Assembly (NCBI GenBank): GCA_935421135.1
Contig: OW285192.1
Location: 8,267,501 to 8,331,500, forward strand
Length of the DNA: 64,000 nt
Source of the DNA: Bugulina stolonifera
Lineage: Eukaryota; Bryozoa; Gymnolaemata; Cheilostomatida; Bugulidae
Reading direction: 5' to 3'
Made by a program: the position numbers and the translations under genes. Below the pieces are notes generated by a model. It ran no database searches and was not told the origin of the DNA. It worked only from the letters and a program-made list of their open reading frames with translations. Numbering within the stretch: the first letter of the stretch is position 1; every line of letters starts with the position of its first letter. Positions 1 to 64,000 of this stretch are shown piece after piece.

Positions 1-279
1 ATTCTCATTAAAAATCATTGGCTTAATTAAAAGAAAGCAGTCACATTTATTTTGAAGTTGGAATTTGAGTTATTATCGCTGCATCAAATAATATTATTTT
101 GAGAGCTGTTATATTAAACTCACCTTCATAAACAATGCAAGAAACTGTCAAAACATTATTCAACAGTTTAACTTAAAAAAGTCATCAACTTACACATTAG
201 CAGTAATCAGAATTGCACTGCGACTATTAATAGTAATGGAAAGAGAAGATAACTTCTACACTGTTGACCTATAATTGTC

Positions 280-285
280 AGCATA
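280..285. repeat. Left target-site duplication of element 1 (AGCATA)
   Basis: This 6-bp sequence is repeated exactly at 9988-9993, directly outside the two termini of element 1. The matching position in the uninterrupted paralogous intron (about 30596-30601) reads AACATA. Confidence 0.85.
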
Positions 286-673
286 AGTAGTATAGTCAGT
301 GCACTTCTACACAGACACGCACTCATTGACCCCTGTTTTCAACCAATCACAAGCCGGTATTTCCGATTTCAACCAATCACAGAAGAGCACAAAAATTTTG
401 CACACGACCTTGCCAAGGTCACCCCAAAATCCCCCCTTCTGATTGGTCGAAAAAACATTTGCACACTTGACCCCGAACCCGGCCACGACCCCTTCCCTCC
501 CTCCTTCCCGCCCCCTCCCCCGCCTCCCACTCCTCCCCCGCTCCCCGCCACCGCCCTCGTCCCGTCCGCGCCACCGCCGTCGCCGCCGCCGCCACCGCCG
601 CCCTCACAGCCGCCGTCGCCGCCGCCACCACCGCCCTCACCACCGCCGCCGCCACCGCCGCCACCACCGCCGC

Positions 674-704
<31 letters not shown>

Positions 705-990
705 ACCGCCGCCGCCGCCGCCACCGCCGCCGCCGCCATCACCGTCATCACCGCCACCCCTCCTCCGCCGCCGCCCACCCTCCCCACCCCGCAACCCCCA
801 CTCACCCGAACGACCGATCGTTTGAGGCGGTCAAGCCGCGTCCGCCCACGTTGCGTGCGGCGCCGACCGTACACGTGGAGGCGACGCCGGTGCCCCGTAT
901 CCACCGGGCCAAGCGACTAGGCAGCGGCCCGCCGCTTCTCCCGAGCCCTCCACTCGAAAAGCTTGTGATCTAAACGAGCGAATTCGGCTG
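286..990. repeat. Left terminal inverted repeat of element 1
   Basis: Reverse complement of about 9285-9987. The outer 200 bases hold three CCAAT boxes (two in AACCAATCAC, one inverted as ATTGG). The middle is a long CCG/CCA triplet run with C-rich tracts. The inner part is unique and ends near the AAGCTTGTGATC stretch. The long poly-Gly, poly-Ala and Arg/His open frames in all phases are by-products of the GC-rich triplets and I do not regard them as genes. Confidence 0.9.
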
Positions 991-1084
991 CGCTTCTTCG
1001 CATTGTTAATAAAGAAATGTGTAAAGTCTTGGCTATAAATACACTGATGGGAAAAAGGGTTGGTTCTATAATATACATTGTATT

Positions 1085-1415
1085 GACAACAAAGAACCGT
1101 GTGCATGTGTTAAGTCAGCATATATAATGCATTAAATAAACTTTCCGCAATGGTGACAATAGAATGAATAAAAGATTGTGTACACGTGTTAAAACACAAT
1201 TGAAAGAATAAAAGACACATATTTAAAAGAGTATGTCATATCTGTTATTAGCAAGAAAGTCTGTGTGCATGTGTTAAGACAGTGTATATTATACATTAGA
1301 TAAACTTTTCACAATAGTAGCAATAGAATAAATAAAAGGTTGTGTGCATGTGTTAAGTCAGCATTATGTAATATATTAAATAAACTTCACAATAGTAGCA
1401 ATAGAATAAATAAAA
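1085..1415. repeat. Subterminal repeats, left side of element 1
   Basis: Imperfect units of roughly 80-140 bp containing TGTGTGCATGTGTTAAGTCA followed by an AT-rich part that ends in AATAGAATAAATAAAAG. The same units, inverted, occupy about 8290-9230, and related arrays lie in both arms of element 2. No coding capacity is apparent. Confidence 0.75.
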
Positions 1416-1433
1416 GAGGGGTTTAGGTACTTA

Positions 1434-2878
1434 TTACTCATCTTCATCAGAAGTCGTAGGAGCTATAATGTTTACGACTTCGGTCTCAGCATACTCTAAT
1501 TGATATGCTCCAGCTCCAAACTCTTGACACAGTCTTACCTACAAGATGATTTTAGTTTTTTACTCAGACGAATATCACTCAAGGTGGACAAAGCAAGAAA
1601 TCTATACTTCTTTATGTTGTTGGTCCCTTACCATATCTGCTGATTTGTAGAGGTGAGCTAGTTGTTGAGGAGTTTCACTTTTGTAGTTACGAACTTCAGA
1701 ATCAGCTCCCAATCTTAGACATGTATGTAGACATTCGTAGTCTTCATTCTCTATGGCAATGTGAGATGGGGCGTATCCATCTCCCATTCGCTATAATATC
1801 AAACAAGAGAATAGAATTAAACTCCCCATCTAACTTATCAATTCAATCTACTCTACTTTTATTCCACTGTAATGTATTCACTTACCCTCATATCTAAGTC
1901 AGCCCGAGTATTTTTTTTTAGTACTTTTAGTGCCTCTCTATGCTTGCTGCTATGCGCTGTTTCAACAATGAGGTGGACTACACTCCTTCCATCATGATTG
2001 TAGCTCTGTACATTGTCTTGGGGAAGTGATTTGTAAGGAACTCTGAAGTATGGATGCTTTACTTCTGCTCTGGTCAAACTTGTGGTTAGAGCATGAATAA
2101 CCTTAGCTCTACCCAGAAGTGCAGCAATGTGAAGGGGGGTGTCACCTTCCAAATAAACATTAGCAATATAGATAAGTACCGAATTGTTACAAGTTTTGCA
2201 ACACTATATTTTTTAACAAGCAATGCATGCAAACATTGGTGCTATAAAACACTAACCCCAAGCATCGGCTATTGCTCCATCCGCTCCCCTTGTGATGATG
2301 AGGCGAATTAGTGAATCCGAACAATAAGACTGTACAGTTAGGTGAAGTAACGTCTGCCGATTCGCATTCTTTGTATTCAGTTGTTTGTGACTCCTCGCAA
2401 CAAATACCGCGAGTGCAATGGCTCTCTCATCTCTATCTCGGGCTGCTTCTAGTACCTCACTACATCATTTAGCATGATATTTGTTTTTCACATAGTTGAG
2501 AGGTAGTTATATGGGAAATTTGTCTATCATATTTTATTTTGATCATAAAAGACAATACGAAAAAAAAAAAAAAAAATAGATGGAAGTATGTATAACTTAC
2601 AACTCTTCATCCTTTCCATCTTGTTCCCAAAAGATAGAACGAATTTCTTCTAGTAACTGTGTGCTAAGCTTATTACGAATATCGGTTAAAGGATCCCATT
2701 TCTGCCAGTCTAGAGGTAAGCTTTTTTGGAGAAAGAGCTCAGACACCCCCTCAAATAAGTCTTTATTCTCATACTTGCTTTGTTCTGTACATCTTTCCAC
2801 TGTTACCTTCATCAGCTCTTGGTTTATAGGAGTCATTAGCTTGTTGCTATACTCGCTTGATCCATATCCACTTTCCAT
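1434..2878 (-). CDS. IkB-like ankyrin-repeat protein, cargo of element 1 (five exons)
   Basis: Exons 2601-2878, 2257-2459, 1886-2145, 1632-1790 and 1434-1538 (minus strand) join in frame at GT-AG sites to give 334 aa. Residues 2-7 read ESGYGS, matching the IkB phosphodegron DSGxxS except for Glu in place of Asp. From about residue 93 there are five to six ankyrin repeats, with clear cores such as TLLHLT, GDTPLHIAALLG, VVHLIVETA and APSHIAIEN. The C-terminus is acidic and ends in DEDE, like the PEST tail of IkB proteins. Length and order fit the IkB family, which holds NF-kB/Rel dimers in the cytoplasm until IKK phosphorylation and proteasomal decay. A TATA-like CTATATAAAGAG (about 2964-2976) lies upstream. 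That it controls host Rel factors is inference; it could be another short ankyrin protein. No disabling change is seen. Confidence 0.8.
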
Positions 2879-2963
2879 GTTATTTGTGTGCTAACCTTCT
2901 TTAATTTCTATTAAGAACAGACTGGAGCTAGAAAGAGTTAACTAAACTACTGTTTTCACCTCT

Positions 2964-2976
2964 CTTTATATAGTGA
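2964..2976 (-). promoter_or_regulatory. TATA-like promoter of the IkB-like gene
   Basis: On the minus strand CTATATAAAGAG lies about 90 bases before the ATG at 2878. It faces away from the central minisatellite, back to back with the promoter of the plus-strand cargo gene. Confidence 0.5.
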
Positions 2977-3019
2977 ATAAAAAGATACAAATAAAGCTGA
3001 TTGGCTAACAGCATATACA

Positions 3020-4210
3020 TTGGAGCGCATTGGAAACACATCAGAGTGCATCGAATCACATCGGGAAAGATCAAAAACACATAGGGAAACATCGAAACAC
3101 ATCGGGAAAGGTCGAAAACACATCGGGGGAGGTCGAAAACACATCGGGACACATCGAATCACATCGGGGGAGGTCGAAAACACATCGGGACACATCGAAT
3201 CACATCGGGGGAGGTCGAAAACACATCGGGACACATCGAATCACATCGGGGGAGGTCGAAAACACATCGAATCACATCGGGGGAGGTCGAAATCACATTG
3301 AATCACATCGGGGGAGGTCGAAAACACATCGGGGGTGGTCGAAAACACATCGGGACACATCGAATCACATCGGGGGAGGTCGAAAACACATCGAATCACA
3401 TCGGGGGAGGTCGGAAACACATCGAATCACATCGGGGGAGGTCGAAAACACATCGAATCACATCGGGGGAGGTCGAAAACACATCGAATCACATCGGGGG
3501 AGGTCGAAAACACATCGAATCACATCGGGGGAAGTCGAAAACACATCGGGGGAGGTCGGAAACACATCGGGACACATCGAATCACATCGGGGGAGGTCGA
3601 AAACACATCGGGACACATCGAATCACATCGGGGGAGGTCGAAAACACATCGAATCACATCGGGGGAGGTCGAAAACACATCGAATCACATCGGGGGAGGT
3701 CGAAAACACATCGAATCACATCGGGGGAGGTCGAAAACACATCGAATCACATCGGGGGAGGTCGAAAACACATCGAATCACATCGGGGGAGGTCGAAAAC
3801 ACATCGAATCACATCGGGGGAGGTCGAAAACACATCGGGGGAGGTCGAAAACACATCGGGGGAGGTCGAAAACACATCGGGGAGGTCGAAAACACATCGA
3901 GACACATCGAATCACATCGGGGGAGGTCGAAAACACATCGGGGGAGGTAAAAAACACATCGGGTTACATCGGGTTACATCGGGTCACATCGGGGAAGGTC
4001 GAAAACACATCGGGACACATCGAATCACATCGGGGGAGGTCGAAAACACATCGAGACACATCGAATCACATCGGGGGAGGTCGAAAACACATCGGGGAGG
4101 TAAAAAACACATCGGGTTACATCGGGTTACATCGGGTTACATCGGGTTACATCGGGTTACATCGGGTTACATCGGGTTACATCGGGTTACATCGAATCAC
4201 ATCGGGATGC
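3020..4210. repeat. Central minisatellite of element 1 (CATCGGG-based)
   Basis: About 1.2 kb of tandem units built from ACACATCGAATCACATCGGG and a GGGAGGTCGAAAAC spacer, closing with short TTACATCGGG units near 3960-4190. Frames remain open in several phases because the unit lacks stops; the repetitive His/Arg/Gly products are not credible genes. The heptamer CATCGGG also builds the central array of element 2, which suggests common descent. Confidence 0.9.
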
Positions 4211-4258
4211 AATAAATCAGACTAAAAAAAGCCAAATCACCTCTGATTGGACAGAGAT

Positions 4259-4270
4259 TTCCATAAAAGC
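4259..4270 (+). promoter_or_regulatory. Probable TATA-like promoter of the plus-strand cargo gene
   Basis: CCATAAAAGC lies about 110 bases before the first candidate start codon (4378-4380). It is the only TATA-like box between the minisatellite and the first splice donor. Confidence 0.4.
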
Positions 4271-4377
4271 AAGCGTGAGAGAGGATTTTTATCATTGCCA
4301 CTCAACCACCTAGTAAAGACTTGCAACTCTGTGGATATTTACTAATTTCTCTGAATAAACATCACTCAACAATTAAT

Positions 4378-7300
4378 ATGGTGAGTAAACTTATTTTAAT
4401 ATGTATTTTAGTATGAATTTACTCATTTGAGTTAACATTGGGACTAATTCTATTTTAGTAGTGATATAATACTCCCTTGGTATGACCAGAGCTTAGAAAC
4501 TTTGTAAGCTTATGTATTAAACTGTTTTGATTCTCAACATGAGAGCAAGTATGTAGAGATCTGATCTGTCTATACTACAATTTGTGTGACCGGAGCTTAG
4601 AAGCTTTATATGTGGTGAGATTTTTTTCAATATGAGTAGTTATACCACTAGTAGTGTAATAAGTATCAAAACAGTTTATTACCACTTGTACTGGCTATAC
4701 TAGTACATCCTAGCTATTTTAATATGTATTTTAATATGAACTTACTCATTTGAGTTAACATTGGGGCTAATTATATTTTAGTAGTGGTATAATTCTCCTT
4801 TGGTATGTCCAGGGCTTAGAAACTTTGTAAGCTTATATATTAAACTGTTTTGACTCTCAACATGAAAGCATGTGTGTAGAGATCTGCTCTGTCTATACTA
4901 CAATTAGTGTGACCAGAGCTTAGAAACTTTATAAGTGGTGAGATTTATTTTCAATATGAGTAGTTATACCACTAGTAGGGTAATAAGTATCAAAACAGTT
5001 TATTACCACTTGTACTGACTATACTTGTACATCCTAGCAAAGAAGTATATTATCAAGTGTAGCCTATACTCTACATCCAAGACTATACTGTACTAAAGTG
5101 GCCTATCACAATACTTGGGGTGGACTTGCTGCTAAAAAGATTAACTGGATAATTCTAATGAATAGGTCTGCACTAAAGTGATTTATTACACTACTTGGGA
5201 TGAACTTGTTGCTAAAAAGATTAACTGAATAATTCTAATAAATAGGTCTACACCAAAGTGATTTATTACACTACTTAGGATGAACTTGAAGCTAAAAAGA
5301 CTAACTGATTAATTCTAATAAATAGATCTGCACTAACACAAGAGTAATTTATCTCTCTGTTTGGGAGGAGCTTACCATCAGAAAGACTCAATTGGTTGAA
5401 AAACACATAAAAAGTAAGGGGTGGTATTTTTGGTTTTTTTTCTGTCTTATACTGATTATTCACTTCAAAATTAATTCTTGCTAACACATGTTCTGTTTAT
5501 CTGTTCTTGTTTCTATTCCCCAGTGACTATGGTGAGTTGGTGGTTTTATCCACACAGTTAAGGCTTTAGTATATATTATTACTTGTTATTTAACTTGCCT
5601 ATGCTATTCATTCTAAAAGTAGTTGTTATCAGTATTCTTATTCTCTTGCTCAATAACTATAGGGATTAGTATTTTTGTATACTTGACTTGTACACTACCA
5701 CTATGCTCATGTTTCCTATATATTTTTATTCATTCTTATTTTCTTTGTTTAGTAACTATGTTGCATTAGTAGTTCCGTTTACTTGACTTATGCTTTGGTA
5801 TATGTTTATTACTCTACATATACTTACAGGCTTCTACATCTAAATATCAAAGAAAGAAATATATAAGAAAAATTAAAACATCAAAAAAAGGTACGAAGTA
5901 TATGGTTACGTACGACTCGGAAGACAGAAGACGAATCTCGAGGAAAAGAATCCCATCTCCAGAAATGGTTAGTCTATTATCTTATTTGTTCACACATGCA
6001 TTACACCTTCAATCCACTATGGTGTTGGGTTTCTAAGATGTCAAAGGAGATTACTGACATTTCTGCAGAAGTACATGTTAGTTACACATAATGATGATGT
6101 ACTTTTTTATACTATAAGCCTCTTACCATGTCTAGAATGTCAAAAGAGACTACTTCCTTTTTAAAACCAGATGTTAATTAGTCATAGTATGATTTTCTCT
6201 AATTCTATAAGTCTCTTACCATGTCTAAGATGTTAAAGATTAGTGATATTCTTATTATAAGTATTGCACTTTCTTTCTTATGTATTATTTTTATCAATAA
6301 GACACTTTTTTTTTCTTTTCTTATGTGAAAAAATATAACATAAATTACAACTGGCTTTCTTATGTTGATGATGTATTTCTCTTTATGTGAGTAAATAGAC
6401 AGGCTTTAGTAGACTTGCTTAGTACTTAGAGTGCTAGTTTTTTCATCAAATTCTTCAAAAACCATATATTACAAATAACTATGTTAATGTAGTTTGTTAA
6501 TTAGTCTCTGCACATTTTATTTACATTATAGAATGAAAAAGAAACAGATTTAGGGGAAGAAGAGATTGGTTTATTTGAACAATGTGGGGGAGTAGATGGT
6601 TTCGAGATAGGTAAGAATGATTTAGTATCTATTTGTATATTTAGAATCTTTTTTTTTTTTTCTGATTTACAAGTAAGTCATATGTTCTCTCTCACTTATT
6701 CTTGTTATTTTCTTTCTTTTTTAGGACTCAGAGCAAAGTCGATATGTAAGGGGGGTCTAAGATTCTATGTCTTTGTTAGTGATGAGACAAAAAGAAGACT
6801 GGAGATGTCACTAACAAAGCCATTTGAATCGGATGACCCCTGTTTTTTATGCAATAAGAATGTTGGGCACCGACGAGGTGTCCACATTCAACAACATTTT
6901 TTGCTCCGAATCTGTTTTTGCTATCACATAACAGTAGATGATGAGGGGATGAATAGACACTACAACTTTCCATCTAATCATCATATTGATGGAAAGCCCT
7001 GTCACCGACACATCTCCTTCAACACACGCTTTCTAACAGATATCTATTCATTAAAAAAGACCATATCCTTTTTGCAAAGGGTCACTGGTCACTCTCCACC
7101 TTCCAAAATACTCATCCCCGCATACACTCCAACAACTGTTGATGGGGTAGTATACCCTCCCTTCTTTAAGGGGATGTCTACTACTCCATTCTCTTTAAAG
7201 TCTGGGGTGTGCTCTTCACAATTTCCTCTCCCTTCTCACCATCATTTTGATTCAGATGCTTCTTCCATCAGTAACTCTCTTACTAATGGAGACATTACCA

Positions 7301-8085
7301 TCTCTACTTCTTCTCTTACAACTACTACTATTACTACTACTCCTTCTACTACTTCTTTTCCTCCACTCTTTTCTTCACATTCACCCTCTCATTCTCCTGA
7401 AAGATCTGTAAAGTCTGGGGTGTGCTCTTCACAATTTCCTCTCCCTTCTCACCATCATTTTGATTCAGATGCTTCTTCCATCAGTAACTCTCTTACTAAT
7501 GGAGACATTACCACCTCTACTTCTTCTCTTACAACTACTACTATTACTACTACCATTACTACCACTCCTTCTACTGCTTCTTTTCCCCCACTCTTTTCTT
7601 CACATTCACCCTCTCATTCTCCTGAAAGATCTGATGATACAGTTACCACTGTTTCGATACCTACTTCTACTCCCACCTCTTCACCTGCTCCACTCTTTTT
7701 CTTAGATTCACCCTCTTTTTCTCTTGGAAGGTCTAATAATTCAATTACTAGTCTTTCAATACCTACTTTTATTACTACTTCTACTACTACCACTTCTTCC
7801 TTTTCTTTAGCTTCACCCTCTCTTTCTTTTGGAAGAGAGCTACTTAGCTTGCAATCTCCTTCTTGTTCGTCTGAACTCAATCTTAATACCCCCACCACTA
7901 TTACCCCCATAGAAGAGGAGACTGTCAGTGAACTAGTTGATCGAAGCAGACTCCCCCCATCTTTTTTCTCTGGAGCAGTTGAGTATTACCGCTCTGCCAT
8001 TTTTCATCTCAAGAAGAATGGGTATCACAGAGAGGTAATAGCACAAGCTGAAGCTTACCTTCGAGTCAGTGAAGAAAAGCTCTAA
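4378..8085 (+). CDS. Unrecognised Cys/His and Ser/Thr-rich protein, cargo of element 1
   Basis: Candidate exons: an ATG directly before a GT donor (4378-4380), then 5830-5967, 6532-6610 and 6725-8085. They join in frame at GT-AG sites to about 526 aa. A second ATG in the same position relative to a donor lies at 5527-5529. The N-terminus is strongly basic (YQRKKYIRKIKTSKK), a likely nuclear localisation signal. An acidic stretch follows, then a region with CFLC, CFCYH and HIDGKPCHRH that could bind zinc. A long Ser/Thr/Pro-rich linker follows and contains a tandem duplication of about 70 residues (7190-7405 and 7410-7635). The conserved-looking C-terminus is predicted helical (HLKKNGYHREVIAQAEAYL). 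I know no matching family. The gene diverges from the IkB-like gene across the minisatellite. The start is uncertain; the last exon is firm. Confidence 0.65.
4400..5030. repeat. Tandem duplication of about 310 bp in intron 1 of the plus-strand cargo gene
   Basis: The stretch after TTTGAGTTAACATTGGG at about 4430 recurs at about 4745 with small changes, up to the shared TACATCCTAGC at about 4700 and 5030. A further unit of about 70 bp, CACTAAAGTGATTTATTACA and following bases, recurs three to four times at 5095-5330. Noncoding. Confidence 0.75.
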
Positions 8086-8289
8086 TCATCTTTTCTTTAG
8101 TTTTTTTTCTTTTTTCTCCCACTCTCTTTCTCCCACTCTCTCTCTCTCTCTCTGTAGTGTCTCATTCCCTCTGCATTTACTTTTATGTGATAGCAAATCA
8201 GTGAGGATTTTTTTAAATTATTTTTTGAATTATTATATAATGGTATTCTAACACTTATACACATCCTTTTATACATTCTATTGCTACTT

Positions 8290-9230
8290 TTGTAAAAAGT
8301 TTATTTAATGTATTATATGTGCTGACTTAACACATGCACACAGCTGTCTCTTGCTATAATAGCTATGACATACTCCTTTACATATGTGTCTTTTATTCTT
8401 TCAATTGTGTTTAAATCATATTATAATGATATTTCAACATGTGTACACAATCTTTATTTATTCTATTGCTACTATTGTGAAAAGTTTATTTAATGTATTA
8501 TATATGCTGCCCTTAACACATGTACACAGACTTTTCTTGCTAACAATAGCTATGACATACTCCTTTACATATGTAGCTTTTTTATTCATTCTATTGCTAG
8601 TGTTGTAAAAAGTGTATTTAATGTATTACATAATGCTGACTTAACACATACACTCAATCTTTTATTTATTCTATTGCTACTATTGTAAAAAGTTTATTTA
8701 ATATATTACATAATGCTGACTTAACACATGCACACAACCTTTTATTTATTCTATTGCTACTATTGTGAAAAGTTTATCTAATGTATAATATACACTGTCT
8801 TAACACATGCACACAGACTTCCTTGCTAATAACAGATATGACATACTCTTTTAAATATGTGTCTTTTATTCTTTCAATTGTGTTTTAACACGTGTACACA
8901 ATCTTTTATTCATTCTATTGTCACCATTGTGAAAAGTTTATTTAATGCATTATATATGCTGACTTAACACATGCACATGGTTCTTTGTTGTCAATACAAT
9001 GTATATTATAGAAACAACCCTTCTTCCCATCAGTATATTTATAGCCAAGACTTTACACATTTCTTTGGAAAGTTTATTTAATGCATTATATATGCTGACT
9101 TAACACATGCACACGGTTCTTTGTTGTCAATACAATGTATATTATAGAACCAACCCTTCTTCCCATCAGTGTATTTATAGCCAAGACTTTACACATTTCT
9201 TTATTAACAATGCAATGCACATCATAAACC
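8290..9230. repeat. Subterminal repeats, right side of element 1
   Basis: Inverted relatives of the 1085-1415 units, with more copies. The last unit, holding the sequence around GGTTCTTTGTTGTCAATAC, is tandemly duplicated at about 8947-9071 and 9072-9200. They could be binding sites for the replication or transposition machinery, but the sequence does not show this. Confidence 0.75.
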
Positions 9231-9284
9231 AAGCCTTCCGTAGTACTTCTTCTTATCGCTAATGAGAGCTATAGGCGAAGAAGC

Positions 9285-9568
9285 GCAGCCGAATTCGCTC
9301 GTTTAGATCACAAGCTTTTCGAGTGGAGGGCTCGGGAGAAGCGGCGGGCCGCTGCCTAGTCGCTTGGCCCGGTGGATACGGGGCACCGGCGTCGCCTCCA
9401 CGTGTACGGTCGGCGCCGCACGCAACGTGGGCGGACGCGGCTTGACCGCCTCAAACGATCGGTCGTTCGGGTGAGTGGGGGTTGCGGGGTGGGGAGGGTG
9501 GGCGGCGGCGGAGGAGGGGTGGCGGTGATGACGGTGATGGCGGCGGCGGCGGTGGCGGCGGCAGCGGT

Positions 9569-9599
<31 letters not shown>

Positions 9600-9987
9600 G
9601 CGGCGGTGGTGGCGGCGGTGGCGGCGGCGGTGGTGAGGGCGGTGGTGGCGGCGGCGACGGCGGCTGTGAGGGCGGCGGTGGCGGCGGCGGCGACGGCGGT
9701 GGCGCGGACGGGACGAGGGCGGTGGCGGGGAGCGGGGGAGGAGTGGGAGGCGGGGGAGGGGGCGGGAAGGAGGGAGGGAAGGGGTCGTGGCCGGGTTCGG
9801 GGTCAAGTGTGCAAATGTTTTTTCGACCAATCAGAAGGGGGGATTTTGGGGTGACCTTGGCAAGGTCGTGTGCAAAATTTTTGTGCTCTTCTGTGATTGG
9901 TTGAAATCGGAAATACCGGCTTGTGATTGGTTGAAAACAGGGGTCAATGAGTGCGTGTCTGTGTAGAAGTGCACTGACTATACTACT
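9285..9987. repeat. Right terminal inverted repeat of element 1
   Basis: Inverted copy of 286-990, with the same CCAAT boxes, a GGC/GGT triplet run and a G-tract region (about 9725-9790) that could form G-quadruplexes. It matches the repeats of element 2 (21007 to about 21735 and about 25122-25859) closely, which shows one family. Confidence 0.9.
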
Positions 9988-9993
9988 AGCATA
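9988..9993. repeat. Right target-site duplication of element 1 (AGCATA)
   Basis: Exact copy of 280-285 directly after the terminal CTATACTACT of element 1. Confidence 0.85.
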
Positions 9994-10679
9994 CTGTAAA
10001 AGATCCCCTAATTTTTGTCAACCAAAACTAGTTGATATGTAGAAGTTTACATGATAACTACTGTAACTTACATCATTGCTATAATGTACAGTGTATATGT
10101 GGATTTGTATAAAACGTACCACAAATTTGCCAGATGATGAAGAACAGGATGAGGATCCCAATAAATATGTTCCTACAAGTTTTGATTGATTCCTTCTCTA
10201 AAATTTATAGTGTAACATAGTGGCTGTCAATAGTAGGTCAGCTACACAGGGCAAAGATGATTATTATGACTCAGTATGGTGACGATTTATCATTCTGTAA
10301 GTTACAGTGATGAGTCGCAGAACCAAATATCAACAAACTCAACGTTATTATCAGCAGAGGGTGTACGTGTAATCACATTAGCTGAAAATCTTGACAAGTC
10401 GCTAATAAAAGTTGTAATACAAGTTCTACCACACAATCTTATCCGCAACTTGTAGGCCTAAATAATTCACATGTGCCCCTATGTACTACACTTACTTCCT
10501 AGATATGCATATACAAATCCTGCATGGACAGCTATACACAGCCAGCTACCGGACACATATATGTAGACAGGTAATACATTGCTTACTGGATATTTTCCCA
10601 TGTTACTAACACCTAAAATGTATACAGATTGGTGGTAAGAGCTGTATATTTTGTAGAGGTGGAACAATACTTAAGAAAT

Positions 10680-10795
10680 CTCGAGTCTCATTCCACTTCT
10701 ACAACTGAAGACGAGACTCAAGAAGTCTCATTCCACTTCTACAACTGAAGACGAGACTCAAGAAGTCTCAAGTCTCGTCTTGAGTTCCCTTGTCT
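10680..10795. repeat. Short tandem/inverted repeat in intron 2 of copy A
   Basis: Two direct copies of a unit of about 46 bp containing TCATTCCACTTCTACAACTG, followed by a partly inverted copy of its GACGAGACTCAAG part. It could be a small foldback element. Confidence 0.5.
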
Positions 10796-11443
10796 CAAAA
10801 GTATTGGAGACTGGAAAGTCAATAGCGCATAATAATTTATATCTACAATAAATTGATAACCATATTCTAATTCATTGCTGATCAGCAATAAATCTATGAA
10901 ATAAACAATTATCATTTAAATTACTTAGGGGTACAACCTACAGTGTACCTATCATCCTAGTAGGCCCACTAATTTTCTAGTGATAGCAGTACAGCTAGCG
11001 CTAAGCTACATGTCCCAGTTGATCACTACATACCGAACTACTAACTGCCTTCCAATCATCTGCCAACTCTCCCATAATGCAATGTGGTGTAATAACAATC
11101 AATACTAAAAGTTGTCCACGCATGGGACTATATTATTAATGGGTATATACAGTGTAACTTCCTACTAGTTGTCAATTGCACCTGTATAGTTGTACATGCA
11201 GTAAAGTAAAGTAAAGTAAAGGCAGCCGTTCAGTCACTAATGACAATGGTATGCTGGGAAATACCCAGCAGCCAGCAGAGCCTATAGCAATGAAGCTTTC
11301 TGCTAGTTATGCAACATTGCTCTTCATCTCATGTGCTCAACAGCAATAAGGTAATCCATTGAACTTTTAGCGAGCGGAGTTGCCCGCTCTCCACAACATA
11401 AAATTTCAGAATAACCTTTGTTCTATTCAGGGACTAATGACAG

Positions 11444-14400
11444 TAAGGGTCGACTGAGAAACCCCCAACACAGTAAGCATCTCAATGCTCTAAACAGTCT
11501 CCTTTTAGGTTTTACCATGATAAATATATGATTGACAAATAAAAAATTGTTTTGTAAGGGGATGGAGATGAATATGAAACAATAGGCAGGAAATAAAAGG
11601 GATCCAAAAAGTTGGCTATAGCGCTAAACCACGCCCCTAGTCACATGTCGCATTCCGGTTACAGAGTTTACTAGCACGCTGATGAGCACTGTTGCTAGTG
11701 TTTGCTTAGATAGTAAAGCGCAGTCGGGTATCAGTAGTTGCAGCCATAAATTTCAGCTAGCTAGCTAGTATTGTATACTGTTGAGGTAAGTAGCTATTAG
11801 ATCTGTACCCATTTATGATTATGGCTATAACAAACTATGTTTTTATAATCATATATATATATTTATATAAATTATAATCAAAGTAAGTAAATTAAAAATA
11901 GTTATTATAATTATTATAATTATTTTACTTACTTATTAATAATAAATTATAATAAATAATAATTATTTTATAAAGAGAATTACTTTACTTTATGAAATAG
12001 TCATCATCATCATGGCATTGTCTAAGTCAAATCAAAGATATGAATTGATTATTTAAAATAATATAATAATCTAATGAACATCAAATAAAATTAAATTTAA
12101 AAAAAAATTGTTAATTTATTTAATCCTGATAGCGTCTCGTGTGGTGTGTGCTTTGAGTCTCAGTATGTATTTGATTTTAAAATAACATATAATTTATATT
12201 TATTATTATTATAATTATTTATCTTATGTGTGTCGTTTATGATTTATAATTTGTTTATTTATATTTATATTTTATTAAAATTAAAATTCTTTTATATAGT
12301 TATTAGTTATAGTAATTATAATAATACTAATTCAATATAACTAGTAACATAATTAATATATATTCTATTGTGTTATAATATTATATCGATTATGTTCATG
12401 TCGCCAATTATTATATATCATATGACTAGGTTATAAACACCTAAATATATACATTTCGTAGTTAATAAATATAAATAATAAACATCTACTTATACACACC
12501 GAGTTTAAAAATAACATCTAAAAGCCCTGACAACACAACAATCAATTTAACGGTAGTTCTAGATGACATGAGATAAATAAAATATCGGTATCGATATGGT
12601 GAATAGAAGTACATATACATACTGTATATTTTATTCTAATTCTACTGGCTATATTAATCTTGTCTTCTCAATTGACATGAGTTGTCGCACCGGCCAGTAT
12701 GTCCATAAGCATAAGGGCCGTCTGTCATTCATGTTAATTTCAACCTAGGAGTAAACGGGTGGGTTATATCTTACTAAGGAACTTTTGGTGGGCTATGTTT
12801 GCTTGTGTAGTTTTTCCTCCAGTCCTCCTAGATCACTTTCCACTTGAAAATATTGTTTCTTATAATGTAGTTTATTGCTTCATTTCGAATATCTGCACCA
12901 TAATCATTTTTTTCTTTTCAGGAGCCTCCGTAAAATATCCAACTTCCTTCCTGATGATTTCCATATTTCTGCTATTGCTAACTCGGCAACATAAGAAGCC
13001 AGATGGGTAAGTTTAAGGGCAATTGCGCTTTAGTGTTCCCCTTAATATAATTTCTATTAACAATGTTCATTCTCTCAGCACTTACTTTCCAGATTCCAGA
13101 TGCTAGCAATGTATTTAATTATTCAAAAGCAATATGTTAACTTTACTGTATTTGTCAATCACTGTCACTTTTTAAAAACCTTTCCAACAAATATTGATTT
13201 ACCTGTGTTATTTTATTGCTATCACCTAGAGGTAGAAGCTGCGTTGTCTGGCGTCATACCTCTGGTGTTTCTATTCTAGTGTCTACCTGTTCCCTATGTT
13301 TGTATCTCTAAGAGTCTCTTGTCCCCACCTCTCACCTGTAGGCCTATATTGTTTTGCTCACATTATGTTTGTAAGGTATAGGCCTACAGTCTGTATTTCC
13401 TGTTATTGTGCAAGGAGTCCAAATTCCGTAGTATTTACCGCTGTCTAGTTAACTGGAATATATAGTTTATTTGCTTTTGTCTGGCATTCCAGCCAATCTT
13501 GCTCAAGCTTTTTATCCTGCCTTGGCATGGAGCTTGACTTGGAGCTTAGAGATCTGACCTAGAGAGTACTATAATCACAAAGTCTAAAAGTACCTAAATT
13601 GTTTTATATATTACTAGGGGTAGCTTACCAACAGAAATTGATCTGTGTTCCAAACAAGCTATGGGGGCTCGTAAAGAAATGATGACAGCACAGGAAAAAG
13701 GTGCTCAATAGAGGAAATAGCATTGTAGATATGGTCGACTTGCAAGGTAAAACTTTTATAGTAATAATGTCATTCATTTGTATATTCTCACAGGTCTAAA
13801 GTTTTTGAGAACCACAATGGTCGCTGTCTTTGAAGATGATGTGTTTTTCTGCGGTTACTTTGCACCACACCCCAGGGTCTTGCTTTAGGAACTCTGCAAT
13901 TTTATGCATTGCATTGTATAGATGAATTAGCTTAGCTCTCACACACTACCATATTCTTGAATATTGGTTACTTATAGAGAGACATGTGATAGGGCACTGA
14001 TTGTCACCATCTGAAGGGGATGTAGCACTGTCTATCTTGGAGAGCTGACTGAACAACTTTGATGTGATGGCTGTTGGTGCATGGATAGCATGTGGGTAGC
14101 ATGTGGATAGCATGTGGATAGCATAGCAATGCACTCTCAGTAGCAGTAGAATCCAACGTGCTACCTAAGATGACCCAATGAGAAGTGAGCATTTATAATC
14201 CATCTATTTTATTTGAAATACAATACATGTATAATATTCATCAGTCAGATATTGACTCATTGATTCTATTAAAACCCACTTAGTTAGATGTTTTTTGAAT
14301 GTAGCTTACCTAATAATGGAGGGATTTTCTGCTCCAGTTGCAATCTCTAGCCTTATTGGTTAGATTTCAAAAATGATAAAGTTGAAAAATCTTTTAGCCC

Positions 14401-17400
14401 CTCCATGGATTCAACTTGTTATCCAATATTGCTCACTTGTAGAAACAGATGTCCCTATCTCCTGCTGCTGCTGGTTCATCGTTGCTGGATCTTGCTTGAA
14501 AGAATTTATCTTACAAAGTACTGTTGCACTTATTTATCTGTACTTGATACTTAACCATTGAATAATAATAATCAACATTAATTCAACATACATGTACTTT
14601 CTCCTGAGTAAATTTTAGGGTGACCAGATTTTCAGCCCTCTGTGAGCCAGTTGATCACTACATACCTCAAAATTGATATAATTTTGATGACCCTTCTCAG
14701 TGATGTACATATTATATAAGCCAGGCCTGTTTGATAACTACATACCTCATAACAAATAAGAACAAAGAGTATGGGAGTTCAATAGTAAGATAATTATAAT
14801 ATTATGCCATGCTGGAATGCTGTTACTAGTAATTATTTGATGAGCACTCTATCACATTTTTATGATCATATCTCTATTCATGTACAATAATTATTTGTTT
14901 TGTCTCACCATGGGTTAATGATCTGAAGTCATGTTCATTTACTATTTATGTAGATAAAGCATATTGCAAGTTTATTATTTCAAAGAGCATGTAGAAACAT
15001 TGGAAATTCTTAAAAGATAATGACTGTTATTAGCTAGATGGGCTTTTACTAACATAGAGGTTGTACATGTGTAGATGCTTGCATTGATCTGTGCCCAAGG
15101 CATGGCTGAGGCCATCCATTCAAATAGGCTGTTTGGAACACTAGCATTGAGTAATTTATCTCAGCGTAGCTTACCTACTGTAGTATCCTGGTTTAGTGCA
15201 GAGCCATTGGGATGGCTTTAAATTGCTAACTACATGTATTAAAACAATAAACAAGTTCCCACATGCTTTTGTCATCAATATATTTTTGAAAATCAACCAG
15301 CAGGCAACATTCAATAAACAGTTGCTTCATTATAATTACTTTTCAATGCTCCTGTCAGTATCGGTTTATAATTACTAATGTAGGTGCCCTGTTAGCAGAA
15401 CAGATAATGCCAACCTTAGTTAATTGTGTGAAGTGTATAGTAAGATATTGGTGTCAATTGCATGTATTGGCTAGTCCCATGTATGTAGTGTATTGGTGTT
15501 TGTGTGCACTGGCAAATCATCATGTGTATGTCAGCATAACATAAACCAACAGTTTTACAACTTGATGCAGAAATATTTCTTTGTTACATATAATATAATA
15601 GTACAATACTGAAATATATATTTCCAGTTGTTTGCTTTGTATGAGTCATCCTCATCACAGGAGGACTTTGTTGACAAAATGTTCCTCTAAAAATAAATCA
15701 GCTTAGTATAGCATGCAGTCAAGACGCTCCCTGTTTTATGCATTTATATCAAAAATGTACAAAGTAACAATACTTTAAAATGTATACAATGGTCTAACAT
15801 CAATGTCTCTACAAACCCTTCTAGAAGCAGATGTGGGAACCCAGAGCAATATACATGTAACATCACTGGGGTTGGCTGAGTAATAGCCTTTCATTACTGC
15901 CACTCTTGCATTGACTTATATTTCTATTTCACTCTCATTGACCTGATTCGAAATTCAATCAACATATCAATATTATACTGTCAATGAAAAATTTGTATAT
16001 CACAGTAAATGTGAAAGCCTGTAGCTACAAGGCATGAGCAACTTTGTGCTTTTTGACCATAGCCAGGGTTCCTCAGTGAAATTCAAGATGGAGAAGTGGT
16101 CTTCTCTATCATGCTTGTAGATGGTGTCACCTCCCAACCACAAACAAAGATCTAAGGCTACATCAAATTATGCAATGTTGCACCTCAAACGGTAGCTACT
16201 GGTGTGTTGGGTACAAATAATTAGAACTAGCCTTTTGTTTATCACTGCAGCTAACTACAGCAGCTTCTAAAATCAAACACTAGCTTGTATTACCAGTAAC
16301 AGTGTTTGTTGCCATACTTGTATCAAGGGGTTGCTTGTATACACTGCCCCCAACACTATTCAACCTGCTATATTTCAGGCTTCGGCAGTTTATACTGTAC
16401 AAAATTCACATCTGTGGTTATCATTGTTAGGCTAGTAGGATAGATCTTTGTACTAAAAATTTCCAATTTTTCATTATTATACATGTACAGTACTGTATGT
16501 CATGAGCCTATGGCCAAAGTGACAATAATATGAAATGGGCGGGTTGATTAGAGGCATCAGCTCAGACTCCAGTGAAAATCAGTTATTCACACTCACATAG
16601 ATACACACATAGGGCACATGCCTGCTGCACTGTACTGTTACTATATAATATATTATACTGTTGCTGTTACTATATATATATACAGAAATACAATGTACAG
16701 TCACACACTGGTTGCAAATGTGCTTGGTAAATATGCAGGTGTGTAGGGTACTGTTCAGCTAGATACCCCACAATACACATGAATATAACGTTTCGGTTTT
16801 TCTTCCCGCTAGCACCTCGCTGAATATTGTAGGCCCTATAAGGCCAATCAGTTACATGTACGGTCAAGGAACTACAAAGGCCAGGGTCAATATTATAATC
16901 CGTATCTAGCAAATATTACTAGGTCCTATAAACATAATTATTAGATGCTAGATACATACAGAGATGTTTTTAGTTGGTTTAATTAATACATGTGGTGTGT
17001 CAAGCTGCCAGCTTTCTACATCAGAACACTGCACTGCACTAACTCATACTCATAAGATGGACTGCCTTCTATTTTGTTACATTCAGAAATAGGCTAGGCT
17101 AGTAATGCTAGTAGACAGAGACACCCTACTGCTAGCCACACTCCATGACACTGGTAGACAGTATTGCATTGACAACAAAGCTACTATGCCTGGTAATCAC
17201 ATTTTCTGTGGTGACTACACTCTTGACAAAGCCACTAATTGTAAAAGTAAATCAGCGACACAACTGTTTTTGATATCTGGCCTCATATCTCTGTTGCTAA
17301 GCTTGTGTGTGAAACTTGGCTACAATGTTAGAGCTGAATGTTGGCAGTTTGATAGCAAACCACCTTATTGTGCTGTTCCACTGAATTTACTAGCAGACTA

Positions 17401-20026
17401 ATGGCTATTACAGCTTGAATAAGACATTTCTTTTCTTGTTGAAACAACAACTGGTGGAACATGCTAATAATATTATACATGTTCTATGGACACTGTAACT
17501 AACAAGATACTTGGCATGGCACACATTTCAGTGCAGATAATACACTGTGTTTACAGAGCTAGTGTAGTATATCCATTCACTATTGAATGCTCCTGCTATT
17601 TGGTTGCAGTACAATATAATATAGTAGGGTATTAGTATAGTTTACTGGAACTGTACTAGTCAAATTCCCAACTTGGCTTACATGGGCCTTATCTTACAAC
17701 AACAAAACTCATGTTTGTATTACATGTAGATGTATTTTATTGGAATAAAAATAGACAGATTGCATGCATGTAGACCTATATGGAATGTGGTGACCTACTA
17801 GTACATGTAGGCCTATCTATATAAAATTAGCCAATGGCCCAATTGATATTAGAAGATGCAAAAAGTGTAATGAGGTATATTATCAGTATATATGAGGTAT
17901 ATAACAGTAGATGACAGCACATGAAAGGAACATTTCTACAATAACTAGGAGTGCGTGCTGGTGAGCACAAAATCAAATATCCAACTAGTCATCATCTACA
18001 TTAAATTTGCAGGGCAAAGGTATCTAATGGCCAAATTTAAATTTGTATATTTCTGGGTATTCAGACGTCGGTGGATGCATGTACACTACATATCATTATG
18101 TATAGATAGTACTCCAAGAAAGATTTTTCAATTAGTGTGGACATCAGGTTTCAAGTCCATTTGCACATCAAGGGCTCTTCCAACCTCAAATAAGATCTGC
18201 ACCTAGACACACTAACAATAATCAAGGCACATCTAGAAGAAGAATTAAAAATTTACAGACATAACATTATCTTACATGTACATGTACATGTATGTCATGT
18301 AGCCAACTGTATTGGCGAAATTTAAGCCGATAATTTTTAGTGAACTTGGTAGCGCTAGCCTAGCCCTCAACAGTACCACTGTCGAAGTTTGAAGGATTAA
18401 TTGTTTGAACCGATGTCTACTACTTTTCTGATTTAGGCAATAACCTTGCTTCGACTAGAGATGGTTTCTTCAATCTAGTGTTACATACTTCATCTGATAG
18501 TGGATTCCACTTGCACACTATCATTTAGAGGTGAATGATGCGATGGGTCATCCGACCTTCTGGGGGTTGTTGAAGTTTGGTAAAATCCTCTGTACAAACT
18601 AGTATCTAGTACTTCTGTTAGTATTCTTCTAACTAAGAATCAATGTTTTATCTGTTGGTGAACTGTACTCAGTCTTCTTTCGAAGGATAGCCATGACATC
18701 TGTAAAAAAGATATTAGAGGAACACTGCTTACAGAGAAGGAATTTCAAATGCAGAATTGTCAACCAATAATAAATACATACATGTCCATAAACCAACAAT
18801 GCATGTCAAAAATTACAGTGTGTTAGTGCTCGCAAAATGCTCAACTCCATAAGAATTGCATCCACTTAACAAACTTAGTGCACACAGAATAATGTGTGTC
18901 TGCAATGTACCCATAATGTCAAATCAGAGAACGACCGAAGTAGAAAGCAGTTTCAACTGAATTGTGCATGCATGTACCTGGCCCGTAGGTCAAGTATGAC
19001 TTATTATTGTCAAGGTGGACTAAATAAATTGGATACAGTGACAACAATTTAAATAATTAGCGTGCTTCATGACACAAAACAGTTAACTTAAATTTACATT
19101 TCTGACTGAATTGATTGCAATTAAATACAATGTATAGAACTAGGCTAGACAACCTATAATGAATAAATACGAATACAAATAATCATTCATAAGACATTGA
19201 TAATCATGAGGAAATATAATTATTAATTATGATATCATTAAATATAAATATTATAATTATTAAAACATACTATAGTCACGATTATAACCATCCTATGTAA
19301 AATTGTAATGTCAAATGTGACTATTGATAAGTGAGTAATGTAATGGTCACATTTGTTTTATTAATAAAATATACACAATAATTACTAGAGAAGATAGTAT
19401 ATAATAATTATGCAAACAAAAAATTATCATTATGATATAAAACAAATAAATAAACAGTATGAGTATGAATATGAATAAATACATATTTATATAAATAATA
19501 TAATAATAAGAATATAAGAATAAGTATTCATAAATAATATTATTATATAATTAATAATAATGGTATAAATATAAGTAGGCAGTCAGTGTTAGTAACATTA
19601 TAGTAACATTCTTCTAGCGCTAGCAACTTACTTGCCATTTTCTTTCTCACATCACGTTTCTGACTGCAAGCAGATGTTTTCTCTATGCATTGCTACTACA
19701 ACTAGCAGCTACTACTACTCACTAGGCATGGTATGGTTTGCTATAAACAAGCTCTGCTACTAGTTTCCACGTGTTGCTGTCATTATTATACGCTGGGGGC
19801 GTGGTCTAGCTCTAATCAAAGGGGTATTGGACCTAATGGCTAACTTTTTAAAAGTTTATTATTTCCTAGCTATTCCCTTATTTCGATTGCCATCCCCTAA
19901 AATATGCTTTGTTATAATGTGGACTAAGTATCTATCATGGAAAAATCTACCTAGAAGTTGTTTATGGCATTGAGAGAGCAAACCAGAGATGCTTGTTATG
20001 TTGGGGGTTTCCTATACCAGCCTTAA
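11444..20026. mobile_element. Putative old large DNA transposon (element 3) with diverged inverted repeats
   Basis: The left edge reads TAAGGGTCGACTGAGAAACC and the inverted right edge TAAGGCTGGTATAGGAAACC. Both continue with CCCAACA, AAGCATCTC, a CCATGATA block, GGGGATGG and finally a CCACGCCCC block (left about 11630, right about 19800). By eye the arms are about 65-70% identical over a few hundred bases. AT-rich stretches of 0.5-0.7 kb lie inside each arm (11820-12480 and 19080-19600). No target duplication is obvious. The middle has exon-like pieces (for example 12922-13007 between AG and GT) but no recognisable protein. The element fills intron 2 of copy A. Confidence 0.5.
12480..19080. 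other. Interior of element 3: no gene recognised
   Basis: About 6.6 kb of AT-rich sequence with only short open frames. One of 98 codons at 17105-17401 has a hydrophobic stretch near its C-terminus and resembles nothing I know. Splice-like signals around 12922-13007 and 13618 hint at a decayed spliced gene, but frames cannot be joined with confidence. Confidence 0.5.
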
Positions 20027-21000
20027 TAATATTCGTGCACAAGCACAGAACACTGGTTACTCATTTGAGTAGACAACTCCGTATAAAAACGAACACCTGT
20101 TAGAAATGGCATGATTTACCTTATTGCTGTTGAGTGTAGGGTAATCCGGTGTGATCATGGGAATGTGAACAAGACCAGGCCACACATGGATGGGACTAGA
20201 GCACCGTTTCTTTCCGCAGGGTGTGCCATTCAAGATCTTTTACGTGCCCGATTGAAATTGGTGCACGAGACCTCCTGTATTTTAGGTCCTGACCCGAACA
20301 AACAGTTGCACATGCAAGACATTCCATATCTATGTGGAATGCCTTGCACATATACATCTATACTTACCACAATAAATCTCAGCTATCGGTAATGCTAATC
20401 CTAGTCCAAGATAAATAGAAATTAGCATAAAACTTGTCACAGCGGAGCATGGATCACTGCATGAACGAGAAATCTTCCTTTTCAATCTATCACAATTACA
20501 GCAAGACTTGCACAGATCTAGGACGACCTCTTTACATCCGATGTTGTCAATTTGACCAAGAATATCCTCTGGCTCTGGTTGTGGAGAATATGTTGTGGAG
20601 TTAGGGCTAGTTTCTGGTACGTCAGGAGCTGAAGGGAGCTCATCCTCAGGGGCAGTAGGGATTAATCTATTTATTTGCTGTCTTTCAGAGGTAGTTGTGA
20701 TATGTGATGAGTCACTATTTGGAATAGTTGGTGAGTCAGGTGGTGGAACACTGGGTGGAACCATCCATGAGTCATCATCTAATATTGGTTCTCCTTCATC
20801 TGGTTGGCTACTCGATTCTTGGTGTGAGCTGCTTAATAATTTCCTCCTGAGTTACTCCAACTTCAACTTTTTGTCCGCTGGTTCCAGTGCCATAAGGGCA
20901 TCATATGATGGTGGTGCATCTATAAAATATAAGCAACAGCTAGCCAGTGATGAAAAAGTCATCATTCATAATAATTATAATAGTCCGAAGTTGAAGATTA

Positions 21001-21006
21001 ATTGAG
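21001..21006. repeat. Left target-site duplication of element 2 (ATTGAG)
   Basis: Repeated exactly at 25860-25865. Copy B of the host gene has a single ATTGAG at the same place (about 33373-33378). Confidence 0.9.
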
Positions 21007-21735
21007 AGTAGTATAGTCAGTGCACTTCTAGACAGACACGCACTCATTGACCCCTGTTTTCAACCAATCACAAGCCGGTATTTCCGATTTCAACCAATCA
21101 CAGAAGAGCACAAAAATTTTGCACACGACCTTGCCAAGGTCACCCCAAAATCCCCCCTTCTGATTGGTCGAAAAAACATTTGCACACTTGACCCCGAACC
21201 CGGCCACGACCCCTTCCCTCCCTCCTTCCCGCCCTCCTCCCCTCCCCCTCCCCCACCTCCCACTCCTCCCCCACTCCCCGCCACCGCCCTCGTCCCGTCC
21301 GCGCCACCGCCGCCGCCGCCACCACCGCCCTCACCACCGCCACCGCCGCCGCCACCACCGCCCTCACCACCGCCGCCGCCACCGCCGCCACCACCGCCAC
21401 CGCCGCCACCGCCGCCACCGCCGCCACCACCACCGCCACCGCCGCCGCCACCGCCGCCGCCGCCATCACCGTCATCACCGCCACCCCTCCTCCACCGCCG
21501 CCCACCCTCCCCCCCGCAACCCCCACTCACCCGAACGACCGATCGTTTGAGGCGGTCAAGCCGCGTCCGCCCACGTTGCGTGCGGCGCCGACCGTACACG
21601 TGGAGGCGACGCCGGTGCCCCGTATCCACCGGGCCAAGCGACTAGGCAGCGGCCCGCCGCTTCTCCCGCGCCCCCCACTCGAAAAGCTTGTGATCTAAAC
21701 GAGCGAATTCGGCTGCGCTTCGCCTACAGCTCTCA
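21007..21735. repeat. Left terminal inverted repeat of element 2
   Basis: About 730 bp, closely matching 286-990 of element 1 and the inverted right end about 25122-25859. It has the same CCAAT boxes and a CCG/CCA triplet run. Long open frames here are low-complexity artefacts. Confidence 0.9.
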
Positions 21736-21874
21736 TTAGCGATAAGAAGTGGTTTCCTCTTCTGATAAATTTTTATCTTTTCGGATGAGCGCATCTATAC
21801 TACGAGCACTCAGGGCCATGTAAGCGCTATCCGTGTCCATTTCTACGTACTCAAACTCCTCTCTGCTGACGAAT
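21736..21874 (-). pseudogene. Last exon of a type B DNA polymerase (left arm remnant)
   Basis: Inverted copy of 24983-25121, of the same length (139 bp), with the same acceptor, the same DTDS motif and the same stop. It is transcribed toward the left terminus, mirror-image to the right copy. The near identity of the two arms suggests either recent palindrome formation or continued arm-to-arm conversion. Confidence 0.78.
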
Positions 21875-21959
21875 CTGTGAAAATAAAATGGACGGGTTGG
21901 AGGGTGCTGACACCGAAGAATAAGTAGAGAAGGATTTGATAAAATCTTTGTGTAGTCTA

Positions 21960-22600
21960 GTTCTACTCATCTATCCATATGTGTACACATGTTAAAATAC
22001 CTTTATATAATAGTTCAAACACAATTGAATGAATAAAGGACACATATCTAAAGGAGTATGTCATAGCTATTATTAGCAAGAAAAGACTGTGTGCATGTAT
22101 TAAGTCAGCATACATAATACATTAAATAAGCTTTTCACAATAGTAGCAATAGAATAAATAAAAGGTTGTGTGCATGTGTTAAGTCAGCATTATGTAATTC
22201 ATTAAATAAACTTTTCACAATAGTAGCAATAGAATAAATAAAAGATTGTGTACACATGTTGAAATACCTTTATATAATAGATTAAATAAGCTTTTCACAT
22301 ACCTATTATTAGCAAGGAAAGGTTGTGTGCATGTGTTAAGTCAGCATATATAATAGATTAAATAAGCTTTTCACAATAGTAGCAATAGAATAAATAAAAG
22401 GTTGTGTGCATGTGTTAAGTCAGCATTATGTAATTCATTAAATAAACTTTTCACAATAGTAGCAATAGAATAAATAAAAGATTGTGTACACATGTTAAAA
22501 TACCTTTATATAATAATTTAAACACAATTGAAAGAATAGGCTGTGTGCATGTGTTAAGTCAGCATATATAATAGATTAAATAAGCTTTTCAATAGTAGGT
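21960..22600. repeat. Subterminal repeats, left arm of element 2
   Basis: About six imperfect units containing TGTGTGCATGTGTTAAGTCA and AATAGTAGCAATAGAATAAA. The same family as 1085-1415; inverted at 24270-24900. Confidence 0.8.
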
Positions 22601-22734
22601 AGGTGTCACTGTTTTAGTCTCCCTATAATAAATATAAAGTAGCAGGGTGTAAGTAATTTTTTAGCTTGATAGCATTATATACAATAAACACTTCACAATT
22701 GCTGCCAATTACCCTATTTAGCACTAACCTTATG

Positions 22735-22860
22735 TTCTACTTGTTGAAATCTCTGATCAGGTGCTGACTAGTAGGTAGCTGTCTCTGTTTTAGTCTCACT
22801 CTGTTGACTAGAGGCTGATTGTACATACTGCTAGAGTGAGAAACTCATACCTTAAATAGT
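22735..22860 (-). promoter_or_regulatory. Promoter and noncoding first exon, left arm of element 2
   Basis: Mirror image of 23996-24128. TATTTAAGG lies on the minus strand at about 22851-22859 and faces the left polymerase remnant. Confidence 0.45.
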
Positions 22861-22904
22861 AGTATTCAGTAGGCGGAGTCTAACCATTTCCCCACCCTTT
22901 GCAA

Positions 22905-23950
22905 TACCACCCCGATGCGTCCCGATGTGAATCCGAAGCCTCCCGATGCACCCCGATGTGAATCCGAAGCCTCCCGATGCACCCCGATGCGAATCCGAAG
23001 CCTCCCGATGCACCCCGATGTGAATCCGAAGCCTCCCGATGCACCCCGATGCGAATTCGAAGCCTCCCGATGCACCCCGATGTGAATCCGAAGCCTCCCG
23101 ATGCACCCCAATGCTACTCCGAAGCCTCCCGATGCACCCCGATGTGAATCCGAAGCCTCCCGATGCACCCCGATGTGAATCCGAAGCCTCCCGATGCACC
23201 CCGATGCGAATCCGAAGCCTCCCGATGCACCCCGATGTGAATCCGAAGCCTCCCGATGCACCCCGATGTGAATCCGAAGCCTCCCGATGCACCCCGATGT
23301 GAATCCGAAGCCTCCCGATGCACCCCGATGCGAATCCGAAGCCTCCCGATGCACCCCGATGTGAATCCGAAGCCTCCCGATGCACCCCAATGCGACTCCG
23401 AAGCCTCCCGATGCACCCCGATGTGAATCCGAAGCCTCCCGATGCACCCCGATGTGAATCCGAAGCCTCCCGATGCACCCCGATGCGAATCCGAAGCCTC
23501 CCGATGCACCCCGATGTGAATCCGAAGCCTCCCGATGCACCCCGATGCGAATCCGAAGCCTCCCGATGCACCCCGATGTGAATCCGAAGCCTCCCGATGA
23601 ATCCCGATGCGTCCCGATGTGCCCGATGTGTCAAATCACACCGGGGTGCATCGGGTTACATCGGGAGGCTTCGGATTCACATCGGGGTGCATCGGGAGGC
23701 TTCGGATTCGCATCGGGGTGCATCGGGAGGCTTCGGATTCGCATCGGGGTGCATCGGGAGGCTTCGGATTCACATCGGGAGGCTTCGGATTCGCATCGGG
23801 GTGCATCGGGAGGCTTCGGATTCACATCGGGAGGCTTCGGATTCGCATCGGGGTGCATCGGGAGGCTTCGGATTCACATCGGGAGGCTTCGGATTCGCAT
23901 CGGGGTGCATCGGGAGGCTTCGGATTCACATCGGGACGCATCGGGGTGGT
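22905..23950. repeat. Central inverted minisatellite of element 2
   Basis: The left block (22905-23610) repeats a 31-bp unit with CCTCCCGATGCACCCCGATG about 23 times. The right block (23640-23950) carries the inverted unit about ten times, some shortened. The turning point is near 23610-23640. Open frames in several phases encode only repeats rich in His, Arg, Gly and Ser and are not supported as genes. The unit shares CATCGGG and GAGG with the element 1 minisatellite. Confidence 0.9.
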
Positions 23951-23995
23951 ATTGCAAAGGGTGGGGAAATGGTTAGACTCCGCCTACTGAATACT

Positions 23996-24128
23996 ACTAT
24001 TTAAGGTATGAGTTTCTCACTCTAGCAGTATGTACAATCAGCCTCTAGTCAACAGAGTGAGACTAAAACAGAGACAGCTACCTACTAGTCAGCACCTGAT
24101 CAGAGATTCTCAACAAGTAGAACATAAG
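23996..24128 (+). promoter_or_regulatory. Promoter and noncoding first exon, right arm of element 2
   Basis: TATTTAAGG (about 23998-24006) is followed by a transcript-like leader that ends at a donor AACATAAG/GTTAGT (24128/24129). The polymerase-remnant acceptor at 24982 lies downstream on the same strand. Confidence 0.45.
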
Positions 24129-24269
24129 GTTAGTGCTAAATAGGGTAATTGGCAGCAATTGTGAAGTGTTTATTGTATATAATGCTATCAAGCTAAAAAA
24201 TTACTTACACCCTGCTACTTTATATTTATTATAGGGAGACTAAAACAGTGACACCTACCTACTATTGAA

Positions 24270-24900
24270 AAGCTTATTTAATCTATTATATATGCTGACT
24301 TAACACATGCACACAGCCTATTCTTTCAATTGTGTTTAAATTATTATATAAAGGTATTTTAACATGTGTACACAATCTTTTATTTATTCTATTGCTACTA
24401 TTGTGAAAAGTTTATTTAATGAATTACATAATGCTGACTTAACACATGCACACAACCTTTTATTTATTCTATTGCTACTATTGTGAAAAGCTTATTTAAT
24501 CTATTATATATGCTGACTTAACACATGCACACAACCTTTTCTTGCTAATAATAGGTATGTGAAAAGCTTATTTAATCTATTATATAAAGGTATTTCAACA
24601 TGTGTACACAATCTTTTATTTATTCTATTGCTACTATTGTGAAAAGTTTATTTAATGAATTACATAATGCTGACTTAACACATGCACACAACCTTTTATT
24701 TATTCTATTGCTACTATTGTGAAAAGCTTATTTAATGTATTATGTATGCTGACTTAATACATGCACACAGTCTTTTCTTGCTAATAATAGCTATGACATA
24801 CTCCTTTAGATATGTGTCCTTTATTCATTCAATTGTGTTTGAACTATTATATAAAGGTATTTTAACATGTGTACACATATGGATAGATGAGTAGAACTAG
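24270..24900. repeat. Subterminal repeats, right arm of element 2
   Basis: Inverted counterpart of 21960-22600. Confidence 0.8.
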
Positions 24901-24982
24901 ACTACACAAAGATTTTATCAAATCCTTCTCTACTTATTCTTCGGTGTCAGCACCCTCCAACCCGTCCATTTTATTTTCACAG

Positions 24983-25121
24983 ATTCGTCAGCAGAGAGGA
25001 GTTTGAGTACGTAGAAATGGACACGGATAGCGCTTACATGGCCCTGAGTGCTCGTAGTATAGATGCGCTCATCCGAAAAGATAAAAATTTATCAGAAGAG
25101 GAAACCACTTCTTATCGCTAA
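24983..25121 (+). pseudogene. Last exon of a type B DNA polymerase (right arm remnant)
   Basis: A clear acceptor (TTTTATTTTCACAG) precedes an open stretch of 45 codons ending in TAA at 25119-25121. It contains EYVEMDTDSAYMAL. The DTDS with preceding aromatic and hydrophobic residues is motif C of family B DNA polymerases, which in Polintons is the protein-primed polymerase. The two Asp residues bind the catalytic metal ions. The exonuclease, TPR and motif A/B parts are absent, so this is a terminal exon left behind by internal deletion. Upstream, a promoter-like region (about 23998) and a donor at about 24128 could still splice to it. Identification from motif C alone is strong but not absolute. 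Confidence 0.78.
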
Positions 25122-25859
25122 TGAGAGCTGTAGGCGAAGCGCAGCCGAATTCGCTCGTTTAGATCACAAGCTTTTCGAGTGGGGGGCGCGGGAGAAGCGG
25201 CGGGCCGCTGCCTAGTCGCTTGGCTCGGTGGATACGGGGCACCGGCGTCGCCTCCACGTGTACGGTCGGCGCCGCACGCAACGTGGGCGGACGCGGCTTG
25301 ACCGCCTCAAACGATCGGTCGTTCGGGTGAGTGGGGGTTGCGGGGGGGAGGGTGGGCGGCGGTGGAGGAGGGGTGGCGGTGATGACGGTGATGGCAGCGG
25401 CGGCGGTGGCGGCGGCGGTGGCGGTGGTGGTGGCGGCGGTGGCGGTGGTGGTGGCGGCGGTGGCGGTGGTGGCGGCGGCGGCGGTGGTGAGGGCGGTGGT
25501 GGCGGCGGCGGTGGCGGTGGTGAGGGCGGTGGTGGCGGCGGTGGCGGCGGCGGCGGCGGTGGCGCGGACGGGACGAGGGCGGTGGCGGGGAGTGGGGGAG
25601 GAGTGGGAGGTGGGGGAGGGGGAGGGGAGGAGGGCGGGAAGGAGGGAGGGAAGGGGTCGTGGCCGGGTTCGGGGTCAAGTGTGCAAATGTTTTTTCGACC
25701 AATCAGAAGGGGGGATTTTGGGGTGACCTTGGCAAGGTCGTGTGCAAAATTTTTGTGCTCTTCTGTGATTGGTTGAAATCGGAAATACCGGCTTGTGATT
25801 GGTTGAAAACAGGGGTCAATGAGTGCGTGTCTGTCTAGAAGTGCACTGACTATACTACT
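25122..25859. repeat. Right terminal inverted repeat of element 2
   Basis: Inverted copy of 21007-21735. It begins directly after the stop codon of the polymerase remnant, so the parental polymerase gene ended where the terminal repeat starts. Confidence 0.9.
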
Positions 25860-25865
25860 ATTGAG
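25860..25865. repeat. Right target-site duplication of element 2 (ATTGAG)
   Basis: Exact match of 21001-21006, directly after the terminal CTATACTACT. Confidence 0.9.
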
Positions 25866-26053
25866 ACATGATGTATCACTTGATCCTCAAACTAAAAATC
25901 TGAGACTTAGCCGTCTATTGGAAGGCTTCCTTCCCCTTTAAGGACATAATCTCTAACCCTAATCACTTTAACTGAAGCTGACGTATGAGTAGGAGACAGT
26001 GTAACTAAAAACCTACCATGACTTGATGAAGATGTCCCTGATCTGTAAGCCAT

Positions 26054-26734
26054 ATTCAGTTTATAGACAAATATTATCTTCTCCTGCAGAGTTGAATATA
26101 CTAACTGCTGAACTGATAAAACTCTTAATAAGCCTTACTAACAACACTGACAACTAACAACTGATTGTGCTGTGTGTGTTCAATTACTAGACCTTATCAG
26201 ATTTCTTTTGTATTTGTATAATAGCATTGTAGTAAGGGCTAATCAATCAATAACCTAGTCTAAGTATAGAATAAACCTACACATAATAGACCTACCTACT
26301 CTCACTATTTAGTAGACTAGAATGATTCATTGTCATCTGACGGAATAATCTCCCTTTTTCTTAGATATATATCATAAAGTGTATTGCCTGTTTTAAAATA
26401 CAAGTGAGACCTTCGACAGCATGCTCAGTGACAGATTCAGACAGGTGCTTTCAGAACTGAACAATTACGTTAAGTAACAAGACAGTGTGCATTTCCAGTA
26501 ATTAGCTAACTCTTAATATTTTTTCAGAGTGCTACTGTAAACAAATCGAATGCAAGCCATTCCACTGTCTTGTTCACTAATAATTTCTTCCTCAATAAGT
26601 TGCCGGAAATTCGCTCCTCATTGATTTAAGCCTGCTCAGTACAGTAATATAGACCATAATGCTTCAATTTGCTGATATGTGGTACATGCAGATATACTAA
26701 AATGTACAGAATTACATGTATGTACATAATGTAT
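26054..26734. other. Upstream region of copy A; no gene
   Basis: Matches the region upstream of copy B (33539-34200) up to about 26225 and again in patches to about 26350, so it is part of the duplicated segment and may hold the promoter. No open frame of note. Confidence 0.6.
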
Positions 26735-27195
26735 TGTAGTGGAAAGGTCGACCCACCTGGCATCAAGGCCGACCTATGCCGAGGTCGTCAAGAGGACTAC
26801 TCCACCCAGACGTTCCCCTTCAATTCTGAGTGACTCTAGATATCCATCTAATCATAGCCATTAGTAATTATATCTTTAATCATGTAAGACTTACTGTACT
26901 AGCAATTCTCTATGTCTTTTAGTTCATTATAAATATGATTTTCATATATTATGTGTTTCACATGATTATAAGCTTTCCTGGTAATGGCCGACCCTTATTA
27001 GATCGGACCTCGGCCTTTTTGCTGCCATGTTATTACGCAATGCCCATGGCGGACACTCTATCGACCCACCCGATACTATATCGGGCTTCTCACCGGAAAC
27101 TGATTTAGTATATAAGTAAGCTCATTTTACTATACGAATCAGTAGTTGATCAGGCTCTAATAAAGCAACATCTCTCAACTCAACTCAATTCTACA
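26735..27195 (+). mobile_element. Putative solo LTR
   Basis: The segment begins TGTAG and ends CTACA. It has several GGTCGACC/GGCCGACC-like motifs, a TATA-like box (GTATATAAG) and an AATAAAGCAACATCTC polyadenylation-type tail near the end. A related sequence on the other strand at 50412-50635 shares the tail and the GGCCGACC motifs. No target duplication was found, so the ends are uncertain. Confidence 0.45.
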
Positions 27196-27569
27196 GAGTC
27201 TTCTCTCTGAGAGAGGTATTAGTAAAATTGCTGATATTGTGCTCATTCTTACTATTGTTTGTTTAAAGTAAGATACAATGACAATAGGATTATTATTATT
27301 CAAGCTACATATTGTATTTTCAACAAAATAATTATTCCTCAAAACCCATCAGTTACACTGTGAATTGCAAGTCAGTACGGTTTCAGCTTGGCATGCCCAT
27401 CCATCGTCTGTACTCTGGCACCTCAAAAGTCCGTAATACTACCACTGAGGTCCATATATCATGCATTATAAGGATTCTCTGTGTGGCACTATTTATATAC
27501 ATATATTAAATGCATGTACATATACATGTACATGAGCGTGACAGTGTACCGAATTAATAAGACAACTCC
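27196..27569. other. Intergenic; nothing recognised
   Basis: AT-rich, with short open frames only. It ends with TACATGTACATG-type palindromes. Confidence 0.5.
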
Positions 27570-27589
27570 TATTCCTTGGACCACTTGAA
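27570..27589. repeat. Target-site duplication, LINE 5' side
   Basis: Twenty bases identical to 29605-29624. Confidence 0.85.
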
Positions 27590-29604
27590 GAGATTTGACA
27601 TGGAATGAGACATACCCTAAGATGATAGAAACAGCTAAAAAGACACTCCGAGTCAGTAAAGGAGGGGGGTATATAGAGAAGGAATCATGGTGATGGAATG
27701 AGGAAGTCCAAGAGGCAGTGAAAAACAAGAAAGAAGCTTTTAAAAACTGGAAAAGATCAAGATATGAGGAGGACAAGGACACCTACAACAGACTGAACAA
27801 GATTAGCAAAGAGAAATGTGCGATAGCAAAGAAGAGAGGATATGAAAAGCTGTATAAAGACCTAGAAGAAAATGGCCCAACGAGTATATACAAATTGGCA
27901 GGAACGAGACAGAGAAGAGCAAAGGATATAGACAGAATAACATTCATCAAAGACGATCAGGGAGAGGTCAAGAGTGAAGATAAGGATATCAAAGAGCGAT
28001 GGAAGCAATATTTCAATGGTTTACTAAATACTAAAAAGAGAACACCTGATTTGAGAGAAATGGAGAGAGTACAGGGGCCAGATGAAGACATCACCGAAGA
28101 AGAAGTATCAGAGCAGATAGAGAGGATGAAGTTAAATAAAGCGAAAGAGCCTGATGAACTCCCCATAGAAATGACAAAGGAGCTCAAAGACACTGGCACA
28201 GCGTGGATTACAGCATGTTTCAGGAATGCTGTGAAAAGTGGGATACCGAATGAATGGAGGAAGAGCAAAATTGTACCTCTTTACAATCGGAGAGGAGATC
28301 CGCTTAGCTGTGGAAATTACAGGGGTATAAAGCCCCTCTGCCATTCCCTCAAACTATATGAGAGAGTGATTGAGTCAAGATTGAGAGAGATAGTAAAGAT
28401 CAAGGATAATCAGTATGGATTCCAAAGAGGAAAATCAACCACTGAACCTATGTTCTGCCTACGTATGCTGCAGGAGAAATACACAGGGTTCAATAAGGAG
28501 CGGCATACGGTGTTTGTTGACCTGGAAAAGGCATATGATACTATACCAATAGAGCTGATATGGCACTGCCTGAGAAAACGCATTGTTCCTAAGGCTTACA
28601 TTGACATTATCAAGGATACGTATAGGATTGTACCACCAAGGTGGCCACAAATACAGGAGAAACAGAGGGAATAAAAGTTGAAGCTGGACTACTCCAAGGT
28701 TCAGCCCTAAGCCCCTTACTCTTCATAATTATAATGGATGCAATCTCGGATGATAATGGGGAAGACACATCCTGGAGTATGCTGTTTGCAGATAATTTGG
28801 TGCGTAGTAATGCTAGTCGAGAAGATCTAGAGGACAGGATAGAGAACTAGAGGAGGAGGCTTGAGGACGTAGGTTTGAAAGTCAGCAGGTCAAAAACTGA
28901 GTACCTACCTTCAAAGGAGAAAACGGACAATATCAGGCTACTAGAATATGATGGATCAACCTATGCCAACTTTCCTCAATGCACTGCATTCAAATACCTG
29001 GGGACCACTATTCACCAGGATGGAGGATGCAGAGCTGAAGTTGAGTTGCGCATTGGTAAAGCCTGGAATAAGTGGAGAGAGTTGACGGGTGTACTCTGTG
29101 ATAGACAAGTCCCTAAGAAGTTAAAAGTGCTCATCTACAAAACAGTGATACGCCCAGTGCTGATGTATGGAGCTGGAATATGGCCACTCACAGATTACCT
29201 AGGTAAAAGGATCAGTGTCTGTGAGATGAGGATGCTACGCTATAGCCTCGGAATCAGCCTTGAGGAGCACAGAACAAATGTCAGCATAAGAGAAGAAGCT
29301 AACGTCATGAGTATTGCAGATTTGATGAGAAGAAGAGGGCTTGAGTGGTTTGGACATGTGTGCCAGAGAGAAAGAGAAAAAGACATCAGAAGAGTGAGCG
29401 AAATGTGAGTTGAAGGAAGGAGAAACTGAGGACGCCCGAAACACAGGTGGAGGGATACAATCAGGAAGGATCTCCAATCCTGTTCCCTCAACGAAGAGGA
29501 TGCTCAGGACAGAATTAGATGGAGAAGTTTGATTGAGCTAGGCCTCTGGCACACACCCACTACCCGTACAGGATAGAGCGGAGATAGGTGAGCATAGGTG
29601 AGCA
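27590..29604 (+). mobile_element. 5'-truncated, decayed non-LTR (LINE) retrotransposon
   Basis: A 20-bp direct repeat containing ATTCCTTGGACCACTTG (27570-27589 and 29605-29624) flanks it as a target duplication. The 3' end has short repeats AGGTGAGCAT, like the tails of RTE-type LINEs. The reverse transcriptase is recognisable in pieces: 27718-28674, then a frameshift to about 28641-28850, a stop, then 28875-29408 and remnants to 29575. Visible motifs are VFVDLEKAYD (motif A), GSALSPLLF (motif B) and FADN where the catalytic FADD is expected. The last Asp is lost. No endonuclease domain remains. Clade is uncertain (RTE-like by overall style). Confidence 0.85.
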
Positions 29605-29624
29605 TATTCCTTGGACCACTTGAA
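29605..29624. repeat. Target-site duplication, LINE 3' side
   Basis: Twenty bases identical to 27570-27589. Confidence 0.85.
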
Positions 29625-29704
29625 TATTATTTTTTACTTTCAACGATTATTGTTCACTTCGGGTAACTATGGTATAACCATAAGCAATACTTCTATTACA
29701 TAGG

Positions 29705-32700
29705 TCAACGGGAAATAATCATAGCCAATGGAATAATAATCATGATCCATTTAGCTAGAATATCACCGTAGGCAAATTTATAAAGGGTTTTTTCATAATA
29801 GATTTCACTCATATAATAAGTAACACTGCTCATAGTTGTAAAGCAGTCTTTATCAAGATTTGGGTCCTTCATTTCTTTAATGGTGCATTCCTTCAGATGG
29901 TAGACCCAGTAACTCCCTAAAACAAATACAAATGTTGTACAATACGCCATGTGTATGAAAAGGAATGCGCTATCTAGTCCTACATGTCACTAGCCCTACA
30001 CGTTCCATAGAGGTCTTTTAATAATAGGCAAAAATATGAAAGAAGTTATTGACAGAGGGTTTTGGAAATTGAAGCAGTCCAAATTCTTCAGCTATTGGGA
30101 AATAATAAATAAAAAGCCCATGCTGATTTTATTGCCATTTAAGGCAGTTTCACTTTCTATTAATAATTTTATAGTAGGGCTATGACTGCTTAATATCTTA
30201 TTTTAAATGCAAAATTAATTAAACTATTAATACTGCGTTTTTACTTTCAATGAGTTGAAACAAATACAGTTTTAGTAGTAGTTGTAGTTTGCAATCGTCT
30301 TCAACTTTACATTCACGTTAAAAGTCTTTTATATTGACTAATTTGATTTAAAAAAGTTTTTTTTTAAGTTGGAAATAGAACTGATATTGTTGCATTCAAT
30401 ATTATTTTGATAGCTGTTAATTAAACTCATTTTTATAAAAAATGCAAAAAACATTTAAATTGAAACTATCTCAAGACCAACATTCGACAATGTAAACTAA
30501 AATAACTAGCCACTTTTACTTTAACAGCAATCGGATTTACCATGTTACTATGTTACAGAAAGAGAAGATAACTTCACGAAAGTTAGCCTAACATTAACAT
30601 AGTGTGAGAGGTCTCATCATCAATGAGACAACCTCAAATTTTGGTCAACTTTTTTCAACCAAAAATCGTTGAGATTTGAAAGACACTTAACATCCTTCAC
30701 ATTATAACTGCTGCAATTTATATATTTGCTATTCAGGCATTTATATGTAAGACGTACCACAGATCTGCCAGAGAATGAAGAACAGGAATAGGAATCCAAT
30801 AAATATGTTCGTACAGGTTTTGGTTGATTCTTTCTCTGAAATTTACAAAGTAACAATTCATGATTACTGTCATTAGTAGGTTAGCTACAAAAGGCAAAGA
30901 CGATTATTATGGTTTGTTATGGTGACAATTTATCACTCTGTATACAAATCAATGTTATTGAATCAGCAAAAGATGTAATCCCATTAGCTGAAAATCTTGA
31001 CAAGCAAGTAGCAAAATCTGTAATAAATGTTCTACCACAAACGATAACTCAGAAATAGTAAAGGATTCACATGTACTTCACTTACTTCTTAGATATGAAT
31101 ATGCAATCCCTGCATGGACAGCTATACACAGCCAGCTACCAGTCACACACATGTAGGCAGGCAATACATTCCGTACTGGACACTTTCCCATGTTACTAAC
31201 TCCTGCAGGTATACAGATTGGTTGTAAGAGCTGTATATGTTGCATGGACTGAAAAGGGGGTTGTGGTCACATATTTAGAAAAAATAACCTTGCTTGGTCT
31301 TCTTTTAGGATAGTAGCAGAGAAACTGTAGGAAATATGATTGTTTTACTATCACCTGTTGTAGTCATGGAAACATATTCGACAAACGTAAGGAGTGTTGT
31401 TTACCAGGATGCTAACTGCACTCAGCACCGAATAAAGTTATTTATTACATTAGTAATATGCCAATCATTAGGGAGTAGCCGTGGCTTAGGGGTTAGAATG
31501 CTGAGCTTTCATGCTGAAGGTTCCAGGTTCATATCCCAGTCACGGTGGTGTTAGAAAGAGTATCCAGCCACAATTGCTCCTGTGCCTCATATATAAAAGT
31601 CCTTGGACTCATGCAAGCCAGCATGGCTTCAAAGCAACTAGTCTAACCCTGCCAAAGAAGACCTTGTCATCTGAGCTTTTCTCACAGGGAGCTGACCAGC
31701 ACTGGCACCTGGCAGTGCAAGCTGCTAGGGGCTGGTCACGCCGAGGAGTATAAGCCGGTGAGTTTAATATGCCAATCACTGTGCCTAAATTCTATCCAAC
31801 GTTCATTTTACAATTATGACATTTAGCCCAACAAGCATGACATTGAATGTTATAAATAGTTAGGGATACTAATAAATGATGATGACATTGCTAAACAGTG
31901 TAAAGTTGTCTTTAGCTATGATATAGGAGAAATCAAGGAATTGATGTAATGAAATCAGCTATAATTTATCCAAAATTTTGCTCAAGTAAATGAAAATGTA
32001 CAGGCAGAATTCAAACCATGATAGTAATGACTTTGTCGTGTTACACTTTTGCATTTAAATGTACATGTCTATCAATGTGAAATAAATATTTTTACGTTTC
32101 TCGAGAATGTGATGTTTTGTGCATATTAGCTGCATGTAAATGAATGGGAAGTTTCCCACAACCTATATTTTCTGTTGCCATTGCGTCACCTTGTTGAACT
32201 GGCTCCCTCTCCTTACCATATTGGCCCCACCAACTTTGAAGCGGTGGATACGCCACTGCATGTAGGCATTATACTATATATGTTACACAGTGGTCAAAGT
32301 TGGGGGGGTCGTGGGGGACGCAGTCCCCCTACCATAAATTTCAGGGGTCCCTCAGACTGATAGACTCCCTACAGATCACTATTATAATAATAATTTACCT
32401 TATTTTACCTTAGGATCTTGGACCATATTTTAACCTGAAGTACTTGGATTTTGCACCATTTTGGTGTCTAATTTTGATAAAGTTTCCAATTTCCGAGAGG
32501 GCACTCAGGCGCCCCTCCCGGACACTCCCCGCCGGCGCGCTTCGCGCCCTTAAGTAATTATGTCTGCTACCCTAGAGACCCCCCACCTCTTTTCATAGAC
32601 TTTTGACCACTGATGTTACACCTACTCCTAGGTTTGGCCCTGCTCCCAAACCTACATGCAATGTTCACTTGCAAACTATACTTCAACTTCACATTTGCTG

Positions 32701-33538
32701 AATTTTACTCATAGGCTACTCACCACAATAAATCTCAGCTATTGGTAATGCTATTCCCAGTCCAAGATAAATAGTAACTAGCATAAAACTTGCCAGTGCA
32801 GAGTATGGATCACCGCATGAACGAGAAATTTTCCTTTTCAATCTACTGCCGATTTCATGACATTCATCACAACTATGGCAAGACTTACACAGATCTAGGA
32901 GAGCATCTTTACATCCAACATCATAAATTTCGTCAATGACTACTGCCTCAGGTTGTGGAGGGTGTAGAGTGGAGCTAGGGCTAGTTTCTGGTACATCCAG
33001 AATTGAAGGAAGTTCAACTTCAGAGGCAGTAGGGATTAATCTGTTATGTTGTCTTTCAAAGTCAGTTGTGATATGCGGTGAGTCACTAGTTGGAATAGTT
33101 GGTGAGTCAGGAGGTGGAACACTGGGTGGAACCATCCATGAGTCATCATCTAATATCGGTTCTCCTTCATCTGGTTGGTTACTCGATTTTTGGTGAGAGC
33201 TGCTTAATAATTTTCTCCTGAGTTGCTCCAACTTCAACTTTTTCTCTGCTGGTTCCAGTGCCATAAGGGCATCATATGATGGTGGTGCATCTTCAAAATA
33301 TTAAACCACGGCCAGTGGATGATTGAGAAGACACTATTCATAATAATATAGCAACCTAAAATTGAAGATTAATTGAGACATAATATATCACCTAATCAAA
33401 TTAAAAGTCTTAGCAGTATATTGGAAGGCTCCTTCTCCATCAACCTAATAACTCTAGCTGAAGCTGATTATGAGTAGGAGACAGGGTGACTAGCAACCTA
33501 CCATGACTTGATGAAGATGTCCCTGATCTGTAAGCCAT
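29705..33538 (-). CDS. TMEM272-like four-TM protein, copy B (intact, five exons)
   Basis: Exons 33502-33538, 32724-33290, 31086-31202, 30758-30835 and 29705-29916 (minus strand) join in frame at GT-AG sites to 336 aa. The start MAYRSGTSSSSH is fixed by its split codon with exon 2. Near residue 14 is PPSY, a PPxY motif that binds WW domains. A Pro/Ser-rich acidic cytosolic region follows, then Cys-rich CKSCHSCDECHEIG, and four membrane segments: one at the end of exon 2 (LVTIYLGLGIALPIAEI), one in exon 3, one in exon 4 (IFIGFLFLFFILWQICG) and one at the C-terminus (WIMIIIPLAMII). The NCP-type motif after TM1 and the CxKTLYxFAY motif before TM4 (here YYEKTLYKFAY) are what I associate with TMEM272-like proteins. 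Function is unknown. Copy A is its direct duplicate. Confidence 0.72.
31468..31764 (+). mobile_element. tRNA-derived SINE in intron 2 of copy B
   Basis: A 14-bp duplication TAATATGCCAATCA flanks it (31454-31467 and 31765-31778). The head reads GTAGCCGTGGCTTAGGGGTT (A box type) and GGTTCCAGGTTCATATCCC (B box type), followed by a core GGTGGTGTTAGAAAGAGT shared with the SINEs at 43547 and 60566. Confidence 0.8.
32288..32612. mobile_element. hAT-type MITE in intron 2 of copy B
   Basis: Inverted ends CAGTGGTCAAA and TTTTGACCACTG, with an exact 8-bp duplication ATGTTACA at 32280-32287 and 32613-32620. The interior is GC-rich with a G-run and GCGCGCTTCGCGC. No transposase. Confidence 0.8.
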
Positions 33539-34500
33539 ATTTAGTTTATAGACAAATATTATCTTCTCCTGCAGAGTTGCAAGTGATTGAATAAACTAAC
33601 TGCTGAACTGATCAAACTCTTAATAAGTCTTACTAACAACACTGACAACTAACAACTGATTGTGCTGTGTGCGTTCAATTACTAGACCTTCTTTTGTATT
33701 TGTATAATTGTAATAATATATTGGTTACCTTATGTCTATCAAGCTATGAGTCGTCTCTCCAGCGGGTCTATCTCACTCAAGCTCCTGATCGTAACTGCAA
33801 TCTCACTCTCGCGCCCTGCTAGTCTGACGTCATGTCCGTTATACTACTACAATAATAGTATTGTAGTAAGTGCAACCCACTCAATAGTAATAATATGTAC
33901 ATATACAATGAACCTGCATTCACTAGAATTGGCTAAAACAGTTATCACAAATATGAGCATGTACTTGGTATTGTGTTGAAAATAAAAGCTTATAATATCA
34001 CAAAATTTACATTCCATTCCATATTATCATAAAATATACCATACAAGTACTGAGTACAACTCATAAACTGCGCTCGACATTCTACACGCTGTATCCACGT
34101 ACTTATGATATATGATTCATTGTTTAAATGGCGGAAGTGATCTCCCCTTTTTGTTATGTAAATTATTGGAGTATATTCCCTGTGTTGAAATATAATTGAG
34201 ACAGTTATATTGCTAATAATTGCCCGTATATACTCTGGTTTTATGCTAGTAAAATGGTGATCTCAATTTACCCTAGTGATTAGGATGATCCTCTGCTTTT
34301 CTCTTTTCAGAAGTGCAAATCACTTGTTCTATGGCGCTTTGACAAAATAATTGCCCAAAGCTTCCTAAACCTCAAATTTTTCTAGATTTACAAAGTAGCA
34401 TACTTTATTATAGTAACTCTTTAAAAGGCTGTGTCTTTGCCCAGACACCCAGCCTCTACTTTGGTGAGACTCTGTAGTGCGCATTTAATGGTACTGCTGT
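33539..34500. other. Upstream region of copy B; no gene
   Basis: The first part is shared with the upstream region of copy A. A GC-richer piece at about 33740-33840 is absent from A. No gene recognised. Confidence 0.5.
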
Positions 34501-34504
34501 TTCA

Positions 34505-34760
34505 ATATACTAGTCAGTGATTGCATAGTCAGTGATTGCATAGTCAGTGATTGCATAGTCAGTGATTGTATAGTCAGTGATTGCATAGTCAGTGATTGCA
34601 TAGTCAGTGATTGCATAGTCAGTGATTGCATAGTCAGTGATTGCATATTCAGTGATTGCATAGTCAGTGATTGCATAGTCAGTGATTGCATAGTCAGTGA
34701 TTGCATAGTCAGTGATTGCATAGTCAGTGATTGCATAGTCAGTGATTGCATAGTCAGTGG
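34505..34760. repeat. 15-bp minisatellite, about 17 copies
   Basis: Perfect to near-perfect units of GATTGCATAGTCAGT. One variant unit (about 34567) reads TATAGTCAGTG, identical to 11 bases of the Polinton-type terminus. Open frames through it are artefacts. Confidence 0.9.
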
Positions 34761-34769
34761 TGGTTTTGG

Positions 34770-35436
34770 ATGCCAGCCAGCCATTCACTCACATACATTG
34801 TAGATGAAAAAGATATTATAGAAATCAATGGATGCAGATAGAGATAATACAAAATTATTTTAATCGGTCACATGAATATCTCCAGCATCCAATCAGATTT
34901 TCTACCTAGCTCATTATAATCAAAGTGACAGACATATGCATTGGGCACCTCAAAATATACATTGTACATGTACAGTGTACATGTACATGTATATAAACTG
35001 CAACAGTGCCACACTGTGCTGGTGTTGAAGAGAATATCTATAATATATCTATATATCACTACAATATTATTAAAACCACTGAAACTGGAGAAATTATTCT
35101 GAAAAACAGTATCTAGAGCAAGTAAGTAAACCGCACCTTCCAAGTACGTGTATTAGCTAGCAAAGTCGATTACAGCATAGTATACTGTCAGCAAGTGATT
35201 GCAAGTGATTGCAAGCTGGTTAAATATATCTTGGTCCCAGCATAGAATACTATTAGCAAGTGATTGCAAGCTAGTTTAGAGTGAGGTGCACCATAACAAT
35301 TAACCAGGAGCTAATCTGTTTCCCACTGATGCACTACTAAAAAGGATTAATAATTTACTAACATTTTGTTGCTTACAGTATTAGTTTTTTTAATTTATAC
35401 AAATTTAATGCAATAATTGCATACTTTCTATTGCAG
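34770..35436. other. Intergenic upstream of gene C
   Basis: Holds TACATGTA palindromes (about 34960-34995) and short direct repeats of GCAAGTGATT (35190-35270). A splice acceptor TCTATTGCAG ends directly before the start codon of gene C, so an untranslated first exon probably lies in this region. Confidence 0.5.
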
Positions 35437-35438
35437 AT

Positions 35439-38400
35439 ATGAGGAGACTGGCTCTCCTAGTCTGTAGCTTCGTTCTGGTAAGATGTGAGTCCATATTCTC
35501 CTCCAACATGGAGCGCCAAGGGTCTGACTACGAATACAGCGACAATCAGATACAAGCGGAGTCTATGTTGCAACATCCAGATAAGCCTAACCATGTGTTA
35601 GCCGTTTCTACAAATTCCAGGGTGCTAGAAATAAACTTGACAGATTTCAGTCAGGAATTTCTTTCTCCCGGAGACCTGGGCTTTGTTAATGGTCTATTGA
35701 ATATCAGTAAGTTTAAGCACCCATCATCAATGATAAAGATTTGGAATGGGGTCTATGCTATTGCTGACACAGCCAATAACTGTATAAGAAGACTAGACTG
35801 GCGCACACAGGAAGTCAGCACCTTGGCAGGTAACAGCCATTTTATTATTGTGTATTTTATTGCCTAGAATAAAAATGTTATATTAACATGTAAATACAAT
35901 CATTCTAAACATAAGAGATAAGAATGTGTTTGTATAATCAAACTGTTGCTTGTGCAATATCGTCAATATTGTTATAAATACATACAGACCAATAATATTA
36001 TAATGCCTGTAATAGTTTTGCATATAATCACCCTTGCATTGGAATAGATTGCTAGCGACTAGATGTATATGAACTGCAGTAAGGTAGTTAAAAGAAAACG
36101 TAGAATGGTGTCCAAGTCACATGCATATCAGGGTTATTAAAGAGCAGCAACGAAAGAGACAAAAGTTCAAAGCAAGTTTACTTCAAATTTTGAAGTAGCA
36201 TCATGGACCTGTGTATAGAAAGGGGTTAGAAATAACATATCATATGCTTATACAAGCAAAGCCCATGTTCATAGTGCTAGATTATACGTCTTTAATTAGT
36301 ATCTTCCGACCTAAATTTCAATTTGCTAAAATAGTTTTCCTGCACACTGCCTTCACAGAGTTGAGAACTAACCGGCCTGGGCTGAAGACAGAATTCTCAT
36401 TGTCGTGCGAAAAACCCAGGTGTGCCAATGAGCTAGAAATTATTTTCGTCCAGCCAAGCAAACTCTCAGCTCTTTTGGCCTAGGCCAAACGGCCATCTTG
36501 AGAATTTTATTTGTGATCTGGATTCGTCCAACAGGTCACGAAGACACTAAATATACCCAGTACTTGAGATTATTATTTGGTAAACTCTTTGTAGTTGGTC
36601 TGCATTTTGGTAAACTATTTATTGTTTTGCATGCATTACATTTATTATCTATATTTACTATAGTCTTTAGGGTTTAAGCAGATTGAATATGGCCGCATTT
36701 TTATGTTTTCTAGGGTAATCAATTATGTATAACAAACCTATAATATAGTATTGGTATACATATATTATATATATTAACTGCACACAATTAGTTGTAAAGA
36801 CTTGTTTTATTGCAATGTCAAGTTTCTATGATAGCCAAGGCACATGAATTCCCTAAGCTCTTTTGTTTGTGTTGTAGCTAAGCTACACAAACAGCACTAA
36901 AAGTTTTACGAAGCATAAATGTAGGTATGCCTATTTCACTAGTGAAGTATAATAAGTATGTGTAAGTTATATTCCTACACCTTAATTATTTGCAAGTTTT
37001 GGATGTTGGTTTGAAAACATAATATATAAGTAAACTCTTTCCCAAAATAAAATTTAAGGGACCATCATAATTGGTTTGAATTAGCCGAGGTCGAATTAGG
37101 CAAGTTCCACTGTACATAGATTGTACGTACTATGTTATATTTACTTCCAACAGGTGCTTGTGGACAGGTAGGGGAAAGTAGAACTATAGTTCTACCTAGA
37201 GCCATAGTAAAGAGTTCGAGGAAGAATTCAATCTACATTGAACAAAGGTGGCTGGATGTTATTATTGAAGTAAGCAAACACAACATATTATATATAATTG
37301 TACAGGTGACACATATTATATTAGCTGCTGATAGATAACTACACGTGTAAGGAGTTCATGCTGAGATTCTCTAGAATGTTAGAAAGTTGAGCTTGGTTGA
37401 CTTTCTTACTTTTTGCATTCTCAGCCTTCTAAGTACTCATTTTTAGAACTATACATTACTTTGTCAGTGAATGCAGTAGATACAGTAGATGTGGTACACA
37501 TGTAGATGAAATAGATGTGGTAGATACAGTAGATTCAGCCATTAATTTGCCATATTGTCTGGAGAGTTAATCAAGTTATATCAATCACAACATTCTAATA
37601 ATATTTTTGATGGCTTTCACAGATAGATTTGGATAACCCCAATGATTTAAACAAGACAATCCATATACCAGCTGACACTAGAGATGATTTCTGCATACTT
37701 GGTATGGCTAGCTCCCTACACTATTCTGTTATATGGATTCTGGTCAGAGACGGACACTGGGTAAGCATTACATTATATTAGCATTGCTCCTGTTGCAAGA
37801 GAAAGACAAGATTATTTGTTGAATATGCTTACAACAAATATAAAGGCGGTATCTTTCTCGAAAACTTGAGTAAGGATGTTTGGAAACGGCTAACGAGTAA
37901 ATAAGTAAGTACAGTAAGTATGTACATGTAAGTACAATGTTCAGGTATACTTATGCTAGCTATCATTTTATAGTCGGTTTCAGCTAACTTTTATCTATCT
38001 GTTATGTACGAAATATTGCGGTAATTTTATGAATGACCCAAGTGGTAAGTGTAAAAGTTGACATAATATTTATATTATATTCTATGCCCATCCACTTGAT
38101 TATCCATTTAAACAGCTAGAAATGGTGAAAGGGTGAGTAGTAATTGCTGTGTAGCTAGCCTATTCAGAATTCTGTTGAGATTGGCTCAGGTTCTGCCTCG
38201 CCATCACACTGTTATATTTTGAACAAGAGGTTAGCCAACTACTCCACCATAAACAATAGGAAGCTGCCAAGAAACTGATATAAAACATTAAGATCTACAA
38301 TATTAACCAATCAGAAAGATGTACTGTAACTGCTGGATGTATCAGTACTGCACAACAAACAGGGACTGGAAATAGGCTCCCCGTTTGTGCAAACGGTGGA

Positions 38401-41400
38401 ACCTTCGCCATTAGTGGCAATAATGCTAAAACAAGCATTACAAAGGCAGGCATTCAAATGAATCCCAGTCTACACTGGCTAACTATATTAACAAAAAGAG
38501 CACAATAATTCCCTTTTGCAGACTCTGTGTGGAGGTCTACACCAATAGACTGGGCAGGTAGGCATAATACCACAATTAATCTAAAATTGTAATATATGTA
38601 ATCTATAGTTAACAGCTTTAAAATAAAACTTTCAGGTGAAGCTGTTCAAATTAGACACTAAATCTGACAGCTTCATGAAGTATACCGAAATTGGTTTAGC
38701 TAATGATGCGACTGGCGGGCAAGATGGCAGCTTAGAGAGTCTGGAAACTAAAGTATATATGGCTATCAATAAATGCCGGTCAAGAAATTCCACGTTGTTA
38801 GAGGTATGAACACTGTGTTCTACTCTGATGTCATGTGTTCATATATTGCTTTTTATATGTTATGCTAACCTATTACTGACCTATTACTGACTGATACTGA
38901 CTGATACTACTAACCTATACTGACCTATTACTGACTGATACTACTAACCTATACTGACCTATTACTGACTGATACTGAGCTCTACTGACTGATACTGACC
39001 TATACTGACCTATTACTAACTCATACTAACCTATACTGACATGTACTGACCTATACTGACATATGCTGACACATACTGACATATACTGACCTATACTGAC
39101 ATATACAGGCCTATATTGACATATACTGACCTATGCTAACCTATACTGATATATACTGACCTATTACTAACCTATACTAACCTATACTGGCATATACTGA
39201 CGTATACTGACCTATACTGACATATACTGACATATACAACTGACATATAATAACCTATACTGACAAACACTGACCTATACTAACTTATACTGACCTATAG
39301 TGACATATACTGACCTATACTCACATAACATTGATCTATACTGACATATACTGACCTACATGTATAATACTAACCTACACTAACCTATACTAAACTATAC
39401 TAACCTGTACTAACCTATACTAACCTATACTAACCTATACTGACCTGTACTGACCTATACTGACCTAAATACTGACCTATACTGACCTGTACTGACATAT
39501 GCTGACATATGCTGACATGTACTGACATGTACTGACATGTACTGACATGTACTGACATGTACTGACATGTACTGACATGTACTGACATATACTGACATAG
39601 GAGGTGTACTGACTCATACTGACCTATAATGCTAAAACCACTTAATCCACATTGCATACATTGTATGCACTAGGGGCGAATATAGGGAAAATTTCAATGC
39701 CAGCCTATTTTCAAGAAGTCATGGATTTCACGCATCTGAGTGAGTTAATGCAAGATAAGTGTGGAACATGAACATGTATGGGTACAGTCTACACATAAGC
39801 TTGTATAACATGACTATTACAGCACTATACAATGACTATACTGCTTGAGCAAGTAAATAGAAAATGAATTGAAGCCTGGACATGCATAGTATTAATAGTT
39901 TACAGAGCACAGCTAGTATTTCATGCTTGATTGAACACACGCCTAGGATTGTGGCGTGGGTGCCTATAGCCGCTCTTGGTATGTACACATGTATATTGTG
40001 CGCTACTGTTTTATTTTCTGTTCTCAGTCAAAGATAACTACAAATTTAGTATACATGTATTTATTGAAGCTGTAATACTATATTGTACAACTCGTTTGAG
40101 TAGTTTGATTCAAGTCTAAATTTGAGTCACTAGTTCCTAACCATTTAGATTTTTACTGCGATTTAACTGTTTTAATATAAAGTGACGATTCCAGTTTCAG
40201 AAATGCAATGTAGTTTCTACTAAAATTGACTATATGTAATAATACCTCACCCATGCTTTTTAAATGATATAATTGTATTAAAAAGCTCTCAGACTAGCTT
40301 TTATTTTACTAGCTACTAGTGACGAGCAGCCGACCAACGATAACCACAACTACATTGTATGTTATATAGTAACGTGCTCCAGTGAGTGATAGGGGTCAAT
40401 GAGTTCTACAAACCCTTTCACTAAAATGACAAATGCCAGCTATAGTATAGTTATTAGTTAACCAGATTGTAGTTAACAGCTACTGTTGAGCGACCAACTG
40501 CAATGTGAAAGCAACATTGTGGTTATGAATGGAGTACATTATAAGAGAATAATGAAGGTTCAACTATATGTGGACATCAATATGATTGTGAATTGCCAAA
40601 AAAACATGCTTTCAAAATAACAATAACCACAGCATAGTTTTTGAATAAAATTGTTTATGTACATGTACATTCACATTATCTCAACACAAGCACTAGCTTG
40701 CCATGATCGGGTGAAAGCAACAACATTATTACTCGTACTATCTCTTTTTGAGCGCCATGGTATTGTACTCAAATTCCTCTGTGATTTTATGCAATTGCAA
40801 AAACTACAAACAAGTACATTGCAGATGAATTTCTAGTCAATCCTGACATTTTGTGTTTTAGATAGGAGATCACCTAATAGCTTTATTGGACAGTGGAAAG
40901 CCAGGAAACATTCTGTATGACTTTGACTTGAAGAAGAATTTTCTTACCCACACTACCTTTGACCATCAAGTTGGAGCAGGGTTATACTTTGATCACCAGC
41001 TAGAACCTCACTACATGTACATGTCTGCTCTGGGAACGGGAGGAGTTGGGAAGTATCTGGTAGATAGGTGTCAAGTAAAGTCACAGTCTCGACCTCCGCA
41101 GTACAGTAACACCTGGATGAGAACCGTTGGGTATAAGTGTGAGCAGATTGATGAGCAGAAGATAGAGTCATTCCCATACAATGGTTAGTTGTCGTTTGTC
41201 TGGTGAATAACTGCACTCATTTCCATGCCTAACGACACAGTTTAAGTGTGTCTGGAATTAGATGACATGTTTTAGAGAAAACAACACACCGTACATGTAC
41301 TTCAATATCCTCATCATTTTGCTGAAATATCTGTTTGCAAAAGTCATACATATTATGCTTGCCTAAGAGTGTTCCATCCAAATCTGTATAACTACCTTGA

Positions 41401-41922
41401 GTCTGTATAACTACCTTGAGTCTGTATAACTACCTTGAGTCTGTATAACTACCTTGAGTCTGTATAACTACCTTGAGTCTGTATAACTACCTTGAGTCTG
41501 TATAACTACCTTGAGTCTGTATAACTACCTTGAGTCTGTATAACTACCTTGAGTCTGTATAACTACCTTGAGTCTGTATAACTACCTTGAGTCTGTATAA
41601 CTACCTTGAGTCTGTATAACTACCTTGAATCTGTATAACTACCTTGAGTCTGTATAACTACCTTGAGTCTGTATAACTACCTTGGCGCATCTAGGTATTA
41701 ACATTTATATTTGTTTTAGAAACTGCAGTCGCCATGGAGTCTTGTTTCTCTGTGTGCAGCAAGATGTGCATGTCCAGGACAGAGTGTGTAGCTTTCCAGT
41801 GTGACTCTGAGATATCCATCTGTACACTCTCCAGATGTGCCCTTGTTGATACTCTCATTAGATATCCTACAGTTACCTGCTACAGATTGGCTGACGTCGT
41901 GTACGCACCACCAGCTGTTTAA
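35439..41922 (+). CDS. Secreted NHL-repeat-like protein with cysteine-rich C-terminus, copy C (six exons)
   Basis: Exons 35439-35829, 37154-37269, 37623-37760, 38636-38803, 40862-41183 and 41720-41922 join in frame to 445 aa. The N-terminus MRRLALLVCSFVLVRC looks like a signal peptide. Residues around 100-135 (YAIADTANNCIRRLDW and STLAG) match an NHL repeat, one blade of a beta-propeller. Exons 2-5 continue with weaker strand-rich repeats. The last exon encodes about 65 residues with eight or more Cys (CFSVCSKMCMSRTECVAFQC), similar in spacing to a PAN/apple-type module. Probably an extracellular binding protein; ligand unknown. An acceptor directly before the ATG implies an upstream untranslated exon. 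Introns 4 and 5 hold minisatellites. Confidence 0.75.
37055..37115. mobile_element. Fragment of a pogo-like MITE in intron 1 of gene C
   Basis: AAGGGACCATCATAATTGGTTTGAATTAG through GGCAAGTTCCACTGTA matches parts of the complete MITE at 60859-61302. Confidence 0.6.
38860..39630. repeat. Short-unit satellite in intron 4 of gene C
   Basis: About 770 bp of roughly 10-11 bp units, TACTGACCTA and TACTGACATA, with a more regular block TACTGACATG at 39510-39590. Confidence 0.9.
41385..41685. repeat. 19-bp minisatellite in intron 5 of gene C
   Basis: About 16 near-perfect copies of GTCTGTATAACTACCTTGA. Confidence 0.9.
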
Positions 41923-43291
41923 TAATGTCGTAGTGGGTTCTGGAATTACATTGTAGCTTACATGTATATTAAATGGCAAACTAACAATCATTGTCGTATA
42001 AGATTCAATAAATATATGACAGAGCATGATATTTACCCGCATATACCAGCATACATGTAATTATATATAAATTATATTTATATAGTTATTACTAGTACAA
42101 CATTGTATTCTTTTATTTCTGTACTGAAAACATAGTATCAATGTAGTAATTTTCTCAATCTGATATAAATCATAATAAAGCACTTTATAATAAGCAAAAA
42201 CAATCCACTAGCCACCAGGTTTATGCATACATTATGTACACTTACTAGTACCTTACTCCAGGTCCAATGCTTGTATGATTTACATGAATTCTCTAACTAC
42301 ACCTAGTTCTCCCATGGGACTACCACTGGGAGACTCCTAGGTAATCCTATAGATTTCTGTTAAAGATGCAGAGCTAAGTTGTGAACCTAAAAGTTACTTC
42401 ATTGCTGCGAAACATCCAACAGCACTGCTACAGGAAATGCTGTGTATTATCTATAGAACTGGCTCCACCTAGAGTCTGAGGAGCTAATGGACTATCGGCC
42501 TACAATAGTGATGCCCAACTATTTATTTTCCTAAAAATCTCAGACCCAATGCAGAAGGCATGGCCAAGACTTTAAAAGACACCTGAGTAGGCGTGACATT
42601 GAAGATAGGCCCATTGAAGTAGGGGAAAGATTTACAACATCTTGATTACAATTTATTAGTGGCAACTCTCAGCCTACAGTATTTCCACTGCCTGCAGTAT
42701 TTCAACATAATACATGAAATAAACCCGACATAAGAATACATTGGAATATTACAGTATATTGTACATTCATGCAACTGATTGTCAGTCACACTATGCTACA
42801 GTGCAGAGATTCACGATGGTTTATCACAATATACCAGCCCAATATACACATTTATGTAGACCTAAATTCAGATCTATATAGAGTATAAAAAACACAACAT
42901 CTATTAGTTTAGCTAACAACAGAATTAAGCTATGGCATTCTGGAATAAGAAAACTGATGCTTTTTCTTGCTCAACATGTACAATCGATCCATTGTACCAA
43001 TTGTCATAAGCTTACAGAGAGACTAGTTTCCACTGAGTTTCAATAATATCGAAAAATAATAATTTTTTGGTGCATAACAGCTCTACACTGTGTGAATATG
43101 AAAGTAAAACACAGTTATATGAAAATAACTAGCCTCAGTATAAATACATGTACAACCATGTAAGTAGGTACGATATTTACATGCCCAACCAGCTCCAATG
43201 TGGGTTTGCAAATACCAGTCTATACACTACATAATTGCCTAACATGGCAAACTCTTCATGCGATCTACTTTGATCAACTTCTTTAAGACCA
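41923..43291. other. Spacer between the 3' ends of genes C and D
   Basis: About 1.4 kb, AT-rich, with no gene recognised. The two genes converge on it. Similarity between their flanks ends within a few bases after the stop codons. Confidence 0.5.
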
Positions 43292-43546
43292 TTAAACAGC
43301 TGGTGGTGCGTACACGACGTCAGCTATTCTGTAGCAAGTAGCTGTAGGATATCTAATGAGAGTATCAACAAGGGCACATCTGGAGAGTATACAGATGGAT
43401 ATCTCAGAGTCACACTGGAAAGCTACACACTCTGTTCTAGACAAACACATCTTGCTGCACACAGAGAAACAAGACTCCATGACAATTGCAGTTTCTAAAG
43501 CAAAATATGCAACTTCAAACGTCGAGTCAACGTTGATGCATTTGTA

Positions 43547-43725
43547 GCCTAGTGGTAAGGGCTCAGGGCTTCTAAGTGGGAGTCCCAGGTTCAATTCCCA
43601 TAATGGTTATTGGTGGTGTTAGGAAGAGCATTCAACCAATCATCATGCTCCTGTGCTACATCAGTTAACTTTGCCTTTGGTGAAGTGCTTTTCCCACCCC
43701 AAATTAGAAAAATGCAGATCTCTTT
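43547..43725 (+). mobile_element. tRNA-derived SINE in intron 5 of copy D
   Basis: GTAGCCTAGTGGTAAGGGCT (A box type) and CAGGTTCAATTCCC (B box), then the core GGTGGTGTTAGGAAGAGC shared with the SINE at 31468. The 3' end is estimated. Confidence 0.65.
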
Positions 43726-45329
43726 AGATCAATGCTTTCTTACCTGGAATTAATAGCGGGAAGTAAAATTGGTATAGATTTAAATTTCAGAGCTAAAAAA
43801 TATATACGAAAGAATTCAGCAGGCAATTATTTTTTCATATTAACACGTCTTGCATTGGGAAATGCTTCTACAATCTACGGTCTACACCAATAATTAATTT
43901 AAATTAAGTAATGCACCCATGGATCATAGCATGATCGGGTCTACAAAGCTTCACTAACATCACTGCAAACTGTAGGTACCAATCTGCTTGGTGTAGTATC
44001 TTATAATTTAATTAAGCTGTATTCAGTACAAGTAGGTGTAGAAGAAGTATGTTTATTTACTGATTCAGAACTTACCATTGTATGGGAATGACTCTATCTT
44101 CTGCTCATTAATCTGCTCACACTTGTACCCAACGGTTCTCATCCAGGTGTTACTGTACTGCGGAGGTCGAGACTGTGACTTTACTTGACACCTATCTACC
44201 AGATACTTCCCAACTCCTCCCATTCCCAGAGCAGACATGTACATGTAATGAGGTTCTAGCTGGTGATCAAAGTATAACCCTGCTCCAACTTGATGGTCAA
44301 AGGTAGTGTGCGAGACAAACTTATCCTTCAAGTCAAAGTCATACAGGATAGAATGGTCCCCATCAATTACAGCAATCAGGTGGTCTCCGGTCTATAAAAT
44401 ATATACTTTGAAATTACAGCACCTAGTTCAAATACAGAAACAGCAAAGTGCGTACAAGAAACTATGTAGGCCTACATTTAATTATAGTGTGTGTTGAACT
44501 TGTACTCCCTTTTTTATATGGTACCATGGTAGATATTGCAACATTTGGATTAAAATAATAGGCTGTCTACCACAGTAGAGTCTGGTGCCTGTCATAGTTG
44601 TATTGATTATACACATAATGACTTTTTGACCTTTCTATCCATAAAGTATTTCCTATTTAAGTTCACTGTCACATGTCTGAGAAATTTGTGATTTCCAAAA
44701 TAATGGTGAAATGAACGCTGACACCATCTAATAAGCAAATCTGATTGGCTAATTGCCAATGTGAATGCAAAATAAACGAGAGTAATACTAAAGCTTTAGA
44801 ATCTGTAAAGTAAGCGAATGAAAAATATTCTTAAGCCATCTTTAGAAAGGCTTAATTGATTGTTTTGTCTTCCAATAAATCAACTCGTTATAAGATACAT
44901 GTATATACATTTAAATTACACACACCTGTAGCAAAGTGGTGGCTCCTGGTGGGTAAAATGTATTAACAGCTAATACCCGTGCCTCATCACTACCCATACT
45001 TCCATCATTGGCGTTTTTCCCTTTAATGACTCTGCGCACATTTGAGTGCTCTGCGAGGTTGTTAGACTTTGTGTGTAATTCAAATAGCTTTATCTAAAAT
45101 TGTGTTTGTACACAGGAAAGTGTTTGACCAATACGATAATCATTTTTGAACAAAAAAAGATCTTATCGTTCTTTATGTTCAAGATACTGTCGCACTATCT
45201 AACATGGGTATGCTGGGTACAGTAGACCCGTCTGTACATGTGCACATGTGTATCAGATCTACATTGTGCACTTGTGCATAAGCAGCAGAATATTTTCATA
45301 CATCTTAGTGAAACATCAAAGCCTACATG

Positions 45330-46070
45330 TATATGCATGTGGCCGTATACATGTATACATGTATACATGTAAATGTGCACCTATACATGTAAATGTACCT
45401 GTATACATGTATATTGTATTACGCTCGAAATTGGTAGCAATACCAATTTCTTGAGCACTTTACCTGGGAGATACACTGAACTGGTGGCATTACGCAATTC
45501 TCGCTGTCTCTGGCAGCTTGAGAACTTTGGTTCAGTGGATTTCACACCTTTTAAATACGCTTTGCTGTAAATATACAGTATTGCTAAGGTGTGCTCCCAG
45601 GCATATCTCTGAGCTGCACTGATGAGGTGTTAAACACCGAAACAGTACACTGTATGCAGATTGAGTGTATACTGTATATATGTATACATGTATTAACATG
45701 TATACATGTATACAGGTACATTTACATGTTGTACATGTGTACTTATATACATGCACAGGTCCTATTTGCATGTACACGTGTACTTGTAAATCTACATGTT
45801 CACCTACACAACTGATAAGAACATATTATACAATGTACATGTATGGGTCCTATTTACATGTGTTATATACGTGTACATGTACATGTTCACCTATACAACT
45901 GATAAGAACGTATACATATATAGGTTCTATTTACATGTTCTATATACGTGTAAATGTACATGTTCACCAGATACAACTGATAAAAAACATATACATGTAT
46001 AGGTCATATTTACATGTGCTATATACGTGTAAATGTACATGTTCACCAGATACAACTGATAAAAAACATA
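45330..46070. repeat. TACATGTA-rich array in intron 3 of copy D
   Basis: Palindromic TACATGTA/TATACATGTATA units (45330-45730) followed by about four copies of a unit of roughly 80 bp containing ACAACTGATAAGAAC and TATTTACATGT (45790-46070). Frames through it are artefacts. Confidence 0.85.
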
Positions 46071-46462
46071 TCGTACTTACTCTAGCTCCATCTCTCACCA
46101 GTATCCAAACTACAGGGTAGTACAGAGAGCTAATCATGCCATACAGACTGAAGTTATCCACAGGTTGTACTGGTATAGAAATTTCCATGCTTGTCTCATC
46201 AGGTTTGTCTAGATCTATCTACAAGAAGGATAGGATAGTAGAATTTCACACTTTATTAATAAAATCTATGTTTCCTAAGCCTTTCAGACTCTAAGCTGTA
46301 TTTTTTTCTGCATATTCAATTCTGGCTAATAAAGGAATAACTTACTGCAACAACATCCCAAACTCGCCAGGGTTTATTTTCAGAAAGTCAATATAAACTT
46401 GATATTTTCTACAATTAATCTACATAGAATTGTTTAATTAAAACCTTTGACACAATCTAGAG

Positions 46463-46955
46463 CAGGGGTTCCCAACCTGGGGTACATGTACCCCTAGGGG
46501 TGCATTTTAGAAATCTAAGGGATACAAAACAAGTTATCAACTTAATACATTTTTAACAGTGATTTTCAGTTACAGACTATCAATAATGAATTACCATTAT
46601 CTATTACTGAACTGAACATCAAATGGCTCACTGATGCAAATGAAGTTGAGCTAAACCAGTGTGAGAGCCATAAAACACTAAAATCAATGAAAGTTATATC
46701 ACATAGTTATCATTAAATAATTGATGAATAAAAATTGCATACCATACTGCTGCTACTGCATTCATTTACTTGTTTGAGCGACGCATTTTGATAATGTACA
46801 CATGTAACATTATTTATTAACTGACCTAAACCAAAGATATCCTTGATTAAACACAGTTTTACAAAGTGGTACATTGTTTGCTACAAAGAGGTACATTGTT
46901 TGCTATAAGGCTGCTAAGGGGTACTTAGGCTAAACAAAAGGTTGGGAACCCCCTG
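46463..46955. mobile_element. hAT-type non-autonomous element in intron 2 of copy D
   Basis: Inverted ends CAGGGGTTCCCAACC and GGTTGGGAACCCCCTG, with an exact 8-bp duplication ATCTAGAG at 46455-46462 and 46956-46963. The terminus is typical of hAT elements. It is 493 bp without transposase. Confidence 0.88.
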
Positions 46956-48636
46956 ATCTAGAGGCTAGAACCATGTTTCTGGTGAGCAAATAATTTCCAG
47001 AAAGATCGCTTTAAATCCATGTCTTTTGGTTGTTGTTGCACTATCGGGTTATCTTGCTAGCTTTCTTAGCTCTGCCCTTTATAGAAATAACAGCAATGAC
47101 TCAAATCCATGGACTTGGGATAACCCTAAATCAAATTCACTACACAAAAGTGGGTGCTAAGTGGTTATGGGGTAGTTCAAGTGTCATAATAATTGTATAA
47201 GACTATGCAGCATAGTTTGATATTATTGTAAATTTTGTGCCGCTGTTGTCTGAGATATTCAATACTAGTACATACATGTTAGGGGGTTTGGCCATTTTTT
47301 TATATAGCGATGTGTTTTCAGCAAAGGCCTTGCCTAAAAAATAAAAAGTACATCACTAGTACATACATGAATTTGAACATTAATAGCTTATGCAAACCTA
47401 CAGTGTATACATTTAGACTATAGGAAAAACAAAATAATTTGAAGTGGTAATCATCCCAACACAGTTCAGCTGCCAACTTTGATAATTTTCATTCAAGTTA
47501 ATGAGTAAATTTACCTTTAAAATTAAGCCGTTGGAACCTTTATCAATGTAAATTGTGTTTTTCCTCAAATCCTTAACTATAAATCTCGGTTGGATGAGGG
47601 TATTACCTTCCTCTGCCATTCCACAAGCACCTGAGGGCAGTATAAATACATGCATGAGATCTGTACACAAATAAATTCAAACCTTTGTGGATATTATAGA
47701 AACCCAGCAGCATGACACATGTAAAACTGAATAACATTTCTGTGTAAACTTTGTTTCCAAAGTGGCAGTGGGATTTAACAGCACAATGTCAGAAAAATTT
47801 ACATTCTAATGCTTAATTTTCAGAGTTTTATTTTCTACAAGTTGTAAAGTTTTAGTGAAATTGCATACACATTAGTACTGCTAAGTAGCCCAGTGGTGAA
47901 CAAAACTGTAGAATTATCAGCCGAAAGAGGACTGCAAATTTTGTAGCCTGCAAGTTCTTCATTTTGCATTTTCACTTGACTTTAAACTGAGAGATACATC
48001 GGTTTATGGCCATAAATATTTAAAACCACCGGCATGTATGTCTAGGAAAAACAACATCAACATGCAGTTAGCAAGGTAATAACAACAATAACATATTTAA
48101 ACAAACTACATACATGCAGTTGTACTGACTTGTAGGGAGGTGACTTCTGAAAAATAACGCCATCCTGATGGGTGTGAAAATATTGCCATAAGTATTATTA
48201 TTGTTGCATAGGAGTTATTTCCACTACATATAAAATCACTATTAAAAATAATAATTTCAAGTTAGATCTTTTCCCTGACATACCTGCCAAAGTGCTGACT
48301 TCCTGTGTGTGCCAGTCTAGTCTCCTTATACAGTTATTGGCTGTGTCAGCAATAGCATAGACCCCATTCTAAATCTTTATCATTGATGATGGGTACTTAA
48401 ACATACTGATATTCAATAGACCATTAACAAAGCCCAGCTCTCCGGGAGAAAGAAATTCCTGGCTGAAATCTGTCAAGTCTATTTCTAGTATCCTGCAATT
48501 AGTAGAAACGGCTAATACATGGCTAGGTTTATCTGGATGTTGCACCATGGACAGAGTCTAACAGTTCCCGCTCCATGGTGGTAGAGAAGATGGACTCACA
48601 TCTTGCCAGAAGAAAGCAGCATGCCAAGAGAGTCAT

Positions 48637-49594
48637 TGTTTTCACAGGAACATCTGTAGCAGATCAACGCCATATAACATGTATTAATTTTGTCTGATTG
48701 GAGTGCTTTAAAATTTGATTTAATTGGAATATGATAAACTATTATACTTGTAGATGCTTTACAAACCATATTGTACATGTATAACTATGTTAGAGTATGA
48801 CATATTACTGTAGATGTGTTTGATAGCATATAAGCATGAAGCATATACATTGTAGACTGTGCAACCCACCTTTGCTCCATCTCATCTTCCAGGCAGTTCT
48901 CTCCGCTCAAATTCTGACCTGATTTGATCAATATAGTGATGTACATGTAGTGTGGTGTTGATCAGTGTGCAGTTGATTTTGTAAAATATGCTATAACACA
49001 CTCTACAACCTACACTAATCAATATAAACCATGGATATCACCAAAACAACTAGGCAGTATTGACTATTATAGTCAATACTGTCTTATATCTTGGGTACAT
49101 TATACTGGAATCTATGTATATTATATGGAAACCTTTCCCTGGGGTATGAATAAAACATAATTTTATTTCCAAAGTGTGCACTATTATGTATATCGATATA
49201 GCTAAACATTATTTTGCAATTGCTAGTTTTGTGAGCAACCATCTACAACTTACAGTTTTATGTAAACAAATCTGCTCGCAGGACTCTTTGTAGTCTGAAA
49301 TCGAAATTTTAAGTGTAAAGAAATATTATGTTAAGCTGCTTAGTACCATGATCACTTTTAGACCATTTCATCAAATGAATCTCACAGTTCAAGCTAACCA
49401 TACTCCTTTATACTTGCAATCAGCTATAAATTCACTATTCATTAAAGTGCACCAAATTGTCCCTAAGCCTACAGAGTACAGTAATGTACAAGACATGAGC
49501 TTGATCTTGGAAATTCAAAATTTATAAGCCTTCATTTCCATTACAGTAATAAAAACATCATGACGTTGTGTGGACTCCACGAGCATACTGTGTG
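48637..49594. other. Spacer between copy D and the long minus-strand gene; no gene
   Basis: AT-rich and without a convincing open frame. The promoter of D would lie in its left part. Confidence 0.45.
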
Positions 49595-52500
49595 TTATCT
49601 TTCTTTCTTTGTTGGCAGTTTGCCACCAGGAAAGTGGTACTGTACTCTGTTCTGCCCGTCCAGTATGACGACAGGAGGTAGTGTTAGAGGTTCTCCTTTC
49701 TCAAAATTTTTCCACAAAGGTAAGAAGCTTTCTAAACCGGGCTTTAGTTTATATCCAGATTTCCTCAACACTTCTTTGATCTTCTTTCTCATCTGACACA
49801 GAATTTGACCTGCAAGTCGACAGATATATAGTGCTAGAGATGAAATAAGCAAGGGCCATCAAGTAACAGTAGACAGTTGCATAGTTTACCAAATTAAGTT
49901 TTTTGTCATACACAGCTGATTAGATTGTATAAAGTCTTCATGTAAGCTAAACTGAGTACCATGATGATAAGCTGAGTTCCATATAGCTAAGCTATACTGT
50001 AATGTTTTTGAGTGCTTTTGCATACGAGAGCCGAGGGCTACAAGTATGTGAAGGGCTTGGAAGGTGGTAGAGGCCGACCAAGTGTACCTTCGGCTCATTA
50101 CATAAAAGAGTGAACAGTTATGGGTGCTCTTTATAGTGTAGATTGTAGATTATATCAGACGTAGGCCGATGCCGAGACTCATTGGAGCTCAGGACCGACG
50201 TAGGTCATGTAGAGTTTATACTCCGAGGGAGTGTAGAGAAAGAATGTCTAACCTTGAGAACCTAAGTCCGACGCTAGGTTCATTAGAACCCGGGATCGGC
50301 CTTAGCCTAAGGGGTGGATAGAGATATGCTTAGCTTAGGATGAGGTGAACTCGAGCCGTACTGAATCTAAAGGATTCTCAGGTGGAGTTACCCGCCTAAA
50401 GAGTAAGCCTATGTAGGTTGAGTTAGGAGATGTTGCTTTATTCAAGCGCAATCAACAACTGATTCACAACACGAAATGCACTGCCTTATATACATAACAA
50501 ACTTCCGGCCAAAAAGGCCCGACATGGTGTCGGTTATCCGACATGGGGTCGGCTCCGGAACTGATGCAACAATATGTCTGGTTCCGCCCGACTCGGCCAC
50601 AAAAAAGGTCGGCCTTTGCACAAAATGTGCTTACAATGCATGGATAAGATAATTGAATGTCAGCTAATAATAATGTCAGTGTGGCTGGCCTAGGTGCCAT
50701 TACCACGGAGGCTGTTTCACCACAATACCTTGGTATGTCAGGTGTCTCACACCACCCTTACAATATGCCTGCAGTTCTATATTGGCTGAGAATACCATTC
50801 TTGCTTTACGACCCTCTCTGTTTCTGGTATTTGGAGATCTAGAAATAATTGTATGGCATGTAAAAACGTTGATGGTAGTAGAATACGTGATACTTATTAA
50901 TTTATATAGTCAAAGATAATGAACAATAAAAACTTGGTTGGACGTATTCTTTCTGAATGAGGTAAACAAAACTCATGATAAACTGACAGGGCTTCCTGCT
51001 AAACATATTTCCCCTTATAAGTCAGAGACCTACATGTCCTTCTCATTCACTAAGGAGAACTGATCTGACATATTCATATATACATGTAATGTTATATACA
51101 TGTAGGCCTATTGTACATGGAGCAACTCAGAGATTTTGTTAGAGCATACACAAGTCTAGTCTTGAATTGAGTCAAAGATCCAACATAACAGATATAAATA
51201 TTCTGACCTGATGATTCCTTGTAGCAGCTTCTCTCTGGTTAACAATTTTCCTGTTTGCTTATAGCTTGAGTTCCTACCAACATCAGAATGTGTGCCTGTT
51301 GAGGTACCTGTTGTGGTACCCGTGTCAGTTAAGGAAGATGAGGTACTACCACTACCTGTTCCTGATGGTGCATTATTGTTCTTGTTGCTGAACCAAAATC
51401 TACAAGTAAATTACAAAAAAGGTTTTAGCTGTGTGTTTTTTTTGTAATTTGAAAAATTGCTTCATGACATTATAATATTGAAAATATTTATAAAGTAATG
51501 CTGCATGCAGCCGATGTCAGCCTGAAGAATGGCAAGTACCCTGTATAAACCTGCCTTTAGTGTCTAGGACGTAGTTAATATGCTCACCTATCTGCCTTCT
51601 CACAATTTGCACAACTGTTATTCTTATTCTTTTTCCTAGAAGGAATCTTAAGTGATCGTCTTCTCCTGGAATGTTGGTCTGCAAGTTCATGGTACAAGTT
51701 GACATTAAAGGGATCCCCTTCTTCTGATAAAAACTCATCAATCTCAAGTTCTCCAACATGTCCCTGCTGTTATTATTATGTTATTTTAATTCAGATGAGT
51801 GCATTATATTTATTATGATCCAATAAACAAACGTGTTTGATCTAAAATATATTTACTTATCTATAATATACACATGTAAATATTGATAACTAACATACAG
51901 TAGGAGTAGACAACTACCACACCGAAAGAAATATAAAATGGCCTTAGTAAATGGTTGAGTTTGTGCTTGACTATGGAGAGGGTGATACTATTGAACATAC
52001 AACTCCGGTTTTTACTGTGAAGCATGGAAAGTGCACATCGAATAGGGCAGATAACTTCGAAAGCCAGCGAATGAGCATGTTAGGCAGGATATACAAGGTG
52101 CCAAAACACTTCAGAATCGTCTACTCTTGTCAACGTATGGGTCCAAGTATTTTAGATATAAATGCAGAACAAGATTCTGCTCAGCTCTACTAGTGTATTC
52201 AACTGCTAACTACCACCGTACTAAAATCTTAATTGGTGACAGGGAAACAGGATGATGCTGCAATGTAAACAACACTCTATTACACTACTTGTTATCAATG
52301 AGCTTACGTGGGTGTATGCAGCCTTTGTCCATCCAATGTTGAACTTGAATATATCAGATTCCCTGGACCTTATAGCTTTGTCCAAGATGCTCCTAGTTGG
52401 TAAGCAAAGGAAACTGAGTTGAATTGTTTACAGTATACTGAACAATATACTGAAGAATTGACTGTTTAAAATGTATAGTTTTAGGTTTAAAATTAAGTTA

Positions 52501-55500
52501 TAGTGCATGATGAATTAGGAAGTTTTAGTAAAATGAGAGGTAGAAATAATATTACAACATCGCTTATTAATAAGCTAGTAATATCCACCATATCTAACAA
52601 CAGTTCAAATATGGGTACTTCACAAAAACAGGAAACGTGATTTGGATCCTAAAACTATCACATACATCATGTACCTTTTCATCTCAGCTGTAGAGATCTC
52701 GTTGAATATGAAAGACATAGATTGCCCTAGAGTGTGAGCTATGCTCTGTGTAGAGGTCTCTGTCTCTGGCAGCCGGGAATGGTTTGGTTTGCTGCTTCTC
52801 TGTGATAAATAGTATGATTTATTGATATCCAGAGTTGAAAATATATAATGCAAGTTCTCTCTAACATACATTGTAAACTTTGAATCTGTACTAAAAGCTA
52901 TTAACAGTTAGTAGCCTTGAATCAGCTTGTTTAGCTCTGTGATGCGCTACGTATTACAGTATATTTTAATGCTTGTAGAATGGTTAGCAAAATAATATGC
53001 GTTTTACTTTACCTTCTTGTTTTTCATCACAGAATTTCTCTTTATCTCTTCGCCAGGTTCAAAGTGGAGCCACGATCCTTTTTTAGGTTTTAGACATCTA
53101 GAGCATAAATATTTCAATGCATAAATCAATAACATACATGTAATTATGATGTCTATATTACACACAGACATTATGACTCTCTCTCTCTAGCTGCATTTTC
53201 CTCTCCAAATGTACACAAAATCGTTACTCACAAGTGCGATAATGATTCATGTGCATTTACCACAACTTTTGCTTCAAATCAAACCAAAAATATTTGTTCT
53301 ATTCACCAATAGATCTCGCTGTTTGATATGTGAGTAAAACTATATCGTACATATAGGCTGTAACTACAAACCTTGTTGGTCTGACTTCAGGGGAGGAAGT
53401 GTAGTGGGGTAGAACCTCAAATAACACATTACCTAACCTATCATAGAAGTACTCAGTTTCCTTGTGCTGACAGGCTGATGCATGACACTGAAGTCTTTCA
53501 TCAATGCTGTTGTTATTCTTATTATGATTGGCTACCTTGCTGCTACTATTAGATGAGCTATTACGATTGGCTACCTTCCTACCACTGTTAGATGCACTGT
53601 GGTGATTGGCTACCATTCTATCACTTATAGATGGGCTGTTATGATTGTTTTTATTTCTAATACGACTGAATATGGGTGTACTAAAGGTGCTTGGTCTCAC
53701 AGTTAGCGTGGAACTATTCTTCTGGTAAACATCTGGACGTAGCGCCTGCTGTCCAATACCCATGGAGGAAGGTAAACTTGCCGTGGATCTCTTTAATATA
53801 CTTCTAGTACTTGTAGGTCTCACACTCCAATCTGGTAAAGACTCAGTACTACTGTCTGAGTGATAGGACCCTGAGGCTATCTTTTCCATTTTCTCCTTAG
53901 ACGTTAGCTGTTTTACTACCTGAAATAGTCCACCTTTAGATTTCCGCTTTTTTCGACGCCTTTTCTTTCGCTTCATTGGACTCCTGCTCTTTGGTGTGAA
54001 TCTACCCAGGCTTTTCTAAAACAAAGGAAATTGATATTGATTTCTATACTGTACACTAATTACCAAAAAACTATCCAACTCCAAAAGCATCTCAATTAAC
54101 AGCGCTTACTCAGTCAACTGTTCCCTAAATGTAATAGCCCTAATAAGATAGGGCATTACATTTTTTGCCTCTGAACCAACTATCTATATTTTGATGTCTA
54201 TACATGTTATGTACATGTATATACTTTTCACCCGAGACAGTGTGCGTGAGCGGCGTGGTCGTAATCGCCTACGTCTAACTCGCCGCTTCCTCCTAGGTTT
54301 GGTCTGCTGCACTGGAGCCAGATACACATAGTCAGATTGTAGCATTCCCCGAGGTACGTCTGATTCTGTCCTGTCAACCATCAGGCTCATGTTACTCTTC
54401 CTGAACTGGCTAAATGTAAAGTTAGTGTAGCTGTGCACATACTATAAATCCTTATAATTCTAATGGGGTGGTGCCGTATGCAAAACTCACTTTAGCAAAA
54501 ATAAATTATTACATCATCAGAAAGTTACATTGCAGGCAGTCATATAAATGTAGGTGTAACATGCATGTAGTAGCAACCTTTTCGTATTCCATTCTTCTGC
54601 ATGATTTCAGAGCATTAAAGAAATAATAGCTTAATGTAAACATTCCAAAGAAGTTCAAGTGTCATTATTGTTAGTGATGTAGAGTTTCTCAATGACTATA
54701 TTATTGCTCATGTCAAATCTTGGAGTGTACTGCATATCTTGAGTTTACTAACTCCTATAGCAGACAATTTCCTTAGATAGATTATTCTCATCTATGAACA
54801 TCTTTCCTTAACTACATGACTTGATACTACCATCATCATTTCTAAGCAAGCATAATTCCTGAGTTTAAATGTGAAACTATATTATAGCATTGTAATGAAT
54901 ACAAACCGAGGAGGAAGATTGGAGTATAGATCGTCTAGTACACTGTCATCTGATAGGTCTAGATTATCAAAGCTGTAATCTGATTGGCTTTCATTGTTGA
55001 CAGCTGGTAGCTGGTGTACTAATCCTGAGAGGAAATTCATCCTGCTCTCTGAAGCATTTTTGAAATCTGTAACACATGTATGAATTGCACTAGATGTACA
55101 TTTATGGAGTTTGATCATCTGATATATATACAAAATATGTACATGTATATGTATATGTATATGTATGATGTTTTTATGCAAGGAATTTGTCAGACATTGT
55201 TGTAGTACATAAATCTCTCACCATAACTTGCTGATTTCTCATTGGCTAATGGATTACCCAATGATACTTTGACATGACTCTGCATTCCAGTTTGAGGTTC
55301 GGAACTATTGGGATAGAAATTGTATCATTCATAAACATATATTACATGTAAATGTATATACAATGTATATTAAAATTAATGACTAGTTGGTAAAGTCTAT
55401 TAACACCGGCTCTAAATGTAATATTTTAATAACAGTAAAAAAGTCTTTATTAATAATCTTTTCTTATAATGTAAAAATAAATAGTGAAAACTGGACCCGT

Positions 55501-58500
55501 GCACTGAGGCTAGAAAACTCTTACCAAGGTGCTTTGCATTTGCAACTGATGAACTTACTGATGGGGAGTATAAGCAACACCATCTTGCGGGACACGAACC
55601 AAAAGATTGCGCTTCCTGCTGTAACTAGGTCGGCTGACATGATTTCCATTGTTATTTTTGTTGCTAGGGGATCCACTAAATGGCTCATGGTAAAGCTCCC
55701 TTTCTATATCCGTAGTGTCGCAATAGCTTTGAGTTAGGTGGCTAGTATTAGTTAGTGTGGTAGAATATTCACTCACTGCCAGCCGAGCTGCACAGCCACG
55801 TGGGAAACCAACCTTTTAATAATTGGATCATATTCATTTACATTTAGCTTTCTAATACCAAAAAATTGTATATGGGTAAAAATAAAAGCAAACAACCAAA
55901 TCAAATGTAAAAAATGGCCCACCTATAATTGCTATGCATGTACAATGTAGATGTAACATTTTAAAATCTTGGTGGCCACCACAAAACAATTATCAGAAAA
56001 TTCTGTGTCAACATAAATTATTGTAAAAAGATAAAAGGCTTGTCGAGTACACGTTTACTATTGTCAATTTAATAGAGTACCAACCTGCTCACCCTTGGCA
56101 CCAGTGGTGTCTGCAGGTGTCCTGTGGACCTTATGTCTCCTACGGTGTGAGTTCCAATGGGCAGGTGGCGGTACTCCGCACTGATTTAAATAAGCAGTAA
56201 ATGGAGTTACTCTTCCAGTATAGGTTCTCTCTAGAGTATGAAAGAACATTCAATCCAAAATACTGGAGAAGATTTAGATGCCAATGTGTAAGATTAAAAG
56301 CCTATACTGTGTCGACGACTATGTTGAATAATTACCTGCATTTAATGTTGGATAGAATTGTGGGTTAGCTAGCATGTTTGCTGAAAGTGTGTGTTGTGTT
56401 TGACAGTGATTGGTCTGAAATGTTTCATGTTTGATGTGGTCTGTCGTCAACTGCATTGGTGCAGCTACTCTTCTAAAAACAAAAGCCAAAAGTTTCACAT
56501 CTTAAAAGTCAAACTGTGCAATTATACTACCTGCTTTTGCAAAAAAATCCGATGATCTAAGATAGCACATAAACATAATGCATGTACTGCAATGGTGAGG
56601 TAGACACCACTTCACAAATAACAACCACTTGTCAACCTATCAACTTCATGTATGTACATGTACATGTACATGTACAATGTAGGATGTACATGTACTACAC
56701 GTGCATGTACAATGTAGGATGTACATGTACTACACGTGCATGTACAATGTAGGATGTACATGTACATTGCCTTAACATTTGTGATGTTGGCTATTACCCA
56801 TAAATATCACTATACACTGTTATGACGTGTCTGGCCTGCACGAGGAATAAACCAAAGATTCTCATACCCATCACATGCTGCTTGCTGTTTTGAATTCTCA
56901 AACATGACCTGGTGAGTTTGTTGCTGCTGTTTTTGCTGTTGCTGAAACACATTTTCTTTATAGGCTTGTCTGTTAGCCTTAGAGCAGTTTTCTTTTATCA
57001 CCTGCTCATAAATTAATTTGGTAGAGCTTGAATGACCACTTCTCTCATCTACAAAATTCTCATTGGTGTAGACATACATGTATTGATAATTCTCGACATT
57101 AATATTATAATTAAATTAAAAAATTTTGGATACAATTCTATAAACATGAGTTTGAAAGTAGCCTTAACATCAAAATGTATAATTATATGTATGTACATGT
57201 AAATAAGGCTATGCATTGAATAATGAATAGCCATGACTTTTCAATGAGCCCAAAATATGCGGCATTGCTCATAGATTACCTTCTGCTAATTCCCTGATTC
57301 TACAAGCTTGTTGCAGGTTGTGTAATGATGTAATATCCTGTGAGGCTGAGCTGACAGTGCCGGCACGTTCCATGGCTTTAGTTTGGTAGTTTTCTGAGTT
57401 TAGACTAAACACGTTAGCTGTCTTCAAATCTTCTGAGACTAACTGAGGGTGAGCTCGATCTCTCGAGTCAATAAACTGATGCGCTTGAGTTGGTGCAGTG
57501 GGTTGATCTTGTTGACAATCTTCTTTTTGGTACGGAGAGGAAGTTGCAATACAGATGGGAGCAGCGTGAGAGTTTATATTCTGATTCAGTTGATTTTCAC
57601 GGGCAATGGCTGATGTGGAGCATGCATTAACATCTCCAGAAGTTAGACTGGAAACACTAAAGTAGAAAGGAAACTCATAATCATAATCATAATCAGTGGC
57701 CAACACATGCATGTAGACGAGAGATAATTAAATACAGTCATAAATAAACCTACTTCATGTAAGTGTCAGAAATGTTTTGCTTTTTATCTTTGCTTTCAGG
57801 AACTTTCAATCCACCTTTTGATCCTGATACTGGGGATGAATTGTCTTTGCTAGCAGCGAGCTCCTTAAGTTTATGCTTCCTCTAGCGAAATGTAAAAGTA
57901 TGGTTGCTATCACCTACATGACTGTATCTGCTGTGCAACTCAAACAAATGGTATGATTGTATAAAACATGTGCTAAATACTATAAATGTTTTTGATGTGT
58001 CAGCCTTCAACCCACTGACCTTTTTCTTGTGTTGCTTATCTCTCTGTTTCACAGTGTTTTCCCCTTTTTGTGTACCACTTTGTTTTCTCCCTTTAGATCG
58101 GTGTGATTTACTGTGTTTCATTTTTTTAGACTTTCTATTTTTAGAAAGATTTGTTTCTATGAAATTGCTGATATGCTCTGATAATTCATCATTATTATTC
58201 ATGTTTGTGTATTGTAGAGGAGCTCCTCCCATGTTTGTAGTAGTTGTCCTCTCATTGTTATGCTTACCTGTATTTCGCTCACCTACATGTACATATAATT
58301 ATATAGAAAGTTATGCATTAAAAACTGCCCATGAGTTACGGATAACTGAGACTAAAGATAAAGGCTCTCAACCTCTGCCATTATGAATCAAATTTCATAG
58401 ATGATGTCACTTTACACCATATAAAGCAACTGCATGTATTTATCCTACTATAGAACTTCAGACAATTTACTCAAAACACCATGCTGTTGAAAGTCTGCTG

Positions 58501-60333
58501 CCTCTGCCTATGCCCTCACAGTTAAATTAGTAAGGGGTTAGAGGCCTGTCACATTCTGCACAGCATGTAAGCACCTGTTATTATTTGTTTTCAGCACATT
58601 GCCTTGCATTTCAATGCAATTTCTCACTGCTTATTGCTTTGTTGCATCCTGCTAGGGACAAAATGGTTTCGTTACATTGCTAGCAGTTAATTGAAGATTC
58701 AGAACACTACTAAACGTTTACAGAGCATTAAAGTGAGAAAAGTATGGGGAAATTTTAACAATCTTGCCATTGTATTGCTCAGCATCAAACCATCGTGACG
58801 TTTTTTAGTCTAGTGGCTAGCAAAAACGACAGACATAGAGCACTCTCACTGCAATGCTCTCGTAGGACTTCTCCTTCACACTAAAAGATTGAATTCTTAC
58901 CATAAAACCGCTCAAACTCCTTGTCTTTCTCAGCACGACTTTTCAAGCACATTCCAGCAAATTTAGACTCTAACATCTTTTTCAAGGTCATAGTATCCTT
59001 TTCAGTAAACCCTCTCTGTTGTAGCAATGAGGCACCTTGACCTTGTAGCTCATGAATTCCAAAACCTACTCTACCATTCCGAATCGGGAGGGCGATTAAT
59101 TCCTCGTCTTTTCTCCATATAACAATAAGCCCATCAGTGTGAAAATCTGGCCAATCTATCTTGGCCATATTGACATGGCATCCACTCCAAGACCGTCGCA
59201 GTGCTACTCTCAAAGGACAGGAATATCTACCTTTTCCTGTTAGTGATAGGAAACACAACTGTCTCCTTCTGTCATCGTTTTAGACACAAACATTTTATGG
59301 TAATATGTTGCATTCTTGGGAACAAAATTAAATGACGATATTGTTGTTGAGCTACATACATGGGTTTGTATGCAGGTTGAAGTGGTAGGATGGTGTAGTG
59401 GCTAATTTGCCGCTTTGTAGACCTTAGGGCACAGGTTTAAGTCCCACACACTCCTGCCATGGAAGGTGAGCTGTTCCACTTAGAACCCAGCTGCTGTCGC
59501 CCATATACATGTAAGCTTCAGCTCCTGAGAGCCATTAAATAGGATTGCTAAATGCCTCAACACTGACAAAAAAAGATAAAATGAAAGAAAAGAAGAAGAG
59601 TGAAAGTAAGTTATATGATAGAACGTTATACTCACCTTCAGCTGATCTGGCTCTTCTACAACAAAAAGAATATTTTTCTATATAGTGCTATGATCATAAC
59701 ACATGGTAGATTCACAAGTGCATGTAACATTAGTATCAGTGTTCGGAAAAATAGGTAATTACATATTGGGTAAGCAAGCTATTGCACAGGCAGGAGTTCT
59801 GGTTGCAGCAGTGGTTCAAATCCATGCCTTTTGGAAAATTAAGATTGGAATCAATCTCAATTTTGCAATTCCATACAATCGTTGCATCCATAGTAAGAAT
59901 TGCAAACTTGATTAAGAACCCGTCGGCAATAAACATGATTGTACATGTAGCCTGTGCACTGTAGAGTATTACTTATAGGATGTCCTCCCAGAAAATAACT
60001 CACTTTACAAATGGTTAACCCTGAACCTTAGTCTAAGAGTTGCTAGATCCCTTGAGCCCCAAGAGATAATAATTCCACACATAGTATATGCATGGTCTTA
60101 ACTAAACCTGAGCAACCAGCAAGGAGCAATATTAGAGTAGCTAACCTTTTTCTACCACCATAGCTGCTACTGCTACCACTGCTTGAACCACTGCTCGAAC
60201 TACTGCTGCCGCTACTTGAATCACTATTGCTGCCACTCTTTGAACCACTGCTGCTGCCAGAACTGCTGCCTGTGCTTGTAGATATTCCTCTTTTAGCAGT
60301 AACTGTCTTCTTTCCAAAAGATGGAAATGGCAT
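49595..60333 (-). CDS. Long multi-exon gene, product not recognised
   Basis: About 18 exons can be followed on the minus strand. The better-defined ones are 60146-60333 (start), 59636-59655, 58901-59268, 58020-58252, 57755-57884, about 57279-57661, about 56799-57049, about 56335-56474, about 55540-55800, about 54911-55068, about 54229-54405, 53372-54015, about 53040-53100, about 52680-52800, about 51598-51770, about 51208-51400 and 49595-49809 (stop). The protein starts with a Ser/Gly tract and has one globular-looking part in exon 3 (around HTDGLIVIWRKDEELIALPI). Long Ser-, Lys- and Gln-rich disordered parts follow, with several basic clusters (KRKKRRRKKRK) suggesting a nuclear location. The conserved-looking C-terminus is around PLWKNFEKGEPLTLPPVVIL. 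An internal VANxNSxSN repeat lies at about 53530-53620. I cannot name it; some exon edges are approximate. Confidence 0.6.
50412..50635 (-). mobile_element. Putative LTR fragment
   Basis: On the minus strand it begins TGTAAGCAC and ends CTACA. It carries GGCCGACC-type motifs, a TATATAAGG box and the AATAAAGCAACATCTC tail shared with 26735-27195. The sequence at 50040-50411 has related GC-rich motifs (GGCCGACC, CGGCCT) and may be adjoining internal sequence. It lies between the last two exons of the long gene. Confidence 0.4.
56640..56770. repeat. Three tandem 35-bp units, TACATGTA-type
   Basis: Units contain GTACAATGTAGGATGTACAT and CTACACGTGCAT. Located in an intron of the long gene. Confidence 0.8.
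59388..59585 (+). mobile_element. tRNA-derived SINE in an intron of the long gene
   Basis: GATGGTGTAGTGGCTAATTT (A box type) and CACAGGTTTAAGTCCC (B box type). Its body lacks the GGTGGTGTT core of the other three, so it is a different family or subfamily. Inserted between exons 2 and 3, opposite to transcription. Confidence 0.6.
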
Positions 60334-60565
60334 GTTGACCCACTAGCCTGTAATTAAATCTCGCCATGTAAGTGAAGCTGGTACCTGATTTCATATCGAC
60401 ATGTCATGTACATGATTGTGTATCTCTGTGTGTATTGTGTTGTGTATTTGACTAACTTTAATGTGTCATCCAAACTTACCAAATTAAAATATTAGCTTAC
60501 AAATTCATAAAAAATAATTATTATTATTAATTATTATTATTTAGTTGAATAAGACTGGCAACCAG

Positions 60566-60790
60566 GAAGCAGCCATGGCCTAGAGGTTTGAGCTTTGGAC
60601 TGTCATGTGGGAGATTCGGTTCGATTCCCACAGAGGTCCTTGGTGGTGTTCGAAAGAGCGCCCAGCCATATAATGCTCCTGTGCCACATAATCCCATTAT
60701 ATAACTGGTACAAGACTAGTAACCCAAGAAACTGTGTCACTGGGTAAGAGTGCTATTTAGCCATTGCGGATTTTATCAGTTAGAACACTG
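60566..60790 (+). mobile_element. tRNA-derived SINE upstream of the long gene
   Basis: CAGCCATGGCCTAGAGGTTT (A box type) and CGGTTCGATTCCC (B box), then TTGGTGGTGTTCGAAAGAGC, the same core as at 31468 and 43547. The 3' end is estimated. Confidence 0.7.
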
Positions 60791-60858
60791 AAGTGTGTAG
60801 AAATCTCTTCACAGGTATTGCAATGCATATATTATTTACACAGTGTGCAATGTGCATA

Positions 60859-61302
60859 CAGTGGAACTTGCTTAATTCAAACTCCAAGGGACCACCATAA
60901 TTGGTTTGAATTAGGCCGAGTTTGAATTATGTGATTCTTTCATTTTATGTAATGACATGCATCATAATGTACAGGATGGACAACAGTACAAAAACGCATT
61001 TAGCTAAGGAACAGTAAGGCAATTAGTGGGGTTTTCCCAGTTTAGTTTGAGCAGAAACATATTGCAGCAGTAACTACTAATAGCTACTAACTACTAGCAA
61101 CGATTATTAGGTGACTAATGCTGGCTGTGATAGTATTATCATTGATTGTAGTGTGAGCCTAAGCCGCAAGAAGTTTGAGTTACAGATGGCAAGTTTGAAT
61201 TATTTGAAGCCATGTCTATAGTGCCTAGCAGGGACCAAGGCTAACAGTTTGAACTAACCAAGTTTTTGAATTATCCAAGGTTGAATTAACCAAGTTCCAC
61301 TG
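60859..61302. mobile_element. pogo/Tc1-mariner-like MITE
   Basis: Inverted ends CAGTGGAACTTGCTTAATTC and GAATTAACCAAGTTCCACTG, flanked by TA (60857-60858 and 61303-61304). It is 444 bp without transposase. A fragment of the same family lies at 37055-37115. Confidence 0.8.
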
Positions 61303-64000
61303 TACTTGAGTTTTACAAGACTTGAAGATGTTAGAATGTGCAAGCCAAACAAAGAGGATAAAAACTCCAAAGTCATGGCCATTCTGCTGTTTGAAATCAG
61401 TAACTTGGCTAGTTGTCTAACTACTGTTTGATAGGAGCTGATTATGCCCAATAACACAGCGTATCAAAGTGTGGACGACTCCCACTTAGATGTTACTTAT
61501 CTCGCTTTGCCCCTATTCCTCCGCTGCTTTGCAGCCTAAAGTAAAACTCAGATATAGACTGACTTGGACCTGAGCTTGTCGGGAGTGGACAAATCTGAAC
61601 AGATTCCGTGCAGTGTACATGCAGCTTTAGTTTTACAGCTATCTAATCAAGTTTTTGTTTACAGAAAAGACTTTGTGAAGTGCTTTGACTAAAGTAGGAG
61701 GTCAAGGAAAAAATGACACCTTTGTAGTGTAGCAACATCATCTTATTTCATGTTCTTCAACGGGGTCTGTGTAATGCTTAGCGATGAAACGGGTATGGTA
61801 TGGAAAGGAAAAACTTAAACTGGTTGCCAAAACTAAGCTCTACTAGTAGCCTATATAATGGTACAGGAGTAAGTTGTAAGTTAGCAAATAAAGTGGTTAT
61901 TAACATGTCACACATGTGAGGTGCGATTTTAGTGCGATTGTCATTGCATTCACATGGCATTTACACCGCAATGGCAGTAAATGAGGGAGTTTGAATACCA
62001 CGGCATGTGTACATCCATGTAGATAGGTCTAGCAAGATCTAGCCGTGATTGAGCGTCTAGTGGTATGCTCAAATTTACATGCATATACACGGTGAACTTG
62101 TGGTAAAAGCTGCATAAATTATGTGATGCACATGAATGTTCACATGCACAAGTATCACATTACAATAATACAATTGTTGATGCACTTGTACATGTGCCTA
62201 CTGTCTCTGCTACATGTAAATGAACACTTTCTGTAAATTAGCAGCGACTTACCTAGCTTCTTGTTGTTGAAATAGTCAGCCAAACTTAGCACCACCTCTA
62301 CATAATATTTTATTGGTACTTGCGTTTTCTTGAGACAATTTCCAAACAATGGACTAAAGAAATTTTTGGAATTTGCTTTGCTACATTCGTGCTGTTGCAA
62401 TTAACGATAAATACATTAATTTACTCACATAGCCAAACAACCCCTCTATGTGAGATTAGTTGGCCTAATCATTACACAGGGTGCGCAACTCATGACAAAA
62501 ACGTATGAAAAACTCTTTGGATAGGGTGGTTATGGCACCTGCCTTACCTTGGGCAGATATCAAGGTCCCGAAGCTATACTAACACCCTCAACAGCCATAG
62601 TTTAAAAACCCGATGCTGGGGCTTTAGTGCTGCCAAGGGCCAAGATGGGTTTTTGGCGCCCTTTAAACCAATAATGTTTTGCAATGGCAAATAAACCTGA
62701 CACAGAGGCCCTAGCACCACTAGCACCACGTTGTAACATACAATAAACCCAACATTCCTGCTCTGAGCTCAGGTCAGCCAGTCAAACACCTGGAACACAC
62801 GCATACACAGAGTCCTGCATTGTTTTACATATGTAAACACACTACATACATGTAAATGTACTAAAAGTACCAGTACTGACCAAATGAAATTCTTCAATTA
62901 TGGGTATGAATAAAATCATGATATGACATGAATAATTGCAAGATAGAAATTTGGAGTTATCTGTCCTTTGCAAAAGTCGCCAAGGACAGACAACACTCAA
63001 GAACCAACTATATGCAACTACCTACATGTAGTTCCTAGTACGTAATCCAATAGTCAATGGTGTGTATCCAGTGTCTCTACTTAGCACCACTGCTGTTACT
63101 ACTACACATCAAAGCCCTGAAGCTGTATGTATAGTTTGTTCAATGACAACAGAGTTGATTGTCCCAAATGTGGAATTTTGACAACATGGAGATATATGTA
63201 GGTCTACAGCATGTACAGCAGCCGTGCTGCGTTTACAAGTTCAGAAGAGACCTTCAGAGATAACTTTATGCAAATACATCTGGGTCTGTGATATGAGAAC
63301 ATCACATTTATCCACATCCAGTATATAATTTCCCACTTTGCAACCAACAAGAACTGTGCAAGAGATATGTATATAAAATAATATTGAGTTGTGTGCAAAA
63401 TTATAGTTACAGTCAATAAAAATTCAGCAAATGAAGAATATATGGCAACTAGAAAAATAATTCCAGTCTTCCTGACATCACAAACAGTGCAACCTTAGTT
63501 CTCACACTAACATAAAACACTGAACAAAACGAAAGGAAAAACCATAAACAAGTTAGCTGACTAAATACAACATAACTTGGTTGGCTAAGTCATAATATAG
63601 AAGACTTGAGAGCATAATTTAACACAGAGGTAATGTATCTAGTAGCAGTTTATTGAATAGAGAGAACTTTTTTATTACTACATGTAATTGTAGATTGATA
63701 ATAACATTAATTTATTACATTTTGTACATAAATACAATACTACTGAACAGTATACTAATGCAAGTGTCATGCTATATACATACATGTAAATGCTAGTTAT
63801 GACTTTTAATGGTGAGGGATTGGAGTGGACTCTTCTTTACTTAAAACTAGTTTCTTCCAAAACAACAGCCTTATGCTCACAGGGTAAGGGAGATACAACC
63901 ACCACCTTCATTGTAAATAATAAAATACTTCAGCTAACAACATAGAACTAAGGCCAATTGACCTAACTTATGTGGTATACCAGCCGATGAGGTATTCATA
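61303..64000. other. Mostly gene-free region with one orphan exon
   Basis: One exon-like segment on the minus strand at 62254-62391 lies between an acceptor (TTGCAACAG) and a strong donor (AAGCTAG/GTAAGT). It has a non-repetitive reading around KTQVPIKYYVEVVLSLADYF. I do not recognise it. If spliced directly to the first coding exon of the long gene, whose acceptor is at about 60352, the frame would meet a stop, so it may belong to another gene or be an upstream noncoding exon. The rest shows nothing I can support. Confidence 0.4.

What the first reader, a model, noticed from the sequence alone, without database searches (positions are those of the whole stretch)
286..9987. A Polinton-type element that has swapped its own genes for an IkB-like gene and an unknown nuclear-looking gene
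Seen: long AG-starting inverted repeats, perfect 6-bp duplication AGCATA, two intact-looking spliced genes, and no recognisable Polinton core gene apart from a few polymerase codons at the inner edge of the right repeat. Known: Polintons have these termini and duplication length and normally carry polymerase, integrase and capsid genes. Inference: this is a cargo-carrying, helper-dependent form able to spread an immune-regulator-like gene. I know of no described family of this kind.
Basis: partly seen in the sequence, partly recalled or inferred. Interest (0 to 1): 0.92.

Follow-up and report, generated by a model that had tools for sequence, protein, structure and literature searches.

The report
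Two-part integrating virus carrying host IkB
In the genome of a moss animal (bryozoan), hundreds of copies of a virus-like jumping element come in two matched kinds with nearly identical ends: one encodes a virus shell protein and the enzyme that inserts DNA, the other carries a relative of the host's own immune-brake gene (IkB) plus an unknown gene, which looks like a virus genome split over two separately inserted pieces.

Summary
In detail: 286-9987 is a 9,702-bp insertion with long inverted repeats, a perfect 6-bp duplication and two spliced genes. The host is the bryozoan Bugulina stolonifera. About 350 elements share the exact 19-bp tip; 17 of 17 complete copies checked have perfect 6-bp duplications. 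Two main classes share these ends. Class A (mostly 10.0-11.2 kb; integrase marker, 199 hits) encodes a chromodomain integrase, a double-jelly-roll capsid protein and a packaging ATPase; no polymerase was found. Class B (the window; marker, 140 hits) carries an IkB/Cactus homologue closest to bryozoan IkB, apparently under purifying selection, plus an orphan gene. One separate locus looks like the host's own IkB. The outer 200 bp differ by 0-2 positions between A and B; one tip SNP splits two strains, each holding both classes. A/B chimeras and copy-back palindromes with intact ends and duplications show that A and B DNA met before insertion. Best reading: a bipartite Polinton-class system, B moved by A, polymerase supplied in trans, perhaps by the 4-5 PolB-bearing Polintons sharing the tip AGTAGTATAG. 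Whether B is an essential segment or a satellite is open.

The parts
280..285 (.). 6-bp target-site duplication, left copy (AGCATA)
   Evidence: sequence
286..1387 (+). left terminal inverted repeat; starts AGTAGTATAG; GC-rich GCC-repeat core about 510-800; 96% over the outer 500 bp, interrupted further in
   Evidence: (I1, I2, I3, I5)
1434..1538 (-). IkB-like gene, exon 5 with stop codon
1632..1790 (-). IkB-like gene, exon 4 (ankyrin)
1886..2145 (-). IkB-like gene, exon 3 (ankyrin)
2257..2459 (-). IkB-like gene, exon 2 (ankyrin)
2601..2878 (-). IkB-like gene, exon 1; N-terminus MESGYGSSEY resembles an IkB phosphodegron (motif recalled)
3033..4206 (+). array of phased CATCGG motifs (10/21/31-bp periods; main unit 31 bp) between the two divergent genes; related arrays occur in class A and in gene-less copies
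4378..4380 (+). orphan gene, exon 1 (start codon only)
5830..5967 (+). orphan gene, exon 2 (basic N-terminus)
6532..6610 (+). orphan gene, exon 3
6725..8085 (+). orphan gene, exon 4 (Cys/His-rich part, then Ser/Thr-rich repeats); no homologue found
8690..9987 (-). right terminal inverted repeat, with an inner 136-bp tandem duplication at 8930-9201
9988..9993 (.). 6-bp target-site duplication, right copy (AGCATA)
21001..21006 (.). target-site duplication of the second element, left copy (ATTGAG)
21007..25859 (.). second, 4,853-bp near-palindromic copy of the same family (arms about 2.2 kb, 97%); no match to the class A or B genes
25860..25865 (.). target-site duplication of the second element, right copy (ATTGAG)

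Best explanation
The window element (class B) is one half of a two-component Polinton-class mobile virus of Bugulina stolonifera. Class A elements supply integrase, capsid protein and packaging ATPase; class B elements carry an IkB/Cactus gene of animal origin and an orphan gene; both carry the same ends and related CATCGG arrays as likely cis signals. Shown: shared ends, shared strains, 6-bp duplications, A/B chimeras and copy-back palindromes that were formed before insertion, conserved IkB coding sequence, and no polymerase found in A or B. Inferred: linear extrachromosomal DNA of both kinds is made together in one cell by a protein-primed polymerase starting at the AGTAGT end; A's integrase inserts both; A's capsid may package both; the polymerase comes in trans, the 4-5 PolB-bearing Polintons with the tip AGTAGTATAG being the nearest candidates; the IkB protein holds back host NF-kB signalling during the productive phase.
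For: Tip counts: exact 19-mer 347 forward + 359 reverse, about 350 elements, against 199 class A integrase markers and 140 class B markers. 17 of 17 complete elements examined (two in the window, L009-L023) have perfect 6-bp duplications. Outer 200 bp: 42 rows, 40 distinct ends (L002 and L007 repeat ends of L014 and the window), compared with three references; 0-2 differences each, one SNP at tip position 25 splitting two strains; eight rows are class A (four from the palindromes L011 and L013, four assigned by me from marker or size). Of 21 paired C25 tips: 7 A, 6 B (one of them the chimera L010), 8 unclassified; of 26 paired G25 tips on contig 1: 15 A, 9 B, 2 unclassified. L010 and L015 are A/B chimeras, L011 and L013 copy-backs of one A end, with about 0-2 bp of homology at the four junctions. 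Class A genes: rve 2e-11 plus Chromo 1.2e-6, Pox_A32 1.4e-6; capsid model (P0001, 100% identical to the class A protein over 97% of the frame) pLDDT 85.5, matching iridovirus, PBCV-1, Sputnik and mavirus capsids. IkB between strains: dS 0.014-0.023, dN 0.001-0.004 in 6 comparisons; its exons differ by 0.60%, its introns by 0.90-1.59% in five copies. Synonymous divergence between strains is similar in A (24 differences over about 1,530 sites) and B. A PolB-bearing Polinton of about 15.1 kb with rve integrase, A32-type ATPase, tip AGTAGTATAG and TSD GATTAC lies in the same genome.
Against: No replication, packaging or expression data. PolB absence rests on Pfam scans of one class A copy (10 proteins), on open frames of four class A interiors, one of them interrupted, and on a genome-wide PolB search; a very divergent replicase or a low-copy third segment is not excluded. 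A and the PolB-bearing Polinton share only about 10 bp at the tip (one copy reads AGTAGTATAA), and their integrases are 27% identical, so the polymerase source is a guess. Shared strain SNPs could also come from end exchange between A and B. The IkB selection test rests on 3-5 synonymous against 1-3 replacement differences in related copies. The orphan gene shows little constraint (dN/dS about 0.5; its first intron is more conserved than its exons in three of five copies). A looser search (27-mer, up to 3 mismatches) gave 701/723 hits, about twice the exact count, which I could not explain.
Confidence: 0.66

Rival explanations
1. Class B is a satellite: a selfish derivative that kept the ends and array, picked up host DNA including IkB, and is moved by class A without helping it.
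For: Gene-less copies with the same ends also moved (window 21007-25859, L022), so the ends and array suffice; the orphan gene is weakly constrained.
Against: B is nearly as abundant as A (140 to 199), is present in both strains, and its IkB gene seems kept by purifying selection, which a passive passenger would not need.
Confidence: 0.27
2. A and B are both satellites of the PolB-bearing Polinton, in the way virophages depend on giant viruses: they use its polymerase and add their own capsid and integrase. This overlaps with the best explanation on the polymerase.
For: Shared tip AGTAGTATAG; nearly identical copies around PolB (98.3-100%); four of the five full-length PolB matches without a stop.
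Against: No similarity between the repeats beyond the tip; four pairs and one single end against about 350 elements; two other PolB families are present too.
Confidence: 0.3
3. Ordinary decay: B is an internal replacement product of A, multiplied once by chance, with IkB a neutral passenger.
For: Internal rearrangement occurs repeatedly in this family (L010, L011, L013, L015).
Against: Two diverged strains each hold B; IkB dN/dS about 0.06-0.28, though on few differences; 10 of 13 class B loci read have all five IkB exons complete and gapless without stops.
Confidence: 0.1
4. Assembly artefact or contamination.
For: None found.
Against: Long-read chromosome assembly with matching longest-scaffold length 36,811,656; mostly different duplications from site to site; IkB nearest to bryozoan IkB.
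Confidence: 0.01

Closest known systems
Polinton/Maverick elements
   Same: 6-bp duplications, AG ends, long inverted repeats (these three recalled as family traits), rve integrase, packaging ATPase, double-jelly-roll capsid (class A)
   Different: Class A is mostly 10-11 kb and no PolB was found in it; class B shows no Polinton gene and carries IkB; two classes share ends at similar copy number
Adintoviruses / meldviruses
   Same: rve integrase with a C-terminal chromodomain (trait read in passages of PMC11071296)
   Different: Adintoviruses encode PolB; none was found in class A
Bidna-like Vesanto virus
   Same: small DNA virus proposed to have many segments, many with similar inverted terminal repeats (passages of PMC8363768)
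   Different: Segments of 3.3-5.8 kb, some with PolB homologues; no chromosomal insertion described in the passages read
Polydnavirus vankyrins
   Same: IkB homologues carried on segments of a virus (abstract and passages of PMC3757122)
   Different: Vankyrins lack sequences for regulated degradation; here a degron-like N-terminus is present. Polydnaviruses are mutualists of wasps
Tlr elements of Tetrahymena
   Same: integrase and ATPase without PolB (passage of PMC4028283)
   Different: They encode a superfamily 1 helicase; the Pfam scan of class A shows none above cut-off

Membership tests
Polinton/Maverick (class B, the window element) | terminal inverted repeats with AG ends and 6-bp duplication (trait recalled) | tested here: met
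Polinton/Maverick (class B, the window element) | own PolB, integrase, ATPase, protease genes (list in a passage of PMC4028283) | tested here: not met
   none among the frames scanned; carries IkB and an orphan gene
Polinton/Maverick (class A) | rve integrase and packaging ATPase | tested here: met
   rve 2e-11, Pox_A32 1.4e-6
Polinton/Maverick (class A) | double-jelly-roll major capsid protein | tested here: met
   model pLDDT 85.5; Foldseek E about 1e-17 to iridovirus and PBCV-1 capsids, 1.6e-16 to Sputnik, 2e-15 to mavirus
Polinton/Maverick (class A) | cysteine protease | tested here: inconclusive
   Peptidase_C5 E 0.1, S273R protease E 0.049
Polinton/Maverick (class A) | protein-primed PolB | tested here: not met
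   no PolB match among 10 class A proteins; 11 genome PolB matches in ten places: six places belong to the other Polinton family by sequence, and the four places on contig 1 lie outside listed A/B pairs
Polinton/Maverick (class A) | size 15-20 kb (PMC4028283) | tested here: not met
   22 class A pairs: 19 between 10,045 and 11,207 bp, three of 12.1, 13.6 and 17.2 kb
Adintovirus (class A) | integrase with C-terminal chromodomain | tested here: met
   Chromo 1.2e-6 at residues 321-354
Adintovirus (class A) | PolB with OTU-like N-terminus | tested here: not met
   no PolB found in class A
IkB/Cactus (window gene) | ankyrin repeat domain most similar to animal IkB | tested here: met
   Ank_2 3e-12; best hits B. 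neritina cact 71% over 87%, W. subatra NF-kB inhibitor alpha-like 59% over 85%
IkB/Cactus (window gene) | DSGxxS phosphodegron (recalled) | tested here: inconclusive
   ESGYGS at residues 2-7, E in place of D; phosphorylation untested
IkB/Cactus (window gene) | binds and retains Rel/NF-kB | not testable with these tools
   needs a binding assay
Bipartite virus | segments share ends and co-exist in each strain | tested here: met
Bipartite virus | both segments needed and packaged | not testable with these tools
   no particle or replication data

The most novel reading that the evidence does not exclude
A bipartite, chromosome-integrating animal DNA virus of the Polinton class: virion and integrase genes on segment A, a captured host NF-kB inhibitor and an orphan gene on segment B, each inserted separately, both replicated through common AGTAGT ends by a polymerase that neither segment encodes.
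Probability: 0.45. Interest if true: 0.93.

Novelty: new variant of a known kind. Interest (0 to 1): 0.86.

Why it matters
It would show that Polinton-class viruses can split their genome over separately inserting pieces, a state between a transposon, a virus and its satellite, and that an integrating element multiplied an NF-kB inhibitor gene to about 140 copies beside what looks like a separate host IkB locus. Nearly identical copies in one chromosome-level genome make open questions (do Polintons form particles, how do they replicate, who supplies the polymerase) directly testable in a common animal. I found no description of it in the listings of these searches of the held papers: Polinton with sponge, multipartite, adintovirus/integrase/capsid, nonautonomous/satellite, bryozoa, ankyrin/NF-kappaB and bracovirus, nor in the passages read in eight papers.

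Tried and rejected
Sponge as host: guessed first, rejected; IkB hits and the scaffold length give Bugulina stolonifera. Third segment with PolB: PolB places were located. One family is a Polinton with different repeats. The four PolB places on contig 1 do not lie between listed tip pairs. A third class as abundant as A and B is unlikely, as 199+140 nearly fills about 350, but a rare one is not excluded. Extra tips at 3 mismatches (701/723): four further patterns gave 344-359 forward and 351-363 reverse; unexplained. Orphan gene: no homologue, no PHROG, fold model unusable (pLDDT 33). Viral-contig scans with capsid and integrase queries: five scans, no confirmed relative. Capsid relatives: 40 proteins in the protein database, 33 of the 40 aligned for the fold. 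Solved-structure search by sequence with the capsid alignment gave nothing convincing. Left out of the strain table: three unpaired C25 tips, one T25 pair and one unpaired T25 tip; the marker lists used were the first 100 exact matches only, so contigs 9-11 and most of contig 8 could not be scored for class A.
Full report
OBSERVATION. The window lies at G000:C6:8267501-8331500. The element 286-9987 has inverted repeats whose outer 500 bp are 96% complementary and which continue in blocks to 1387/8690, and a perfect duplication AGCATA at 280-285 and 9988-9993. It holds two divergent spliced genes separated by a 1.2-kb array of phased CATCGG motifs. The claimed polymerase codons were not found.

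HOST. Contig 1 is 36,811,656 bases long, the length of the longest scaffold in the Bugulina stolonifera genome paper (passages of PMC10213821); contigs 2, 3 and 6-10 agree in size with chromosomes 2, 3 and 6-10 there. The best named relatives of the IkB-like protein are bryozoan.

FAMILY SIZE. The exact 19-bp tip occurs 347 times forward and 359 times reverse, in the listed part mostly as facing pairs. A 27-bp tip with up to 3 mismatches gave 701/723, an excess I could not resolve. Fifteen whole copies were fetched: 10 of class B (L009, L012, L014, L016-L021, L023; L018-L020 with internal differences), two A/B chimeras (L010, L015), two copy-back palindromes of class A (L011, L013) and one without class A or B genes (L022). 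They were picked for being under 10 kb, so these proportions are not genome-wide. All 15, the window element and the second window element have perfect 6-bp duplications (17 of 17).

CLASS A. Four interiors (L024, L025, L027, L028; L027 interrupted) show the same gene order where they overlap. From ten L028 frames: integrase with rve (2e-11) and chromodomain (1.2e-6), packaging ATPase (Pox_A32 1.4e-6), a weak C5-type protease (0.1), and the rest without Pfam matches above the curated cut-off. The capsid protein has 40 database relatives; the model of the 100% identical relative P0001 is a double jelly roll, the best solved matches being iridovirus and PBCV-1 capsids, then Sputnik and mavirus. 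Among predicted viral proteins the top hit by E-value is a Cotesia bracovirus protein (26% identity, TM-score only 0.37), with adomavirus, adintovirus and MELD-virus proteins further down. No polymerase was found. Names such as penton-like for the 256-aa protein are my recall. Between L024 (C25) and L028 (G25), nine of ten genes could be compared (one skipped for a gap): 24 synonymous differences over about 1,530 sites (0.016) and 13 replacements, 10 of these in the 195-aa and 451-aa proteins. L027 and L028, both G25, differ in the compared part of the capsid gene by 1 synonymous and 5 replacement changes, so constraint is not uniform.

CLASS B. The IkB-like protein has 334 residues, ankyrin repeats and the N-terminus MESGYGSSEY; the Bugula neritina protein is longer and carries DSGFMS further in. 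Over 317 core residues it is 67% identical to B. neritina and 57% to Watersipora subatra, which are 58% identical to each other. In the host genome the N-terminal 113 residues of the B. neritina protein match 145 places, all scored: one (C5:15180393-15180725) matches nearly the whole stretch (residues 3-113, 43%) and I take it as the host's own IkB; the other 144 match only from residue 64 or later and I take them as element copies, from the shape of the match, without fetching them. A search with the full protein scored 104 of 896 candidates; its listed matches, all at most 76% identical, did not include the contig 5 place, and part of the 253 matches was not listed. Ten of 13 class B loci with IkB exons have all five exons complete and gapless, without stops; L014 and L017 have a gap in exon 3 and L026 a partial exon 4. 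Between the two tip strains dS is 0.014-0.023 and dN 0.001-0.004 (six comparisons with the window, 3-5 synonymous and 1-3 replacement differences each, not independent). IkB exons differ by 0.60%, introns by 0.90-1.59% (five copies). The orphan gene has dS 0.013-0.016 and dN 0.0075 in three comparisons, and its first intron differs less than its exons in three of five copies, so constraint on it is weak or absent; in L018-L020 its third exon was not found at the threshold used.

WHAT TIES A AND B TOGETHER. The outer 200 bp were compared with three reference ends for 42 rows (40 distinct ends): each differs at 0-2 positions, and position 25 (C or G) defines two strains. Both strains contain both classes (C25 7 A, 6 B, 8 unclassified of 21; G25 on contig 1 15 A, 9 B, 2 unclassified of 26). 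The ten unclassified pairs are L011, L013, L015, L022 and six of 10.7-11.2 kb whose marker was outside or inexact in the lists. Outer repeats of the window (B) and of the C25 class-A-derived copies L011 and L013 are 98.9-99.4% identical over 708 bp, more than between window B and the G25 B copies L016-L021 and L023 (90-97%), although those B interiors are mostly 94-98% identical. So ends are shared within strains across classes. Chimeras with intact ends and duplications mean that A and B DNA were joined before insertion; the two chimera junctions and two palindrome junctions show about 0-2 bp of homology. One-end palindromes are what copy-back during end-initiated replication of linear DNA would give (inference).

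REPLICATION. The ends begin AGTAGT. Protein-primed systems use sliding back, or jumping back in adenovirus, to keep their ends (passages of PMC3480470; that adenovirus ends carry a repeated trinucleotide is recalled). PolB matches lie in ten places in three families. One family is a Polinton of about 15.1 kb with 653-bp repeats, TSD GATTAC and the same first ten bases as A and B in one copy, nine in another; the tip pattern finds four pairs and one single end. That it supplies the polymerase is inference.

COMPARISON WITH THE KNOWN. By membership, B fails the Polinton gene test and A fails on PolB and size; both meet the end structure. By working, the pair resembles a segmented virus such as Vesanto virus (passages of PMC8363768) with an IkB-carrying segment as in polydnaviruses (PMC3757122). 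PMC11071296 (passages) mentions adenovirus-like genomes lacking recognizable PolB and integrase; A has the integrase but no PolB was found.

VERDICT. A real, young-looking, high-copy two-class family. The bipartite reading is favoured over a satellite reading mainly by abundance, strain structure and IkB constraint; it is not proven. After re-checking I lowered the main confidence slightly (0.68 to 0.66) and raised the satellite rival (0.25 to 0.27), because the selection test rests on few differences.

Noticed in passing
window 21007-25859: A second element of the same family, almost palindromic, without class A or B genes, TSD ATTGAG; CATCGG-type arrays in its middle.
   Followed up: partly
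window 3033-4206; class A loci L024, L028; L022: Arrays with a 31-bp main unit built on CATCGG at about 10-bp phase in all 15 whole copies and both window elements; in class B one orientation, in L011, L013, L022, L024 and L028 two opposed halves. Possible packaging, replication or regulatory signal.
   Followed up: partly
G000:C1:22080281, C7:13185903 (L036, L037) and C4:2175281, C10:9729434 (L038, L039): Two further PolB families, with weak zinc-finger-like stretches upstream; flanks could not be fetched, so their element type is unknown.
   Followed up: partly
whole genome, tip 27-mer: About twice as many tips at up to 3 mismatches (701/723) as by exact or near-exact patterns (about 350/360); cause unknown.
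   Followed up: partly
L027 (about 7000-9700) and L020 (about 3850-4700): Other DNA inserted within family copies; in L027 the frames look hAT-transposase-like (recalled, not tested).
   Followed up: no
protein P0045 on an 8.5-kb contig: An IkB relative (46% identity) without the long N-terminus, from a short public contig; could be a segment B relative elsewhere. The contig was not looked up.
   Followed up: no
window 10684-10763: A perfect 40-bp tandem duplication outside the right end of the element.
   Followed up: no
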